A DNA stretch of 64,000 bases, taken from Sulfuricurvum sp. Its GTDB lineage: Bacteria; Campylobacterota; Campylobacteria; Campylobacterales; Sulfurimonadaceae. A model generated the notes under the pieces. That model searched no databases. It saw only the letters and a list, made by a program, of their open reading frames with translations, and had not been told where the DNA came from. Positions 1-64,000 of this stretch are shown in pieces. The translations under genes were made by a program, and so were the position numbers. Each line of letters begins with the position of its first letter. The first letter of the stretch is position 1. The stretch spans positions 1 through 64,000 of the forward strand of contig NZ_JAQTNN010000006.1 in NCBI RefSeq assembly GCF_028713855.1. Direction: 5' to 3'.

Positions 1-47
1 CCGATGTTACAATGTGGTTTTGTACGTTCAAATTTCTCTTTTGCCAT
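1..47 (-). CDS. tuf: Elongation factor Tu, N-terminal fragment
   Basis: Only the first 15 codons lie in the window; the gene runs off the left edge. The reading MAKEKFERTKPHCNIG is the signature EF-Tu N-terminus, with Cys where Val is usual before NIG. EF-Tu delivers aminoacyl-tRNA to the ribosome. A GGAGGAC-like Shine-Dalgarno sits just before the ATG. It follows four tRNA genes on the same strand, the same order as the E. coli thrU-tyrU-glyT-thrT-tufB operon, so it is probably co-transcribed with them from the promoter at 636-664. Confidence 0.93.
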   Translation of the reverse strand, partial: MAKEKFERTKPHCNI

Positions 48-143
48 AGTGTCCTCCGACTGAATGTGTAAATTAATTTGGAATTATACCAAAAAACAGC
101 TGAAATAGCTTTCAAGCTTTCAAAAAAATTACAATATTATTAC

Positions 144-218
<75 letters not shown>

Positions 219-316
219 ATAAAATAATGATAAAATGTATTTTGGAAGCTTAAAAACTATTTTACGTTTTAAGGTAATGATGAAGTAAATATTGCGAATT
301 GTACTTCAGCTCCCAG

Positions 317-393
<77 letters not shown>

Positions 394-396
394 AGA

Positions 397-482
<86 letters not shown>

Positions 483-538
483 ACGGCCATAATCTGGTCT
501 AACACTGATAAATGTAATGCGTTTCCGATTTCATTCAA

Positions 539-615
539 TGGTGCCGGCACGAGGATTTGAACCCCGGGCCTATTGATTACAAATCAATTGCTCTAGCCAA
601 CTGAGCTATGCCGGC
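539..615 (-). tRNA. tRNA-Thr (anticodon TGT)
   Basis: First tRNA of the cluster in transcription order. Acceptor GCCGGCA/TGCCGGC, anticodon arm TTGAT-TTGTAATCAA with anticodon TGT, T loop GTTCAAATC, encoded CCA. Having both Thr anticodons (TGT and GGT) flanking Tyr and Gly matches the classical tufB-type cluster. Confidence 0.96.
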
Positions 616-635
616 ATTGGTGAAATGGAGCCGAA

Positions 636-664
636 ATTATATACACTCTTTTCTAAAAAGTCAA
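636..664 (-). promoter_or_regulatory. Sigma-70 promoter of the tRNA-tuf operon
   Basis: On the minus strand a -35 box TTGACT is followed after exactly 17 bases by a perfect -10 box TATAAT. Transcription would begin about 7 bases further on, roughly 15 bases before tRNA-Thr(TGT). The good -35 box is unusual for this phylum, where -35 elements are normally weak, and fits a highly expressed stable-RNA operon. Confidence 0.85.
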
Positions 665-681
665 GCCTATTTGAAAGAAAA

Positions 682-1419
682 TCAAACAATCGAATAAACG
701 ACCTCTTTTTTCTTTTTCGTCTCTATGATTTCGCGTACAACTAAACCCTCGATATTCATTGCCAATAACCCGTTTATCGTCGATATTTGATGCTTTGCCG
801 CTTCACGCAGTACGATTCCCCGATATGCCTTCGCCCAATGGCTTATGACTTTTCCCTCTTTGAGAAATTTGAGAGTGACACTCGGTTTACTCGGTGAATA
901 GAACTTATCGTAAAACCCTGCGCGTAGATCAAGTATCTCCTGATCACCGATCATTTCATCCAATGCAGAGCTAAAATGCTCTTTATAATGTTTCTCGGGT
1001 ATAAAAGCTCCAATCGAAGAGCCTTGTTTGAGTTTATAGTCGGGCAGTGCATCATCCGCACGGATTGGACCAAAAAGATTAGAAAAGAGTATTGTCATAC
1101 TATCGATATAGCGCTGTGCATCTGTAGAGAGTGCTGAATAATTCAAATAATCATACGCTACTCCGTCATAACGCTCGATCGCTTTCATAGTCGGAACGGA
1201 TGCGAATGAGCTTCTATAACGTTGATGTTCTTTGGGATCTTTGATTCCGAATAGCGCATAGAGCTGTTCGTCACTTCCGCTTTTCGTAAGATTTTCATAC
1301 TGCTCAATCACTTCGAGCCGTTTTGAATAAAGATCCGGGAACATAAGGCTTTCTTGATTGAGCGGAGGGAGAACTCCCCCCTCCCGTTTTCCTTCACTCG
1401 GTGAAAAAAGGATAATCAT
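682..1419 (-). CDS. yaaA: YaaA family peroxide-stress protein (DUF328)
   Basis: 245 residues starting MIILFSPSEGK, the conserved N-terminal signature of the YaaA/DUF328 family. In E. coli YaaA lowers free intracellular iron during peroxide stress and binds DNA; the role here is inferred from that family. The length matches the family (about 250). The start ATG overlaps the stop of the upstream antiporter gene as TGATG, so translation is probably coupled. Confidence 0.8.
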   Translation of the reverse strand: MIILFSPSEGKREGGVLPPLNQESLMFPDLYSKRLEVIEQYENLTKSGSDEQLYALFGIKDPKEHQRYRSSFASVPTMKAIERYDGVAYDYLNYSALSTDAQRYIDSMTILFSNLFGPIRADDALPDYKLKQGSSIGAFIPEKHYKEHFSSALDEMIGDQEILDLRAGFYDKFYSPSKPSVTLKFLKEGKVISHWAKAYRGIVLREAAKHQISTINGLLAMNIEGLVVREIIETKKKKEVVYSIV

Positions 1420-2570
1420 CAGTAATAGGCGGCGATAATAGCGTAGCTGAGAAAGAACATCATATGTGATGCCCCTTCAAAATAGTTCGTCTCACCCTCA
1501 TCGGTCGTTTTCCAAACTAATAAAATAGTTAGTAGTAATGCCCCGATTTGAAGCGGATTAAAATCAAGTGTGAGATTTATTCCGGAGAAGTATGCCAACA
1601 TCATCAAAATCGGTACGGTAAGTATAATCGAAACTGTTGAGGCCCCCATAGCGATGTTAACAACGCGCTGAATCTGATCGTTCCGCGCCGCACGCACTGC
1701 CGTAAATATCTCTGGACTCACACTGATAATCGCGATAACCAATCCGGCAAGACCGGCTGATATCCCATATTCCCGTGCAAGAACAACCCCATTTCCAGCA
1801 AAAAGTTCCGCACCGAAGGCAATAACGGCAATAAAGCCAAATATGGCAATGAAGTTAATCGGGGTACTCAGATGCTCAAAAACATAATCACTTGAATCAC
1901 TTTCATCAATTTCTGCGTCTTCCTCTTCTTGAAGTTTTCGTTTTAGACGAAAAAAGCGGCTTCGAGCCGTCGCTTTGAAAAAGTGAGTATGCGTACGGGT
2001 CTGGAAAATAAAAATGATGATATAAAAAAGGAGCAGTACCCCTGCGATTAAATGACTTACATGAGTTAGTGATTCAGTTCCGTGTTCGGTATGACTAAGA
2101 AGTCCCGGAACCAAAAGGGCACTGGAGGCAACAAACAAAACGGTGGTATAAGCACTCGATGTTTCTTTATTATGCTGTTGCTGGGTAAATGCTAGTCCCC
2201 CCAAAAAAACCGCAAGACCTAAAAGTACATTCAAGTCAACGATGACTGCAGAAATGATTCCCCCTTTGACCGTCTCTAACACATCAGGAGAGTGACGTAC
2301 CTCCAATAAGATAACGTATAGGAGAATAATCTCAACAGCAACCGCACTGAAAGTTAGGACAAAACTGCCATAAGGTTCATGAAGACGCTCAGAGAGGATA
2401 TCGGCCACTTCGGCAACCGTTAAAGAAAGTGCTGCAATCCCGATTGCGGCAAAGAGTGTTGAAAGTGAACCTTCGTGCTGTGCATTAAACATAAAAGCAA
2501 GTGCAATTGATGCAAAGCCGATAAAAATATCCCAATAATCTTCGATAAAGTAGCGTATCCGCCTGTCCAA
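1419..2570 (-). CDS. Ca2+/H+ antiporter, ChaA/CaCA family
   Basis: 383-residue multi-spanning membrane protein with about 11 hydrophobic helices. It has the family's paired alpha-repeat feel: HEPYGSFVLTFSAVAVEI near residue 64 and a second acidic helix, ISVSPEIFTAVRAARND, near residue 283. It should exchange cytoplasmic Ca2+ (or Na+/K+) for protons. A cytoplasmic loop rich in Lys/Arg then Glu/Asp lies around residues 196-228. The apparent start is TTG with AAAGGA about 8 bases upstream; no ATG or GTG lies nearby in frame. Confidence 0.75.
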   Translation of the reverse strand: MDRRIRYFIEDYWDIFIGFASIALAFMFNAQHEGSLSTLFAAIGIAALSLTVAEVADILSERLHEPYGSFVLTFSAVAVEIILLYVILLEVRHSPDVLETVKGGIISAVIVDLNVLLGLAVFLGGLAFTQQQHNKETSSAYTTVLFVASSALLVPGLLSHTEHGTESLTHVSHLIAGVLLLFYIIIFIFQTRTHTHFFKATARSRFFRLKRKLQEEEDAEIDESDSSDYVFEHLSTPINFIAIFGFIAVIAFGAELFAGNGVVLAREYGISAGLAGLVIAIISVSPEIFTAVRAARNDQIQRVVNIAMGASTVSIILTVPILMMLAYFSGINLTLDFNPLQIGALLLTILLVWKTTDEGETNYFEGASHMMFFLSYAIIAAYY

Positions 2571-2649
2571 AATTCAATCCTTTATAATTTAGCTATGAAT
2601 AGCTTTTAATAAAATAGTACCACATTTTATCCGATTAATGGAGGGATGG

Positions 2650-3603
2650 TTAAATCCACCCTTTTCGTTTGAAAATATAAACCGGCAAAATCGATGAAGT
2701 AATCATCATTGCGATAGAGAGCAGATACCCGTATTCCCAATGCAACTCAGGCAATAGATCAAAGTTCATTCCATAAATACTTGCAATCAAGGTGGGAGGG
2801 AGAAATACGACATTTACGATTGTAAACATCTTGATTACTTTATTTTGTTCAATACTCAAAACACCGACGAAGATATTTTGAAGATAATCAAGCCGCTCAA
2901 AATTAAAATCGGTATAGTCAATCAACGACTTAATATCTTTAAGCATAACGGTAACATCATGTTTGAGAGAGTGCTTATATTTACTTGACTTTAAAAATGC
3001 ACTCAGAATACGCTGTTTATCGTTGAGATTCTCCCGTATTTGCATATTCAAATCTTCTAACGACGAAATACGTTCCAATATCTCTTCGTCTTCATTCGTA
3101 TAATCGGTCAAGACATGTTTGCGGACACGGGTAATGTCTTTTGATAGTTTTTCAATGATATCGGCATCGGCATCGATCCGAATATCCAAAATCTGGCAAA
3201 AAATATCATACCCTGTCTCAAACTGTTTCGGAGTCGCAAAAAACTTCCGATTAAATTCATCAAACGTATAGAGCGTTGTATAACGGATCGAAATTAAAAG
3301 ATCCCGATAGAGGATAAACGATACGGTTTCATTGTGCGAATGGGGCGCGGAAGTCACCAAAAAGTAGCTGTTTATTTCAATACGATCGTTCTCTTCCCAA
3401 TAACGCGAACTGATTTCAATCTCTTCCGTCTCTTGTTTGGTCGGAAATTTAATATTGAACGTATTCTCGATAAAAATAATCTCATCATACGTCGGCATCA
3501 GCATATCGATCCAGATGACTTTATCGATCACCTCTCCATCAAGCTCTGACATCGTATCGATAAACGCGATTGCGTTTTCATTGCGGACGTAACATTTAAT
3601 CAT
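2650..3603 (-). CDS. corA: CorA-type Mg2+ (divalent cation) channel
   Basis: 317 residues when started at the ATG at 3603, which has AGGA 9 bases upstream; a longer reading (342 aa) is possible but unlikely. The C-terminal transmembrane pair contains the diagnostic GMN motif (ASIYGMNFD) and ends in a basic KRKGWI tail. The long N-terminal region is the acidic and helical cytoplasmic funnel typical of CorA. It overlaps the end of the upstream radical SAM gene by 8 bases. Confidence 0.9.
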   Translation of the reverse strand: MIKCYVRNENAIAFIDTMSELDGEVIDKVIWIDMLMPTYDEIIFIENTFNIKFPTKQETEEIEISSRYWEENDRIEINSYFLVTSAPHSHNETVSFILYRDLLISIRYTTLYTFDEFNRKFFATPKQFETGYDIFCQILDIRIDADADIIEKLSKDITRVRKHVLTDYTNEDEEILERISSLEDLNMQIRENLNDKQRILSAFLKSSKYKHSLKHDVTVMLKDIKSLIDYTDFNFERLDYLQNIFVGVLSIEQNKVIKMFTIVNVVFLPPTLIASIYGMNFDLLPELHWEYGYLLSIAMMITSSILPVYIFKRKGWI

Positions 3604-4486
3604 TGGGGTGTCCTTTCCTAAATCGCTCTTTGTAACTGCATTTTTGACACAGCTCCTCGCTGCATTGCCCATTGGCAAAACCCTCTTTTATTGCAAGAGA
3701 GCGTTTCGATGTCAGAATTTTACCCAAATTTGTCGCATGAAGGTTACCGAGATCAATAATCCCTTCTCCATCCAAACAACACGGTACGACTCGACCGTCT
3801 GCTAAAATAGCAATTTGTTTGCTCAAACCGTGACAATACCCCTCACTATTGAGCATCGTGTTATTTAAACTTGGCCACTCAAAATAGTGATCAAAATGGA
3901 GCAATATTTTGGAAGCAAGTCGGATTGATTGACGGTCACCGCTGATATGAGACATAATCGTTCCTCCCTCAAGGGCGAAGTGGCCTTCCAAAAGAGCAAA
4001 AAGTTTTTTATTAAACTCTTTTTCACTCCCTTGTTCATCCAAATTCCAAAGTCGTAAATTGATAAAAAAATCGCTTTGTGTTGAGAGTTTTTCATCACAC
4101 AACGCTAAAATCGGTTCCATATAAGATTCGAAGGCTCTGGAAACACTATTTTTATTAAAACTGTTCAATGAAATATTCACCTGTCGGATTGAGGGGTGAA
4201 AAAGTGCTTCACGCCGTAATGGGTCCAAATAAAATCCACTAGTGGTTATCATCACTTTAAAATTTAATTTTTGAGCAATGTCTAAATAATCTCTCAAATT
4301 TGACAATACCATCGGATCACCCATTACATGCAGTGCGATCTCATCAGTGTAAGGACGAAGTTCCTCTAAAACCGTTGCAAAAAAGGATAGTTCCATCGAC
4401 ACAGTCGGTTGATTTTTTGGTGGACAAAATGTACATGACAAGCCACATACATTCGTTACTTCAACATAGGCACGGAAAAACTTCAC
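3596..4486 (-). CDS. Radical SAM/SPASM domain protein, function unknown
   Basis: 296 residues from a GTG start at 4486, chosen because AAAGGA lies 6 bases before it; an in-frame TTG at 4504 has no such site. The N-terminal cluster motif is CGLSCTFC (C-x3-C-x2-C). The C-terminal half has SPASM-type cysteines: C-HGL, VVPCC, then CSEELCQKC. Such proteins bind a radical SAM 4Fe-4S cluster plus auxiliary clusters and often modify peptides or serve in cofactor maturation. No precursor peptide is obvious next to it; the neighbours are corA and a divergent thioredoxin. Confidence 0.8.
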   Translation of the reverse strand: MKFFRAYVEVTNVCGLSCTFCPPKNQPTVSMELSFFATVLEELRPYTDEIALHVMGDPMVLSNLRDYLDIAQKLNFKVMITTSGFYLDPLRREALFHPSIRQVNISLNSFNKNSVSRAFESYMEPILALCDEKLSTQSDFFINLRLWNLDEQGSEKEFNKKLFALLEGHFALEGGTIMSHISGDRQSIRLASKILLHFDHYFEWPSLNNTMLNSEGYCHGLSKQIAILADGRVVPCCLDGEGIIDLGNLHATNLGKILTSKRSLAIKEGFANGQCSEELCQKCSYKERFRKGHPND

Positions 4487-4492
4487 TATAAT
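4487..4492 (+). promoter_or_regulatory. -10 box of the thioredoxin gene, probably leaderless
   Basis: A perfect TATAAT ends only 6 bases before the ATG of the thioredoxin gene at 4499, and there is no Shine-Dalgarno before that ATG. If used, transcription would start at or within a base or two of the A of the ATG. Confidence 0.5.
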
Positions 4493-4498
4493 TCCTTT

Positions 4499-4822
4499 AT
4501 GCAAACTCTAGAAACGATCAATCAAACATTACATTCTAACGATGCAGTAATGCTCTATTTTAGCGCGCCGACCTGCAATGTATGTCATGCACTCAAGCCC
4601 AAACTCACCGAAGCTATTATGGACGAATTCCCAACCTTTGTTATTGAGAGCATTGATATCTCTGAAACTCCTGAAATCGCATCCCATTTTACCGTTTTTA
4701 CCATTCCGACGGTACTTATCTTTTTTCAGGGGAGAGAGTTTTTACGAAAAAGCCGACACATGAGCGTCGGTGAAGTGGTCGAAGATATCCGACGACCGTA
4801 TAACCTTATGGTAGAAAACTAA
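4499..4822 (+). CDS. Thioredoxin-family protein
   Basis: 107 residues with the thioredoxin fold order: beta strand MLYFSAP, active site CNVC (where classical thioredoxin has CGPC), a helix, and cis-Pro strand FTIPTVLIFFQG. It probably performs thiol-disulfide exchange in the cytoplasm, as there is no signal peptide. The altered CNVC active site suggests a specialised partner rather than general thioredoxin. It is transcribed divergently from the radical SAM gene and its 3' end overlaps the convergent TrmH gene by 17 bases. Confidence 0.85.
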   Translation: MQTLETINQTLHSNDAVMLYFSAPTCNVCHALKPKLTEAIMDEFPTFVIESIDISETPEIASHFTVFTIPTVLIFFQGREFLRKSRHMSVGEVVEDIRRPYNLMVEN

Positions 4823-5558
4823 CAATCCCTGCCGTCACGGCGACATTGAGCGATTCCACTCCTCGATGCATTTCTATGGATACACTGTGAGTCGAAGCGC
4901 GCATCACGGCATCGCTTACCCCCTCAGATTCATTCCCCAGTACAAAAATAGCGCGAGACGGAATCTTCAGCGTATGAATATCTTCTTTTGCGTGCGAAGA
5001 AAGAGTGATGATCGCCGTATCTCTTAATCCTAATATATCAGACAAATCTTCACAATAATAGATGGGGATTTTAAACAGGGTTCCCGCAGACGCTTTCATC
5101 ACCAAGGGTGAAAGTTTAGTGCTGTTGCGACGCGGCAAAATAATTCCGTCGATTTTACTCGCAGCGGCGGATCGGACAATCATCCCCAAATTTTGGGGGT
5201 TATTGATCCCATCAAGGGCTAAAAGACGAAAGGCACTCGGCAAATCGGTTTCAATATTGGAAGCACTGCGGTAATTACGTGATACTACATCGATCGCAAC
5301 ACCCTGATCCTGAGCACTATTTTTCGAAATGCGTGACAAAGATTCTTTGGTATGATATTTGATCTCCACACCGCGCATCTCTGCCAAGGCCATGATTTCT
5401 TCGATCGTATCATCGGTTCGGTTGCTTTTAGAGAGGTGAAGCTTATGAATCTGCACTTCATCATCCCGCAATACTTCAACCGCAACATTACGACCGTAAA
5501 GGGTAATCAGCGAATCAAAAAAGCGCTTTTTCTCTAAATATTCAGCAGAATCTTGCAT
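4806..5558 (-). CDS. TrmH/SpoU-family RNA 2'-O-methyltransferase
   Basis: 250 residues with an N-terminal substrate-binding domain (about 1-85) and a SPOUT knot domain. Motif 1 is NPQNLGMIVRSA, motif 2 FVLGNESEGVS and motif 3 ESLNVAVTAGI, the three SAM and catalytic motifs of SpoU enzymes. It should methylate a ribose 2'-OH in rRNA or tRNA. A second SpoU gene lies at 18666-19343, and I cannot say which is the true RlmB; this longer one has the RlmB-like domain arrangement. It directly follows tkt. Confidence 0.85.
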   Translation of the reverse strand: MQDSAEYLEKKRFFDSLITLYGRNVAVEVLRDDEVQIHKLHLSKSNRTDDTIEEIMALAEMRGVEIKYHTKESLSRISKNSAQDQGVAIDVVSRNYRSASNIETDLPSAFRLLALDGINNPQNLGMIVRSAAASKIDGIILPRRNSTKLSPLVMKASAGTLFKIPIYYCEDLSDILGLRDTAIITLSSHAKEDIHTLKIPSRAIFVLGNESEGVSDAVMRASTHSVSIEMHRGVESLNVAVTAGIVSFLP

Positions 5559-7474
5559 TAAATTTTAGATGCGATTGCTTCCGCAGTGAATCCAAATTTT
5601 TCAAACAATTTATCCGCCGGAGCACTGGCACCAAATCCATCCATAGCAACAACCGTATCGGCAAATCGATACCATTCCAATCCTCGAGCTGCTTCAATTG
5701 CAAGACGCTTGGTTCCCGGTTTGATAATCGAATCGATATAACTTTGAGGCTGTTCCAACAACAAATCAAAACACGGAACACTCACAATATTGGCCGTAAT
5801 GCCGCGCGATAAGAGAAGCTCAGCACTTTCAATTGCCAAGCCGACCTCCGAACCGGAAGCCATAATCGTTACGGTCGCATCAGAGTGCTCTATCAGTAAG
5901 TAACCGCCATTTTCAACATCACCGCGAACTGCAGCAGGCAGCAACGGAAGATTTTGACGAGAACATACAAAGGCTGAAGGAGAATGTTTCATCGCAAGAG
6001 CTTTTTGCCAACATTTGACATTTTCCGCTCCATCCGCCGGACGGTAAACATAGAAATTCGGCAATGCTCTGAATTGGCTTAAATGCTCGATCGGTTGATG
6101 GGTAGGTCCGTCTTCTCCGACACCGATACTGTCATGCGTCCAAATAAAGAAGTGTTGGATACCGCTCAACGCTGCAATACGTGCAGATGGTTTGAGGTAA
6201 TCGCTGAAGACAAAGAACGTCGCACTAAATGGCATAATCGGTCCATATAATGCCATCGCATTAGTAATGGATGCCATTGCATGCTCACGAATACCAAAAT
6301 GGATATTCTTCCCTTTAGGGAAATCGCCCATATTGACAAGTTCCGTTTTATTCGACGGACCTAGGTCGGCAGAGCCGCCCAAAAATCCTGGAATCGCTTT
6401 GGCAATTGCGTTCAAAATAATTCCGTTGGTGTTACGAGTCGCATCTGCCTTCTCGAATATCGGCCATATAATGCGGCTAAAATCTGGATTGAGAAGTTGC
6501 TCAAACGCTTCGTTTTGCTCAGAAAGAGGAAGTTCTTTAAGACGGTGATTCCATTCACGCTCTGCCAAGTCCCCTTTCTCAATTGCGCATCGGAAACGTT
6601 CCAATACATCCGCATCAACTGCAAAAGTTGCTTCAGGATCAAACCCCGCCGCAGTTTTTGACTCTTTAATGACATCATGTCCCAACGGTGCTCCGTGAGC
6701 ATGGTGCGTTCCTTCCATTTTACCGCCCCCTTTGGCGATTACGGTATTCGCAATGATGAGTACAGGACGCTTGATGGTTTTAGCCTGAGTCAGTGCACTA
6801 TCAATCTCTTCAAAATTATGGCCATCGATTTCCAACACCGCCCAGTTTTGAGATTCGAAGCGTTCGCGCATATTCTCGCTGAGACTCAGTTGCGTTGAAC
6901 CCTCGATAGTGATGCAGTTTGAATCGTAAATCAGCACCAGATTATCCAGTCCCATATGTCCAGCGATCGAGCAGGCTTCATAACTGATTCCCTCTTCGAG
7001 ATCCCCGTCACCGCACAGGCAGTAAACCTTATGATCGATCAATTCTGCCGTCTCAGAGTTCACCTTGTTTCCGACGTATGATGAAGCCATTGCAAAACCG
7101 ACCGCATTGGCAATCCCTTGCCCCAAGGGTCCTGTCGTGATCTCAATCCCTGCCGTATGACCGTACTCAGGATGCCCCGGTGTTTTGGAATCGAGTTGAC
7201 GAAAGTTTTTAAGATCATCTATTTCCAATCCGTATCCCCATAGATAATAGAGCGAATAGATCAGACCTGTTCCGTGTCCGCCTGAGAACACTAAACGGTC
7301 ACGATTAAGCCACTTAGGATTTTTTGGATTGTGATTGAGATACTCAGAAAGAACTACTGCAATATCTGCCAATCCCATCGGTGCGCCTGGATGACCTGAG
7401 TTTGCCTGTTGAACCATATCTGCCGCTAAAAAGCGGATTGTGTCTGCCATTTTTTGGCGCATTGTATTGCTCAT
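5558..7474 (-). CDS. tkt: Transketolase
   Basis: 638 residues, the normal length. Thiamine-diphosphate binding motif GDGDLEEGISYEA near residue 155, N-terminal LVFSGGHGTGL and C-terminal transketolase domain with GIREHAMASITNAMALYG. It moves two-carbon units between ketose and aldose phosphates in the pentose phosphate or Calvin-type pathways. The stop touches the start of the TrmH gene, and the upstream gene ispA ends 3 bases before its ATG, suggesting one operon. Confidence 0.95.
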   Translation of the reverse strand: MSNTMRQKMADTIRFLAADMVQQANSGHPGAPMGLADIAVVLSEYLNHNPKNPKWLNRDRLVFSGGHGTGLIYSLYYLWGYGLEIDDLKNFRQLDSKTPGHPEYGHTAGIEITTGPLGQGIANAVGFAMASSYVGNKVNSETAELIDHKVYCLCGDGDLEEGISYEACSIAGHMGLDNLVLIYDSNCITIEGSTQLSLSENMRERFESQNWAVLEIDGHNFEEIDSALTQAKTIKRPVLIIANTVIAKGGGKMEGTHHAHGAPLGHDVIKESKTAAGFDPEATFAVDADVLERFRCAIEKGDLAEREWNHRLKELPLSEQNEAFEQLLNPDFSRIIWPIFEKADATRNTNGIILNAIAKAIPGFLGGSADLGPSNKTELVNMGDFPKGKNIHFGIREHAMASITNAMALYGPIMPFSATFFVFSDYLKPSARIAALSGIQHFFIWTHDSIGVGEDGPTHQPIEHLSQFRALPNFYVYRPADGAENVKCWQKALAMKHSPSAFVCSRQNLPLLPAAVRGDVENGGYLLIEHSDATVTIMASGSEVGLAIESAELLLSRGITANIVSVPCFDLLLEQPQSYIDSIIKPGTKRLAIEAARGLEWYRFADTVVAMDGFGASAPADKLFEKFGFTAEAIASKI

Positions 7475-7477
7475 TGT

Positions 7478-8326
7478 TTAGTCCTTATGTCGGTTAATGT
7501 AATGGGTAAGTGTTGGTGACAATTCGCGTTGCAAGTTCTCATCAAAACTCTCCATCCCTTTGGTTATTTTATCGGCCAAAAGATCAGCTTCACTCATTGC
7601 CGTATCAAATCCAAGCAGAGTTACGAAACTATTTTTAGCTTCATCATTATGGGTTGTTTTACCCGCTTTTGCCTCATCGTGCGTAACATCAAGAATATCG
7701 TCTTGAATTTGGAACAATAATCCCAAATCAATCCCGAAATCATAAAGCTCGTTTGCAATATCATCGCGCCCGACGATAATGGCCCCCATCTGAAGCGATG
7801 CAGCAATCAATTTTCCTGTTTTATGAATATGAAGTATTTTTACTTGTTCTAGCTCTAAACGCTGATTTTCAAAATGACAATCAATCGCCTGACCCAAAAC
7901 CATACCGTTTACCCCGCCGTTGTGTGCAAGTGAACGAACCAATTTAACAATCACACGATCCGATAACGGTGCGTTAGAAAGGACTTCAAACGCATAAGTG
8001 TTCAATGCATCACCGGCTAAAATGGCACTCACTTCGTCGTATGTTTTGTGAAGAGTTGGGATACCTCGACGCAAATCGGCATTATCCATTGCAGGTAGAT
8101 CATCGTGAATTAAAGAGTAAGTGTGAAGTAATTCAACCGCTAATGCAACATGATAGGCGCTTTGAGTTAAAAGAGGATTATACGCTCGAACAACTCCGAG
8201 AAGAAGTGCCGGACGGAACCGTTTTCCACCACCGGTAAGCATTTGATGTAACGATAATTCATAATGGGGGTGAAAGCTCTCTACAGTTGGAAGGTGTGAC
8301 CCCAAAAACGCTTCAAACTGTTCCAT
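7478..8326 (-). CDS. ispA: Polyprenyl (farnesyl/geranyl) diphosphate synthase
   Basis: 282 residues. First Asp-rich motif DDLPAMDNADLRRG near residue 75 and second motif QIQDDILD near residue 208 are those of short-chain trans-prenyltransferases. The 4-residue insert in the first motif (DDLPAMD) is typical of bacterial FPP and GGPP synthases. It condenses isopentenyl diphosphate with allylic diphosphates, feeding quinone and undecaprenyl synthesis. Chain length cannot be decided by eye. Confidence 0.92.
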   Translation of the reverse strand: MEQFEAFLGSHLPTVESFHPHYELSLHQMLTGGGKRFRPALLLGVVRAYNPLLTQSAYHVALAVELLHTYSLIHDDLPAMDNADLRRGIPTLHKTYDEVSAILAGDALNTYAFEVLSNAPLSDRVIVKLVRSLAHNGGVNGMVLGQAIDCHFENQRLELEQVKILHIHKTGKLIAASLQMGAIIVGRDDIANELYDFGIDLGLLFQIQDDILDVTHDEAKAGKTTHNDEAKNSFVTLLGFDTAMSEADLLADKITKGMESFDENLQRELSPTLTHYINRHKD

Positions 8327-8369
8327 GAATATCCCACTATTTTTTAGTGAAATAGTACCACGACAGAGC

Positions 8370-8735
8370 TTATATCTTCTCGATTATTTCAGTAATACTG
8401 TTTTCATCATCAACCAAAACAACGGTCGGTTTATAATGTTCAAGTTCGGCATCATTATAGGTGGCATACGCAACAATAATGATTTTATCACCTTTATGCA
8501 CTTTACGTGCTGCAGCTCCGTTAAGACAAATATCACGCTGACCACGCTCACCGAGAATAATATAGGTAGAGAACCGCTCACCGTTATTGATGTTGAGAAT
8601 CTCCACTTTTTGGCCCACACGCATTTTAGAGGCTTCAAGAAGTTCTTCATCAATGGTGATGGAACCGACGTAATTGAGATTAGCGTCGGTGACCGTAGCA
8701 CGGTGAATTTTACTGTAAAGCATTTCGATCAACAT
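8370..8735 (-). CDS. panD: Aspartate 1-decarboxylase (pyruvoyl enzyme)
   Basis: 121 residues, close to the Helicobacter and Campylobacter PanD sequences ([21 protein letters not shown]). The self-cleavage site is Gly-Ser in NYVGSIT, where Ser becomes the pyruvoyl group. It makes beta-alanine from aspartate for pantothenate and coenzyme A. Start ATG at 8735 gives MLIEML; an internal ATG four codons on is also possible. It sits between the ferredoxin gene and ispA. Confidence 0.95.
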
Positions 8736-8738
8736 TGA

Positions 8739-9113
8739 TCAGCGCCCCATCTGCTTCATCATGTCAGCAGGGCTGATCGGTGCATCCCATAAATCAGAAG
8801 GGATAACATATTCTTCCACCACTTCGCCGCCGATAATATGACGATCAATAATTTCATTGATTTTTTCTTTAGTAAGTCCCGCGTACATAACATGACCCGG
8901 TTCGACCAACATAATCGGTCCGACATTACAACGATTCATACATGAAGTGCGGATCGGTTGTACGGTTGCAATAAGACCTTTTTGCATTAATACTTGAGCC
9001 AAATGTTGGAACAAATCCTGAGTCTGCGGATTCACACAACTCGGTTTTGGCATGCCCGGGGGGGAACTTTGCTCACATTTGAAAATATAAAACGCTGGTT
9101 GAGGGATACCCAT
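8739..9113 (-). CDS. Thioredoxin-like [2Fe-2S] ferredoxin-domain protein
   Basis: 124 residues. Cysteines occur in KCEQSSPPGMPKPSC near residues 13 and 26 and in RTSCMNRCNVGP near residues 58 and 62. That spacing and the CMxxC-xxGP ending match thioredoxin-like 2Fe-2S ferredoxins, related to NuoE C-terminal domains. It probably carries electrons as a soluble dimer, partner unknown. The cysteine-binding half is followed by a 35-residue tail without cysteine. Confidence 0.8.
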   Translation of the reverse strand: MGIPQPAFYIFKCEQSSPPGMPKPSCVNPQTQDLFQHLAQVLMQKGLIATVQPIRTSCMNRCNVGPIMLVEPGHVMYAGLTKEKINEIIDRHIIGGEVVEEYVIPSDLWDAPISPADMMKQMGR

Positions 9114-9219
9114 CTACTACTTCCTTGAAATCAGTGTGCTATGGACACCGCAAATTAATAACGGTATTATAGCCAAATCCTACTAGTGCATATTAAGCTC
9201 TAGTAAACAACTTATCGGT

Positions 9220-10515
9220 TTAAAGCTCTTTTAACAACTCTTTTGCCACAACGCGATCATCAAAGGGAAGATGCTGATCGTAAATAATCTGTGATGTCTC
9301 ATCCCCTTTACCCAAAATCAATACCACTTCATCACCACTTCGTTCTTGAAGTGCCTGAGCAATTGCATTACGGCGATTGACATCTACAAATACATTGCTT
9401 TTATCTTCAATCCCTGCCAAAATATCTTCGATGATAAGATCAGGGTCTTCAAACCGTGGGTTATCGCTGGTAACATAAAGTTTTTTAGCATAGGTACTGG
9501 CAACTCGTCCCATCAACGGGCGTTTAGATCGATCACGATCACCACCAGCACCGAAAACGACAAGCACCTCTTTTTCTTTGAGGGCATTAAGTACCTGTTC
9601 CATTCCATCGGGGGTATGGGCAAAATCGACGATAACGAGAGGTGACTCGCTCACTACTTCCATACGACCGCTAACACCGCCAAAATTTTCAACCGCATCC
9701 GCAATTTTTTCCAAACTTTCATTCGTAACTAAATGAACAGCAGCCATTGCCGCAGTGATATTGTAGAGATTAAAAAAACCGTGAAGTGACGTGACAAACG
9801 GGACATGATCTTCGAAATGTTTCAACACACCGCTTACCCCGTTATTGAGCGAATACGCAATAATCTTGTAAGTAGCAGGATTTTCAACTCCATACGTATA
9901 AGCATTTTTAAAATTGAACTGAGCTTTAGGTTCATCTCTATTAACCAGTTTTTTTATCTCATCTTGGAAAAAGAGATTTTTAATTCGCGTATACTCTTCA
10001 ATACTCTCATGATAATCAAGATGATCTTGAGTAATATTGGTCAAAATTTTTAATCCGAACGTAATCCCGGCAATCCGTTCCTGCTCAATCGCATGCGAAC
10101 TCACTTCCATGATGAAATACTCACATCCCTGCGCTATCGCTTGAGCCATATGACGATATGTATTGAGTACGGTAGGTGTCGTCAGTGTTTTCCCCTCTAC
10201 CGGTGCATCATTCATAAAAAATCCGCGCGTCCCCTGCATCGCCGTTTTATGCCCCAAATCAAGTAAAATGGAATATATAGCACTCGCCGTAGTCGTTTTA
10301 CCGTTTGTACCGGTGATACCGATAACACAAATGCGATCAAGTCCAAAAAGTTTCCAGCACTCATCCGGAGTCACAATCGAATGAGCTCCGTGCGCATGGG
10401 CATCCTCTATGTATTTCTCATTTTGTTTCGTCAATAAAAAAGCACACTCAGCACTGCACTCACTGGAATTTTCACTGATATAACGGTACGGCTGAGCTTC
10501 AATCTCAATTTTCAA
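9220..10515 (-). CDS. murE: UDP-MurNAc-L-Ala-D-Glu:meso-diaminopimelate ligase
   Basis: 431 residues, shorter than E. coli MurE (about 495) because the N-terminal domain is reduced, as is common in this phylum. ATP-binding loop GITGTNGKTTT near residue 65. TSDNPRFEDP near residue 332 holds the DNPR motif that marks meso-diaminopimelate specificity. It adds the third residue of the peptidoglycan stem peptide in the cytoplasm. Its start lies inside the last codons of the upstream TPR gene (11-base overlap). Confidence 0.93.
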   Translation of the reverse strand: MKIEIEAQPYRYISENSSECSAECAFLLTKQNEKYIEDAHAHGAHSIVTPDECWKLFGLDRICVIGITGTNGKTTTASAIYSILLDLGHKTAMQGTRGFFMNDAPVEGKTLTTPTVLNTYRHMAQAIAQGCEYFIMEVSSHAIEQERIAGITFGLKILTNITQDHLDYHESIEEYTRIKNLFFQDEIKKLVNRDEPKAQFNFKNAYTYGVENPATYKIIAYSLNNGVSGVLKHFEDHVPFVTSLHGFFNLYNITAAMAAVHLVTNESLEKIADAVENFGGVSGRMEVVSESPLVIVDFAHTPDGMEQVLNALKEKEVLVVFGAGGDRDRSKRPLMGRVASTYAKKLYVTSDNPRFEDPDLIIEDILAGIEDKSNVFVDVNRRNAIAQALQERSGDEVVLILGKGDETSQIIYDQHLPFDDRVVAKELLKEL

Positions 10516-11098
10516 TGCTTTTTCCTTTGGCTAAACGGCGTAACAAATTACGAAGCTGTCGATCATTCGGATAAACACCCAGTGCACTTTCCAAATAACT
10601 CAGAGCCATCTCATTGTAGCCATGATCAATCAAATTATCCAGAAAGTCAACGAAATCCTCTTTTTCAGTAATAATAACACGAGTTGAAAACATTATATTT
10701 TCAAAGATTCGGTTAAAATCATTTTCATCTTTGACCAACTCTTTAAATTCAGTATACATAATACCGTCTTCATAAGCCAAACGCTGTTTAATGGTTTCAT
10801 CAAATAAACCTGATAGCTGGTCAAGGGTTCCGTCCATAGTCTCCAAAATTTCAGAGATAACAACATCTGCTTGCTCTACATCTTCATTGCGTAAGATTGT
10901 GTAGTAATCAAATAACGCCTCTCCGGCGCTTTCACCGCTCATTGCCATATCTGACAAAATGGCGCCGTTATAAGCCTCTTTCGAATCCGGATGATCCTTT
11001 AGCGCCAATGAATAATCACGCAATGCTTCATTGTATTGACCCGCCAAAAAATGTTCATTTGCTTGATTGAGGGTTTTTGATAAATTAATTGTTTTCAT
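10505..11098 (-). CDS. Tetratricopeptide-repeat protein
   Basis: 197 residues, all helical and without a signal peptide. A clear TPR unit lies near residues 12-45 (LNQANEHFLAGQYNEALRDY), and a weaker one at the C-terminus (ALSYLESALGVYPNDRQLRN). The middle is acidic. It is likely a cytoplasmic scaffold; the partner is unknown. The overlap with murE implies co-expression but not necessarily a shared pathway. Confidence 0.75.
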   Translation of the reverse strand: MKTINLSKTLNQANEHFLAGQYNEALRDYSLALKDHPDSKEAYNGAILSDMAMSGESAGEALFDYYTILRNEDVEQADVVISEILETMDGTLDQLSGLFDETIKQRLAYEDGIMYTEFKELVKDENDFNRIFENIMFSTRVIITEKEDFVDFLDNLIDHGYNEMALSYLESALGVYPNDRQLRNLLRRLAKGKSIEN

Positions 11099-11146
11099 AG
11101 TTGTCCCTCCTATGTGTTTACCTAATATCGGCTCAATTTTCTTGAA

Positions 11147-11422
11147 TTATAATGCATCGATTTGATGTTCCATGCCGTGAGGCACGTTTATAACAGTCAA
11201 CTCCGGATGAATATCCATACGTAACTGGCGTTCAACGCCGTATTTCAATGTATTTCCGCTGCTTGAACATCCAATACATGCACCTTGTAGTTGTACATAA
11301 ATCGTTCCATTCTTAACGGTTAGGAATACAATATCACCACCATCTAATGCTAAACTTGGGCGAATTTTATCAATGACGTTTCGAACCGGTTGCATCAGTT
11401 CTTCATCGCTAAATGGAATCAT
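11147..11422 (-). CDS. NifU C-terminal-domain Fe-S scaffold protein
   Basis: 91 residues consisting only of the NifU C-terminal (Nfu) domain. Signature LDGGDIVFL and the cluster ligand pair CIGCSSS near residue 49. It should bind a 4Fe-4S cluster between two monomers and hand it to apo-proteins. Short stand-alone Nfu proteins are usual in this phylum, which uses a NIF-type assembly system. Confidence 0.9.
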   Translation of the reverse strand: MIPFSDEELMQPVRNVIDKIRPSLALDGGDIVFLTVKNGTIYVQLQGACIGCSSSGNTLKYGVERQLRMDIHPELTVINVPHGMEHQIDAL

Positions 11423-11550
11423 AGTTATTGTACCTTTTAAAGCTCAAATATCGTGTAATAATATAAAAAATGGGCTAAACATGCACTAATGCGAAAAGGA
11501 TAGTTTTAGAGCGAAGCTCGATTTAAGGGGGTGATGGGTTATTGAACTCG

Positions 11551-11901
11551 TTAAACGAGTTCAATGTATGCCATCGGTGTAGCATCACCGCGGCGGATAC
11601 GAGTTTTAACGATACGGGTATACCCGCCGTTACGCTCGTTGTATTTAGGGGCAACTTCGTTGATAAGTTGCTTAGTTGCTTCTTTATTTTGTAATACAGC
11701 AAACACTGAACGGTGTGCATTCGCATCACCGACACGTGCAGTTGTAATCAATTTTTCGGCAAATGAACGAAGTTCTTTTGCTTTAATCAACGTTGTTTCA
11801 ATTTTACCGTGTTCAATCAACGCAATGCTAAGGTTAGTCAACAAAGCTTCACGATGTGCGCTCGTTCGACCTAGCTTGCGGTATCCGTGACGATGTCTCA
11901 T
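11551..11901 (-). CDS. rplQ: 50S ribosomal protein bL17
   Basis: 116 residues starting [23 protein letters not shown], the universal bL17 N-terminus. Last gene of the alpha operon, 27 bases after rpoA. A short GAGC-TTC-GCTC hairpin at 11509-11519 follows the stop but has no good T-run, so I do not call it a terminator. Confidence 0.97.
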
Positions 11902-11928
11902 GAGATACTTCCTATATTGTATTAAAGC

Positions 11929-12921
11929 TTATTCAGCTTCGATTTTCTTTTTGATTGCGCTGATGAGATCATCCGCGATATCTTGTCCAACAGAATAACC
12001 GTATTCAGTGATTTTTTCTAAAATCTCTTCAAACGATTTTTTTCCAAGGTTTTTAACTTCTTTCAAATCATTTTGGCTCATCATAACGATTTCACCAATG
12101 TATTTGATGTTTGAACGATCCAAACAATTGAAACTACGCGCACTTAGACCAAGGTCTTCGATGCGAGCACCCAAACGTTTGAGTTCTGGATGCTCGTCGC
12201 CGCGTTCAGTTGCTGCTGGAGCTTTGATACTCACTTCGCTGTTGAAAACAGCCATTTGAGCGTACATAACTTCCAAAGCGTTTTTAAACGCATCGACCGG
12301 TGAAATTTGTCCGTCAGTAAGAATGTTAATAACCACTTTTTCAAAATTAGGGTTATCTTCAACAAGGACGTTTTCGATAGCATACGTAGCACGGCGAACC
12401 GGCGTAAAATAAGCATCAAGAGCGATGTAACCATCACTTAATACGTCCCGTACATCTTCACTCGGTGCATAACCGATACCCTGATGAATTTTTACGGTGA
12501 AAGTTAACGTCGCATCTTCATTCAACGTTGCCAAAAATGAATTTGGCGTTACCACTTCAACATCGTCATTATCCAAATCACGTCCATGAATTTCACAAGG
12601 GCCTGCGAAACTGTAAGTGATCTCTTTCTCTTTGAGTCCGTTTTTCAATTTGAAACGAACCCCTTTGAGGTTAATGATAAAATCCGAAATGTCTTCAAGC
12701 ATACCGCGCACAGAGTCAAATTCATGCTTAGCACCCTCAATTTTAATACCGATCGGTGCGTATCCAACCGAACTGCTTAACAAAAAGCGGCGAAGTGGAT
12801 GAGCGAGTGAAACCGCAAATCCGGTTTCAAACGGATAAGCAATGATGTTTGCTTCATTCGCGCTGATTTGTTCGACGACAAACTCTTTCGGAAGAAGCGG
12901 TGATGTCTTAATTTTTTTCAT
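11929..12921 (-). CDS. rpoA: RNA polymerase alpha subunit
   Basis: 330 residues. N-terminal dimerisation and assembly domain includes [10 protein letters not shown]-type [12 protein letters not shown] near residue 40. A linker leads to the alpha-CTD with [16 protein letters not shown] near residue 272 and [10 protein letters not shown]. Full-length, so able to contact UP elements and activators. Located between rpsD and rplQ as in most bacteria. Confidence 0.97.
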
Positions 12922-12944
12922 GCTGAACGCCCTTTCTTTAATGA

Positions 12945-13571
12945 TTATTTCGAGTAAAGCTCGACGATTAGACGTTCTTCAACAGGGATAACAACCTCTT
13001 CACGCTCTGGAAGACGTGTGAAAATACCGAACGCTTTTTCTTGATCGATGTCAACCCATGCCGCAAGACCGGTTTGGTTGGTCAACTCAATCGCACGAAC
13101 GATTTGGTTGTTCTTTTTAGTTTTCTCGTGGATTTCCACTTTTTGACCCGGTTTTACGCGGTAAGATGGAATATCAACACGTTTGCCGTCAACCAATACG
13201 TGACCGTGGTTTACCAATTGGCGTGCAAAACGACGAGTCGTTGCAAATCCCATACGGTAAACAACGTTGTCAAGACGTTGCTCAAGAAGCATTACCAAGT
13301 TTGTACCGGTATTACCTGTACGACGTTTTGCTTCACCGAACAATGAACGCATTTGTTTTTCGCTCAAACCGTACATGAATTTCGCTTTTTGTTTTTCGCG
13401 AAGCTGTGTACCGTATTCAGAAATTTTTGTACGGCGTTGACCGTGTTGTCCTGGTCCGTAAGGACGTTTGTCAAGGGCACTTTTACCTGCAAGACGACGC
13501 TCACCTTTTAAACCAAGGCTAACACCGAATCTTCTTTCGATTTTTTCTACGGGTCCTCTATATCTTGCCAT
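12945..13571 (-). CDS. rpsD: 30S ribosomal protein uS4
   Basis: 208 residues, [26 protein letters not shown] start and an S4 RNA-binding domain ([19 protein letters not shown]) near residue 98. Primary 16S rRNA binder and, in many bacteria, translational regulator of the alpha operon. No zinc-type Cys cluster is present in the N-terminus (the cysteine-free C-minus form). Confidence 0.97.
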
Positions 13572-13582
13572 TGCTAAACTCC

Positions 13583-13975
13583 TTAGACTCGTCGGCGCTT
13601 AGGCGCACGACATCCATTGTGTGGTAGTGGAGTAACGTCTTTCATGAAAGAAACACGGAGACCTTCAATCGCACCAACACTTTTAACTGCTGTTTCACGG
13701 CCAGAACCTGGACCTTGAACTTTAATTCCCACTTCTTTAATTCCGTGGACCATTGCTTTTTCGAGCGCAGATTCTACTGCTTGTTGAGCAGCAAACGGAG
13801 TTGACTTTTTAGAACCTTTGAAACCAAGGGCACCAGCCGAACTCCATGCGATCATATTACCCATTTCATCTGTTACCGTTACAAGGGTATTATTGAATGA
13901 TGCCAAGATATGAACGATACCTCGCGCAATATTCTTTTTTACAATTTTTTTACGGGTTGCTTTTCTTTTTGCCAT
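13583..13975 (-). CDS. rpsK: 30S ribosomal protein uS11
   Basis: 130 residues. Conserved [22 protein letters not shown] and the C-terminal [18 protein letters not shown] tail, which lies near the decoding platform. In the usual operon position between uS13 and uS4. Confidence 0.97.
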
Positions 13976-13986
13976 ACTCTAATCCC

Positions 13987-14358
13987 TTACTTTGTAACTG
14001 AGCCGACAGTTTTCTTCTTACCTTTGCGCGTACGTGCATTGGTTTTGGTTTTTTGACCACGGCATGGGAGACCTTTACGATGACGAAGACCACGGTAAGA
14101 ACCAAGATCCATCAACGCTTTAATATCCATAGCGACTTGTTTACGAAGGTCACCCTCTACAGCGATACCGCTGCTTCGGATCTCTTTAGCAAGCGTTGCC
14201 GCTTCATCTTCGCTGAGTTCGAATACACGCTTGTTGTAATCGAGCCCTGTAGCATCCAAAATTTTGCGTGAAGTATGTAAACCGATACCATAGATATAAG
14301 TTAATGCATATTCCAAACGTTTTTTCTTAGGTAAGTCCACACCAGCAATACGTGCCAT
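13987..14358 (-). CDS. rpsM: 30S ribosomal protein uS13
   Basis: 123 residues. [10 protein letters not shown] start, [25 protein letters not shown]-type C-terminal basic tail. It contacts the A- and P-site tRNAs and forms an inter-subunit bridge. Immediately preceded by rpmJ with 2 bases between them. Confidence 0.97.
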
Positions 14359-14360
14359 GC

Positions 14361-14474
14361 TTATCCTTGTCTTTGTTTATGTTTTGGGGTTTTGCAGATT
14401 ACGCGAACGACCCCTTTGCGCTTGATGATTTTACAATCGTCGCACATTTTCTTCACTGAAGAACGTACTTTCAT
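14361..14474 (-). CDS. rpmJ: 50S ribosomal protein bL36
   Basis: A 37-residue gene read directly from the bases: [15 protein letters not shown] then a basic body ending [10 protein letters not shown]. The zinc ligands C11, C14, C27 and H32 are all present, so this is the zinc-binding (C-plus) form. It opens the cluster rpmJ-rpsM-rpsK-rpsD-rpoA-rplQ. GGAG before the ATG serves as ribosome binding site. Confidence 0.96.
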
Positions 14475-14605
14475 CGGTAGGCTCCGTTGATTTAAATCAC
14501 TTGCTTCTCGTAGGTGGAAATTGATCACACCAATACTTGTAACTACGATTAAACGCAGTTATAAACATTCAATTCTATTTGTCCGAGAGGGCAAAGTGGA
14601 CGCGT

Positions 14606-14611
14606 ATAATA
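14606..14611 (-). promoter_or_regulatory. Candidate -10 box of the alpha operon
   Basis: In the 180-base space between hom and rpmJ the minus strand reads TGTATTATACG, a reasonable -10 element, embedded in an AT-rich tract and with no clear -35. It would give a leader of about 125 bases before rpmJ. A nearby TATACT is an alternative. Confidence 0.35.
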
Positions 14612-14653
14612 CAGTATATAAGGTTAAATTTTTATTAAGGTATGAAATAGAAG

Positions 14654-14689
14654 TATGATTTGAATTGTGATTACACAATTCGAATCATA
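14654..14689 (-). terminator. 16-bp perfect hairpin spanning the hom stop codon
   Basis: TATGATT-T-GAATTGTG, a 4-base loop ATTA, then CACAATTC-G-AATCATA: a 16-bp stem with a single G.T wobble. The hom stop codon falls in the loop and the last five hom codons form one arm. There is no long T-run after it, so it could end hom transcription, protect its 3' end, or act as a protein-binding palindrome ahead of the ribosomal operon. Confidence 0.5.
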
Positions 14690-15930
14690 AAGGGTTGTTC
14701 GAGTACAGCATCCAAGGCTTCAAGATGTTCCATCAACTGATGAATCGCTCTCTCTGTCGCTTCATGGGTTGCAAAAAGCAGGTGGGCACACTCTGTTTCG
14801 GAGGGACGCTGAATCACCGCTTCGATTGAAATCGCCTCATTGGCAAAAAGTTGAGTAATCTGTGCCAAAATACCAGGCTTATCCGATACACGGAGACGAA
14901 GGTAATATTTTGAACGGATATCGTCTTGATTTTTTAGATGCAAACCTTCTTCGAGCGGATGGTTAAACCCGAGCATCGGTGAGCGTTTGCCGGAGCGAAC
15001 AATATCGATAATATTTGCGACTACCGCACTGGCCGTTGCATTACCGCCAGCTCCCGGTCCGTAATAGAGTGTTTCGCCGACACGGTCACCGACGACACTG
15101 ATCCCATTCATAACACCGTCAATTTTTGCAATCATTGCGTCTTCATCAACCAAAGCAGCATGAACACGCAATTCGACTTCATCCCCGTCACGTTTAGCAA
15201 TCCCTAAGAGCTTAATGGTGTATCCGAACTCTTTGGCAAATGCTATATCATCCGGCGTAATACCCTCGATCCCCTCAATCAAAATCTCTTCAGGTTTGGC
15301 ATCAATACCATATGCGATAGATGCTAAAATGAGAAGTTTGTGCGCTGCGTCAAATCCGCCGATATCAAATGTCGGATCTGCTTCGGCATATCCAAGAGCC
15401 TGTGCTTCTGTTAAAACACTCTCAAAAGAGGCACCTTCGTTCATCATTTTGGTCAGCATGAAATTACACGTACCGTTCATAATCCCCATAATCGAAAGAA
15501 TATGATTCGCCGATAGTCCGTCACGCAAAGCATTGATAATCGGAATGCCCCCTGCAACACTTGCCTCAAATTCAAACGGAATATCTCCAGCAATCTCTTG
15601 AAGTTCATAACGGTGATACGCAAGGAGGGCTTTGTTTGCGGTTACTACCGCTTTACCGTTTTGAAGCGCTTTTTTAACGACGGCAAGCGGAAGCTCAATG
15701 CCACCCATTAATTCAACAACAATGTCGATTTCGGGGTCATCGACAATATCATACGGATTTTGTGAAAGGACGATTGAGAGATCGGATGCTTTTTCCAAAT
15801 TACGAACAACACCGCTTTTAACAATAATATCATCTCCGGAACGTGCCGAGATGATATTTTTATTTTCTCTTAAAATCTCTACAACAGCACGTCCTACCGT
15901 TCCGACACCGATAACGCCGACACGTGTCAC
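14671..15930 (-). CDS. hom: Homoserine dehydrogenase
   Basis: 419 residues. NAD(P)-binding GVIGVGTVGRAVVEIL at the N-terminus, catalytic-domain motif GTCNFMLTKM near residue 154 and a C-terminal ACT domain (RLRVSDKPGILAQI) for threonine feedback control. It reduces aspartate semialdehyde to homoserine. Its start overlaps the end of the aminotransferase gene by 4 bases, giving a two-gene amino-acid operon. Confidence 0.95.
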   Translation of the reverse strand: MTRVGVIGVGTVGRAVVEILRENKNIISARSGDDIIVKSGVVRNLEKASDLSIVLSQNPYDIVDDPEIDIVVELMGGIELPLAVVKKALQNGKAVVTANKALLAYHRYELQEIAGDIPFEFEASVAGGIPIINALRDGLSANHILSIMGIMNGTCNFMLTKMMNEGASFESVLTEAQALGYAEADPTFDIGGFDAAHKLLILASIAYGIDAKPEEILIEGIEGITPDDIAFAKEFGYTIKLLGIAKRDGDEVELRVHAALVDEDAMIAKIDGVMNGISVVGDRVGETLYYGPGAGGNATASAVVANIIDIVRSGKRSPMLGFNHPLEEGLHLKNQDDIRSKYYLRLRVSDKPGILAQITQLFANEAISIEAVIQRPSETECAHLLFATHEATERAIHQLMEHLEALDAVLEQPFMIRIV

Positions 15931-17150
15931 TCAACACCCTTACAATTCAACGTACTCAAAAACTGCTTGATATTTTTAGCCGCTTGACGGATACGCTTAT
16001 CATTTTCGATCAATGCAATACGAACATACTCATCACCGTAATCCCCAAAACCGATCCCCGGAGCTACCGCGACATTGGCTTCGACCAACAATCGCTTAGA
16101 AAATTCAAGGCTCCCCATATGAATGGCACATTCCGGTATTTTAGCCCATACGAACATCGATGCCTGATTACGGCGCAAAGGCCATCCTGCACGGTTGAAT
16201 GCATCAATCAACACATCTTGACGATGATCGTATTTATCGGTAATTTCCTGTACACAGGTTTGATCACCGTTGAGCGCAATAGTAGCCGCCACTTGGATCG
16301 GGGTGAACATCCCGTAATCCAGCCAGCTTTTGATTTTTTGCAGTGCGCCGATTAATTTAGCGTTTCCGACGAAGAAACCGACACGCCACCCCGCCATATT
16401 GTAGCTTTTGGAAAGAGTAAAGCTCTCAACCGCCACATCTTTCGCTCCCGGAACCGACATAATAGATGGAGTTTTGTAACCATCAAATGTCAAATCACCG
16501 TACGCAATATCACTGATAATATAGAATCGTTCCCGCTTTGCCATCTCGACGATACGGGTATAAAATTCAGGAGTTACCGTCGCAGTCGTAGGATTGTGGG
16601 GGAAATTAACGACTACGTATTTAGGTTTTGGAAACGATACGTGAAACGCTTCTTCCAATCGTTCGAAAAACAAATCTTCATCCACTTTATAATCTTCATC
16701 GAAAGGAAGTTTCATTTTTTGAACGTTTCCGCCGGCTAAAATAAAAGCATACGAGTGGATCGGATACGTCGGGTCAGGGACAACTGCCACATCTCCCGGG
16801 TTCGTAATAGCATACGCTAAATGGGCGTACCCTTCTTTTGACCCCATTGTCGCAACGGTTTCAGTATCCGGATCGAGATCAACATCGTAACGGCGTTTGT
16901 ACCAATCACAAATCGCTTGACGAAGTTTTGGGATACCTTTGGAAACCGAATAGCCGTGGGTTTTGGTTTTTTGTGCTGATTCTACCAACTTTTTACGGAT
17001 ATGTTCCGGGGTATCGCCATCAGGGTTTCCCATACTAAAATCGATAACATCGGCTCCGGCACGTCTGCGTGCCATTTTAAGCTCATTTACTTCGGCAAAT
17101 ACATATTTCGGGAGGCGTTTAATCCGGTCAAATTGGATTTCATCAAACAT
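15927..17150 (-). CDS. Class I aminotransferase, AlaC/DapL-type
   Basis: 407 residues, starting MFDEIQFDRIKRLPKYVF and very like E. coli AlaC (YfdZ) in the N-terminus, including DFSMGNPDGDTPEHI. The PLP lysine is in ESFTLSKSYNMAGWRVGF near residue 240. It could be a glutamate-pyruvate aminotransferase or LL-diaminopimelate aminotransferase; databases label close relatives either way. Coupling to hom favours a role in the aspartate-family pathway, but this is inference. Confidence 0.85.
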   Translation of the reverse strand: MFDEIQFDRIKRLPKYVFAEVNELKMARRRAGADVIDFSMGNPDGDTPEHIRKKLVESAQKTKTHGYSVSKGIPKLRQAICDWYKRRYDVDLDPDTETVATMGSKEGYAHLAYAITNPGDVAVVPDPTYPIHSYAFILAGGNVQKMKLPFDEDYKVDEDLFFERLEEAFHVSFPKPKYVVVNFPHNPTTATVTPEFYTRIVEMAKRERFYIISDIAYGDLTFDGYKTPSIMSVPGAKDVAVESFTLSKSYNMAGWRVGFFVGNAKLIGALQKIKSWLDYGMFTPIQVAATIALNGDQTCVQEITDKYDHRQDVLIDAFNRAGWPLRRNQASMFVWAKIPECAIHMGSLEFSKRLLVEANVAVAPGIGFGDYGDEYVRIALIENDKRIRQAAKNIKQFLSTLNCKGVE

Positions 17151-17222
17151 GGCTACAACCTGTGATTAAAAAATTGCGCCATTTTAGCATAAGAGGCTTA
17201 GTTTTTATATAATACGCGCGAG

Positions 17223-17852
17223 TTATCGTCCTGGGCTCATAGACTCAATCCACATCCCCTCTTTAAGCACTTTCATCCCTTGCGCATTGGAGATTTTGAG
17301 ATAATAGGCACTTGGAGGAAGTTCAGACTGAAACTCGTCTTTGGGTTCCAGTGAACGATATGAAGCTAAAAGATGCATTGAAGCATCCAAAACAGCAATT
17401 TCCGGATACCATTTACCAACATAAGGGGGTTGGATTCGGATAGATTGTCCTTCTTCAACACGAAACCACTGCGCGGAGGTCACCCGTTTAAGTTCAGAGC
17501 CTTCATCGCTTCCGAGCAAAGGGGCATTCCAGAAAGCATTTTGGGTATTAAGCACCATAATAAGCCCATTTTGATCGACATGGGCGCTGTCTATGCGAAT
17601 ACCCTGTTCTTTGAGATTTTCACCTAAAACAGCCGGTGTAAACGTTTTATTTCCACTTGCAGATCCTTGCAGTTCGCCTGCACCGTTCTCAATTGTAAAT
17701 GACCTTACATCAAATCTATATCCTATAGCATTAAATGCTTGTGTAATCGTTCTTAGACTCACCGTTGGCTCGCCGGTAAATCCGATTTGCGTATTGATCG
17801 ATACTCCAAAAAGGATACTCGGAGCCAATAAAAACGGTGTGAAGCGTTTCAT
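17223..17852 (-). CDS. Exported protein of unknown function
   Basis: 209 residues from the ATG at 17852, which has AAGGA 8 bases upstream; a longer reading overlaps the upstream gene and lacks a site. The N-terminus MKRFTPFLLAPSILFGVSI is a plausible signal peptide. The rest looks beta-rich with a run QSIRIQPPYVGKWYPEIAVLD and no catalytic motif I recognise. Around residues 30-80 it resembles short secretin-like or STN-type repeats (TITQAFNAIGYRFDV), which I treat as a hint only. It follows the RodZ-like gene by 10 bases. Confidence 0.6.
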   Translation of the reverse strand: MKRFTPFLLAPSILFGVSINTQIGFTGEPTVSLRTITQAFNAIGYRFDVRSFTIENGAGELQGSASGNKTFTPAVLGENLKEQGIRIDSAHVDQNGLIMVLNTQNAFWNAPLLGSDEGSELKRVTSAQWFRVEEGQSIRIQPPYVGKWYPEIAVLDASMHLLASYRSLEPKDEFQSELPPSAYYLKISNAQGMKVLKEGMWIESMSPGR

Positions 17853-17862
17853 GGAATATTCC

Positions 17863-18669
17863 TTACCAGTTTTTTCCGCCGTTTCGCTCGATAAATTCAT
17901 CTTTAGTTATTGGTTTCAATGATCCGTTTTCATACACAAATCGAACGGTCTCTTTATCTTTCAACTCAGTTTTCCCCGATGAAGACTCGATTTCCAATCT
18001 TCCGTGTCCCATAAAAATCAGCCAATTTTTGGTCGTATCAATAACAATCGGATCGGCAGTAATATTTTGAATTCTTTGTCCGGTTGCCATATCGATCATC
18101 CCGTACCAAACTTTATAGGCCGGACGAATAATCAGCCCGTTTCCGGAGACAATAGAATGCGAAGCACTCGGTTTTGTTGTATTTTTCTCATTGTTTACCA
18201 TTGAAACCGTTGTGTTGGTTTCATTCATGTCTGTCACATTAGTATCTATGGTCACATCATGAACTGCAATTGGCGGTACGGTCAGCTTCATAACCGCTTC
18301 ATCCGGTTCATTCGACATTTTCCCCTGAGCAATATATCCAGCGATCATTAACATAACGATTAATGCAATTCCAACCATAATCCATTTGGGTTTGGAATTC
18401 GAAGAAGATTGCAAAATAACGGATGAGTTAGAGGAAGTTTCAACAATATGATCTTGATAATAGGTAGCGTATTCTTCTCTAATGGTATTCAAATCAATGC
18501 CGTATTCACGTTCTAAAATTGATATAAAACCCATAAATTGAACCCGTCCGATCTCACCGTAGGATTTGGTCAAAACCAATTCTACTTTATCTCGGGAGAT
18601 ATGGGTCCGTTCATGAATTTTCTCTGTCCCCAGAGCCTGCAAATCTTCGAACGTGCTACATTGTTTCAT
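17863..18669 (-). CDS. Single-pass membrane protein with RodZ-like layout
   Basis: 268 residues in three parts. Residues 1-75 form a helical, soluble region (ISRDKVELVLTKSYGEIG) that could be a helix-turn-helix-like fold. One transmembrane helix (WIMVGIALIVMLMIAGYIA) lies near residue 95. A Thr/Asn-rich linker leads to a periplasmic beta domain (TKNWLIFMGHGRLEIES). Cytoplasmic helical domain, one helix, then a small beta domain is the RodZ plan, but sequence identity to RodZ is not evident. It overlaps the TrmH gene by 4 bases. Confidence 0.55.
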   Translation of the reverse strand: MKQCSTFEDLQALGTEKIHERTHISRDKVELVLTKSYGEIGRVQFMGFISILEREYGIDLNTIREEYATYYQDHIVETSSNSSVILQSSSNSKPKWIMVGIALIVMLMIAGYIAQGKMSNEPDEAVMKLTVPPIAVHDVTIDTNVTDMNETNTTVSMVNNEKNTTKPSASHSIVSGNGLIIRPAYKVWYGMIDMATGQRIQNITADPIVIDTTKNWLIFMGHGRLEIESSSGKTELKDKETVRFVYENGSLKPITKDEFIERNGGKNW

Positions 18670-19343
18670 CTCATTCTCTCCATTAAAATTGCGCCGGCAA
18701 CACCGACATTCAAAGAATCAAAATCGTGTGCCATCGGGATCGAAATGCCTACATCTAAGCTCTTTTGAACTCTGCCGCTAAGCCCCTCTCCCTCATTACC
18801 CAAAACCAAAGCCCGTTTAGAGGCAAAAGTGGTCTCACGTATATCCTCTCCGTCCATGACGGCTCCGTATATCTGAAATCCGGATTGTTTCAGCTCATGC
18901 ATAACATCATGAATATTATGGATAATCACCAGTGGCATATCCAGTGCCGCTCCGCTGCTGGTACGGATCATCGGTTCCAGATTCGGTTCTTTAATACCGC
19001 TGATAACAATAGCATCAACCCCAAGGGCATAGGCACTTCGAATAAGTGAACCAATGTTTCCCATATCCGTAATTGCACTAAGTATCACGACGAAATCGCA
19101 TTTTTTCAAAAATGGAGAAGCATATGGGACAATCTGAGAAATCTCTGCAATAAAGCCCTGATGATTTCCCCCCTTTACCATAGACTGTGCCGCTTTTTCA
19201 GGGATCCGTTTGATCTCAAAACCCATCTTCATAAGCGCCGAGTACTCTTTTTTATCGAGCTCTTTTGCCAAATAAAGGGTCTTAATACGATCCTTATGAC
19301 GTTCTAATGCGTAGTAAACCGGTTGTTTTCCATAAATAAGCAT
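18666..19343 (-). CDS. TrmH-family 23S rRNA 2'-O-methyltransferase (RlmB-like)
   Basis: 225 residues beginning MLIYGKQPVYYALERH, the typical start of RlmB (YGxxxVxxAL). SpoU motifs: DMGNIGSLIRSAYALG, ALVLGNEGEGLS and DSLNVGVAGAILM. It probably makes Gm2251 in 23S rRNA. It is a paralogue of the gene at 4806-5558. It sits between rsmI and the RodZ-like gene in a run of rRNA methylase genes. Confidence 0.88.
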   Translation of the reverse strand: MLIYGKQPVYYALERHKDRIKTLYLAKELDKKEYSALMKMGFEIKRIPEKAAQSMVKGGNHQGFIAEISQIVPYASPFLKKCDFVVILSAITDMGNIGSLIRSAYALGVDAIVISGIKEPNLEPMIRTSSGAALDMPLVIIHNIHDVMHELKQSGFQIYGAVMDGEDIRETTFASKRALVLGNEGEGLSGRVQKSLDVGISIPMAHDFDSLNVGVAGAILMERMR

Positions 19344-19357
19344 ACGTTATTTTACCT

Positions 19358-20167
19358 TTATGTGTTTAAGAGTCGCTGATAGCACTCTTTCGGATTTTCG
19401 CCAGTAAGTCGGGCGATCAGTTTTGAGGCGGCTTTTTTTGGGATATCGAGGGAAAGAATATCCTGTTCACTGAGCGATGAGCCTTTGGCTTCAGAAGCTT
19501 CAATGACTACAACCCACTCCCCCCGTATCTCTTTTTCCATCTGAGAAATTAACTCTGATGCAACACCTCGATAAAACCGCTGATACCGCTTGGTAAGTTC
19601 TTTAGCCAAAAAAACCTGCCGTTGCGGTGCAGCAATAATCAGCTCTGAAAGCAATTTATCGAGACGTTTGGGTGATTCATACAGTATTGTCGTGTATCCG
19701 TTAAACAACGCTTCTTGAAGTGCGGAAGATCGGTCATTTCCTTTATGGGGTAAAAACCCGAAAAAAAGCATTTTCGTCTCCACAAATCCACTAGCGACAA
19801 AAGCAGTAAGTGCTGCATTTGCACCCGGTAAAATATCGTATGCAATACCCTGATTCAAACAATAGTGTACCAACATCTGTCCTGGATCACTAATCCCCGG
19901 CATTCCTGCATCACTCACATAGACCACATTGGAATTAAAAAATTCAGGCGTAAGTTTGGAAATAAATTCAGCCTCATTATGTGAATGAAGACTCAAAAAT
20001 TGCGGTTCCGTAGTCGTAAGATTATGGCGTTCTTTAAGGAGATGGATCAGCTTTTTGGTAACACGGGTGTCTTCACAAAGGATAATATCGGCAGTGGATA
20101 AAACATCGAGAGAACGAAGGGAAATGTCAGAAATATTTCCAATGGGAGTGGGGACGAGGCTTAGCAT
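19358..20167 (-). CDS. rsmI: 16S rRNA (cytidine-1402 2'-O)-methyltransferase
   Basis: 269 residues from the ATG at 20167 (MLSLVPTPIGNISDIS); a TTG 11 codons upstream would only add an unrelated leader. Family motifs LVPTPIGN, CEDTRVTKKL, VSDAGMPGISDPG and LPGANAALTAFVASG identify RsmI, a tetrapyrrole-methylase-fold enzyme. It sits downstream of rpmE. Confidence 0.94.
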   Translation of the reverse strand: MLSLVPTPIGNISDISLRSLDVLSTADIILCEDTRVTKKLIHLLKERHNLTTTEPQFLSLHSHNEAEFISKLTPEFFNSNVVYVSDAGMPGISDPGQMLVHYCLNQGIAYDILPGANAALTAFVASGFVETKMLFFGFLPHKGNDRSSALQEALFNGYTTILYESPKRLDKLLSELIIAAPQRQVFLAKELTKRYQRFYRGVASELISQMEKEIRGEWVVVIEASEAKGSSLSEQDILSLDIPKKAASKLIARLTGENPKECYQRLLNT

Positions 20168-20209
20168 AAGAGTGCTCGGTTTCTGCCCCCAAAGAGGCAA
20201 AGGTTTAAA

Positions 20210-20413
20210 TTACGAATTTAATGCGTAACGTTTTTTGAATTTATCAATACGACCTGCTGTATCTACTTGACGCTCAGAACCAGTATAGAACGGGTGACAT
20301 GCGCTACAGATATCAACACGGATTGTGTCTTTTGTGCTGGTTGTTGTGAATGAGTTACCGCATGCGCAGCTTGCAGTACATTCTACAACGTTCGGGTGAA
20401 GATCTTTTTTCAT
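20210..20413 (-). CDS. rpmE: 50S ribosomal protein bL31
   Basis: 67 residues, [22 protein letters not shown]. Cysteines at 12/16/18 and in [11 protein letters not shown] near 37/40 mark the zinc-binding (C-plus) form. A promoter at 20494-20499 and a strong hairpin ending just before the Shine-Dalgarno suggest its own transcript and possible autoregulation. Confidence 0.97.
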
Positions 20414-20426
20414 AAGTTTGCCTTGT

Positions 20427-20450
20427 GATCGACGGCGTTGTACGTCGGTC
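20427..20450 (-). promoter_or_regulatory. Hairpin in the rpmE leader next to the ribosome binding site
   Basis: On the minus strand GACCGACG, an 8-base loop and CGTCGATC form an 8-bp stem with one mismatch. Its 3' arm ends directly before the AAGG ribosome-binding sequence of rpmE. A second, smaller stem (ATCCG/CGGAT) lies upstream in the same roughly 74-base leader. L31 mRNA leaders are known autoregulatory elements in several bacterial groups; membership here is inferred from position only. Confidence 0.45.
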
Positions 20451-20493
20451 TGTATAGTTTTATATCCGTACGGGGGCGGATAATTGGAAGCGA

Positions 20494-20499
20494 ATTATA
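20494..20499 (-). promoter_or_regulatory. -10 box of rpmE
   Basis: TTCGTTATAATTCGC on the minus strand contains a perfect TATAAT, preceded by T-rich sequence and no clear -35. Predicted start near 20487, giving an rpmE leader of about 74 bases. Confidence 0.6.
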
Positions 20500-20516
20500 A
20501 CGAAAAATTTCTTTTT

Positions 20517-21185
20517 TTACAATAACCGTGATGCTATCGCTATTGCGGCAGTTTCGGAACGTAAAATCATAGGTGAAGGAAAAAGGCGTACACGATGTGA
20601 GGCAAACTGCTTACGCTCACTCTCATCAAATCCACCCTCGCATCCGATTATAACGGTGTCAATGTTTTCATCGGATTTTAATATCTCTCCGCCGAAATCA
20701 AAAACAACAGAATCAGGATGTGCTTTTAAAAACGTACTTAAAGTCGGTGATTCGCTCAATTCAATGAATGACGTTCGTCCGCATTGCATAATCGAACTCT
20801 CCATAAGCCGCATCATACGATCATAATCAAGCCGAAAATTGTGTTGCGAACGGTGACAGTGGATAAACGTAATTTTTTCCACCCCCAGCTCGCTCAACAT
20901 CGGCAATGTCTTCTCAATCGTCTTAGGATCGATCAGACACCATCCTATATGAAGTTTTCGTTCACTTACACAAGGGGCACTATGATGACTTTGAAGCGAA
21001 AAAAAAGCATTTTTCCCATCTGTCTGCTCCAAGTGATAGCGATATTCTTCACTCAGGTTGGCTTTATTACGAAAACAAACGGTATCTCCAACTTTATGCC
21101 GTCGAACTTTTATCAAATATTTGTATTCATCTCCAGAAATGCTCAGTTCCAAAGCACCGGCATCCGGATTTAACATAAATTTCAC
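20517..21185 (-). CDS. rsmE: 16S rRNA (uracil-1498 N3)-methyltransferase
   Basis: 222 residues from the GTG at 21185, which overlaps the upstream stop as GTGA; GTG at 21197 and ATG at 21176 are alternatives. RsmE features: N-terminal PUA-like part (YKYLIKVRRHKVGDTV), then a SPOUT domain with IGCEGGFDESE near residue 182 and LRSETAAIAIASRL at the C-terminus. It methylates U1498 of 16S rRNA. Confidence 0.9.
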   Translation of the reverse strand: MKFMLNPDAGALELSISGDEYKYLIKVRRHKVGDTVCFRNKANLSEEYRYHLEQTDGKNAFFSLQSHHSAPCVSERKLHIGWCLIDPKTIEKTLPMLSELGVEKITFIHCHRSQHNFRLDYDRMMRLMESSIMQCGRTSFIELSESPTLSTFLKAHPDSVVFDFGGEILKSDENIDTVIIGCEGGFDESERKQFASHRVRLFPSPMILRSETAAIAIASRLL

Positions 21186-21592
21186 GCCAGCATCCACACA
21201 CTAATCAAAACCAACATTGCCATTTCAATCCCCAAAAAGCGAAATGCTTTTTTCTTGTATTCGGCAAACGCACCTTCTTGTGTGATATCGGTTCGGCGCT
21301 TGAGTGTTTTGTACCGTTTTGCTTCCAATATAATCATCACAATACCTACAATAATCATAGCAATATTAGGCAGTGTAAAATGCAAATGTTTAGCCGCCAT
21401 CATAATGGCACCGGTCAAAATCAACATAGCAATCAATGAGCCGGAAATTGGCATGACAACTCTCATTCGCTTAGAATAGCGAATAATATGTTTTGAAAGG
21501 GCAAGCATGACGATATTAAAACCGACAACCCCCATCAGCATGATAACACCCACATAGTGGATTTCTATTCCCATTTTATACATAGCTTCCAT
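21182..21592 (-). CDS. Four-helix integral membrane protein, unknown
   Basis: 136 residues with four hydrophobic helices: GVIMLMGVVGFNIVMLAL, ISGSLIAMLILTGAIMM, IAMIIVGIVMIIL and IEMAMLVLISVWML, joined by basic cytoplasmic loops. A short cytoplasmic segment RYKTLKRRTDITQEG lies between helices 3 and 4. I do not recognise the family. It is translationally coupled to rsmE (GTGA overlap) and divergent from moeA. Confidence 0.65.
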   Translation of the reverse strand: MEAMYKMGIEIHYVGVIMLMGVVGFNIVMLALSKHIIRYSKRMRVVMPISGSLIAMLILTGAIMMAAKHLHFTLPNIAMIIVGIVMIILEAKRYKTLKRRTDITQEGAFAEYKKKAFRFLGIEMAMLVLISVWMLA

Positions 21593-21617
21593 AAAGGGGA
21601 TTTTACCTTAAATCGCC

Positions 21618-21623
21618 TATAAT
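21618..21623 (+). promoter_or_regulatory. -10 box of moeA
   Basis: CGCCTATAATTGG holds a perfect TATAAT 37 bases before the moeA ATG; AGGAAAAAGGA follows as ribosome binding site. Confidence 0.6.
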
Positions 21624-21659
21624 TGGAACCATAAAATATTAATAGGAAAAAGGATCCCC

Positions 21660-22877
21660 ATGGCAATCAGTGCAGAAGAGGCATTTGACCACGTATACAG
21701 ACTCTCATTGCCGTTGGGAATCGAAATCGCTCCGATTGAAAACAGTATACATCGTGTGTTGGCCGAAACGATCGTAGCCGAACATTCACTCCCTTCCTTT
21801 GACAATTCAGCCATGGATGGCTATGCAGTACGAACCGAAGATGCAGGAAAGACCCTCATTCAGTCCTGTGTCGTTTTTGCAGGCGATCAAGGTGAAATCC
21901 GTCTGGTAGAAGATCAATGCATCCGGATTATGACCGGAGCCAAAATACCGCAAGGATGTGAAGCGATCATCCCTATCGAAGATGTAGTTGTCGATGGGGA
22001 CCATGTCACCTTCCCTTCTTTTATCAAAGCGTCTCAACATATCCGCCTCAAAGGTGAAGACATCCAAGCCGGCATGATACTTCTTGCAAAAGGGACTTAT
22101 CTGTGTGCCCATCACATCTCACTTTTAGCATCACAGGGTATCACACATGTTCAGCTTTACCGCCGTCCACGTGTTGCCCTCTTCTCCTCCGGTAATGAGT
22201 TGAAAATGCACTATGAAACGCTCGGGTCTAACCAGCTTTACAACACCAATACTCCAACATTTGCCGCACGGGCCCGGGAACTCGGATGTGAAGTTATTTT
22301 TACCGGTACGGCCGAAGATACTCTCGAATCGATCCAAGAACATATTAAAAGTGCCCTGAATGCTGATTTGATTATCACCTCCGGCGGAGTAAGCGTCGGG
22401 GATGCCGACTTTACGAAAAAAGCATTTCATTCACTTGGATTCGAAAGTGCTTTTGAATCGGTTGACATCAAACCCGGGAAGCCGACAACTTTCGGGCGGA
22501 TCGGTAATACCATTATCCTTAATCTCCCCGGGAATCCTCTTGCAGCGGCACTTTGTTTTGAACTTTTCGGGCAAAGCTCCATCCTCTCGCTCAGTGGTAG
22601 AAGCGATAAATATCTCTCCTCTATCACGACTAAAATCTCAGAACCGTTTAAAATGAAAAAAGGGCGCCGTTCTCTGATTCCGGGATGGTTTGACGGCTCA
22701 TCATTTACTCCCAGTCCAAAATTTGGCCCCGGGATGGTTCTACCTCTGTCGCAGGCAAACGCTTATATGATGGTTGATGCATCTGTTGAGGGATTTGAGA
22801 AGGGGAACGAGATCAAAGTTGTCACCACACGTTGGTGCATGAGTTCAGAGGTCCAGCACTCGCTTGTGACCTTCTAA
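21660..22877 (+). CDS. moeA: Molybdopterin molybdenumtransferase
   Basis: 405 residues. Conserved SFDNSAMDGYAVR near residue 42, MTGAKIPQGCEAII, central MogA-like domain TSGGVSVGDADFTK near residue 240 and NLPGNPLAAALCFELF near residue 283. It inserts molybdate into adenylated molybdopterin. With moaA nearby it points to molybdo-enzymes such as nitrate or polysulfide reductases elsewhere in the genome. Its 3' end overlaps the convergent queD by 4 bases. Confidence 0.95.
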   Translation: MAISAEEAFDHVYRLSLPLGIEIAPIENSIHRVLAETIVAEHSLPSFDNSAMDGYAVRTEDAGKTLIQSCVVFAGDQGEIRLVEDQCIRIMTGAKIPQGCEAIIPIEDVVVDGDHVTFPSFIKASQHIRLKGEDIQAGMILLAKGTYLCAHHISLLASQGITHVQLYRRPRVALFSSGNELKMHYETLGSNQLYNTNTPTFAARARELGCEVIFTGTAEDTLESIQEHIKSALNADLIITSGGVSVGDADFTKKAFHSLGFESAFESVDIKPGKPTTFGRIGNTIILNLPGNPLAAALCFELFGQSSILSLSGRSDKYLSSITTKISEPFKMKKGRRSLIPGWFDGSSFTPSPKFGPGMVLPLSQANAYMMVDASVEGFEKGNEIKVVTTRWCMSSEVQHSLVTF

Positions 22878-23455
22878 ACCGTGTGCGGATTTACAAATAC
22901 TTCACCGAAAAGCATTTTGTCCCATAACCGCGAATCGCTCCACCCTTTGCGCACTTCGTCGCTAAAATGAATTGTATTTAAATCGATCAAGCCCATTAAC
23001 TCGGAATAGGCGTCTTCTTCAAAAGCTTGAGCATATCCTGTCTCCGTCTCATGAACGATAATGCTGTTGAGTTTTACTCCCCGCTCCCCATTAACCATCT
23101 GGGTCATAGATAGTAATCTGTCCAACATCAAAAATAAAACACGACTAAACTGCTCACATGAGGGGGAGACAGGAAGGAGTACCCAGCGGTTAGAATGTTC
23201 TTTCATTGATGCAATATAGGATTTATCGTCTCCATCCCAAATAGCAACGCCGTGATCGAAACTGTCAATTAGTTCTTTCATCCCCTGCTTCATTAGACCG
23301 AAGTCATAGACCATTTGTCCGTCGTCAAGATATTGAGATTCAAACAGAACTTCGACCTTATATGAATGACCGTGGATCGATGCGCGGCACCGCTGAGTCG
23401 AACAGCCGCGAACGACGTGGGCATTTTCAAATTTAAATAATTTACGGATAATCAT
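22874..23455 (-). CDS. queD: 6-carboxytetrahydropterin synthase (QueD family)
   Basis: 193 residues, longer than typical QueD (about 120) because of an insertion and tail. Zinc ligands: His in FENAHVV and HGHSYKVEV near residues 13, 29 and 31. The catalytic Cys is probably C24 in STQRCRASIHGH, and DHGV lies near 68. It makes CPH4 for queuosine (7-deazaguanine) synthesis. Three bases downstream of queE. Confidence 0.88.
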   Translation of the reverse strand: MIIRKLFKFENAHVVRGCSTQRCRASIHGHSYKVEVLFESQYLDDGQMVYDFGLMKQGMKELIDSFDHGVAIWDGDDKSYIASMKEHSNRWVLLPVSPSCEQFSRVLFLMLDRLLSMTQMVNGERGVKLNSIIVHETETGYAQAFEEDAYSELMGLIDLNTIHFSDEVRKGWSDSRLWDKMLFGEVFVNPHTV

Positions 23456-23458
23456 CAG

Positions 23459-24217
23459 TTACACTCCATGATTTTGATCCCAGATACGGATATGAAGCCG
23501 ATCTGAGTAGATAAATCCGCGCCGTTTACAAAACTCGATAACCGCTTCGCAATTGGCTTCGATATGGGCTTTGTCCCCGCCAAGCGGCATACAATAAACC
23601 GGTGTATACGGATGTGGAGAAATTATATCGTCTATTTCAGATTCAATATGACTCACTAAAGAGGGTTCATCGACCGTAAATTTAAAGAAGCTCTCTTTGG
23701 CATACGCGATAATTGTACCGTACACTTCAGGTTTTACCCTCTTTTCCAACGGTTCGCCGCTGTTAGAGAGTTTGACGGACAATGCATAGGTCGCTTGTGC
23801 ATAAAAAGGGTACCGCTTAAAATCGGGTGCGATCGTAGCATTGGTCTCAAACGTCACACGATGTCCCTGTGAAATCAGATGCTCGATAAACTCCACAAAA
23901 ATCGGCTCATTGGCATAGATCAGAGGCTCCCCTCCGGTAAGTACTATGTCAACGTGAGGGGGTAAACGATATCCGTTCATAATCCAAATCAATGTTTGAA
24001 GCTCTTCAATCTCCTGCCACAACTCACCGAATGCTTTACGATCGACAGCGTAAACGGTATCACATCCTAAAATTTCAGTACCATCCGGTGCACTTTCACG
24101 ACACCCAAACCCCTCACATTTTAGATTACATCCGCCGAATCTAAAAAACAAAGACGGTACTCCCGTATATTTCCCCTCACCTTGAACCGAATAGAAGTGT
24201 TCTACTAAATAGAGCAT
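23459..24217 (-). CDS. queE: 7-carboxy-7-deazaguanine synthase
   Basis: 252 residues from ATG 24217, preceded by a strong AGGAGG placed inside the end of moaA. N-terminal HFYSVQGEGKYTGVPS is diagnostic of QueE. Cluster cysteines are C30 and C34 (GGCNLKC) and C52 in GCDT, a widely spaced form seen in epsilonproteobacterial QueE; an extra Cys occurs at 39. TGGEPL for SAM binding is present. Radical ring contraction of CPH4 follows QueD in the pathway. Confidence 0.93.
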   Translation of the reverse strand: MLYLVEHFYSVQGEGKYTGVPSLFFRFGGCNLKCEGFGCRESAPDGTEILGCDTVYAVDRKAFGELWQEIEELQTLIWIMNGYRLPPHVDIVLTGGEPLIYANEPIFVEFIEHLISQGHRVTFETNATIAPDFKRYPFYAQATYALSVKLSNSGEPLEKRVKPEVYGTIIAYAKESFFKFTVDEPSLVSHIESEIDDIISPHPYTPVYCMPLGGDKAHIEANCEAVIEFCKRRGFIYSDRLHIRIWDQNHGV

Positions 24218-24218
24218 T

Positions 24219-25184
24219 TCATCCTCCTGTTTCGTAGAACGCACGGGTAGAGACTTCGGCATCTCCTTCGCTCCAACGATTTTTTTCGGGTTTGGTACGA
24301 ATTACCTCTTTAAGCACTAATGCCGCTTCTTTGATATCTCCGCGACGCACCGCATCACGAATCGACATCGCTTCATCGAAATAGAGGCATGGAATCAGAT
24401 TCCCCTCGGCAGTAAGACGGATACGATTGCATTTGGTACAAAAATCGTCTTTGTGCGGTTCAATAATTCCGAACTCATACCCGTCAGGGAGTTTATAATA
24501 GTGGGAAGGGGAATGACCGTCAAACCCCTCATCACTATAGCTATAGCGGCTTCCGATAATACTCAGAAGTTCGGAACTTTGCATCCCTTTGATATCAACT
24601 TCGGCATGAACATTTTCCATGTATTCAATAAAACGAACCACCATTCCCCGCGCTTTGCAGTATTCCAGTACATCCAATACTTCCGCATCGTTCAGTCCCT
24701 TCATCGGAACCATGTTCACTTTTACTTTGAGTCCTACTCTGAGTGCTTCTTCAACCCCTTCAAGGACTTGGCGTAAAACATCTTTTTTAGCAATCGTTTC
24801 GGCAATCTCAGGCTTAAGAGAATCAATCGATACGTTCAAACGGCGCAATCCCGCATCGTAAAGTTTTTGAGCGGCTCCTTTTAGCAAAAAGGCATTGGTT
24901 GTCATCGCTAAATCGATGTCATTCTTGTAATCATAAATCATTTTGATAAATTTATCGAGGTCTTCACGCAACAGCGGCTCACCGCCGGTAATACGAATTT
25001 TGTTAATCCCTTCATCAATGGATACTTTGATAAACTCGAATAACTCTTCAAAACTAAGGAGGTTTTCTTTAGGCACCCAGGAAAAGGGCTTTTCGGGCAT
25101 GCAGTATTGACATCTGAAATTACACCGTTCCGTTACCGATACACGTAAATAATCAACGGTTCTGCCATAGCTATCTATTAACAC
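24219..25184 (-). CDS. moaA: GTP 3',8-cyclase (molybdenum cofactor)
   Basis: 321 residues from a GTG start with AAGGA 6 bases upstream. Radical SAM motif CNFRCQYC near residue 20, TGGEPLLR, a second 4Fe-4S site [18 protein letters not shown] near residue 247, all diagnostic. The C-terminus ends ETGG instead of the canonical GG, acceptably close. First step of Mo-cofactor synthesis; operon moaA-queE-queD links two GTP-derived radical SAM pathways. Confidence 0.95.
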
Positions 25185-25261
25185 AATTGTCCTTGCAAGA
25201 GGAAAGTGTTCGGATGGTATCTAAAAGTTGTTTTGAGTTTTATTTATTGAGGAAATTAGAG

Positions 25262-25290
25262 GAGAAACCCCACAAAGGGGGTGACTTTTT
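25262..25290 (-). terminator. Possible terminator after the bc1 operon
   Basis: Just past the stop of the small cytochrome c, the minus strand reads AAAAAAGTC, stem ACCCC, loop CTTTGT, stem GGGGT, then TTCTCC. The hairpin is clear but the T-run is short. Confidence 0.4.
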
Positions 25291-25685
25291 TACCAGCCGC
25301 GAACGACTGCGTGACATGCAGTACATGCATTCACGATTTCAGAATAAGACTGGTGAGCTTTTGAATACTCTTTTTTATCCAATGCTTTAATCAAATCATT
25401 AGATGCGCTATCAATACGTTTAGCCGCATTGAATGCGATGTTACTCATATGTTGTTTATCTTTAGGAAGATATTTTTTTGTTGCGTCCATATCGTGAAAA
25501 AGTGCATTCGCTTTATGAATATCCGCTACACCGCTTTTAATCAAAGCAGGAGCATTGTAAAGAAAACCTTTCTGAACATTACTCAAACCGTTTTCCATTT
25601 GACTCATGTTAAGAGCCAACGTATCATCTGCCATTGCACCCGAACTTATAAGTGCAGAGAGAGCTAAAATTTTTATCATTTTCAT
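25290..25685 (-). CDS. Periplasmic monoheme cytochrome c, c'-like
   Basis: 131 residues from ATG 25685, preceded by TGAGGAG. Signal peptide MKMIKILALSALISSGAMA. The only heme motif, CTACH, is nine residues from the C-terminus (NACTACHAVVRGW) after a helical body, the layout of four-helix cytochromes c' and c556. It lies 25 bases after the cytochrome c1 gene, so it may be an electron carrier or sensor attached to the bc1 complex. Confidence 0.82.
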   Translation of the reverse strand: MKMIKILALSALISSGAMADDTLALNMSQMENGLSNVQKGFLYNAPALIKSGVADIHKANALFHDMDATKKYLPKDKQHMSNIAFNAAKRIDSASNDLIKALDKKEYSKAHQSYSEIVNACTACHAVVRGW

Positions 25686-25710
25686 CTGTTTCTCCTCAGA
25701 AAGGCACACC

Positions 25711-26589
25711 TTAGTGTACCTCCTCCCAAATTTTACGTTTCCACAAATAAGCTAAAAGTGCAAATACAGCAGAGTATAACATAACCCATATTCCAAGGCT
25801 TTCACGCTCTGCTTTCTTCGAATCACCCACTTCTTCCATATAAGCGATCACTTCTTCTTGTGCTTTTTCAGTCAAACCTACGCGTGGCATAGATGTCCCT
25901 TTGAGCAAGATCTGTGGATCATTGATGAAACTATGAAGGTAGTGTTCACCACGGCTTTTAATGTACTGGGACAGATCCGGTGGTGTCGCTCCCATATACG
26001 TTTTAAGATTATCAACCGGAGTGGTTGCTTCAATACCTGCGTATTGCATATTGTGACATCGTCCGCATGCTGCTTCAAATGTAATTTTATGCCCTGCTTT
26101 ATCATCCGCTACTTTTGGAGCAATAGATTGCAAATAAGCGACAACGTCCATAATATCCTGAGGGCTCATCCAGTTATAAGACGGCATCGGAAATGCTTTT
26201 CCGTTCTCAGGATTATATTTACTCTGCAAATGCATCGCCGTTACCGGGTCAAAAATGAAATTTGCCAAGTAGTTTTTGTCGTAAATGCGCCCTGCATGGC
26301 TCAAATCCGGTGGAACAACACCATACGATGCTGCTGAATCCGCATTCGGCATAACAGCAGGATGACCTGCTTTTTCGATTGCATGACACGCGATACAGTT
26401 AGCTTCAACAAGTACTTTACCGTTTGCTTCATTACCCACGAGTGAGGTATCCACATTTTTAACGTCTTGGAACGTAAAGTCAGCCGGAGCAACTGCCGGA
26501 TGCATAACGCTGTGGGCATACGGCTCAATCCCATAATATGTGATGCCGACAAGAGCAATAATGACGGCTAAAATTTTAAATTCTTTCAT
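25711..26589 (-). CDS. petC: Diheme cytochrome c1 of the bc1 complex
   Basis: 292 residues. N-terminal anchor, heme motifs CIACH near residue 65 and CGRCH near residue 175, and a C-terminal transmembrane helix (LGIWVMLYSAVFALLAYLW). Two hemes and two cytochrome c domains mark the epsilonproteobacterial type, unlike the monoheme proteobacterial cytochrome c1. Start overlaps the cytochrome b stop as TAATG. Confidence 0.9.
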   Translation of the reverse strand: MKEFKILAVIIALVGITYYGIEPYAHSVMHPAVAPADFTFQDVKNVDTSLVGNEANGKVLVEANCIACHAIEKAGHPAVMPNADSAASYGVVPPDLSHAGRIYDKNYLANFIFDPVTAMHLQSKYNPENGKAFPMPSYNWMSPQDIMDVVAYLQSIAPKVADDKAGHKITFEAACGRCHNMQYAGIEATTPVDNLKTYMGATPPDLSQYIKSRGEHYLHSFINDPQILLKGTSMPRVGLTEKAQEEVIAYMEEVGDSKKAERESLGIWVMLYSAVFALLAYLWKRKIWEEVH

Positions 26590-27839
26590 TATTTACCCTT
26601 CACTTTTTTAGCTTCTGCTTTAGTAATAAACGGCAATGCAATAAACAATACCAAAAATACCAATGATGCACCGAAACCTACCCATGCATTTGGGCCGGTC
26701 GGAGGTAATTTACCAAATTCGGTCAATACCATCAAGTCAGCAATCATCAACCAAAACCAATATTTAAAATAAGGGCGTTGATTTGCCGGTTTTACCATTG
26801 GAGAACGATCTAACCATGGCAATACAAGGAAAATAATGTTAGCAAATCCAAATGCCATCAATCCAAGATCTTTACCTGAAATACCGGCAATCTCAAAGAA
26901 CCAACCGCGCAATACTTCATAGCTCCACAAGAAATACCACTCAGGGTAAATGTGTGCAGGAGTTTTAAGACCGTTTGCTTTGTCAAAGTTGATCGGATCC
27001 ATCGCAAAACCGTAATGGAAGAACACCAAATAGAAAAAGAAAATTAAAAACACACCCAAAACAAAAATATCTTTTGACAAGAATACCGGCCAGAAAGGGA
27101 TAACTTTAGAATGTTTTTTATCGCCTGCTAGATATTTTTCTGATTCTTTATCGAAATCAAAAAATTCACCTTGTTCATTATTAACATGTGGAAAACGCAA
27201 TGCGTAAAAGTGAAACACGATTGCACCGATGATCGCAAGAGGAATCAACAATACGTGCAACATAAAGAAACGGGTCAATGTTGCATCCGCAACATAGAAG
27301 TTACCGCGAATCCATACAACAAGCTCATCACCGATAAAAGGGATACCGCCAAAAATTTCGGTAATAACGTATGCCGCCCAGTAGCTCATTTGTCCCCATG
27401 GAAGCATATATCCACTGAAACCTTCTGCTGAGAAAAGCATGAATAAAAGCATCCCTGAAATCCAGATCATCTCACGCCCTTTTTTATAAGAGCCATAATA
27501 GATACCGGTAAACATATGAATATAAATAATCAAGAAAACAACCGATGCGCCGACCGCATGAATATGACGGAACAACCAACCATACGCAACTTCTTGCATA
27601 ATCGTGTAGTTAACACTGTCAAATGCCATATTAGCATCTGGTTTGTAATACATCAAAAGGAAAATCCCAGAAACAACCAAGAAAGTAAACAATACGGTTA
27701 ACAAAACACCCATTGCCCACAAGAAATTGATGTTTTTAGGAATCCAATACTCACTCATCATTACTTTTGCAAAGTTAATGACACCTAAACGTTGATCAAA
27801 CCACTCGAGCATCGAGTCTGCTTTTTTAAATTCTGCCAT
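26589..27839 (-). CDS. petB: Cytochrome b of the bc1 complex
   Basis: 416 residues with about nine transmembrane helices. Heme b ligands lie in HIHAVGASVVFLIIYIHMF and in the pair LHVLLIPL/VFHFYALRF. The quinol-site motif PEWYFLW lies near residue 300. Full-length, not split into b6 plus subunit IV. It oxidises menaquinol at the periplasmic side. Confidence 0.95.
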   Translation of the reverse strand: MAEFKKADSMLEWFDQRLGVINFAKVMMSEYWIPKNINFLWAMGVLLTVLFTFLVVSGIFLLMYYKPDANMAFDSVNYTIMQEVAYGWLFRHIHAVGASVVFLIIYIHMFTGIYYGSYKKGREMIWISGMLLFMLFSAEGFSGYMLPWGQMSYWAAYVITEIFGGIPFIGDELVVWIRGNFYVADATLTRFFMLHVLLIPLAIIGAIVFHFYALRFPHVNNEQGEFFDFDKESEKYLAGDKKHSKVIPFWPVFLSKDIFVLGVFLIFFFYLVFFHYGFAMDPINFDKANGLKTPAHIYPEWYFLWSYEVLRGWFFEIAGISGKDLGLMAFGFANIIFLVLPWLDRSPMVKPANQRPYFKYWFWLMIADLMVLTEFGKLPPTGPNAWVGFGASLVFLVLFIALPFITKAEAKKVKGK

Positions 27840-27849
27840 TCTCTGCCCC

Positions 27850-28356
27850 CTACGCTTTCGCCGTCATTTTTTTGTACTCAGGGCCTTCATCGCCCAATAC
27901 AAGCGTTACACCGTCAAGTTTAAACGGAGGAACATCCAGCGGACGAGGTGGTGGTCCGAATGTGTTGACACCATCAGCAGAATATTCACCGCCGTGACAA
28001 GCACATTTGAACAGTTTTTTATCCCCTTCATATCCAGGAATACAGCCAAGATGGGTACAAAGACCGATCATAACTGAGAAATAGCTATCACCGATTTTGA
28101 CACTGCGGCCATCGGTTGGTTTCATATCTGCGCTGTATTTAAGAATAAACACCGGTTTACCCCGCCATACAACGATTTCTAATTTGTTGGCTTCTAAGCC
28201 CGATACGTCTACCGTTGTAAAACCGGCTGACATAACGCTCGGAAGCGGATCCCATGTTTTCTTCATCGCGATGAGGGAGGCAATTCCCCCGACAGCGGCA
28301 ACGGCACCAAAGGCTTTTCCGACAAACCCTCTTCTGCTTTCATCCATCATTGTCAT
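27850..28356 (-). CDS. petA: Rieske iron-sulfur protein of the bc1 complex
   Basis: 168 residues. Twin-arginine signal (SRRGFVGKAFG) with a hydrophobic helix that remains as anchor. 2Fe-2S ligands in CTHLGC and CACHGGEYS, with GPPPRPLDVPPF after them. First gene of petA-petB-petC-cytochrome c; 10 bases before petB. Confidence 0.95.
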   Translation of the reverse strand: MTMMDESRRGFVGKAFGAVAAVGGIASLIAMKKTWDPLPSVMSAGFTTVDVSGLEANKLEIVVWRGKPVFILKYSADMKPTDGRSVKIGDSYFSVMIGLCTHLGCIPGYEGDKKLFKCACHGGEYSADGVNTFGPPPRPLDVPPFKLDGVTLVLGDEGPEYKKMTAKA

Positions 28357-28410
28357 CTCACTTAGTTTGGAAATTTAACTCTACATCATAAGTTAAAAAG
28401 GTTTAAGCTT

Positions 28411-29280
28411 TTATAAATCGAAAGTTTTTCTTATATATACGATTACTTTAGTGTTACTTTTTTCGACTGTGTGATAACTATTTGATGAAGCTTTATTTAT
28501 CGCTTGCATAAGCTGTGCTTGGGATAATTCTTTAATAATAGGAATTGAAAATGATTCAAATAACGGAATAAAATCATTTGTATAGTCAGCGCGTTGTAAA
28601 TAAATCGGTTTGCCGCCGCTTATTAAATTTTGAAGCACCGCTTGTGGTGAAGCACTCACTAAAATCTCACTTTTACGAATTACCTCATCGTATTCTTCAC
28701 ATTCATGTATCGCAGTAAAACTCTCTTTGAGGCTGTTTTCATACCCGAGAAAATGGTAGAAGCCCATCAACAGTTCCATATTAAACGGTTTAAAAACGCT
28801 TTGGTTTTTCTCTAAATCTTTTTCATAATCATCGTCGCCGAAAAAAAGTGCCAAAGGTATGGTTTTGGGTTGTTGCTCATAATAGCGCTCACCAATAACG
28901 ATTCCTTTGCAAATCCCCTCACCTTCCAAATACGGTGATAGCAAAAACTCTTTTTCATGTTTCATATCCGAGGGATTATCGCTGATGCGGATAAAAGTTG
29001 AGAAAAACTGTGTCATATCGGCTAAAAGAGTCGGATTGATCTCCGCCGAATCAAAAATTATCTTATCCCCGTGATGAGCGATTTGGGGAATATTTCGTAC
29101 CAAATCTACTCCAACTGCGCGTTTAATACCATACTCTTTTGCTTCTGCAGCAATCCGAAAATCAGAACAAAGCAATGTAATATCAATCTCTTTTTGAAGT
29201 TCATTGACAATGGCAACAGCTCGGTGGAAACGATCCAGGCCGATACGATGCCCCGTGTGGACGTAATAGAAATAGCGCAT
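28411..29280 (-). CDS. PseG-like GT-B-fold protein, unknown substrate
   Basis: 289 residues, no signal or membrane helix. Start MRYFYYVHTGHRIGLDRFHRAVAI resembles the UDP-sugar hydrolases and transferases of the PseG/MurG fold (xGxGHxxR), with the arginine shifted. The C-terminal half has SEILVSASPQAVLQNLISGGKPIYL, like the sugar-nucleotide binding region of GT-B enzymes. Function is unknown; it is the last gene after mnmG, 54 bases upstream of petA. Confidence 0.55.
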   Translation of the reverse strand: MRYFYYVHTGHRIGLDRFHRAVAIVNELQKEIDITLLCSDFRIAAEAKEYGIKRAVGVDLVRNIPQIAHHGDKIIFDSAEINPTLLADMTQFFSTFIRISDNPSDMKHEKEFLLSPYLEGEGICKGIVIGERYYEQQPKTIPLALFFGDDDYEKDLEKNQSVFKPFNMELLMGFYHFLGYENSLKESFTAIHECEEYDEVIRKSEILVSASPQAVLQNLISGGKPIYLQRADYTNDFIPLFESFSIPIIKELSQAQLMQAINKASSNSYHTVEKSNTKVIVYIRKTFDL

Positions 29281-29293
29281 AATAAAAGTTCCT

Positions 29294-31168
29294 TTAGTTT
29301 TTGCGTTGAGCCATCTTGATATAAATATGTAAAATATCCAACGCAGCAGGTGTCATACCCGATATCTGTGAAGCTGCTTGCAGAGTCGGCGGATTAAATT
29401 TAGCGAGTTTATCCACGATTTCATTGGAAAGTCCCGAAACTGATTTAAAATCAAAATTCTCAGGAATAGCAATATGGAGCATTTTAGACATCCGCTCGAT
29501 ATCGTCGCTTTGTTTCTCTACGTAACGGGCGTATTTCGCTTCGATCAAAATCTGTTCTTGAATATACGGGTCAAGCTCTCCAAAACTCGGTATCAACTTA
29601 ACCAATTTATCAAGCTCAAAACTCTTCCTAGAGACAAGTTGGGTAGCCGTGAGTTTGTCAGTGATATGCTCTTCATCGATAGAAGCCAAAAATGCTAAAA
29701 ACTCTTTGTTCGGAGTATAAATCGTCTCTTCGAGACGTTTCAACCCTTCCGTGATTTGGGTCCGTTTCATCTCTATCCGCTCCATCTGAGCATCATCGAT
29801 CAATCCCAAAGCATGCCCGTAACGTCCCAAGCGCAAGTCTGCCGTCTCTTCACGAAGAAGGAGGCGATACTCAGCACGAGAGGTAAACATACGGTACGGT
29901 TCTTTCGTCCCTTTGGTCACCAAATCATCGATCAATACACCGATGTAGGCTTCATCACGGCGCAAAATTAACGGTTCTTTCCCTTGCAGTGAGAGTGCGG
30001 CGTTGATCCCCGCCATCATCCCCTGAGCAGCAGCTTCTTCATATCCTGTCGTCCCGTTGAGTTGTCCCGCACAATAGAGATTTTTAACCTTTTTCGTCTC
30101 CAACGTATGTTTCAATTCGGTCGGATCGACATAATCATACTCGATTGCATAGCCGTAACGGACGATTTTTGCATTCTCCATTCCATGAACGGAGTGGATC
30201 ATAGCACGCTGAACATCAGGCGGGAGAGAAGTAGACATACCGTTGATGTAGCACTCGGTATTCTCCGCGCTTTGGGGTTCTATGAAAAGGTGATGACGCT
30301 CTTTGTCGCGGAAACGGTTGATCTTATCTTCGATGCTCGGGCAATAGCGTGGTCCTACTCCCTCAATCTGTCCGGTAAAAAGCGGTGCACGATGGAAATT
30401 TCCCTCGATGAGAGTATGGGTATCTTCATTGGTATAGGCAATGTAACACGGGAGCTGTTTTTTCGTCCGTGCAAATTCCTCTCGATCAGTGCGGAAACTA
30501 AACGGATTCGGAAGTTCATCTCCATCTTGGATCTCCATCACACTAAAATCGATCGAAGAACTGTCAACACGGGGACAGGTTCCTGTTTTTAGCCGACCGA
30601 CATTGAGCCCTGCATTGCGGAGGGAATCGGTGAGTCCTTTCGCCGGAAATTCACCAAAACGTCCTGATTCCTGCGTGATCTCGCCGATATGAACTACGCC
30701 GTTAAGGAATGTTCCCGTTGTAAGAATCACACGTTTAGCGTGATATTCGTTGAGGAGATGAGTACGTACTCCGACAACCGTATTATCTTCAATAATCAGG
30801 GAATTAACTGTTTCTTGGATCAGTGACATATTAGGGGTTGTCAAGATTTTGTTACGGGCGATAACACGGTAGCGATCCATATCGATCTGCGCACGGCTTC
30901 CGCGAACGGCGGGACCTTTTGTGATATTGAGAATACGGAACTGAATACCTGCTTCATCGGTCAATAATCCCATCTCTCCGCCAAGGGCATCAAGTTCACG
31001 TACCAAATGCCCTTTAGCCAGTCCGCCGACGGCAGGGTTACAACTCGTCGCCCCCACCTGCTCCGCTAAAATAGAGACCATTAGCGTATTGTGTCCCATA
31101 CGCGCAGAGACGAGTGCGGCTTCGATTCCGGCGTGTCCTCCGCCGACGACGATAACGTCATAATTCAT
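29294..31168 (-). CDS. mnmG: tRNA uridine-34 carboxymethylaminomethyl modification enzyme
   Basis: 624 residues. FAD-binding [44 protein letters not shown] and [19 protein letters not shown] are diagnostic of MnmG (GidA). With MnmE it modifies U34 of tRNAs reading NNA/NNG codons. The MnmD-like gene at 33147-33893 could act later in the same pathway. Confidence 0.97.
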
Positions 31169-31200
31169 TATTACTTCTTTTTACGTAAATTATTACTGCA

Positions 31201-31206
31201 ATTATA
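31201..31206 (-). promoter_or_regulatory. -10 box of mnmG
   Basis: GCTATAATTGC on the minus strand, 33 bases before the mnmG ATG. Confidence 0.55.
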
Positions 31207-31250
31207 GCTTCTCATGTTGAAACCTATAAAAAGAGAAAGGAAAAATAGCC

Positions 31251-31256
31251 TACAAT
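31251..31256 (+). promoter_or_regulatory. -10 box of the small gene at 31288
   Basis: GCCTACAATTAAG, a TACAAT element 32 bases before the ATG, back to back with the mnmG promoter. Confidence 0.45.
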
Positions 31257-31287
31257 TAAGAAAATATTTTGATGACAGGTGACACAA

Positions 31288-31485
31288 ATGGATGCCGCAA
31301 ACACCAAAACATTAGAAGAGATGCTGAAAAACTACAATCCTGAGCCTCTCGAGTATGATCCGGAAGTGGATGGAGGAGATGAGTTTTTAATCCGTGAACA
31401 ACTCCTCAAAAAAAAAGAGGAACTCAAAGACGTTGTGAGCAAGCTTAAAGAAAAACAGCGCAGTGATCGTAAAGTACGTCGCTAA
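31288..31485 (+). CDS. Small charged coiled-coil protein, unknown
   Basis: 65 residues from ATG 31288 with AGGTGA 5 bases upstream. Acidic first half (YDPEVDGGDEF), then a Lys/Glu-rich helix LLKKKEELKDVVSKLKEKQ and a basic end (RSDRKVRR). No catalytic motif. It has its own promoter and is followed by a separately promoted Sel1 gene. Confidence 0.65.
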   Translation: MDAANTKTLEEMLKNYNPEPLEYDPEVDGGDEFLIREQLLKKKEELKDVVSKLKEKQRSDRKVRR

Positions 31486-31497
31486 AGTGCCCTTTGT

Positions 31498-31503
31498 TAT
31501 AAT
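31498..31503 (+). promoter_or_regulatory. -10 box of the Sel1-repeat gene
   Basis: TTTGTTATAATCTCC contains TATAAT with an upstream TTTGT, 27 bases before the ATG at 31531. Confidence 0.6.
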
Positions 31504-31530
31504 CTCCCAAAAATCTAGTAGGAATCTATA

Positions 31531-32214
31531 ATGCTCCAAAGTGCCTTTGACGCTTTTAATGCCCACCGTTACGAAGAGGCTCTTGAACTTTTTGAAACCT
31601 TAGCGCTTCAAAACAATCCTACCGCCCTCTCCTCCTTGGGGTACATGCACCAAAAAGGGTTGGGAGTCGAAACGTCTCTTGAACGTTCCTTCCATCTCTA
31701 TTCTCAAGCTGCTGAACTGAATGAACCTGCTGCCATTTATAATCTCGCACTTATGTACGCAGACGGTGTTGTCGTAGCCCACGATCAATTTAAAGCGTTC
31801 GAGTTTTTACTGCGTGCCGCAGTGTTAGAATTTCCGCAAGCGCAATATGAAGCAGCCCTCTCGCTGGAGCGGGGGCTTGGGTGTGTCCAAAATTTCTCCG
31901 AAGCAGCATTTTGGTACGAAGAAGCAGCTAAGCGAGGCAATGCGAATGCATTTAACAACCTCGGCGTCCTCTATAAAGAGGGGCATGGTGTCCTCCAAAA
32001 CTATCCGAAAGCCTTTATCTGTTTTTCCCGCGCCGCAACGATGAATCTCGCAGAGGGGCAATACAATCTGGGGTTGATGTACGACCAGGGATTTGGTTGT
32101 GAAATGAATAACGATACAGCATTAGAGTGGTGTCGAAAAGCGGCCTATAACGGTCACGAAAAAGCGAAAAGTATTATCCGTTCTTTGCAAGAAGAGGGTA
32201 AAATAGTATTTTAA
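31531..32214 (+). CDS. Sel1-repeat protein
   Basis: 227 residues made of about five 36-residue Sel1-like units with the typical ALxxLGxMYxxGxGVxxDxxKAxxxxxxAA pattern, for example ALSSLGYMHQKGLGVE and AFNNLGVLYKEGHGVLQ. No signal peptide, so probably a cytoplasmic scaffold. Helicobacter has secreted Cys-rich Sel1 proteins (Hcp); this one lacks their paired Cys and is likely unrelated in role. ribE follows 12 bases later. Confidence 0.85.
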   Translation: MLQSAFDAFNAHRYEEALELFETLALQNNPTALSSLGYMHQKGLGVETSLERSFHLYSQAAELNEPAAIYNLALMYADGVVVAHDQFKAFEFLLRAAVLEFPQAQYEAALSLERGLGCVQNFSEAAFWYEEAAKRGNANAFNNLGVLYKEGHGVLQNYPKAFICFSRAATMNLAEGQYNLGLMYDQGFGCEMNNDTALEWCRKAAYNGHEKAKSIIRSLQEEGKIVF

Positions 32215-32226
32215 CAAAGGGGTGAT

Positions 32227-32841
32227 ATGTTTACAGGTTTGATTCGAGAAATGGCGCAAGTGAAAAGTTTCGGCGGAAATCGTCTCTCACTTAAAGCTGT
32301 ACACAAACCTAAACTCGGCGATTCGATCGCTATTAACGGCACCTGCCTCTCTGTCATCAGCATCGAATCGGATGGATTCAGCGTCGAACTATCACCCGAA
32401 ACCCTAAAACACATCGCGACCGAAAAACTAAGCGGTTCCGTCCATATCGAACCTGCCATGATGATGGGAGATCGATTCGAGGGACACATCGTCCAAGGAC
32501 ACATCGATACCATCGGAACGATCCGCTCCATCACCGATAACGGTAACAGCTATGATGTGATTGTCGATGTAGAACACGAATTTATCCCGCTTATCCCGCC
32601 CAAAGGCTCTATCACCATCGATGGAATCAGTCTCACAGTCAACGAAATAATGGGAGATGCGTTCCGCCTAACGATCATCCCGATCACGATGCGTGAAACC
32701 CTCTTCGGAAGTTATAAAAAAGGGACACGTGTCAATATCGAAACCGACGTCTTTGCCCGCTATATCCGTCATATTTTATCGGCATCACAAAACAAATCAA
32801 TGAGCTGGAATGATATTGAACACATCCAGTCACTTTATTGA
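32227..32841 (+). CDS. ribE: Riboflavin synthase alpha subunit
   Basis: 204 residues with the two-fold repeat of lumazine-binding barrels: MFTGLIREMAQV at the N-terminus and VQGHIDTIGTI near residue 93. GTCLSV and DGISLTVNE are the equivalent sites of both halves. It dismutates two 6,7-dimethyl-8-ribityllumazine molecules into riboflavin. Confidence 0.95.
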   Translation: MFTGLIREMAQVKSFGGNRLSLKAVHKPKLGDSIAINGTCLSVISIESDGFSVELSPETLKHIATEKLSGSVHIEPAMMMGDRFEGHIVQGHIDTIGTIRSITDNGNSYDVIVDVEHEFIPLIPPKGSITIDGISLTVNEIMGDAFRLTIIPITMRETLFGSYKKGTRVNIETDVFARYIRHILSASQNKSMSWNDIEHIQSLY

Positions 32842-32860
32842 GAACGCCAAAGGAGAAGTA

Positions 32861-33172
32861 TTGAAAACCGTTGAACTCATAATGATGCTCGCATTTGCCA
32901 GCGGACTTGTCCTGGCACTTTATAAAGTGTATCTCTTTCTCCCGCAAAAGCCCTTAGCCGATGATGATACGACACCCGAATCGATCGAGACGTTGGAGCG
33001 GATTATGGTGGAATGTAACAATGCCAACAAGCATCTGGATGAAGAGTCTCTGTTTCAGATGATGACCAAACATCACGACTTTGACCCTAAACATTTTTGG
33101 CGCTTCAATGAAAACCGTCTGCGCCACCTCATCACGCACTATCGCCTCAAAGAGCCAAATTTTCGTCGCTAA
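32861..33172 (+). CDS. Small membrane-anchored protein, unknown
   Basis: 103 residues from a TTG at 32861, chosen because AAGGAGA lies 4 bases upstream; an ATG at 32810 would overlap ribE and lacks a site. One N-terminal helix (LIMMLAFASGLVLALYKVYLFL), then a soluble tail with DFDPKHFWRFNENRLRHLI. Unknown role. Its end overlaps the convergent MnmD-like gene by 26 bases. Confidence 0.6.
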   Translation: MKTVELIMMLAFASGLVLALYKVYLFLPQKPLADDDTTPESIETLERIMVECNNANKHLDEESLFQMMTKHHDFDPKHFWRFNENRLRHLITHYRLKEPNFRR

Positions 33173-33893
33173 GACTTTGAGCATCAGGATTACAGGCGAT
33201 CTTATGCTCCATATCAACTTTCTCATATCCCTCTAACTCACGACGTGATGCAAGCGTCGCATTGCGATACCCCTCTCCCGCATTAAGATAGATATTAAAC
33301 CCGTTTTCATAAAGTGCTAACCGTGTAGCCAAAGCAGTCGAATAGGTTGTAACAACCCCCTCCTCTCCCATCAGCCGTGCGACATCGGCAAAATATTCCC
33401 GTGTCCACAACATCGGATTGGTCGAAGGGCTAAAGGCATCCTGATAGCAAACATCCCATTCTCCCTCTAACTCCCGCATCGCAACCCGCGCATCCATAAT
33501 ATCGACGGTGATCTGAGTCCTCTCATCCTCGTAACCGCCTAATGTAGCGATGTCAGTGATGATGTTTCGGTAGGGTTCGAAGATTTCAGGATAAGGAAAA
33601 CTCTCCAGAGAGGCAACCAAATCACCGTCAAGTTCGGGGGAGTAGATTTCAAGTGTCGTGCCGGGGAAATAGGTATCACGGTAATAAAGGCTCAAAAGGG
33701 TATTAAATCCCAGACCGAAACAGATGTCGATGAGTCGGAGGTGATCTTTCTCACAGTGCAATTTGAAAGCAGGTTCAATATGTTTTTTGAGCGATTCGTT
33801 GAGAGCACCGTCTTTGGTCGAGTGATAGTGTTCGTCGTATTCGCTGCTGTACGCCGTGTAACTGCCATCCTCACTTTGTACCCATTTTTTCAT
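33147..33893 (-). CDS. MnmD-like SAM-dependent tRNA methyltransferase
   Basis: 248 residues resembling the stand-alone methyltransferase half of MnmC. SAM loop DICFGLGFNTLL near residue 56 replaces the usual GFGTGLNFL, and the family motif DAFSPSTNPMLWTREYF lies near residue 153. The expected reaction is nm5U34 to mnm5U34 in tRNA, following MnmEG. It is the fourth gene of a luxS-led operon, overlapping its neighbour by 4 bases. Confidence 0.75.
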   Translation of the reverse strand: MKKWVQSEDGSYTAYSSEYDEHYHSTKDGALNESLKKHIEPAFKLHCEKDHLRLIDICFGLGFNTLLSLYYRDTYFPGTTLEIYSPELDGDLVASLESFPYPEIFEPYRNIITDIATLGGYEDERTQITVDIMDARVAMRELEGEWDVCYQDAFSPSTNPMLWTREYFADVARLMGEEGVVTTYSTALATRLALYENGFNIYLNAGEGYRNATLASRRELEGYEKVDMEHKIACNPDAQSLSDENLAL

Positions 33894-34363
33894 AATCCAT
33901 TACCCCACATATGCATCTTTTTTGCCACAATAACCTCATACCCCTCTATCAAATCGGTCATTGCATTGATCGCCCGAAATTCGGCTTGATCGAGCAGTTC
34001 TTCCACCTCAGTAATCGGCATAGAACCATTTTTTTGGAGAATAATAATCTCGGAAGCATTCAAAAGTATGCGGTAAAGCAACTCTAAAAATTTGTGTGGA
34101 GATTCATGCAGATGCAATACATCCTGTACAATCACACTGGCGTAATCGCGGGGAACTCCTCCAGCAGGAGATTTATAATCTTTGATCGTAAAAGTTTTAT
34201 GCAAAATGTTTAGACTCTGATGATCCCCCGGAAAAAGTGAACCATCAATCAACCCCTCATAGGGAGCGAGGAAATCACCCAACTCCTCCGTCATAGAATC
34301 CAAATGGCTTGTCACCACCATAATTTTCGTATGGGGTGTCGGATGGAGAAGTGAAGTGATCAT
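33890..34363 (-). CDS. Degenerate methyltransferase-fold protein, unknown
   Basis: 157 residues. DYASVIVQDVLHLHESPHKFLELLYRILLNASEIIIL looks like the second half of a class I methyltransferase (strand 4 acidic residue, helix, strand 5). No glycine-rich SAM loop precedes it, so catalytic activity is doubtful. ATGA-type overlaps join it to both neighbours in the luxS operon. Confidence 0.5.
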   Translation of the reverse strand: MITSLLHPTPHTKIMVVTSHLDSMTEELGDFLAPYEGLIDGSLFPGDHQSLNILHKTFTIKDYKSPAGGVPRDYASVIVQDVLHLHESPHKFLELLYRILLNASEIIILQKNGSMPITEVEELLDQAEFRAINAMTDLIEGYEVIVAKKMHMWGNGL

Positions 34364-34662
34364 AATGATAAATCGTGCAGCTCGCGGAAAAGATACGCTT
34401 CGACGATATCATCGATGGTGCGCTGTGTGTGGGCGACCAAGACCATCATCTGATTGTCGATGAACTCCATCACCGGTTCATAGTTGTTGGTGACGATCAC
34501 GGCATCGAGCCATCCGTCGATTTCAGAACGGTCAGTGTAAAAACTGATCTCAACGACACGCCCCTCTTCAACTTCGACCGTTGCCCAAAACTTTGCCGAT
34601 AAAATTCCCGTGAGTTCAGACTCCTGCGTATCATCGCCGTCCATCGGTAGCAAAAGCAACAT
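34360..34662 (-). CDS. NifX/dinitrogenase-cofactor-domain-like small protein
   Basis: 100 residues following the plan of the NifX/NafY/YjfX-type RNase H-like domain. An initial strand [11 protein letters not shown] is followed by SAKFWATVEVEEGRVVEISFY, a helix with DAVIVTNNYEPVMEFI, and an end TIDDIVEAYLFREL. The usual Cys and His metal ligands of cofactor-binding members are absent. The start overlaps the luxS stop as TAATG. Family assignment is by pattern only. Confidence 0.5.
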   Translation of the reverse strand: MLLLLPMDGDDTQESELTGILSAKFWATVEVEEGRVVEISFYTDRSEIDGWLDAVIVTNNYEPVMEFIDNQMMVLVAHTQRTIDDIVEAYLFRELHDLSL

Positions 34663-35168
34663 TATTTCTCTACCTTCGAGAGGTCAAGTTTCAACGCTTC
34701 GTTATCCATAATATCGATGTCTTTTCGGAGCACTTCGGTCGCAATCGCTTTGGCATCTTCGAGAGAGTGCATCGCACACGTTCCGCATTGGTAGATATTG
34801 AGTTCGGGGATATCGCTTTGCTTTTCCACCGCGAGAATATCTTTCATCGACGCTTCCCACGCATCAGCAACGACCTCTTCACTCGGCGTCCCGATAACGC
34901 TCATGTAAAATCCGGTACGGCATCCCATCGGAGAGATATCGATGATCTCCGTTTGAGCAGAATTGAGGTGATCGCGCATAAATCCGGCGAACAAATGCTC
35001 CAAAGTATGAATCCCCTCTTGCGACAAAATCGCCTCATTCGGACGGCAAAAACGGAGGTCGAATACGGTGATATCATCCCCTTTTGGTGTTTTCATCCCT
35101 TTAGCACGACGAACGGCAGGGGCAGGCATAATGGTGTGGTCAACGGTAAAGCTATCAAGTAACGGCAT
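34662..35168 (-). CDS. luxS: S-ribosylhomocysteine lyase
   Basis: 168 residues from ATG 35168 ([11 protein letters not shown]), the standard start; a longer reading is spurious. Metal ligands H54 and H58 (HTLEH) and C128 (IYQCGTC) are intact. It splits S-ribosylhomocysteine into homocysteine and DPD, the precursor of AI-2. It opens an operon of four overlapping genes, two of them methyltransferase-like. Divergent from the aldolase gene, 96 bases away. Confidence 0.96.
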
Positions 35169-35230
35169 GATAATCCTTAAAAATTCATCTTTAATGGTGG
35201 CAATAGTAACATATTTCATCCTTGCATCGC

Positions 35231-35236
35231 TATAAT
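35231..35236 (+). promoter_or_regulatory. -10 box of the aldolase-lsrG operon
   Basis: ATCGCTATAATTTGC contains TATAAT 28 bases before the aldolase ATG, with AAAAGGA as ribosome binding site. It lies in the luxS/aldolase divergent region, so a regulator here could act on both. Confidence 0.6.
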
Positions 35237-35264
35237 TTGCCCACTAATAAAAGGAACTCAAATT

Positions 35265-36437
35265 ATGACAAGCCTCTTTGACGATACAATCGCCGAGCAA
35301 TACCAAAATGACCCGCTTGCTATGAGAGTCTATACCTCGCAACTCTTGGGTCAGAGCAAAGAGTTAGTTCTCCACGGTGGCGGAAACACCTCGGTGAAAA
35401 TCGATAATATCCTCTACGTCAAGGGATCTGGCTGGAATCTCGATACGATCGAAAAGGGGGGATTTTCTCCTGTAAACCTCGATGTACTTCTCGAAATGGC
35501 GACCCGCGAAACTCTCAGTGATACCCAAATGGTCGCCGAACAACGTGCTGCGATGGCAGATCAAAGTTACCCGAACCCCTCCATCGAAGCGATTCTCCAC
35601 GCTATCATCCCGTATGATTACGTCGACCATACCCATGCCGATGCCGTCGTCACCCTCACCAATACTCCTAACGCTAAAGTGTTAGTGCAAAAGCTATACG
35701 GGGAGAGTATGCTCATCATCGATTACGTGATGCCCGGGTTTGAGCTGGCAAAACATATCTATGAGGTCACCCGTAACATCGACTGGGACACCATCTCAGG
35801 GATGATTCTGATGCATCACGGCGTCTTTACGTTTGATAACGATGCACGTCGTGCCTATGAGAAAATGATCGACATTGTCACCGTTGCCGAGGAGTATTTG
35901 AGTGAGCGCGTTACATTGGCATGCGGAGATTGTGAGGGGAAAAGCGACCCTTCTCTTCCAAAAGCTGTTGCTTTAGAAGTCGAAAAACTTTGCGGATACG
36001 AAGTGTTCCCCCTTATCATCGATTCACCGCGTGCACAACTCTTTAGCATTCTCCCTAACCTCGAAACTCTGGTCAAAAAAGGGGGATTAACCCCTGAACA
36101 CGTTATCCGTATCAAACCCTTCCCCGCTATCATCGATAACAATATCGCAGAGGGGATCGCTCATTTTGCAAAAGAGTACAAAGCCTATTTCGACGCCAAT
36201 GCCTCTTCAGATCATATCTGCCTCGATCTTGCCCCACGTTATGTGGTTATAAAAGGAGTCGGGATAGTTGTACTGGGTAAAGATGAAAAAGAGTCCCGTA
36301 TCATCGGTGAAATTGTTAAACATACCATTACCGCTATCCTCTCAGCCGAACAGCTCGGAGGATGGGGATCTCTCACATTGGCTCAGATGTTCGAAATGGA
36401 ATACTGGGAATTAGAACAAGCAAAACTCAAAAAATAA
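35265..36437 (+). CDS. Class II aldolase, RhaE-type, in an AI-2 gene cluster
   Basis: 390 residues. N-terminal class II aldolase/adducin domain (about 1-230): phosphate-loop HGGGNTSVKI near 37, YVKGSGWNL near 51, metal ligands H122 and H124 (DHTHAD) and a third His at 184/185 (MHHGVF). It resembles the aldolase half of bifunctional RhaEW (rhamnulose-1-phosphate aldolase/dehydrogenase) but has no dehydrogenase half. A C-terminal 150-residue domain follows. With LsrK and LsrG-like genes beside it, cleavage of a phosphorylated DPD derivative is a reasonable guess, not shown. Confidence 0.8.
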   Translation: MTSLFDDTIAEQYQNDPLAMRVYTSQLLGQSKELVLHGGGNTSVKIDNILYVKGSGWNLDTIEKGGFSPVNLDVLLEMATRETLSDTQMVAEQRAAMADQSYPNPSIEAILHAIIPYDYVDHTHADAVVTLTNTPNAKVLVQKLYGESMLIIDYVMPGFELAKHIYEVTRNIDWDTISGMILMHHGVFTFDNDARRAYEKMIDIVTVAEEYLSERVTLACGDCEGKSDPSLPKAVALEVEKLCGYEVFPLIIDSPRAQLFSILPNLETLVKKGGLTPEHVIRIKPFPAIIDNNIAEGIAHFAKEYKAYFDANASSDHICLDLAPRYVVIKGVGIVVLGKDEKESRIIGEIVKHTITAILSAEQLGGWGSLTLAQMFEMEYWELEQAKLKK

Positions 36438-36448
36438 GGAATATATAG

Positions 36449-36754
36449 ATGAAAATTACGAAAAAAGTGACCTTTATCGCCAAAGAAGAGCACATCGCAA
36501 CGGTGAAAAAATTATTGGAAGATATGGTTGCCCCATCGCTGAAAGAACCGGGATGTCTGTTTTATTACATCTTCCAATCCCAAAACAATCCGCGTAAATT
36601 CTTCGCGGTCGAATCGTGGGCAGATGAGGAGTCACTAGAGGGGCATAAATACACGGAACACTATGCCTACTACAAATCGCACTATGAGCCGTTTGTGGAC
36701 GATAAATACACTGAAGAACTCGATTTGCTTGATCCTAAAGCGTATCAGTTCTAA
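36449..36754 (+). CDS. LsrG-like ABM-domain protein
   Basis: 101 residues of the antibiotic-biosynthesis-monooxygenase fold. LsrG-like features are PGCLFYYIFQSQNNPRKFFAVESWAD and the His pair in EGHKYTEHYAYY (H66, H71), which align with E. coli LsrG (FHKTTPHYKT). LsrG isomerises phospho-DPD. 11 bases after the aldolase gene, and its stop interlocks with the lsrK stop on the other strand. Confidence 0.75.
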   Translation: MKITKKVTFIAKEEHIATVKKLLEDMVAPSLKEPGCLFYYIFQSQNNPRKFFAVESWADEESLEGHKYTEHYAYYKSHYEPFVDDKYTEELDLLDPKAYQF

Positions 36755-38283
36755 ATCCCGGGAGCCTTCCACATCGGCTCCAATGTCCCCTCACGTACCA
36801 ACTCCATCTGTTTGCAGTAGACTTTGAGCCATTTTTCTTTTATCTCACCATACTGTGTATGATTTGCTAAGTTCGGCTCAAAAGTGCGTTCAATTTTGAC
36901 AATATTTTTTCCCGCTTCCTCAAAGCTTTTATAGACCCCTGCACCGATACCGCATGCCATCGCTACACCCAGTGCCGTTGCCTCTTTGACTACTGGAACA
37001 CGCACTTCTAACCCCGTCACATCGGCCAATATCTGTGACCATAATGCCCCGTTGGATGCTCCGCTCGCAAAGGTGATAGAACTAGGTGAGATGCCGCTAA
37101 AGGCTTTTATGTTTTCCAGATTGATCGCACTGACGATACATGCATTTTCTTCTAATGCGCGAAACATCGATGCGACGTTGTATTTATTTTCATCCAATCC
37201 CAGACCCACAAACGACGGAGAAGCGTGTATCCATTCACCGTAATTCATCCGATCGCTAAAGATCGGGGTGATGCCATACGATCCAAGCGGAACCGACGAC
37301 GCCAGTTTTTCAAGTTCCGCATAACTTTTTCCACATCCGAAACTGTTACGAAACCAGCGCATCACCAACCCCGTAAAAAAGGTGATTCCCTCTGCCTGTG
37401 ACATCCCTTGAACCACATGAGGATTGACCCGTAACAGCATATCGTGTGAGAGTACGGTATTGCTGGGGATATTGACCACCTGCTGCCAAAAGCTCCCTCC
37501 TAATACGACCGCATCGCCGAGCGACGAAGCGCCTAAACCTGCGGTGCCGATTTGAACATCACCGCCACCCATGACAACGAGAGTATCACGGCTGAGTCCG
37601 CATTCCAACGAAGCTTTCTCACTGATATGCCCTAAGACCTCTCCGCTCTCTTTGATCGGAACAAACAACTCTTTGAGTCCGCATTTTTGAAACTCGCTTT
37701 TTTCCCAATCGCGATTTTGTAGACTAAAAGCTCCCGCCGTTCCCGCATTGGAAGGCTCAGACGCTAACTCACTGCTGAGTTTAAAGAGTATCCAATCGCT
37801 TATCATCGTAAAGTAGTGTGCTTTTTCATAGAGAGAGGGACGATTGTTTTTCAGCCACAGCAATCGCGGTGCGGCAGAGAGGGCAAAGGTTTGCCCGCTA
37901 GAGGTATAACATTCTAATTCAAGTGTAGGATTATTTCGTTTTAGCTGAACGACTTCTTTACCTGCGCGACTGTCGACATTGGCAACACCCCAGATTTCTT
38001 GGTTATCGCTGTCATAAACCACAATCCCTTCTCGCATACTCGACGCTGACACCGCCACAATTTCGGAAGCACTGATATTTGCTTTAGCTATGGATTCTCG
38101 GATACACCGTTTTGCAAGTTCCCAACCGTGCACAAAATCAAATCCCATCGATCCCGCAACATTTTCTTCGGAAATATGCTCCCACTCGTATTGTGCAATG
38201 GAAATTTGATTCCCTAAATCATCAAAAATGATTGCACGGATACTTCCCGTCCCTGCATCTATAACCAGAAAATATCGACTCAA
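36751..38283 (-). CDS. lsrK: Autoinducer-2 kinase
   Basis: 510 residues, FGGY kinase. Similar to E. coli LsrK along the whole length: DAGTGSIRAIIFD at the start, SSMREGIVVYD, SGQTFALSAAPRLLWL, GGGDVQIG, RVNPHV, EATALGVAMACG and the final MWKAPGI. It phosphorylates DPD at C5 using ATP. Start is a TTG overlapping the stop of the small upstream gene as TTGA; no better start exists in frame. No ribosome site is strong, so coupling to the upstream gene is likely. Confidence 0.92.
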   Translation of the reverse strand: MSRYFLVIDAGTGSIRAIIFDDLGNQISIAQYEWEHISEENVAGSMGFDFVHGWELAKRCIRESIAKANISASEIVAVSASSMREGIVVYDSDNQEIWGVANVDSRAGKEVVQLKRNNPTLELECYTSSGQTFALSAAPRLLWLKNNRPSLYEKAHYFTMISDWILFKLSSELASEPSNAGTAGAFSLQNRDWEKSEFQKCGLKELFVPIKESGEVLGHISEKASLECGLSRDTLVVMGGGDVQIGTAGLGASSLGDAVVLGGSFWQQVVNIPSNTVLSHDMLLRVNPHVVQGMSQAEGITFFTGLVMRWFRNSFGCGKSYAELEKLASSVPLGSYGITPIFSDRMNYGEWIHASPSFVGLGLDENKYNVASMFRALEENACIVSAINLENIKAFSGISPSSITFASGASNGALWSQILADVTGLEVRVPVVKEATALGVAMACGIGAGVYKSFEEAGKNIVKIERTFEPNLANHTQYGEIKEKWLKVYCKQMELVREGTLEPMWKAPGI

Positions 38284-38483
38284 CGAAGCTCTTTCATATT
38301 CACGAACACATCCAGTGGCAAGTGCTGATCCATATCATCTTTTACTTTTTCGATGTGAATATTACAAATCGAGCCTTTTAGCTCTTCGGCAAGCTGTTTC
38401 AGTTCATGGAGACTTTCACGCTTTGCAATTCCGCGGGCGGAACATCCGGTGACACCGGTGTGGTTATAGGTCATACGATACAT
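38280..38483 (-). CDS. Small protein upstream of lsrK, unknown
   Basis: 67 residues (or 64 from the second ATG). Contains C14 and C40, a helix RESLHELKQLAEELKGS and no membrane segment. Overlaps the lsrK TTG start by 4 bases, which argues it is a real, translated gene. I do not recognise the family. Confidence 0.6.
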   Translation of the reverse strand: MYRMTYNHTGVTGCSARGIAKRESLHELKQLAEELKGSICNIHIEKVKDDMDQHLPLDVFVNMKELR

Positions 38484-38570
38484 AGATGATCCAATAATGA
38501 TTTTATTGGTTAGGTTAAAGCAAAGAGAGTTCCAAGGTTGAGAAAAAAGAATAAGGCAAAGAGGGGGAGG

Positions 38571-38589
38571 AAGTGTTTTTTAAACACTT
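38571..38589 (-). terminator. Hairpin at the porB stop
   Basis: AAGTGTTT, three-base loop, AAACACTT forms a perfect 8-bp stem that includes the porB stop codon. The following minus-strand sequence is C-rich then TCTTTGCC and later TTTTTT, so it is only a possible terminator of the por operon. Confidence 0.4.
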
Positions 38590-39536
38590 GCCTCTTCACG
38601 ACGTTGGAGATAGTCCCATTTGGCATCGACACGTGCTTGCCATTCATCGATAAGGTACTCATTCTGCTTGGTGAAAAGATGTTTAAAACGTCCTTGTGCA
38701 CCGAGGTAATCACGTACCGGAATAATATTTTTCGGACGATACGTAATGTTTAGTTGTGTTCCATCGATAATTTCATATAACGGGAAAACCAATGAATCGG
38801 TTGCCAAATCGGAGATAGAGATCGTATCTTCCGGAGCAAATTTCCACTCAGTTGTACAGGCTGACATCGCATTGATAAACACAGGGCCCTCTGCTGCAAA
38901 TCCTTTTTGGATTTTAGCTACCATGTCTTTCCATTTGTTCGGAGCGACTTGAGCCACGTACGGCGCACCGTGTGCTGCCATAATCGCCATCATATCTTTT
39001 TTATTACGTTTTTCACCGTAACTGATACGTCCTGCAGGAGTAGTCGTCGCTGATGCACCGATCGGAGTCGAACTTGAGCGTTGTCCTCCTGTGTTAGCAT
39101 AGACTTCATTATCCAAACAAACGTACATCATATTATGTCCGCGCTCAAAACATCCAGAAATCCATTGGAAACCGATATCATAAGTTGCACCGTCTCCGCC
39201 GAATGCAACGAATTTAGGAGTACGATCAGGTTGCTTCAAACGCCCTTTTGTTTTCAGTGCTTTGTACATCGCTTCAGCACCTGCTACTGCAGAAGAACCA
39301 TTTTCAAATCCGATGTGAATCCATGAAGCATCCCATGACGTATACGGATAAACCGCCGTACATACTTCTAAACATCCGGTAGATGCCGCAAGAATCAAAT
39401 CATCATTCGTAGCATTTAAAACTTCACGAACAATAATCGAATGGGCACAGCCCGGGCAAAGAAGGTTAGCCCCCTCAAAGCGATCTGCCGAAGTAGAAAA
39501 CTCTTTGAGGTTTTTAATTTTTTTAATTTCTGACAT
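38580..39536 (-). CDS. porB: Pyruvate:acceptor oxidoreductase beta subunit
   Basis: 318 residues. Cluster cysteines begin in LLCPGCAHS, and the thiamine diphosphate motif GGDGATYDIGFQWISG near residue 122 is followed by NEVYANTGGQRS. With alpha, gamma and delta it oxidises pyruvate to acetyl-CoA, reducing ferredoxin or flavodoxin. Last gene of porG-porD-porA-porB, the order seen in Helicobacter. Confidence 0.95.
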   Translation of the reverse strand: MSEIKKIKNLKEFSTSADRFEGANLLCPGCAHSIIVREVLNATNDDLILAASTGCLEVCTAVYPYTSWDASWIHIGFENGSSAVAGAEAMYKALKTKGRLKQPDRTPKFVAFGGDGATYDIGFQWISGCFERGHNMMYVCLDNEVYANTGGQRSSSTPIGASATTTPAGRISYGEKRNKKDMMAIMAAHGAPYVAQVAPNKWKDMVAKIQKGFAAEGPVFINAMSACTTEWKFAPEDTISISDLATDSLVFPLYEIIDGTQLNITYRPKNIIPVRDYLGAQGRFKHLFTKQNEYLIDEWQARVDAKWDYLQRREEASV

Positions 39537-39545
39537 AATTGCCCC

Positions 39546-40769
39546 TTAGAAAAAAGAGAGTTTCGGTCCGCGAAGACCGATATATTGTTGCAACGGAGTT
39601 GTCGGTTTGAGTGCATCCGCATTTGCTTTGAGTTCCGTAAAGATACCTACTAAGTGTGCTTTGGTTAAGTCACGTCCGCCCAACCCGTAAATGTAGTTCG
39701 TTAATACCGCTTTAGTCTCAGTGTTGAACAATGAACCTGAGAGTTCATTAAACAATGCACCCATAGCGCCGTGTGGACTTGAACGATCCAATGCACCGAT
39801 TGCTTTAACATCTTTCAATGCTGCAGCGATTTGTTCAAGCGGCCACGGACGGAATACACGGATACCGATGACACCGGCTTTAATACCGTGTTGTGTACGC
39901 ATCTCTTCAGCTACTTCACGAGCTGTTTCAACCGATGTTCCCATACAAACAACCGCTACTTCCGCATCGTCCATATTGTACGATTCCACAATATTGTATT
40001 TACGCCCTGACAATTTTTCAAAATCATCAAATGCTGCTTGGATTTTTGGTAATACGGCTGTCATCAAAGCATGTTGTTGACGTGCTTTGTGCTCAAAATG
40101 CCAATCTTCTTCCGTTTGAACCCCATGAGTTACCGGATGATCCAAATCAAGCATATCGTTCATCGGTTTATAGTCGCCGACAAAGTTGTATGCCACTTCA
40201 TCGCTCAGAGTATGAACACCTTGAGCCGTGTGTGACGTCATAAATCCGTCTTGGTTAACGATTGCCGGTAAACGGACATCGTGATCTTCGGATACTTTGA
40301 AAGCAATAAAATTCAAATCGTATGCTTCTTGCGGAGAATAAGCACCGAATTGAATCCAGCCGCTATCACGCCCCATGTACATATCAGAGTGATCACCGTT
40401 AACATTAAGAGGTGCCCCGATAGCACGGTTTACAAGATTGAGAACAATCGGTAAACGCATTCCAGATGCGGAATAAAGCGTTTCCAACATCAATGCAAAG
40501 CCTTGTGATGATGTTGCCGTTGCAACACGTCCGCCTGCTGCTGCAGCACCGATACAACATGACATTGCACCGTGCTCGGATTCGGTCATGACAAATTCGC
40601 CGTCAACATAACCATTTGCTTTGAAACCTGCATATCCTTCTACGATAGGAGTCGAAGGGGTAATCGGATAAGCCGCTACAACGTCAACTTGTACTTGACG
40701 AAGTGCTTGGCTTGCTGCCATATTCCCATCCCAGACTTCAATATCGCGTAGTTCGATTGTATCTGCCAT
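39546..40769 (-). CDS. porA: Pyruvate:acceptor oxidoreductase alpha subunit
   Basis: 407 residues. YPITPSTPIVEGYAGF near residue 35 binds pyrimidine and pyruvate, and ATSSQGFALMLETLY lies near 85. Start overlaps the porD stop by one base. Confidence 0.95.
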   Translation of the reverse strand: MADTIELRDIEVWDGNMAASQALRQVQVDVVAAYPITPSTPIVEGYAGFKANGYVDGEFVMTESEHGAMSCCIGAAAAGGRVATATSSQGFALMLETLYSASGMRLPIVLNLVNRAIGAPLNVNGDHSDMYMGRDSGWIQFGAYSPQEAYDLNFIAFKVSEDHDVRLPAIVNQDGFMTSHTAQGVHTLSDEVAYNFVGDYKPMNDMLDLDHPVTHGVQTEEDWHFEHKARQQHALMTAVLPKIQAAFDDFEKLSGRKYNIVESYNMDDAEVAVVCMGTSVETAREVAEEMRTQHGIKAGVIGIRVFRPWPLEQIAAALKDVKAIGALDRSSPHGAMGALFNELSGSLFNTETKAVLTNYIYGLGGRDLTKAHLVGIFTELKANADALKPTTPLQQYIGLRGPKLSFF

Positions 40770-41185
40770 TAGTCTTCCTTCACTTCAGTATCAGCTTTTT
40801 TCTCTTTTTTAGGCCATTCGGCAAGTGCGCTCTCTTCGTCTTTTTGTTCCGGGAACATCAAAAGCGATTTTGGGTTCGTCGGACATACTTCGACACAAAT
40901 CCCGCACCCTTTACAATGATCAAAATCGATTCCGATCATTTTTTTATCACGAGAAATAATCGACATATCCGGACAATATACCCAGCAAAATTGGCAATCA
41001 ATACAGTAGTCTTTGTTAAACAAAGGCTTTTCAATACGCCAGTCTGCTACGCTCGCAGTAAATGAGCTTGATTGTGAATAAGGGCGATTTTCAGGAAGCG
41101 TTGTTGCAATATCACGAACCGCTCCATCAAATGTTCGGAGCATGGCACCGATTTCGAACCCATCCCATCCTTTTTTTTCCATCAT
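40769..41185 (-). CDS. porD: Pyruvate:acceptor oxidoreductase delta subunit (2x4Fe-4S)
   Basis: 138 residues. Two cluster motifs, CIDCQFCWVYCP near residue 61 and CKGCGICVEVCP near residue 89. It passes electrons from the TPP-clusters to ferredoxin. Long charged C-terminal tail (KKEKKADTEVKED). Confidence 0.95.
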   Translation of the reverse strand: MMEKKGWDGFEIGAMLRTFDGAVRDIATTLPENRPYSQSSSFTASVADWRIEKPLFNKDYCIDCQFCWVYCPDMSIISRDKKMIGIDFDHCKGCGICVEVCPTNPKSLLMFPEQKDEESALAEWPKKEKKADTEVKED

Positions 41186-41192
41186 GTGCTCC

Positions 41193-41750
41193 TTACTTCA
41201 CTTCATCATACGCGCGTTGAATCGCGATCATGTTAGCATCGATAATTTTTTGTGGTAATTTTTTCAATACCCGTATCATGTTCTCTTTGAAAAAGTCCAT
41301 CTCATACATTCCTGATACTTTCATCAAAGCACCTAACATCGGTGTATTAGGAATCGCTTTCCCGATAGTCTCTTGTGAGATTTTAATACAGTCTACAGTA
41401 TAAACTTTTTTACCCGAAAGTTTAGGTTGTGAGGCAATTAGCTCTTCAGTACTCATATGTGTTGTAATGATATAGACGGTATTCTCTTTTTCATTTGCTG
41501 TAATATCGGCCACGTAAACAAGTGCAGGGTCAATTACCAAAACATAATCTGGAGCCATGAATTTTTCATGGTTCATAATGACTTTATCATCAACACGGTT
41601 ATAGGCGGTCATCGCAGCTCCACGTTTAGCGGAACCGTAAAATGCAAATGCTTGAACATGCTTACCGGTGGTAGATACTACGTCAGCTAGACCTTTTGCA
41701 CCTGTTACAGCACCTTGCCCAGCTCGACTATGCCATCGAATTTCTAGCAT
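41193..41750 (-). CDS. porG: Pyruvate:acceptor oxidoreductase gamma subunit
   Basis: 185 residues beginning MLEIRWHSRAGQGAVTGAKGLAD, the gamma-subunit signature. First gene of the por operon, AGGGAG before its ATG. The 124-base space upstream (41751-41874) has TAGAAT and TAAAAT elements that could serve as -10 boxes, but none is clear. Confidence 0.95.
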   Translation of the reverse strand: MLEIRWHSRAGQGAVTGAKGLADVVSTTGKHVQAFAFYGSAKRGAAMTAYNRVDDKVIMNHEKFMAPDYVLVIDPALVYVADITANEKENTVYIITTHMSTEELIASQPKLSGKKVYTVDCIKISQETIGKAIPNTPMLGALMKVSGMYEMDFFKENMIRVLKKLPQKIIDANMIAIQRAYDEVK

Positions 41751-41874
41751 GAATTCTCCCTCTGACTTAAGTTTTTAAGTTGAATTTTATCAATAGGTGT
41801 ATTCTATGAAAGTTGCTCTTAAATGTAGCTTTTCACCTGGTACGAGCTTAAGAATCAAAGACAAAGTGTTACTT

Positions 41875-42519
41875 TCATCCCCTCTGAGCGATGTATCGGA
41901 CTGCTTCAAAAGCATTGGGTTGTATAATATCTGTTAATGTGACCAATTGTTCTATCTTATCATATCCACTGGTTACTGCGACGCATTTGATTCCTGCACG
42001 GTTGGATGCTTCGATATCCAAAAGGGTATCTCCTATCATCCAAACATGCTCTGAAGGGTTGCCCATTTGTTCCAATGCTTTAAAAATCGGTTCAGGATGC
42101 GGTTTTGGATTTTCCACATGTTCGCGCCCTATCAACGTCTCAAAATAGTGCATTAACTCAAAATGTTCCATCAATTCACGTGAATAAAGCCCTGTTTTTG
42201 TGGTAACAATTCCTAAACGGGCAAACGTTGATGCTTCACGAACGGCTTCCGCCGCACCGGGGAGCAGCACGGTCTTTTGCCGCGCTATTTCACGATAATA
42301 AAGCTTATAGGTCGCCACATGAATATCGATGAGTTCAGACTTTACCCCAACCTCTGTGAACATCGTCTCTAGTGTATGTCCGATCTGCGACGTAATCATC
42401 TCGTCATTTACCGATGTTTGCATTCCGTGGGTTTTAAGGGTATGATGAAAACTCTCTAAAATTGCTTCGGTAGAGTCGATCAATGTTCCGTCTAAATCAA
42501 ATAAAATAATTGGCTGCAT
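41875..42519 (-). CDS. HAD-superfamily phosphatase (Gph-like)
   Basis: 214 residues from ATG 42519, coupled to the upstream stop as TAATG. HAD motif I FDLDGTLIDS (D8, D10), motif II TTKTG, motif III KPHPEP with the Lys, motif IV MIGDTLLDIEAS. Size and cap fit phosphoglycolate phosphatase or a pyrophosphatase-type HAD; the substrate cannot be read. Confidence 0.85.
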   Translation of the reverse strand: MQPIILFDLDGTLIDSTEAILESFHHTLKTHGMQTSVNDEMITSQIGHTLETMFTEVGVKSELIDIHVATYKLYYREIARQKTVLLPGAAEAVREASTFARLGIVTTKTGLYSRELMEHFELMHYFETLIGREHVENPKPHPEPIFKALEQMGNPSEHVWMIGDTLLDIEASNRAGIKCVAVTSGYDKIEQLVTLTDIIQPNAFEAVRYIAQRG

Positions 42520-44018
42520 TATTTTTTCTCCCAATCTATGTAATCTTCCCAAATACCATTAATCGTCGGTTTAATCCCGGAAATATGTCGACTGTAGACA
42601 TTTATCTCATTAGGAATCACCAAAAACAGATACGGGTTATCCCCGGAAATCTGTGCAAAAATTTGACGTTGCAACACGGCAATCGTCTCCGGGTCGGTTG
42701 AACTCTCCATTTTCTCAATCAGTTTATCTGCTTGATGCGAATGATATCCTACCAAATTAAACCCGCCTGGTACATCGCTATCACTATGCCACAATGCATA
42801 AGGATCAGGTGTTAAAGAGAGTGACCAGCCAAGAAGAACCGTATCAAATTTACGCGGGGCAACGACCGTATTTAAAAATGCCTGCCACTCCATCACCCGC
42901 AATGTCACTTTAACTCCGACATCAAGTAACTGCCGCTGTAAAATCTCCGCTGCATACGGACGGATAGCATTGGAGTTTGATGTAGCGATCTCAAACTCTA
43001 ACGGGTGTACCGAATCGTATCCTGCCGCTTTTAGAAGTGCTTTTGCTTGAATCAGGTTTTGTTTTGGTGCTTTTATAGAATCATTAAATCCTTTACTTCC
43101 GGGCAAAAAAGGACCCGTACACACATGCCCGTGTTTCAAAAATAAAATATCTATTAATTTTTGTCGATCGATGGCAAGCGATAATGCTTGACGAACACGC
43201 GCATCTTGGAATTTTTTAAGCCGCAGGTTAAAGCCTAGATACGTGTAACTGTGCGATGGTAATTCCAGCGTTGCAAAATGTTTATGAAAAGCGGTATCAA
43301 TTTGCCGTTCATATTGCATACTCTCCAAACTGTCAACATCAATCTCCCCCGATTTTAGCATCAGAAAGCGGGTCATTGGGTCACTGATGACATGAAAAAC
43401 GATTTTATCAATTTTAGGGCGGTGTTCAAAATAAATTGGATTCGCTTCCAAAACAATTTGTTTTGAAAATTCCAGTTTTGTAAGAATATATGGTCCCGTC
43501 CCGATCGGGTGAGTATTAAATGCAGATCCCATAATATCACTCTCATGACTGAGAATATGGCGGGGGACAATCCCCATCATCCACACTTCCAGTGCTTTGA
43601 AATAGGGTTTTTCATATACTACACGTACCGTATAATCATCTATGACACTGACGTTTTTAATCACCCTGAAATCGGATGCGTAAGGGGTGATCGTTTTAGG
43701 TGATTTAATCAGCTCGTACGTAAAAAGGACATCTGCAGCAGTAAAGGGTTTCCCGTCATGCCATTTAACCCCGTGACGAAGTTTAAACTCGATTATCGTC
43801 GGAGTGACAAATCTATACGATTCTGCCAAATCACCGATAATTTTTTGACCGGTTTCATCGTATTTAACCAATGCGTTAAACATAAAACCTGCGATAGAGG
43901 CACTGGCTGAATCAGTTGCAATCAGTGGGTTAAGGCGTGCAGGATTGGAAGAGGCGCTAAGATGAAGTGTTGAAGCGACCAGCCAGACACTTTGCAAAAG
44001 AAGGAGTAAAAACTTCAC
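42519..44018 (-). CDS. Oligopeptide-type ABC transporter substrate-binding protein
   Basis: 499 residues from GTG 44018, which overlaps the upstream stop as GTGA. N-terminal signal peptide (KFLLLLLQSVWLVAST). SBP family 5 signatures: LRHGVKWHDGKPFTAADVLFTYE near residue 80 and VRQALSLAIDRQKL near residue 290. It binds peptides or similar ligands in the periplasm. No permease or ATPase genes are adjacent. Confidence 0.88.
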   Translation of the reverse strand: MKFLLLLLQSVWLVASTLHLSASSNPARLNPLIATDSASASIAGFMFNALVKYDETGQKIIGDLAESYRFVTPTIIEFKLRHGVKWHDGKPFTAADVLFTYELIKSPKTITPYASDFRVIKNVSVIDDYTVRVVYEKPYFKALEVWMMGIVPRHILSHESDIMGSAFNTHPIGTGPYILTKLEFSKQIVLEANPIYFEHRPKIDKIVFHVISDPMTRFLMLKSGEIDVDSLESMQYERQIDTAFHKHFATLELPSHSYTYLGFNLRLKKFQDARVRQALSLAIDRQKLIDILFLKHGHVCTGPFLPGSKGFNDSIKAPKQNLIQAKALLKAAGYDSVHPLEFEIATSNSNAIRPYAAEILQRQLLDVGVKVTLRVMEWQAFLNTVVAPRKFDTVLLGWSLSLTPDPYALWHSDSDVPGGFNLVGYHSHQADKLIEKMESSTDPETIAVLQRQIFAQISGDNPYLFLVIPNEINVYSRHISGIKPTINGIWEDYIDWEKK

Positions 44019-44701
44019 GTTAAACGTCTCGCTTTCCACCGATCCATTGCATAAACGATTATGGAAATAATCAGCCACGCCATAATCATCGTAATGACTG
44101 TATGACTAAGAAAATGATCTCCGATCAGCATTTTATATGACCCCATACTCCAGCCGATTACCATGGCCGATGACATCGCCGCTACTTTTGCTCTGCGAGT
44201 ATGAAACAGATAAACGAGCGACATCAAAGCAAACCCGCCGCTGGCATGCCCTGCCGGCCAGCATTTTTGTTTCTCTTTTTGACAAAAAGCACTCGGGTAT
44301 TTTTCCCAGACACAGGTATGGGGGTAAGCTCCGTCAAATATCGCAAGATTTTTAGGGCAAGGTATATTGGTCACCGCTTTCAACGAACCAACAAGGAGAG
44401 GAACGGCTATCGAGGATAAAATAACAATGATTAATCCTCTTCTGTACGACTTCATCCATGAGCGATTCCATCCCACGATTAATCCGACTAACAATAAAAC
44501 GGCGACAATAATAAGCAAACGTTTGATACCGTCGTAAAAAATAAATTTGAGAACCGTGTTATTGGTATCAACAATCCATTGATGGCTCAGGGGATTATAA
44601 AAATGTTTTTGTACCCAGACATCGGTTCCGCTCAGACCAAAAAAGAGAATTGCTACGACCAATACAAGGGCGGTCACCCAAATATTTTTAGCGGCCGACA
44701 T
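44015..44701 (-). CDS. PAP2-family lipid phosphatase, LpxE-like
   Basis: 228 residues with about six membrane helices. PAP2 motifs: CWPAGHASGGFALMS (variant of PSGH) near residue 147 and GDHFLSHTVITMI near residue 190, holding the catalytic His residues. Next to eptA in the order seen in Helicobacter pylori (lpxE-eptA), so removal of the lipid A phosphate before phosphoethanolamine addition is likely. Overlaps eptA by 14 bases. Confidence 0.75.
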   Translation of the reverse strand: MSAAKNIWVTALVLVVAILFFGLSGTDVWVQKHFYNPLSHQWIVDTNNTVLKFIFYDGIKRLLIIVAVLLLVGLIVGWNRSWMKSYRRGLIIVILSSIAVPLLVGSLKAVTNIPCPKNLAIFDGAYPHTCVWEKYPSAFCQKEKQKCWPAGHASGGFALMSLVYLFHTRRAKVAAMSSAMVIGWSMGSYKMLIGDHFLSHTVITMIMAWLIISIIVYAMDRWKARRLT

Positions 44702-46289
44702 GCAGCAAATCGAGTTCAGGTTTGTAAATAGAAGTATTCACATCCGCAAAACCCAAGAGCGTATGAAACAATGAATCTTGACTCTGCGGTTCTTTAGCAG
44801 AGGCTGCTATTTTAATTTTGTCAACATTCAACTGTTTACCGAACCACATCACCGCAGGTACATGTTTTTGTGCTTCAGGCGCAATGCTGTAAGGGAACCC
44901 GTGAAGATAAAGGCCTTTCTCACCTAATGATTCGCCATGATCACTAAGATAAAACATTCCCGTTGCAAAACGCTCATCATTTCCTTTGAGCAATCCGATC
45001 ACTTTGGACAAAAATGTATCCGTATAAAGGATGGTATTGTCATAGGCATTGGTTATCTCATCTTTTGAGCATTGTTCAAGCTGATTAGTCTTACAGACAG
45101 GGGTATATTTCTCATACTCTTTAGGATAGCGTTTGTAATACGCCGGCCCATGGTTTCCCATCTGATGCAAGACGATAACGATATCCCCTTTCGGATGGGA
45201 GTCAATGTACTCTTGCAATCCGACCAACATCCCCTCGTCACGGCACTCTCCATCAGTGCAGATCGTATTTTTCTCAGACGTTTGATAGTCTTCAAACACC
45301 ACCCGTTTAGCAACCCCTTTGGAATCGGAGTTGTTTTCACGCCAAAGAATATTGACTCCGGCACGTTTGAGTACGTCCAAAACATTTTCAGTATGCAATG
45401 CCTGCTCTTTTTCATAATGTTCTCGCCCAAACGGAGAAAACATACACGGCACCGATACCGCTGTCTCTGTACCGCACGAGGTAAACTGCGTAAAGTTGAT
45501 AATATCCTCTTTCTTCAGCAACGGCGTCGTATCGCGCGAATACCCGTTAAGACCAAAATGATCCCATCGCACGGCTTCGCCGACAACAAGTATCATCAGT
45601 TTTCGAGGCTCTAATGAGGGGGCTATGCGGGCATCTTGGCCGATAGGAGCAATACCGGAATAAGGATGTGAAAATGTCTCGGCGGTATAATGGCCGATCG
45701 AATAGAGGTAATAAGCCGGATTAGCATAATAACGCAACGGTTTATGTTCACGGAAAAATGAGGTGTAATATTTGCTAAAGCTAAAAATCACCGCAACCGT
45801 AATGACAAGCGCAATCCCGATAACTTTTGCCTTATCCACAAGCGTTGTTTTGAATGTAACGGGGATAATTTTCAGTCGATAGACTGCCAGCGAAGGGATA
45901 ACTCCCAATACGACAAAATAGAGTACCTGTTTCAAACTCAATAAATCAGCCGATTCTTTGATATTAGTCTCTAAAAGATTTTGGATCATATGATTATCGA
46001 TAACAACATCATAAGCATCCATAAAATAGGCAACCAAAGAAGATACCAGCAAAATGGTGATCAGTACAGGTTTAAGGGTATACCGCCAACTGAGCAGAGT
46101 CAAAACAATTACCGTTGCACACAGAAGTACAATACCCAGTGACAAAACAAAAAGAAAATTTCCGCCTGTTAGCGGATAGACTTCAGCAACATGTTTAAAA
46201 AAAGCTCCATTAGCAAAAATAACAAATAATAATGCGACGGCGATCACTGCCGTTCGTGCTCTGATAGGCTTTGAAAAAGAAAATAACAC
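44688..46289 (-). CDS. eptA: Lipid A phosphoethanolamine transferase
   Basis: 533 residues from a GTG with CGGAG upstream. Five N-terminal membrane helices, then a periplasmic sulfatase-fold domain. Zinc and active-site parts: VVGEAVRWDHFGLNGY near 235, nucleophile Thr in GTETAVSVPCMFSP, SDHGESLGE and HGFPYSIAP. It transfers phosphoethanolamine from phosphatidylethanolamine to lipid A, lowering negative charge and raising resistance to cationic peptides. Confidence 0.92.
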   Translation of the reverse strand: MLFSFSKPIRARTAVIAVALLFVIFANGAFFKHVAEVYPLTGGNFLFVLSLGIVLLCATVIVLTLLSWRYTLKPVLITILLVSSLVAYFMDAYDVVIDNHMIQNLLETNIKESADLLSLKQVLYFVVLGVIPSLAVYRLKIIPVTFKTTLVDKAKVIGIALVITVAVIFSFSKYYTSFFREHKPLRYYANPAYYLYSIGHYTAETFSHPYSGIAPIGQDARIAPSLEPRKLMILVVGEAVRWDHFGLNGYSRDTTPLLKKEDIINFTQFTSCGTETAVSVPCMFSPFGREHYEKEQALHTENVLDVLKRAGVNILWRENNSDSKGVAKRVVFEDYQTSEKNTICTDGECRDEGMLVGLQEYIDSHPKGDIVIVLHQMGNHGPAYYKRYPKEYEKYTPVCKTNQLEQCSKDEITNAYDNTILYTDTFLSKVIGLLKGNDERFATGMFYLSDHGESLGEKGLYLHGFPYSIAPEAQKHVPAVMWFGKQLNVDKIKIAASAKEPQSQDSLFHTLLGFADVNTSIYKPELDLLHVGR

Positions 46290-46316
46290 CGAAACTCCGC
46301 TTGAATAAAATACGGT

Positions 46317-46322
46317 ATTATA
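46317..46322 (-). promoter_or_regulatory. -10 box of the eptA operon
   Basis: GACTATAATACCG on the minus strand, 28 bases before the eptA start. Confidence 0.55.
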
Positions 46323-46389
46323 GTCATTAAATACTAATAGGATTGCAATTGATAGTTATAGTGAGGGATGAAAAAGAAATTTAAAGAGG

Positions 46390-46420
46390 AAAAAGAAAAT
46401 TCTCCCCGAAAGAGGAGAAA
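46390..46420 (-). terminator. Terminator of rplM-rpsI
   Basis: Minus strand: TTCTCCTC, loop TTTC, GGGGAGAA, then TTTTCTTTTTCC. An 8-bp stem (two G.T pairs) with a T-run, 7 bases after the rpsI stop. Confidence 0.8.
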
Positions 46421-46426
46421 CAACGA

Positions 46427-46816
46427 TTAACGTTTTGAGAATTGAGGAGAACGACGTGCTTTACGTTTACCCGGTTTTTTACGCTCAACGATACGAGCAT
46501 CACGAGTAAGCATTCCGTACGGTTTCAATACAGCACGGAAAGCCGGATCAAACGTACAAAGAGCACGTGAGATACCGTGGCGAAGTGCATCAGATTGTCC
46601 TGAGAAACCACCGCCTGTAGTAGATGCAGTGATATCAACCGATGTATCTTGTTTAGTCAACGAAAGCGGTTGAGTAACACGCAATTTCTTTGCTTCAAGA
46701 CCACCGAGCCATGCATCGAGTGAAAGACCGTTTACAGTGATTTTACCTGTACCCGGAGCAAGCCATACTTTAGCGATCGAAGATTTTCTTCTGCCGGTTG
46801 CATACGTTTTTGCCAT
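46427..46816 (-). CDS. rpsI: 30S ribosomal protein uS9
   Basis: 129 residues, [15 protein letters not shown] start and SPQFSKR end whose terminal Arg contacts P-site tRNA. 9 bases after rplM, the usual pairing. Confidence 0.97.
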
Positions 46817-46825
46817 GGTTTATCC

Positions 46826-47248
46826 TTACTTAGCGATCTGTGCAGAGTGAGGGTGTTCAGCACCTGCATAGATTTTTAGTTTTTTCAACATCGCACGACC
46901 TAATTTTGTTTTAGGAAGCATACCGCGAGCTGCGAGTTTAAAGAGTTTTTCTGGATTAGTAGCCAAAAGCTCTGTCATTTTTACACTTTTAACGCTACCG
47001 AAGTAACCGCTGTGAGTGTGGTATTCTTTTGTTGCCAATTTTCCGCCACCGTTAATTACGATTTTAGATGCATTGATAATGATAACAAAGTCACCACAGT
47101 CAATATTTGGGGTAAAATAAGGTTTGTCTTTTCCGCGAAGGCGAGCTGCTACATCCGTCATCAAACGACCGAATGTTTTCCCTTCTGCATCGATCAAAAC
47201 CCATTTACGGTCGATTTGCTCAGGTGAAGCAATTTTAGTAAATTTCAT
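46826..47248 (-). CDS. rplM: 50S ribosomal protein uL13
   Basis: 140 residues. [26 protein letters not shown] and [20 protein letters not shown] are typical. AAAGGAGA precedes the ATG. Opens the rplM-rpsI operon behind a -10 box at 47288-47293. Confidence 0.97.
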
Positions 47249-47287
47249 CTTGAGTCTCCTTTTAAAGTCTCTATAAATAGTGGCGAA

Positions 47288-47293
47288 ATTGTA
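47288..47293 (-). promoter_or_regulatory. -10 box of rplM-rpsI
   Basis: AAGGGTACAATTTCG on the minus strand, TACAAT 40 bases before the rplM ATG, in the 81-base gap after addA. Confidence 0.5.
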
Positions 47294-47329
47294 CCCTTTT
47301 AAACTTATAGTCTGCTGAAATTAAGTTTT

Positions 47330-50032
47330 TTATAAGCACTTTACCCATTCGACTCTATCTTCCAACAAATAACACAAATACCCCTCTGTTTCCTCACCGG
47401 TAGATGAATGGATCGCCTCGCAATAGCGATTGACCTGTTCTCGATGTTTTTGTTCTTCTTCGCGACCGCTTTTGTAATCGATAATGACCCATCCCTTTTC
47501 ACGTTGTATCAACAAATCAATCACCCCAAGATTTCCTTTGTGGCGTATCATCTGTTCTTTACGCCATATCCCTTGCACAAGGGCTTGGAAGGTCTCATCA
47601 TGAATCAAAAACTCTGCTCTTTTTGCAATCTCTTCCATTGCTCCTGAATACAACACAGCTCCGTAGCGATTGCGGGTTGATTCCAAAGCCATAGGCAGTG
47701 ATACCGATGTAAAATCTCCCATCATCTCTAGCGTGTAATGAAGGGCTATACCAAATTGAACCGCCGCATAATCATGTGTTGCTTCTTTGTGAGATCGGAG
47801 CGTCTCTTCCTGCGCACCGAATTGTAGTGCTTTAAAATTCAATCTTTTTAAAGGAAGGGCAAGCTCTGTTTTTTGTCTTTTGATTGTTAATATTCCGCGT
47901 TCTGAGGCAGTAAGTTCCAAGGGATCAAACCATGAGTTTTTCATTTTTGCAATTACCATCAGCGATTCAACCGCTCTGGTGAGGGCAACATAGAGAGCAT
48001 TAAGCTGATCTTCATCGGAAGCTCTCTTTTCCGCTTCCAGCGCTTTGGCATAGGCCGGATCGAGGGCTTCGCGCCCTTTGATCCGATAGTGCATCCCCTG
48101 TAACTGTGCCCCTTCATAGTCATAAACAATTGCATCATTATGACTTCTGGCGATTCCAAGTCTGTCACAGACTATGACATGTTCGAACTCCAGTCCTTTG
48201 GATTTATGAACCGTCATAATCCGAATCCCTTTGAGATCACTTTGGGGCGAGGTGCTCTCTAGTCGGTCAATCTCAAATACCACCTCTTCAATATCGCGGT
48301 AACCGCGAAGTGCTTCGATAAACATCAAGGCACTTTTATCGGCAATCCTAAATCTCGTGATAAATGCAATCACCGCTGTAGAGACTTCATCAACACCGGC
48401 TTGTTCAATCATCTCACTCTGGATACCAAGTAGTGCAGCACAGTTAGAGCGGTAAATCCCTTCCCCGAAATAGCAATAGCGCAGATATTCGATGATAGCA
48501 CGAACACTCCGTTGTGCGATAAGACGGGCGGTTGTCTCGGTCACCACGTCATATCCGCGCTCACTCAACACTTCCTCTACCGCACTTCCATCTTTGTTGG
48601 TAGCAGTCAAAATAGCAATCTCTTCCGGTACAACCCCTTTACCGATCAGTACTGCAACCCGCTCACATAATGTTTCGAGTAGATCGTCACTGTTTAGAAC
48701 CTCAACATATCCCCCCGCCGAGCTTTGCGGACTCTGTTGCGGAATATACCCTTTAATCTTCCCCTCGAAAGAACGATTAACGAAATCGACGATCTCGCTT
48801 CGGGAACGGTAGTTCACTTTTAGCGGTTCTAAGCGTACATCAAACAACTCTGCCACTTGGTGAAAAAGGGCGCTCACGCCTCCGCGAAAACGGTAGATTG
48901 ACTGTTTTACATCCCCAACAAAAAAGAAGCTTCCCCCCTCGTTCACCCCAACACCTGATCGGATCTCTTCGATCAGTGGTCGAAGAATATCAAACTGGAT
49001 CACACTGGTATCTTGAAACTCATCCAGGAGGAGATGTTTGAGACGAGAATCGAGCCTGAAGTAGAGAAATTCACTCTCTAATTTCTCACGTAGCAGCGTA
49101 TGGACATTAAGAGTGATATCATCGAAACTTAGTTCATTACTCTGTACCGCCATTGATTGACGGCTTTTGATGTAAAGCTTTAATATGGCAAATAACTCTT
49201 TAAAATAGAGTACTTCGCGACGGCGCATCTGGGAAGCCACTGCACTTTGAATTTCATGAAGCAATTCATCCATTCGAGGCTCATAGATTTTTTTAAAATC
49301 CCAATACTCCATGCTTGGCTTGAGGAGCCATGTTTTCCCCAGAAGTTCCTCGTAGCTCTCAAACTGCATCGTTTTTCGGGCACGATCACTGAGCGGTTTA
49401 GAGAGAGCGAGAGTTGAAAGCTCCCCGGCAAGAGACATTGCCAGTCCTATCGTCTCTTCGGGTGCATTGATCCCCTCATAGCTTTGCATATCCAGCTCTT
49501 TGTATTTGGAATAAAGGGCGCTAAGGAGTCCAAACAAATCGCTAAGCCGCTTATCGCTCAAAAGAGAAAGATGCACCAGTGCTTCTGAAGCACGGGACAC
49601 TTCCACTTCATTCAAAAACCGTTCTAAAAGTGCACTCTCATGATGGTTTTGAATCGTTTTAAAGGTCGGCATTATCCCCGCATTGAGGGCAAATTTACGT
49701 AAAATCCGCCCGAAAAATTTATCAAGAGTGGAGATTTGAATATCAGAACGGAGAAAGCGTGATAGTACCTTGGGACGCTCCTCTAAAATAGTGGCTTCAT
49801 CGATCCCGCTGAGCCGTGCGATTTGAGGCAGTTCGCTCCGCGTAGGAAGTTCTTCGAGAGTGAGGATAATCCGCTCCAGCATCTCATTCGCCGCTTTATT
49901 GGTAAACGTTAACGCAACAATCGAAGAGGCACTCTCCCCCATAAATAAAAGACTCAAATATCGGACGACGAGGTTAAAGGTTTTGCCGCTCCCCGCACTC
50001 GCTTCATAGGCTAAAAACGGTTCAAATTCCAC
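47330..50032 (-). CDS. addA: AddA-like helicase-nuclease
   Basis: 900 residues. Helicase motif I ASAGSGKTFNLV near residue 11, motif II LLLDEFQDTS near 345, KQSIYRFRGG, VHKSKGLEFEHVIV. C-terminal RecB-type nuclease domain with VIDLLIQREKGWVIIDYKSG near residue 862. With AddB it processes double-strand ends for RecA loading. Overlaps addB by 11 bases. Short for AddA (about 1,200) but normal for this phylum. Confidence 0.9.
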   Translation of the reverse strand: MEFEPFLAYEASAGSGKTFNLVVRYLSLLFMGESASSIVALTFTNKAANEMLERIILTLEELPTRSELPQIARLSGIDEATILEERPKVLSRFLRSDIQISTLDKFFGRILRKFALNAGIMPTFKTIQNHHESALLERFLNEVEVSRASEALVHLSLLSDKRLSDLFGLLSALYSKYKELDMQSYEGINAPEETIGLAMSLAGELSTLALSKPLSDRARKTMQFESYEELLGKTWLLKPSMEYWDFKKIYEPRMDELLHEIQSAVASQMRRREVLYFKELFAILKLYIKSRQSMAVQSNELSFDDITLNVHTLLREKLESEFLYFRLDSRLKHLLLDEFQDTSVIQFDILRPLIEEIRSGVGVNEGGSFFFVGDVKQSIYRFRGGVSALFHQVAELFDVRLEPLKVNYRSRSEIVDFVNRSFEGKIKGYIPQQSPQSSAGGYVEVLNSDDLLETLCERVAVLIGKGVVPEEIAILTATNKDGSAVEEVLSERGYDVVTETTARLIAQRSVRAIIEYLRYCYFGEGIYRSNCAALLGIQSEMIEQAGVDEVSTAVIAFITRFRIADKSALMFIEALRGYRDIEEVVFEIDRLESTSPQSDLKGIRIMTVHKSKGLEFEHVIVCDRLGIARSHNDAIVYDYEGAQLQGMHYRIKGREALDPAYAKALEAEKRASDEDQLNALYVALTRAVESLMVIAKMKNSWFDPLELTASERGILTIKRQKTELALPLKRLNFKALQFGAQEETLRSHKEATHDYAAVQFGIALHYTLEMMGDFTSVSLPMALESTRNRYGAVLYSGAMEEIAKRAEFLIHDETFQALVQGIWRKEQMIRHKGNLGVIDLLIQREKGWVIIDYKSGREEEQKHREQVNRYCEAIHSSTGEETEGYLCYLLEDRVEWVKCL

Positions 50033-52364
50033 GCATCACCTCCCGATGACAGAGGTAGGTATAGGGACAGTTACGGCATCGGGCCATATCATCACACATC
50101 TCCCAGTTCCAGATTTTTTGCGAAGCCATAGTTGCCAAAATCTCTCGCAGTTTGGCGATTTTTGCCTCCAAAAACTGCTCAAACTTGAGTTCCCCTTTCC
50201 CCAAATCATAATAACCGCATCGTGCCACTTTCCCCAGCTCCCCTGCGAGAAGAGCATAAACACTCAGCTGATAATCAACATCGCTCTCTTTAGGCTCTTT
50301 ATCGGTATCGGGATATTTGCCGCTTTTGTAGTCGATTACTTCAAGAAAACCGCCATTTTCATCGATCCGGTCAATCCGGCCATTTAGTTTTATCCCCTCT
50401 ACTTCGACGCTCACCTCTTTTTCGGTGTAGAGAACCTTTGAGCCTAAAGCGAATCGTGATGCTTCACAAGTATAAAATGGATCTAACTTATCGATCCATA
50501 GCCGTTTCATATACCGTTCCAGCGAATCATTCGATTTTTCTTCTTCCCATAAGGTGCAAAGAGTTTCTTTGATCTGTGTTGCAGATGAATATCGCTCTTG
50601 TAGTTTATACACCTTCTCCAATGCACTGTGGAGCTCATTACCGATGTCTCTCTCCTGAGACAGATCACGAGGCAGTTCATGATCACGTATACGTTCTAAA
50701 TAGCGATAATAAAAGGCTCTTTTGCAGCTCAAAAAAGTTTTAATCCCGCTCGCTGAGAGCGGCTGAGCCGTAAAATCGTATTCACTCTCATACGTTTGAA
50801 CCTGCCGTTCGTTAAAACTAGGTAGAGGAAACAAAATCTCTTCATAGCGGTATGCGGCCGGTATACTCTTAATTCCTAGCTGCAGTAAAAACCGTGACGG
50901 TACCGACTCGGCATTTTGGACGCACCCGATAGCCACCTTTTTGGCTCGATTAAAAAGCATTGAGTAATAGTGCTTCTGGAGCGATTCACGATCATGTGCA
51001 CTAGGCAATCCCGCATATTCGCGTGTTTTAGTATTTAGAAAAAGGTCTTTTTCGCTCTTATGCGGGACATATCCTTCATTAAAATCAATAATCACAACAC
51101 CATCAAATGCTACCCCCCGTGTTTCTAGCAATCCCATAACAGTGATCTTGCCTCCTCGTGTATCATCAATACTTTGCTGGCGTAAACGGTTCATAAAAAT
51201 TCGAAATACCGCTCGAAAATCCATCTGTTCCAACGCATGTGACAGATGACTAAATCGATGCAATTCATCGCGTATCATTTCAATCGACGTTTCATCCGCA
51301 TCTTCCATTAATGCAATCAATTCTTCTAGTTGTGAAAACTGAAATTTTTGAGGATAACGGGATTTAAACCAGTCAATTGTGGAAGCTTTGACGTTTCGGA
51401 TACGTTCACGGTTGAGAACACTCGCTTCATCTAAAAAGAGAGTAATACTCTCTAACTCCCGGTAGAGTACGCTATTGCTAAAAGACGTCCCCATCGCAAA
51501 GTTGAAATTTCCCTCAGTATCGAATTCTTTGAGCATCAATGCCGCATCTTCATCAGGTAGGACTACCGCAATTCTCTCCGGTGCTATCCCCTCTTCCACG
51601 AACGCTTCGACTGAAGCTTTGATAAATCCGATTTGGGAGAGACGGGTATGAAACACTTCACACGTTACCAAGCGGTTAATTCGAAGTGGCATATCAGCAA
51701 TGATTCGTATATCACGCAGCGATAATCGATACGCATTCCCCTCACTCAGCTCAAAACCAATCTCTTCTAAGCGTGCCGTCATTTTACGGTTGTATACCGT
51801 CGTATTGTAGTGCAAAATAACCTCTAAGTGCTTTGCACACTCCCTAAGAAGTGCAATCTCATAACGGCTCAAATACCCCTCTACAATAATTGTTATCGTT
51901 TCATAGTTTCGCAAAAAATCGTGCTGGATAGTTGTATGTTCAGAGTTGAATATCCTATCCGACCACCCCTTGCTGACACATATCTCTCCATAGCGCTCAC
52001 GAAGTCGCATAAGGATCGCTATATGCTCCTCATACTCGCCGTAGACATCAACTGCTTGGAGGGTTGCGATGGGTACTTGTTCAGAAGAAAGCTCTTCAAA
52101 AAAACGGAATAGATACTCTGAATTTTGGATGAAACTGAAAAAGTTTCGCTCGATGTTGAGTGCGGCAAACCCCGAAAAATCAGACGCCTCGTGCATTGCC
52201 AAAAGACGTAAATCCTCATCAGGAACGATTTTTCCTATGGCTACGTACGCACGTGATAGAAACTCACCCATTGTTATCATATGAGGAAGAAAGCTCTCTA
52301 TCGATTCTGCCACAGTTTCACGAATACAACGAGAAGTTGGATAAACAATACACTCTTTATTCAT
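50022..52364 (-). CDS. addB: AddB-like nuclease subunit with Fe-S cysteines
   Basis: 780 residues. No ATP-binding motif at the N-terminus, as in inactive-helicase AddB. C-terminal PD-(D/E)XK nuclease: NGRIDRIDENGGFLEVIDYKSGK near residue 665. Cysteines FLSCKRAFYYRY near 570 and CRNCPYTYLC close to the C-terminus form the 4Fe-4S pin typical of AddB and Cas4. Together with AddA it makes a two-nuclease recombination enzyme. Confidence 0.88.
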   Translation of the reverse strand: MNKECIVYPTSRCIRETVAESIESFLPHMITMGEFLSRAYVAIGKIVPDEDLRLLAMHEASDFSGFAALNIERNFFSFIQNSEYLFRFFEELSSEQVPIATLQAVDVYGEYEEHIAILMRLRERYGEICVSKGWSDRIFNSEHTTIQHDFLRNYETITIIVEGYLSRYEIALLRECAKHLEVILHYNTTVYNRKMTARLEEIGFELSEGNAYRLSLRDIRIIADMPLRINRLVTCEVFHTRLSQIGFIKASVEAFVEEGIAPERIAVVLPDEDAALMLKEFDTEGNFNFAMGTSFSNSVLYRELESITLFLDEASVLNRERIRNVKASTIDWFKSRYPQKFQFSQLEELIALMEDADETSIEMIRDELHRFSHLSHALEQMDFRAVFRIFMNRLRQQSIDDTRGGKITVMGLLETRGVAFDGVVIIDFNEGYVPHKSEKDLFLNTKTREYAGLPSAHDRESLQKHYYSMLFNRAKKVAIGCVQNAESVPSRFLLQLGIKSIPAAYRYEEILFPLPSFNERQVQTYESEYDFTAQPLSASGIKTFLSCKRAFYYRYLERIRDHELPRDLSQERDIGNELHSALEKVYKLQERYSSATQIKETLCTLWEEEKSNDSLERYMKRLWIDKLDPFYTCEASRFALGSKVLYTEKEVSVEVEGIKLNGRIDRIDENGGFLEVIDYKSGKYPDTDKEPKESDVDYQLSVYALLAGELGKVARCGYYDLGKGELKFEQFLEAKIAKLREILATMASQKIWNWEMCDDMARCRNCPYTYLCHREVMRGI

Positions 52365-52450
52365 CCAGCATTCCTATTGTTTTTTTAATCGTAACAGATT
52401 GTGTCTTGAATCTAAAAATATATGTCATTATGGAGGATATTGTAGTCAAT

Positions 52451-52466
52451 TTCCCCTAAAGGGGAA
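52451..52466 (-). terminator. Hairpin after the cco operon
   Basis: TTCCCC, loop TTTA, GGGGAA, a perfect 6-bp stem 27 bases after the FixH stop, in the 128-base space before addB. The T-run after it is poor. Confidence 0.45.
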
Positions 52467-52492
52467 GAAGTTAATTCGGGAAAAAAAGAAAA

Positions 52493-52999
52493 TTAAAATT
52501 CGAGGGTATCCGGATTACGAGTATCGGCTTTGAGGTTGAAGAAGCGTTTGTCACTACCAACAGTGACTTTTGTCAGAATATCCCAACGCCCTACTTTTGG
52601 AAGATCTACCGGATTAAAGGTGTACTTCCCCTCACTTATAGACGGGTTAGTGAGATTAACATCAAATTTATTGAGATCAGGACGAGTAAGAACTGCTTCA
52701 ATTTTTGCATTATTGACCGCATTACCCGATTTATCGGTTATCTTATATTCAATAACCGTCCCTTTCTCCAAAATCTGCGGAGTCAAGAATACAATTGAGT
52801 ATTTTTTATCAAATGCGATTTTAGCTTCAATAATATCATTCACGCCATGATCATAATCATGATAACTAAGCATTTCATAATTTGACATCTCGACCGGATG
52901 GCTGGAAGCAATTTTAATAGTAACCACTGACATTCCAATTACGCCTGCAATCGACAATGCAATAATAATAGGCCATTTTGTACCGGGATTTTTAAACAT
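52493..52999 (-). CDS. fixH: FixH-family cbb3 oxidase assembly protein
   Basis: 168 residues from ATG 52999 with AAAGGTGA upstream; a longer reading is spurious. N-terminal membrane helix (WPIIIALSIAGVIGMSVV) then a periplasmic beta domain with NPSISEGKYTFNPVDLPKVGRWDI, the FixH pattern. FixH helps deliver copper or assemble CcoNOQP. Last gene of the cco operon. Confidence 0.8.
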   Translation of the reverse strand: MFKNPGTKWPIIIALSIAGVIGMSVVTIKIASSHPVEMSNYEMLSYHDYDHGVNDIIEAKIAFDKKYSIVFLTPQILEKGTVIEYKITDKSGNAVNNAKIEAVLTRPDLNKFDVNLTNPSISEGKYTFNPVDLPKVGRWDILTKVTVGSDKRFFNLKADTRNPDTLEF

Positions 53000-53693
53000 T
53001 ATCACCTTTCTTGCGACGAAAAAAACGTCCATATACATATCGTGAAAGACCGTATAGAATGATACCGTAAAAAACAATCCGTAAAATATCGATAAAGTTT
53101 TTACTTCCGTTTCCGGCAGATGAGCTTAATGTTACCCCCTGCGCTGCCGCAATCTGATCCGCAGTATCACTATACCCGTTATACATTGCAACCGAATATT
53201 TTTGTACTGTTTCACCACCTTTGGTTTTTTCGGCCAAAATAGGCAAAATTGTCCCGCCACGGTTAACAATAAGCTCTTTGGCTTCATCATAACTGCGTGC
53301 AAACATGATTGCACTCACCACCGAACCGATAAAAGTTGCATTGGGACTGAGAATTTGTGCTTTGTTAAAATGTTCGTATAAAGAGACGGGACGAGCTAAA
53401 ATATCAACCTGCTGTTTCAGCTCTATAAATGTCATAATAACGGCTGGTTCTCCAACCTCAGAGACTAATTGCTTCTCAAAATCAGCAATGCTTTGATTCT
53501 CTTCAACGTCCCGCGCCATAACCAAATAGAGTGAAACACCCGTTTTAGCTTTTAGCTCAGTGCCGATCGCATTGATTTGTTCCGCAAATTTAGGATTATT
53601 GACAACATCGTCTTTATATAAATATTCCGCATTCAGTGAGAAAGAAAAAAGGGTTAAGAAGGTGAGGGCCGCCAGCCCTCGCGAGAGTAACAA
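52992..53693 (-). CDS. TPM-domain-like exported protein of the cco cluster
   Basis: 233 residues. Signal peptide MLLSRGLAALTFLTLFSFSLNA, then VVNNPKFAEQINAIGTELKAKTGVSLYLVMARDV, which has the shape of the TPM (TLP18.3/Psb32/MOLO-1) fold. A C-terminal membrane helix (IDILRIVFYGIILYGLSRYVY) and a basic tail follow. Conserved position inside cbb3 operons of this group suggests an assembly or repair role; that is inference. Confidence 0.6.
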   Translation of the reverse strand: MLLSRGLAALTFLTLFSFSLNAEYLYKDDVVNNPKFAEQINAIGTELKAKTGVSLYLVMARDVEENQSIADFEKQLVSEVGEPAVIMTFIELKQQVDILARPVSLYEHFNKAQILSPNATFIGSVVSAIMFARSYDEAKELIVNRGGTILPILAEKTKGGETVQKYSVAMYNGYSDTADQIAAAQGVTLSSSAGNGSKNFIDILRIVFYGIILYGLSRYVYGRFFRRKKGDNV

Positions 53694-53702
53694 ACGCTAC
53701 CC

Positions 53703-53804
53703 TTACCCGATGAAAAGATGGTTAGGTGTAACAACTGCCCACAATGTGACAGCTGCTGAAATCACCAACGCAATAGTGATGAGTTTATCCATGATACTTG
53801 CCAT
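53703..53804 (-). CDS. 33-residue membrane peptide in the cco operon
   Basis: Read directly from the bases: MASIMDKLITIALVISAAVT then LWAVVTPNHLFIG and stop. It has an ideal AAGGAG ribosome site 6 bases before the ATG and one transmembrane helix. It fits tightly between DUF4006 and the TPM-like gene (10 bases on each side). Probably a small oxidase-associated subunit or assembly factor. Confidence 0.75.
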   Translation of the reverse strand: MASIMDKLITIALVISAAVTLWAVVTPNHLFIG

Positions 53805-53814
53805 ACTAAACTCC

Positions 53815-54021
53815 TTATTTTACATCGATCTTATGAGTAGCGTTTTCAGTGCTAATCATTTTGATCTCTTTTTCGTTTTGAATTTGGTAAAAGTTAGCTG
53901 CACTGCCTTGTTGTACACCCAATCCCCACACGGTCAAACCGACAAGGATAGAGAGGAGCAACACGGTTGCGATTAACATACCAGTGATACCGTCCAATGT
54001 AAAAATACCACGATTTTCCAT
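53815..54021 (-). CDS. DUF4006 family membrane protein
   Basis: 68 residues. ENRGIFTLDGITGMLIATVLLLSILVGLTVWGL is the DUF4006 signature: a short amphipathic start and one membrane helix, then an acidic periplasmic or cytoplasmic tail. Found next to ccoNOQP in this phylum. Function unknown. 11 bases after ccoP. Confidence 0.85.
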   Translation of the reverse strand: MENRGIFTLDGITGMLIATVLLLSILVGLTVWGLGVQQGSAANFYQIQNEKEIKMISTENATHKIDVK

Positions 54022-54032
54022 TATGACTCTCC

Positions 54033-54962
54033 TTATTTGCTAAGGCCGGTGACATAGGCACCAAGCGCTTTAACTTGAACTTCAGTCAAGTTGTTGAATG
54101 CCGGCATTTGACCGATTGAACCTTTTTTACCGTGTTTCAATACATTCGCTACAAGCGTAGGATTGAATTCAGCGATATTAGGAGCAACCATATCCATACC
54201 TTTACCGTCAGGTCCGTGACATGCAGCACATGTACCAGCGAATACATCAGCACCTGCAGTGCCTTTCATTCCGCCAGCCACATATTTAGCTACCGCATCG
54301 ATTTCTGCATCAGTAACTAATGCACCGGTATTAGCATTCATCAAACCATTACGATCCGGCATCGGCATTTCCATACCGAGAAGTTGGTTGTTAGAGCCGT
54401 TTTGAACCACGTGCTTGATTGACGCCTCAGCAATACGGTGATTCAAATCTGCCGCTTTGCCGTCCATACCATCAGCCTGAAGACCGTGACACGGTGCACA
54501 TTGTACGATAAAGATTGACCCGCCCATCTCTTTAAGAGTAGCATCGTCCATATTCGCGTATTGTGCTTCGAATTTTGCATCGTGAGCTGCAACTTCTTCA
54601 TTGTACTCACCAATTTGTGAATACGCATTAACCGGATATCCTGCAAGAAAATACCAAATCGCCCAAATAGTCATACCAAGAAAAATAACCGCCCATCCAA
54701 AAGGAAGTTCGTTTTTATATTCTCCAATTCCGTCCCAATTCTCATCTGCAAGTTTACCGCTTGCACGGTCAAATTGCATTTGTCTAACGTATTTGGTAAC
54801 GACAAACGCCGTTACGATTACGAGGACAACTGCACCGACAACAGCGAGTTTATTAACCCAGTCACCTTCTCCGCCCATACCGCCGGCTGAACCGACAGCG
54901 ACATAGGTGAAGCCAAGCATTGCAATTACAACTATGATAGCAGCAAGTACTGTCTTATTCAT
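54033..54962 (-). CDS. ccoP: cbb3 oxidase diheme subunit CcoP
   Basis: 309 residues. Two N-terminal membrane helices, FGWAVIFLGMTIWAIWYFLAGYP near 90, then heme motifs CAPCH near 157 and CAACH near 238. Passes electrons from soluble cytochromes to CcoO/CcoN. Confidence 0.96.
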   Translation of the reverse strand: MNKTVLAAIIVVIAMLGFTYVAVGSAGGMGGEGDWVNKLAVVGAVVLVIVTAFVVTKYVRQMQFDRASGKLADENWDGIGEYKNELPFGWAVIFLGMTIWAIWYFLAGYPVNAYSQIGEYNEEVAAHDAKFEAQYANMDDATLKEMGGSIFIVQCAPCHGLQADGMDGKAADLNHRIAEASIKHVVQNGSNNQLLGMEMPMPDRNGLMNANTGALVTDAEIDAVAKYVAGGMKGTAGADVFAGTCAACHGPDGKGMDMVAPNIAEFNPTLVANVLKHGKKGSIGQMPAFNNLTEVQVKALGAYVTGLSK

Positions 54963-54971
54963 TTATGCCTC

Positions 54972-55175
54972 CTACTTTTTATCATCATTCTGAGAGACGT
55001 GTTCGATCGGTTGATCGGTTATCTCGTCATGTAGCGCGATATCACCGTACTTTTCATAATCGCGCTTCCCTTTCCACTGTGAGCTGTACAAATGATAGAT
55101 GTACGCATACAGTACTACCACCATAAAGGCGGTAAAGAAAAAGTAAGCATAAGCTTGAAAGGTACTAATATCCAC
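54972..55175 (-). CDS. ccoQ: cbb3 oxidase subunit CcoQ
   Basis: 67 residues, one membrane helix (YAYFFFTAFMVVVLYAYIYHLY) and a charged tail. Standard CcoQ/FixQ size and position between ccoO and ccoP. Confidence 0.9.
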   Translation of the reverse strand: MDISTFQAYAYFFFTAFMVVVLYAYIYHLYSSQWKGKRDYEKYGDIALHDEITDQPIEHVSQNDDKK

Positions 55176-55185
55176 GCACTCTTCC

Positions 55186-55878
55186 TTATTTCAAGCTGTT
55201 AAGGTACGCAATAAGCGCAACGATTTCAGGGATTTTGCCCGCTGCTACCGCATCTTTAACATCTTGATCTTTCATGTCTGCTACAATCACTTTTGCCTCT
55301 TCGAGAGCATCCGTATGTGCTTCATCCAATGTTGCTGCCATTTTAACTGTGGCTTTTGAGCCGTCAGCCATAGGAAGTTCAGTGTTATAAGGTGTTTTGA
55401 ACACTTTATTAACAGTTAGCATCTCTGCATATGCAGTATCGATATCCGCTGTATTTTTAAACATCCATGTATACGCCGGCATAATTGAACCTGGAACAAC
55501 TGCTGCAGGATCTTTCATGTGGTTTTCATGCCAGTCGGTTGTACGATAGTTTCCTACACGCATCAAATCCGGACCAGTACGTTTTGAACCCCAAAGGAAC
55601 GGACGATCATACGCATATTCACCACTCAAGCTGTAGTGACCGTAACGGTCAGTTTCAGATTTGAACGGACGAACCAATTGTGAGTGACACGCATTACAGC
55701 TATTTTTGATGTATACGTGACGACCAGCCAATTCAAGTGTGCTGTAAGGTTTCGTACCGATGACCGGACGAGACGCTTCCGCAAAGTTTGGCAAAATTTC
55801 AATAAGACCTGCAAACGCGATTGTTAAGAACACCGCTACCGCGAAAAAGAACGGGTGTTTTTCTAACCAGTGAAACAT
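55186..55878 (-). CDS. ccoO: cbb3 oxidase monoheme subunit CcoO
   Basis: 230 residues. N-terminal anchor and heme motif CNACHSQLVRPF near residue 58, followed by GEYAYDRPFLWGSKRTGPDL, the CcoO signature. Confidence 0.96.
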   Translation of the reverse strand: MFHWLEKHPFFFAVAVFLTIAFAGLIEILPNFAEASRPVIGTKPYSTLELAGRHVYIKNSCNACHSQLVRPFKSETDRYGHYSLSGEYAYDRPFLWGSKRTGPDLMRVGNYRTTDWHENHMKDPAAVVPGSIMPAYTWMFKNTADIDTAYAEMLTVNKVFKTPYNTELPMADGSKATVKMAATLDEAHTDALEEAKVIVADMKDQDVKDAVAAGKIPEIVALIAYLNSLK

Positions 55879-55892
55879 TTTTCCCCTCCTTA

Positions 55893-57374
55893 TTATGCGC
55901 CCATAGGCGATGCGTTTTGAAGTTCACTCTCTTCAACACGGCGAGAGCTTGTCATTGTTTTATACATATTGAATGCAAACAAGAACATACCTACTAGATA
56001 TAATGTACCACCAACTGCACGGATTGTGAAATATGGGTGTAATACGGCAACTGTATCGATGAATGAGTAAGCAAGGTTACCGAATTCATCGTGCGCACGC
56101 CACATCATACCTTGTGTAATACCTGCAATCCACATAGAAGTGAAATACAATACAACACCAAGAGTTTGGATCCAGAATTGTGTGTTCATCAATGATTTAG
56201 AATAAATCTCACGTTTGAATACACGAGGAGCCATGTGGAAAAGTGCTGCCATAATCATGAACGCAACCCAACCAAGAACACCATCATGTACGTGACCGAC
56301 GATCCAGTCTGTAAAGTGAGCCAAAGCATTAACTGATTTGATCGCTTGGATCGGACCTTCAAGTGTAGAGAACATATAGAATGTAGACGCAAGGATCATA
56401 AATTTGATCAATGGGCTAGATGCTACTTGTTGCCATTCACCCTTCATTGTAAGGAGCATATTGATCGCAGAACCCCATGATGGGAGAATCAATACAACTG
56501 AGAAAACAGAACCCATTGTTTGCATCCAGTCAGGAACAGTCGAGAACAACAAGTGGTGTCCGCCGGCCCAAAGGTAAACAAACATCAATCCCCAGAACGC
56601 AAGAAGAGACAATTTATATGAATAAACCGCTTGACCAGACTCTTTTGGAAGGAAGTAATAGATCATCGCAACGATAGGTACTGTGAATCCGAACGCAACC
56701 GCGTTGTGTCCATACCACCATTGTACCAACGCATCATTTGTACCTGAGTACATTGAAACAGAGTGATACCATGAACCAATTCCGCCTGATGCGAAATACG
56801 TTGGAATTTCCATATTGTTGAAAAGATACAACATAGCGATACCCAAGAAAGTAGCGATGTAATACCAAATAGAGATATACAATGATTTTTCACGGCGAAT
56901 ACCGATCAAACCAAAAATAGACATACCCCAGATAACCCAAACTAAAACAACCGCGATATCGATCGGCCATTCAAATTCAGCATACTCTTTTGATGTAGTG
57001 ATACCCATCAATAGTGAACCAACAACTGCAACAACGACCAATAGGTAAAGGGCAAAATGCAATTTACCAAGGAACATCAAGAATTTTGATTCCGCCATTG
57101 ATACTTTTAGAACACGTTGGCCAACATAGTACCAAGTAGCCCAAATACCACTAAGGGTAAATCCAAAAATTACTGCATCGGTGTGCAACGGGCGTAGACG
57201 GCTGAAGTTTGTATATTCTGCCAATCCTGATCCCGCGATAGTATTGACAGCAGGAAATGCCATTTCCCAAGCCAAAATAACGCCGACAAGCATCCCGACG
57301 ATTCCGAGTAACACAGTTGTAAGCATAAACATCTTCGCAACCGTGTAATCATACTCCAATGGACGATTCTCCAT
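55893..57374 (-). CDS. ccoN: cbb3 oxidase catalytic subunit CcoN
   Basis: 493 residues, about 12 membrane helices. Heme and copper ligands include RLRPLHTDAVIFGF, WYGHNAVAFGFTVP, GGHHLLFSTVPDWMQ and GHVHDGVLGW. It reduces O2 with high affinity. AAGGAGG precedes its ATG. First gene of ccoNOQP. Confidence 0.97.
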   Translation of the reverse strand: MENRPLEYDYTVAKMFMLTTVLLGIVGMLVGVILAWEMAFPAVNTIAGSGLAEYTNFSRLRPLHTDAVIFGFTLSGIWATWYYVGQRVLKVSMAESKFLMFLGKLHFALYLLVVVAVVGSLLMGITTSKEYAEFEWPIDIAVVLVWVIWGMSIFGLIGIRREKSLYISIWYYIATFLGIAMLYLFNNMEIPTYFASGGIGSWYHSVSMYSGTNDALVQWWYGHNAVAFGFTVPIVAMIYYFLPKESGQAVYSYKLSLLAFWGLMFVYLWAGGHHLLFSTVPDWMQTMGSVFSVVLILPSWGSAINMLLTMKGEWQQVASSPLIKFMILASTFYMFSTLEGPIQAIKSVNALAHFTDWIVGHVHDGVLGWVAFMIMAALFHMAPRVFKREIYSKSLMNTQFWIQTLGVVLYFTSMWIAGITQGMMWRAHDEFGNLAYSFIDTVAVLHPYFTIRAVGGTLYLVGMFLFAFNMYKTMTSSRRVEESELQNASPMGA

Positions 57375-57459
57375 TTACGACCTCCTTAAAGATTCAAAGC
57401 ATAAGAGCCTATTAGGGCACCTCTGACTTCGCAACAAAATATGTGAAATCAAAGATGCC

Positions 57460-57479
57460 CTTAACACTTTTGTAACAAA
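57460..57479. repeat. 20-bp direct repeat, copy 1, upstream of ccoN
   Basis: CTTAACACTTTTGTAACAAA, identical to the copy at 57547. It holds two TAACA half-sites whose starts are 11 bases apart, the spacing used by OmpR/PhoB-type response regulators. 86 bases before the ccoN start. Confidence 0.8.
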
Positions 57480-57546
57480 AGTAGGCTATTAAACGCTCTA
57501 ATGATAGCAACCGGAGTATTTAAGGAATCTTAAATTATTAAATGTT

Positions 57547-57566
57547 CTTAACACTTTTGTAACAAA
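57547..57566. repeat. 20-bp direct repeat, copy 2, upstream of ccoN
   Basis: Identical to 57460-57479; the copies are 87 bases apart (about 8 helical turns). Together with copy 1 it occupies the 292-base space between carA and ccoN, which otherwise is AT-rich and holds no gene. Confidence 0.8.
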
Positions 57567-57650
57567 GTGATTATTTTAAGCTAATTTACAGATTTGAGTG
57601 AAAAAAAGTAACACACATCGATAATTTTATCGTCAAAAAAGGGATTTTTA

Positions 57651-57665
57651 TTCCCCGAAGGGGAG
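57651..57665 (-). terminator. Terminator of carA
   Basis: Minus strand: TCCCC, loop TTC, GGGGA, then ATAAAAATCCCTTTTTT, directly after the carA stop. Stem is short but GC-rich, with a delayed T-run. Confidence 0.5.
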
Positions 57666-57666
57666 A

Positions 57667-58797
57667 TTAGCGCTGAAGGAGTTGAAGAAATTCACTGAAT
57701 ATGTAGCGACTCTCTTTTGGGCCGGGGCTTGATTCAGGATGATGCTGAACAGAAAAGACATGCCCACTGTGATAGCGCAGCCCTTCGATCGTATTATCAA
57801 ATAGATTTACATGCGTTACTTCGGCAATATCACGTACTGATTCAGGAACATTATAATTATGATTTTGAGCCGTAATCTCTACCATCCCTGTTTGAACATT
57901 TTTGACCGGGTGATTTCCACCGTGATGACCGAATTTAAGTTTATGGGTATCGTACCCGTGCGCTATACTTAAAAGCTGGTGCCCCAAGCAAATTCCAAAT
58001 AACGGTATTTTGCGTGCAATGAGCTTTTTGATCTCATCTTGCTCTCGCTTTAGGACCAATGGATCTCCCGGACCGTTTGATAAGAAAACACCGTCAATAT
58101 CTTTAGAGTCATAACGTGCAATCAACTCATCCGCACTAAATGAGTTCGGAAGTACTTCTACTTCCAATCCAGCTTCGGTCAACTCATTTAGAATATTGCG
58201 TTTAACTCCAAAATCGATTGCGGCGATTTTAGCTTTAGGTGTCGGAGCATCGTTATATCGGAAGCTAAACGGATCGTAGATACCGTTACGATGAACGTAT
58301 GATGTTTTAGTGCTTACTTCTTCAATGTAGTTGATCTCTTCGATACGCGGTGAACTCTCAAGAAGTTTTTTGAGTTCCTCTTTATCACTCACTTTTGTCG
58401 ATGCGATCATCATCATTGCACCTTCAGTGCGAAGCATTTTAGTGATATAGCGGGTATCGATGTCACAAATTCCGATAATTCCGTGTTTTTCTAAAAAAGT
58501 ATGCAATGCTTCTTGTCCACGAAAGTTTGAATAATGAGTTTGGTATTGACGAACAAGGATACCCTTGCAGTGCGCTTTGGAACTCTCCATGTCTTCATCA
58601 TTGACACCGACATTACCGATCTCAGGCATAGTAAACGTTACGAATTGCCCTGCATACGAAGGATCGGTAATAATCTCTTGATACCCGCTCATTGAGGTAT
58701 TAAAAACGATTTCGCCTACGGCTGTCGTATCAGCACCAAAGCTTTTGGCACTTAGATACATCCCATTTTCGAGATAAATCCAAACATCACGCATCAT
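57667..58797 (-). CDS. carA: Carbamoyl-phosphate synthase small subunit
   Basis: 376 residues. N-terminal LENGMYLSAKSFGADTTAVGEIVFNTSMSGYQEI, class I glutaminase with GICLGHQLLSIA (Cys near 267) and HHPESSPGP. It supplies ammonia for carbamoyl phosphate in arginine and pyrimidine synthesis. Start ATG overlaps DUF507 by 4 bases; a second ATG follows at once. carB is not in the window. Confidence 0.95.
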   Translation of the reverse strand: MMRDVWIYLENGMYLSAKSFGADTTAVGEIVFNTSMSGYQEIITDPSYAGQFVTFTMPEIGNVGVNDEDMESSKAHCKGILVRQYQTHYSNFRGQEALHTFLEKHGIIGICDIDTRYITKMLRTEGAMMMIASTKVSDKEELKKLLESSPRIEEINYIEEVSTKTSYVHRNGIYDPFSFRYNDAPTPKAKIAAIDFGVKRNILNELTEAGLEVEVLPNSFSADELIARYDSKDIDGVFLSNGPGDPLVLKREQDEIKKLIARKIPLFGICLGHQLLSIAHGYDTHKLKFGHHGGNHPVKNVQTGMVEITAQNHNYNVPESVRDIAEVTHVNLFDNTIEGLRYHSGHVFSVQHHPESSPGPKESRYIFSEFLQLLQR

Positions 58798-59345
58798 GCC
58801 ATCCCCCGTCTAACCAATTCATCTTTATAGAGTTTTTCATACACGATCTCATATTCATCGGTTCCGGGAATAAGATCACGTTTATAGCTTTTAAGTTTTT
58901 GATATACCGCACTCTCAATCTCGCTCGAATCGGCGATAGAACCGGTTATCGCATCATAAATAATATTTTTGATACGATTTTCACTGACATCGTAGTTAAT
59001 CAAATCTTCTTCGTATAATTCATTAAGTATCTGATGTGCAATATCTGAATAACGGTCTTCATACGAAAGTACAACACCGAATTCCGGTGCTAATTTCTTT
59101 TTGATCATAAAAAAGAGTTGTCGCTCATCCGCAAGATAAAAATCGATCTGCTCTTCATTTGCATTAACGATCTCTTTGACTTTTTCTTCCAAAGCGATCT
59201 CTTTTTTAATGTTGGCAGCCAACACTTTTTCAGCCTCTTTAGCGGTACTTTCAAGCCCTTTGGTCATAGTAACCAAACCGCTGCGGCTAAGATCGACGGC
59301 GATTCGCGTCGCGATATGGGGTACGTGTGTCAGTGAAACCTTCAT
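58794..59345 (-). CDS. DUF507 family protein
   Basis: 183 residues, helical, charged, no membrane segment or signal. Two similar halves: a repeat of the DUF507 unit with DERQLFFMIKKKLAPEFGVVLSYEDRYSDIAHQILNEL and AVYQKLKSYKRDLIPGTDEYEIVYEKLY. Function unknown. Coupled to carA through an ATGA overlap, a pairing common in this phylum. Confidence 0.82.
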   Translation of the reverse strand: MKVSLTHVPHIATRIAVDLSRSGLVTMTKGLESTAKEAEKVLAANIKKEIALEEKVKEIVNANEEQIDFYLADERQLFFMIKKKLAPEFGVVLSYEDRYSDIAHQILNELYEEDLINYDVSENRIKNIIYDAITGSIADSSEIESAVYQKLKSYKRDLIPGTDEYEIVYEKLYKDELVRRGMA

Positions 59346-59419
59346 TGCCAGCCCTGGAGTGAAATTTTTTGCATTTTACTCTAAAAGACCTCTTAAATCG
59401 CTTAGAGCAATCAAGAATG

Positions 59420-59944
59420 CTATTTTATAGGTTCGGGTACTTTTCGTAGTTTAGTAGTTATTTCGGACCCTTTTTTCGGCTCCATCTTTGCCAATATTTG
59501 CCCTACTCCCTTGCTATTCAAGGTAGTCAATATGGCTGCCGCTTCATCGGCTGACATTTCCGAGAGTATCAATGCCGCCGCTGAGGGTTTCATTTTGCCA
59601 TACGCCTGAGAAACTTTATCAGCTTTAAGCTGCTTCATTTCATCCAGCACTTTTTTGTTCTCATCCAACATCTTTTTAATGGATGCCTCTTTTGCTTTAA
59701 TCTCATTCAGTTTTTGATCTACTTTGGTGTCTTTGCCTTGAAGCAATGCCTCTTTTTTACGTAAAAGATCTTCAGTAGCACGTTTCAAAGTATCTAGAGA
59801 CTGTCGCTGCTCATCCAATCGTTCCAACTGTACCAAAAGTTCATTTTTGCGATCTTCAAAAATCTTGGTACATTCATACGATTTGGTGGCTTGTGCCCCT
59901 TGCAACCAAACAATCCCCAACACCAACACCCATATAATTTTCAT
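59420..59944 (-). CDS. MotE/MgtE-N-like periplasmic coiled-coil protein
   Basis: 174 residues. Signal peptide MKIIWVLVLGIVWLQGAQA, a long Lys/Glu coiled coil (about 25-110), and a C-terminal MgtE-N/FliG-like module, KPSAAALILSEMSADEAAAILTTLN. This is the plan of MotE-type flagellar motor chaperones. Overlaps the FliJ-like gene by 4 bases. Confidence 0.75.
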   Translation of the reverse strand: MKIIWVLVLGIVWLQGAQATKSYECTKIFEDRKNELLVQLERLDEQRQSLDTLKRATEDLLRKKEALLQGKDTKVDQKLNEIKAKEASIKKMLDENKKVLDEMKQLKADKVSQAYGKMKPSAAALILSEMSADEAAAILTTLNSKGVGQILAKMEPKKGSEITTKLRKVPEPIK

Positions 59945-60363
59945 AGTATCTCTCTTTTATAAATCATTGTTCCTATTTCATCAAGCATTTTTGCCTCTTG
60001 ATTCTTCAGTGCTTTTATTTGCGCATTCATCTCTTGAACTTCCAAATATTTGAACTTCTCATAATCTATCATGGCTTGTTTAAAATGTTCCCGCATCTGT
60101 ACCTGTTTGAGCTGCGCAGCCTGTAATGTATGTTGACACTGTTCAATACTGAGGTGCTGTGCTTGAATTAAGGCAGTTACTTGTGAAAATTCACGCACCG
60201 AACCATGTGTCGGAAGAGTCATGTGTGAGAGATATTCATACGCACTATTGAGTTTATCGGATGCAGAGGAGAGGGCATTATTGGCACCGATAAGGGCACG
60301 TTCGGCATTGTCCAAACTCTTTTTTTTGAGTTTAACCAAAGGCTCGTAACGCGATTTTCCCAT
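59941..60363 (-). CDS. fliJ: FliJ-like coiled-coil protein
   Basis: 140 residues, all helix. FliJ pattern: RYEPLVKLKKKSLDNAERAL at the start, long coiled coil, basic body. FliJ escorts export substrates to the flagellar ATPase FliI. The pairing with a MotE-like gene supports a flagellar role. AAGGAG precedes the ATG. Confidence 0.7.
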   Translation of the reverse strand: MGKSRYEPLVKLKKKSLDNAERALIGANNALSSASDKLNSAYEYLSHMTLPTHGSVREFSQVTALIQAQHLSIEQCQHTLQAAQLKQVQMREHFKQAMIDYEKFKYLEVQEMNAQIKALKNQEAKMLDEIGTMIYKREIL

Positions 60364-60383
60364 AACGGCTCCTTAATTAATGA

Positions 60384-62494
<2,111 letters not shown>

Positions 62495-62498
62495 AATA

Positions 62499-63602
62499 TT
62501 AAAGACCAAAGTAGACGGTGTTAAACACGCGGTTAGCGGTTCCGTCATAGGTGCGGCGTCCCATTTTATCGAGAGCCAATTCCACCGCGTTAGCCGCCCA
62601 ACACGCTTCATACGGAGCGATCAGACCCATGTGGTTGATACGGAAAATGGAGTCTTTGATATGGTCTTGTCCGCCGGCGACGTTTACATCGAACGCTTTG
62701 AGGGTTGAGCGGATTTTTTTCGCTTCCGCGTCCCCTACCGTCGTCATCGAATCAGCCGGATTGATTGGATAGATACTCAAACCGATCGCTTTCATCGCTT
62801 CGCGGGTGGCACGCGCACGGCGCGCCGTATCGGCGTAGAGTTTATCCAAACCGCCTTCGGCTTTGATGCGGTTCAAAATAGACTCCAAACCGATAGTAAT
62901 CGTCGTTGCCGCCGTCCATGCCGTCGTATTCTTGCGCTGGTTTTTGATCTCGGTAGCGAGGTTAAAGTAATACCCTTTGCCGCTTCCGATTTTTTCGATC
63001 GCTGCAGTGGATAAACCCATGATCGCGAGTCCCGGAGGGAGCATCAACGCTTTTTGGCTTCCTGAAATCAAACAGTCGATATTGCTCACGTCGATTTTCT
63101 CAACGCCCACCGCTGTGATACCGTCCGCAATTACCATGATGGCTGGGTTGTGCGCTTTTACCGCACTCGCGATTGCTTCAACATTGTGACGAAGACCGCC
63201 CGCACTTTCACAGATTTGAATGGCGATTGCATCGATATCAGGGTTTGCGTTCAATGCCGCTTGGACTTCCTCAACGGTAGCCGGAGTGTCCCATTCGTGT
63301 TTGATCTCGACGTTTGCGATCCCGTGAGCCACAGCAATTTTGCCGAAACGCTCACCGAATTTTCCCGAATTGATCGAGAGAAGTTTGGAGTGGGTGAGAT
63401 TAATAACCGCCCCCTCCATTGCTCCGGTACCCGATGAAGCGAGCATTAATACTTCATCCATCCCTAAAAGTTCAAACAGCAATGCGCGGGTTCGCTCAAA
63501 AATTGCCTCAAATTCGGGAGTTCGGTGATGTAGCGTTTCACCTGCCATGGCGATTCGTACCGACTCAGGTACAGGGGTAGGTCCGGGAGTAAAAAGTAGC
63601 AT
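62499..63602 (-). CDS. Class V aminotransferase (Ala/Ser-glyoxylate type)
   Basis: 367 residues. Start LLFTPGPTPVPESVRIAM and HHRTPEFEAIF are typical of alanine-glyoxylate/serine-glyoxylate aminotransferases, also called the soluble-hydrogenase small-subunit family. PLP lysine in SGSQKALMLPPGLA near residue 185. GC content looks higher than the neighbours (many CGC/GCG). Substrate not decided. First gene of the run down to carA. Confidence 0.85.
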   Translation of the reverse strand: MLLFTPGPTPVPESVRIAMAGETLHHRTPEFEAIFERTRALLFELLGMDEVLMLASSGTGAMEGAVINLTHSKLLSINSGKFGERFGKIAVAHGIANVEIKHEWDTPATVEEVQAALNANPDIDAIAIQICESAGGLRHNVEAIASAVKAHNPAIMVIADGITAVGVEKIDVSNIDCLISGSQKALMLPPGLAIMGLSTAAIEKIGSGKGYYFNLATEIKNQRKNTTAWTAATTITIGLESILNRIKAEGGLDKLYADTARRARATREAMKAIGLSIYPINPADSMTTVGDAEAKKIRSTLKAFDVNVAGGQDHIKDSIFRINHMGLIAPYEACWAANAVELALDKMGRRTYDGTANRVFNTVYFGL

Positions 63603-63688
63603 TAAAAAATTCCTTGATGGAAAGTGTCACAAATCCGCGAATTTTATCCTATGTGAGGTTAGGGGAGGTTTAAGATACTTTCCTATGC

Positions 63689-63694
63689 TACAAT
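63689..63694 (+). promoter_or_regulatory. -10 box of uppP
   Basis: TATGCTACAATTGCG contains extended TACAAT, 22 bases before the uppP ATG. Confidence 0.55.
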
Positions 63695-63715
63695 TGCGCC
63701 AAAAAAAGGTTATAA

Positions 63716-64000
63716 ATGACTTTATTTGATTCATTGATATTGGGTGCTCTTGAAGGAGTAACCGAATTTTTGCCTATCTCCTCTACAGGTCATCTTATTT
63801 TAGCTTCGCAATTATTAGGACTGCAACAAACCGCTGCCCATAAAGCGTTTGAGGTCTCTATTCAACTGGGAAGTATTTTAGCCGTCTTATTTTTGTATGC
63901 CCAACGACTCATTGCCGATAAAACACTATGGCTTAAAATCGCCATTGCCTTCTTGCCTGCCGGAGGACTAGGATTTTTGTTCTATAAACAGATTAAGGCG
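63716..64000 (+). CDS. uppP: Undecaprenyl-diphosphatase, N-terminal part
   Basis: First 95 codons; the gene continues past the window. MTLFDSLILGALEGVTEFLPISSTGHLILA is the UppP/BacA signature with the catalytic Glu and Ser of EGxTEFLPISSTGH. It recycles the lipid carrier of cell-wall synthesis. AAGG serves as ribosome site. Confidence 0.96.
   Translation, partial: MTLFDSLILGALEGVTEFLPISSTGHLILASQLLGLQQTAAHKAFEVSIQLGSILAVLFLYAQRLIADKTLWLKIAIAFLPAGGLGFLFYKQIKA

Follow-up and report, generated by a model that had tools for sequence, protein, structure and literature searches.

The DNA analysed here (the window, 64,000 nucleotides of Sulfuricurvum sp. contig NZ_JAQTNN010000006.1) raises the question of how a bacterium with the AI-2 kinase LsrK completes the breakdown of AI-2, since it is difficult to make sense of an LsrK whose other lsr operon partners are missing. 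In the known route, LsrG isomerises P-DPD and LsrF then transfers an acetyl group to CoA, yielding acetyl-CoA and DHAP (PMC8016206). An earlier note on this DNA had proposed that a class II aldolase replaces LsrF and acts by retro-aldol cleavage. The replacement is well supported by genomics, through gene order, co-occurrence with LsrK across 200 genomes, contrasts within genera and searches that found neither LsrF nor RhaA, whereas the plain retro-aldol reaction does not stand. Among open-licence papers, none was found that deals with LsrK alongside an aldolase in Campylobacterota.

Table 1. Features of the locus, numbered from the first letter of the window
Feature	Position	Strand	Evidence
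Class II aldolase of 390 aa, stand-alone, proposed to replace LsrF	35265..36437	+	ATG-to-stop ORF, Pfam, NCBIfam, AlphaFold2
Catalytic domain (residues 1-220) of the class II aldolase	35265..35924	+	PF00596; Z-scores of 30.8 (3m4r) and about 18 (FucA)
Phosphate loop G38-K45 (GGGNTSVK)	35376..35399	+	G38-S43 and K45 invariant
E108, predicted to act as acid/base, corresponding by motif to FucA E73 and DrdA E76	35586..35588	+	Invariant; role from PMC6079011
H122 and H124, predicted metal ligands	35628..35636	+	Invariant
H185, predicted third metal ligand	35817..35819	+	Invariant
Second aldolase-fold domain (C-terminal, residues 222-390), lacking an HxH motif and common to the fused family	35928..36434	+	NCBIfam alignment, fused relatives, AlphaFold2 model
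luxS, divergent from the aldolase	34662..35219	-	PF02664, E 9e-57; NF002602 above cut-off
Gap between luxS and aldolase start codons, 45 bp, presumed shared regulatory region	35220..35264	.	Sequence
LsrG-like protein of the ABM family (101 aa), proposed to isomerise phospho-AI-2	36449..36754	+	PF03992, E 3e-15
LsrK, AI-2 kinase	36751..38283	-	NF008187, 745 bits, cut-off 528; 5ya0, E 2e-170

The sole Pfam domain of the ORF is Aldolase_II (PF00596, residues 24-212, E 5e-21). An AlphaFold2 model built on 46 sequences (pLDDT 94.2) matches class II aldolases of known structure across residues 1-220, with Z-scores of 17.8 to DrdA with DHAP (6btg) and 16.3 to RhaD in addition to those in Table 1, and the Pfam match together with Z-scores of 16-31 places the protein in the class II aldolase superfamily fold. 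H122, H124, H185, E108, the GGGNTS loop (38-43) and SGW (55-57) show no variation across 24 stand-alone relatives and are also invariant in the wider set of 46 sequences, which comprises 30 stand-alone and 16 dehydrogenase-fused proteins. The histidine triad and the glutamate are predicted to form the metal-binding and catalytic site. The class II assignment, with H122 and H124 as predicted metal ligands (zinc in the earlier note), and the retained phosphate loop are thus upheld; the third ligand had been given as H184/185, and the invariant H185, not H184, is the predicted one. FucA and RhaD have the fold, the histidine metal triad and the class II glutamate in common with the window aldolase, but they are 15-22% identical to it, have one domain and belong to sugar operons that are absent here (RhaA in 0/49 genomes).

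The ORF ends after 390 residues without a short-chain dehydrogenase (SDR) half, as had been noted. It had also been credited with a C-terminal domain of its own, which is contradicted by its fused relatives: NCBIfam models of the bifunctional aldolase/dehydrogenase family span residues 1-390, and the fused proteins carry the same C-terminal region up to an identical EYWELEQAKL end, with the SDR starting directly after it. When this part was modelled alone (pLDDT 89.6), its top matches were class II aldolases (FucA 1dzu at Z 11.1, with 138 residues superposed at an rmsd of 2.7 Å), and no HxH motif was found in its sequence. The protein thus comprises the whole aldolase portion of the bifunctional proteins, with a catalytic domain and an apparently dead copy of the fold, minus the dehydrogenase. 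We rejected membership in the bifunctional family itself (PRK08324), as the best model of that type scores 418 bits against a cut-off of 627, with profile positions 1-410 of 583 aligned and no C-terminal SDR. The aldolase part of PRK08324 (RhaEW type) matches the whole 390 residues, including both domains and the EYWELEQAKL end; in contrast to it, the window aldolase lacks the dehydrogenase and a short insert after GGGNTSVK and falls in a separate clade, and the stand-alone form is tied to LsrK where the fused form is tied to mtnK-mtnA.

This tie begins with the gene order. The ABM gene starts 11 bp downstream of the aldolase, and lsrK is convergent, overlapping the end of the ABM gene by 4 bp. 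LsrK passes the AI-2 kinase equivalog cut-off and matches the E. coli LsrK structure (Table 1). The LsrG-like gene that the earlier note placed in the same operon is borne out as the downstream neighbour at the level of the ABM family (PF03992), with the protein scoring 32.7 bits against the LsrG equivalog model, below its cut-off of 135; a profile built from 22 such ABM proteins matches LsrG (3qmq) at E 4e-8, ranked after PA3566 and others. No sigma-70-like site was seen in the 45-bp gap between luxS and the aldolase, and promoter-like sites in the region are rarer than in shuffled sequence. The nearest named relatives of the locus are in Sulfuricurvum species, with identical gene order, and luxS is the divergent neighbour of the aldolase in Sulfuricurvum and its relatives. 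On the far side of luxS, before a gene for an MnmC2-like methyltransferase, lie two small ORFs of 157 and 100 aa (window positions 33890-34662, minus strand) that have no Pfam or NCBIfam match and are both conserved in two genus-mates (L031 and L032). Outside the window, a conserved Cupin_2 protein of 121-130 aa adjoins LsrK in several families (L046:15741-16115, L055:9602-9967, L059, L060, L095, L105, L037 and L086), at some of these loci without a detectable ABM gene; it is possibly another phospho-AI-2 isomerase.

The neighbourhood also bears on where the substrate comes from. Since the window genome has no match to an LsrB-type binding protein (PF13407), which 18 of 49 genomes hold, AI-2 uptake by the canonical Lsr transporter is unlikely, and since luxS lies 45 bp away, the use of self-made DPD appears the more likely role. 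LsrK and an ABM protein are common to this locus and the canonical lsr operon (lsrACDBFG, lsrR, lsrK), whereas the window genome lacks LsrF and the LsrB-type binding protein and has luxS as the neighbour. The missing binding protein, together with the ABM score under the LsrG cut-off, could also be taken to mean that the kinase, ABM protein and aldolase degrade some other deoxy-pentulose or dicarbonyl with this skeleton, the LsrK-like kinase having shifted to a substrate other than AI-2; rhamnose and fucose are, as generally known, broken down by an FGGY kinase followed by a class II aldolase. We consider this quite improbable, as 44 of the 45 genomes of the order that carry LsrK have it well above the equivalog cut-off for AI-2 kinases, and as luxS is the divergent neighbour in Sulfuricurvum and its relatives.

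LsrF itself was looked for through PF01791, and no such protein was found in the window genome. PF01791 is present in 11 LsrK-positive genomes, among them G109 and G131 (a fragment). The scan covered proteins of the other nine (G016, G022, G028, G038, G054 with one of its two copies, G069, G126, G141 and G174); these are PRK06852, and a hidden LsrF was rejected for them. The ORF was likewise rejected as LsrF itself, as its fold and family differ from the DeoC/LacD/LsrF-type barrel (PF01791). The window aldolase is proposed to follow LsrK and the LsrG-like protein in the pathway, as LsrF (PRK08227, the thiolase of the lsr operon) does, and to share DHAP as the expected product, but LsrF is a CoA-dependent class I-type (alpha/beta)8 barrel, while the window aldolase has the metal-type class II fold, for which CoA is not expected. 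A rhamnose pathway was discarded too: the earlier note had seen no rhamnose genes nearby, and rhamnose isomerase RhaA (PF06134) is absent from all 49 genomes searched (the window genome and 48 others), with the positive controls matched.

The association with LsrK was measured in 200 genomes of the order (Campylobacterales). The aldolase and LsrK each occur in 45 genomes, 41 of which hold both, with four holding each gene singly and 151 neither; Fisher values for co-occurrence ignore shared ancestry, which the within-genus contrasts correct in part. Two further genomes with weak aldolase matches only were left out of the 45. Six of the eight exceptions are genomes less than 90% complete, the LsrK of G131 is a fragment, and G164 has an LsrK piece at a contig end. 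At the genus level, 24 genera hold both genes, two LsrK only, none the aldolase only and 44 neither, such that 24 of the 26 LsrK genera hold the aldolase, and the seven genera with both kinds of member all vary concordantly (sign test, 0.008). The same survey gave 14 genomes with aldolase and mtnA, 31 with the aldolase alone, 10 with mtnA alone and 145 with neither; for PF01791 the corresponding counts were 10, 35, 30 and 125, which is not significant. Of the 45 aldolase genomes, 37 have the ABM gene and the remaining 8 gave no match at E 1e-15; it was found in two other genomes as well. luxS is present in 185 of the 200, making its co-occurrence uninformative, so that its adjacency alone counts. 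None of 14 named genomes, with one of E. coli among them, gave a match in a control search for LsrK, though that E. coli may lack lsr. In several genomes of two families (f7 and f22) the aldolase is not adjacent to LsrK. Within f7, a family of 475-500 aa proteins directly adjoins the stand-alone aldolase (L033:5908-7410, L035 and L041:9263-10690); no Pfam or NCBIfam model matches its L033 member, and LsrK lies elsewhere in those genomes.

Taken as comparative genomics, these sequence patterns strongly support a variant form of AI-2 catabolism, in which a familiar fold turns up where it was not expected. In these sulfur-oxidising Campylobacterota the aldolase probably finishes AI-2 breakdown by a reaction other than that of LsrF, and we think it rather likely that it acts on the LsrK-derived phospho-AI-2 intermediate. 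LsrK with its conserved partners in about two dozen Campylobacterota genera would then make up a complete LsrF-free route from AI-2 to central metabolites, and it becomes testable whether LuxS bacteria of this kind use AI-2 chiefly for signalling or chiefly recycle it as a by-product.

P-HPD, the proposed substrate, is CH3-CO-CHOH-CO-CH2-O-P and 5-deoxyribulose-1-phosphate is CH3-CHOH-CHOH-CO-CH2-O-P; the former is the 4-keto form of the latter, and the two differ only in how far a single carbon is oxidised. Because the acetyl-side carbon of P-HPD is a ketone and not a hydroxyl, the plain retro-aldol cleavage suggested earlier is inapplicable. Since that carbon is already oxidised, addition of water would instead give DHAP and acetate without CoA. 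In the pathway we propose, LuxS would make DPD, LsrK (assigned by family membership) would phosphorylate it, and the ABM protein would isomerise P-DPD to P-HPD, whose DHAP-like end the aldolase may bind through a metal on H122, H124 and H185 and the GGGNTS loop. The bond to the acetyl carbon would be cut and DHAP released, as water attacking the acetyl carbonyl, or a hydrate, would expel the DHAP enediolate and leave acetate, a hydrolytic retro-Claisen reaction without CoA. DHAP and acetate as the products are a tentative assignment that falls slightly short of an even call. If acetate rather than an aldehyde is formed, a dehydrogenase half is unneeded, which would explain its absence, and a hydrolytic C-C cleavage would be added to the class II aldolase fold.

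There is a precedent for the DHAP half of this scheme in DrdA, which cleaves 5-deoxyribulose-1-phosphate to DHAP and acetaldehyde via an enediolate of DHAP bound to the metal, Glu76 serving as acid/base (PMC6079011). DrdA and Ald2 of the DHAP shunt have the class II fold in common with the window aldolase, for which a similar DHAP-releasing cleavage of a 5-deoxypentulose-1-phosphate skeleton is proposed, but they are one-domain proteins of about 200 aa with MtnK and MtnA as partners, both of which are absent from the window genome. Rhamnulose-1-phosphate aldolases reportedly accept ketones as electrophiles (Laurent 2018, by its title, as cited in PMC6302742), so a ketone-derived centre at that position would not be foreign to the fold. 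A CoA-dependent thiolase reaction on P-HPD, giving acetyl-CoA and DHAP as LsrF does from another fold, would occupy the same place in the pathway with the same DHAP product, and acetyl-CoA may be useful to an autotroph; we give it little credence, as no CoA-binding feature was recognised on inspection and no class II aldolase is known to use CoA.

The dehydrogenase-fused relatives have a different context. In a tree of 119 aldolase domains (midpoint root, silent on whether the dehydrogenase was lost or gained), all 67 stand-alone proteins lie on one side of a single branch (SH-aLRT 99) and are from Campylobacterota only. LsrK or the ABM gene lies within 6 kb of 52/66 stand-alone loci against 0/45 fused loci, while mtnA or mtnK is nearby at 1/66 and 13/45, respectively. 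Fused genes of Sulfurimonas come after mtnK (TIGR01767) and mtnA (TIGR00512), both above cut-off. Among genomes with the fused form, LsrK is present in 6/6 from Campylobacterota and 0/38 from other phyla; it is as if the LsrK genomes of the order carry a stand-alone or a fused copy, either being able to serve. Stand-alone and fused forms differ in the insert after GGGNTSVK and at positions such as E278/D, L359 and S369; no active-site residue separates them, so that a preference for P-HPD is unreadable from sequence.

Aldolase-SDR fusions named as rhamnulose-type lie in mtnK-mtnA operons of Sulfurimonas (L058:5701-9967, L117, L120, L124 and L132), and others lie beside mtnA in Bacteroidota, Planctomycetota, SAR324 and other groups (L093, L097, L128, L129, L133, L139 and L147). 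These mtnK-mtnA-linked fusions are probably a DHAP-shunt variant with a built-in dehydrogenase that processes the aldehyde, and relatives in these genomes annotated 'bifunctional rhamnulose-1-phosphate aldolase/dehydrogenase', which sit with mtnK-mtnA, look like DHAP-shunt enzymes. Because of this linkage, the family's nearest reaction in these bacteria is likely cleavage of 5-deoxyribulose- or methylthioribulose-1-phosphate, and not of rhamnulose-1-phosphate. The window protein could itself be such a DHAP-shunt aldolase in the salvage of SAM by-products, lacking the dehydrogenase and near LsrK by coincidence, given that its nearest fused relatives sit in mtnK-mtnA operons with identical active-site residues, that 35 of the 44 genomes drawn by fused loci have mtnA, and that eight stand-alone genomes have it as well. 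We regard this as improbable, since mtnA and mtnK are absent from the window genome (G000) and two sampled genus-mates (G137 and G170), 31 of 45 aldolase genomes lack mtnA, and the stand-alone loci lie mostly near LsrK or the ABM gene and almost never near mtnA or mtnK. A bolder full reading is a second, non-homologous route of AI-2 breakdown, in which a class II aldolase-fold enzyme is a CoA-independent phospho-diketone hydrolase for luxS-coupled recycling of self-made DPD, rather than quorum-sensing uptake, while its lineage serves the DHAP shunt when fused to a dehydrogenase; it is slightly more tentative still than the assignment of DHAP and acetate as products.

The fate of the dehydrogenase follows mtnA in the fused proteins of Campylobacterota. 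The SDR is full-length in ten genomes, every one of which has mtnA. In three others (G157, L070:1067-2740; G007, L071:98-1747; G217, L123:3822-5546) the SDR part is degenerate, reduced to 150-180 aa that have lost the NAG and YSVAK motifs and are still in frame, while the aldolase part keeps its motifs and LsrK is present in all three. mtnA was not found in G007 and G217 and is split over two frames in G157, which could be an assembly error in a genome 79% complete in 460 contigs. The ten and three genomes are fully sorted by SDR state and mtnA (p 0.003, ignoring ancestry). Most simply read, the dehydrogenase is there for the mtnKA route, and the aldolase is retained for LsrK. A protein from Opitutales (L108:10001-11740) likewise has a degenerate SDR behind an intact aldolase part.
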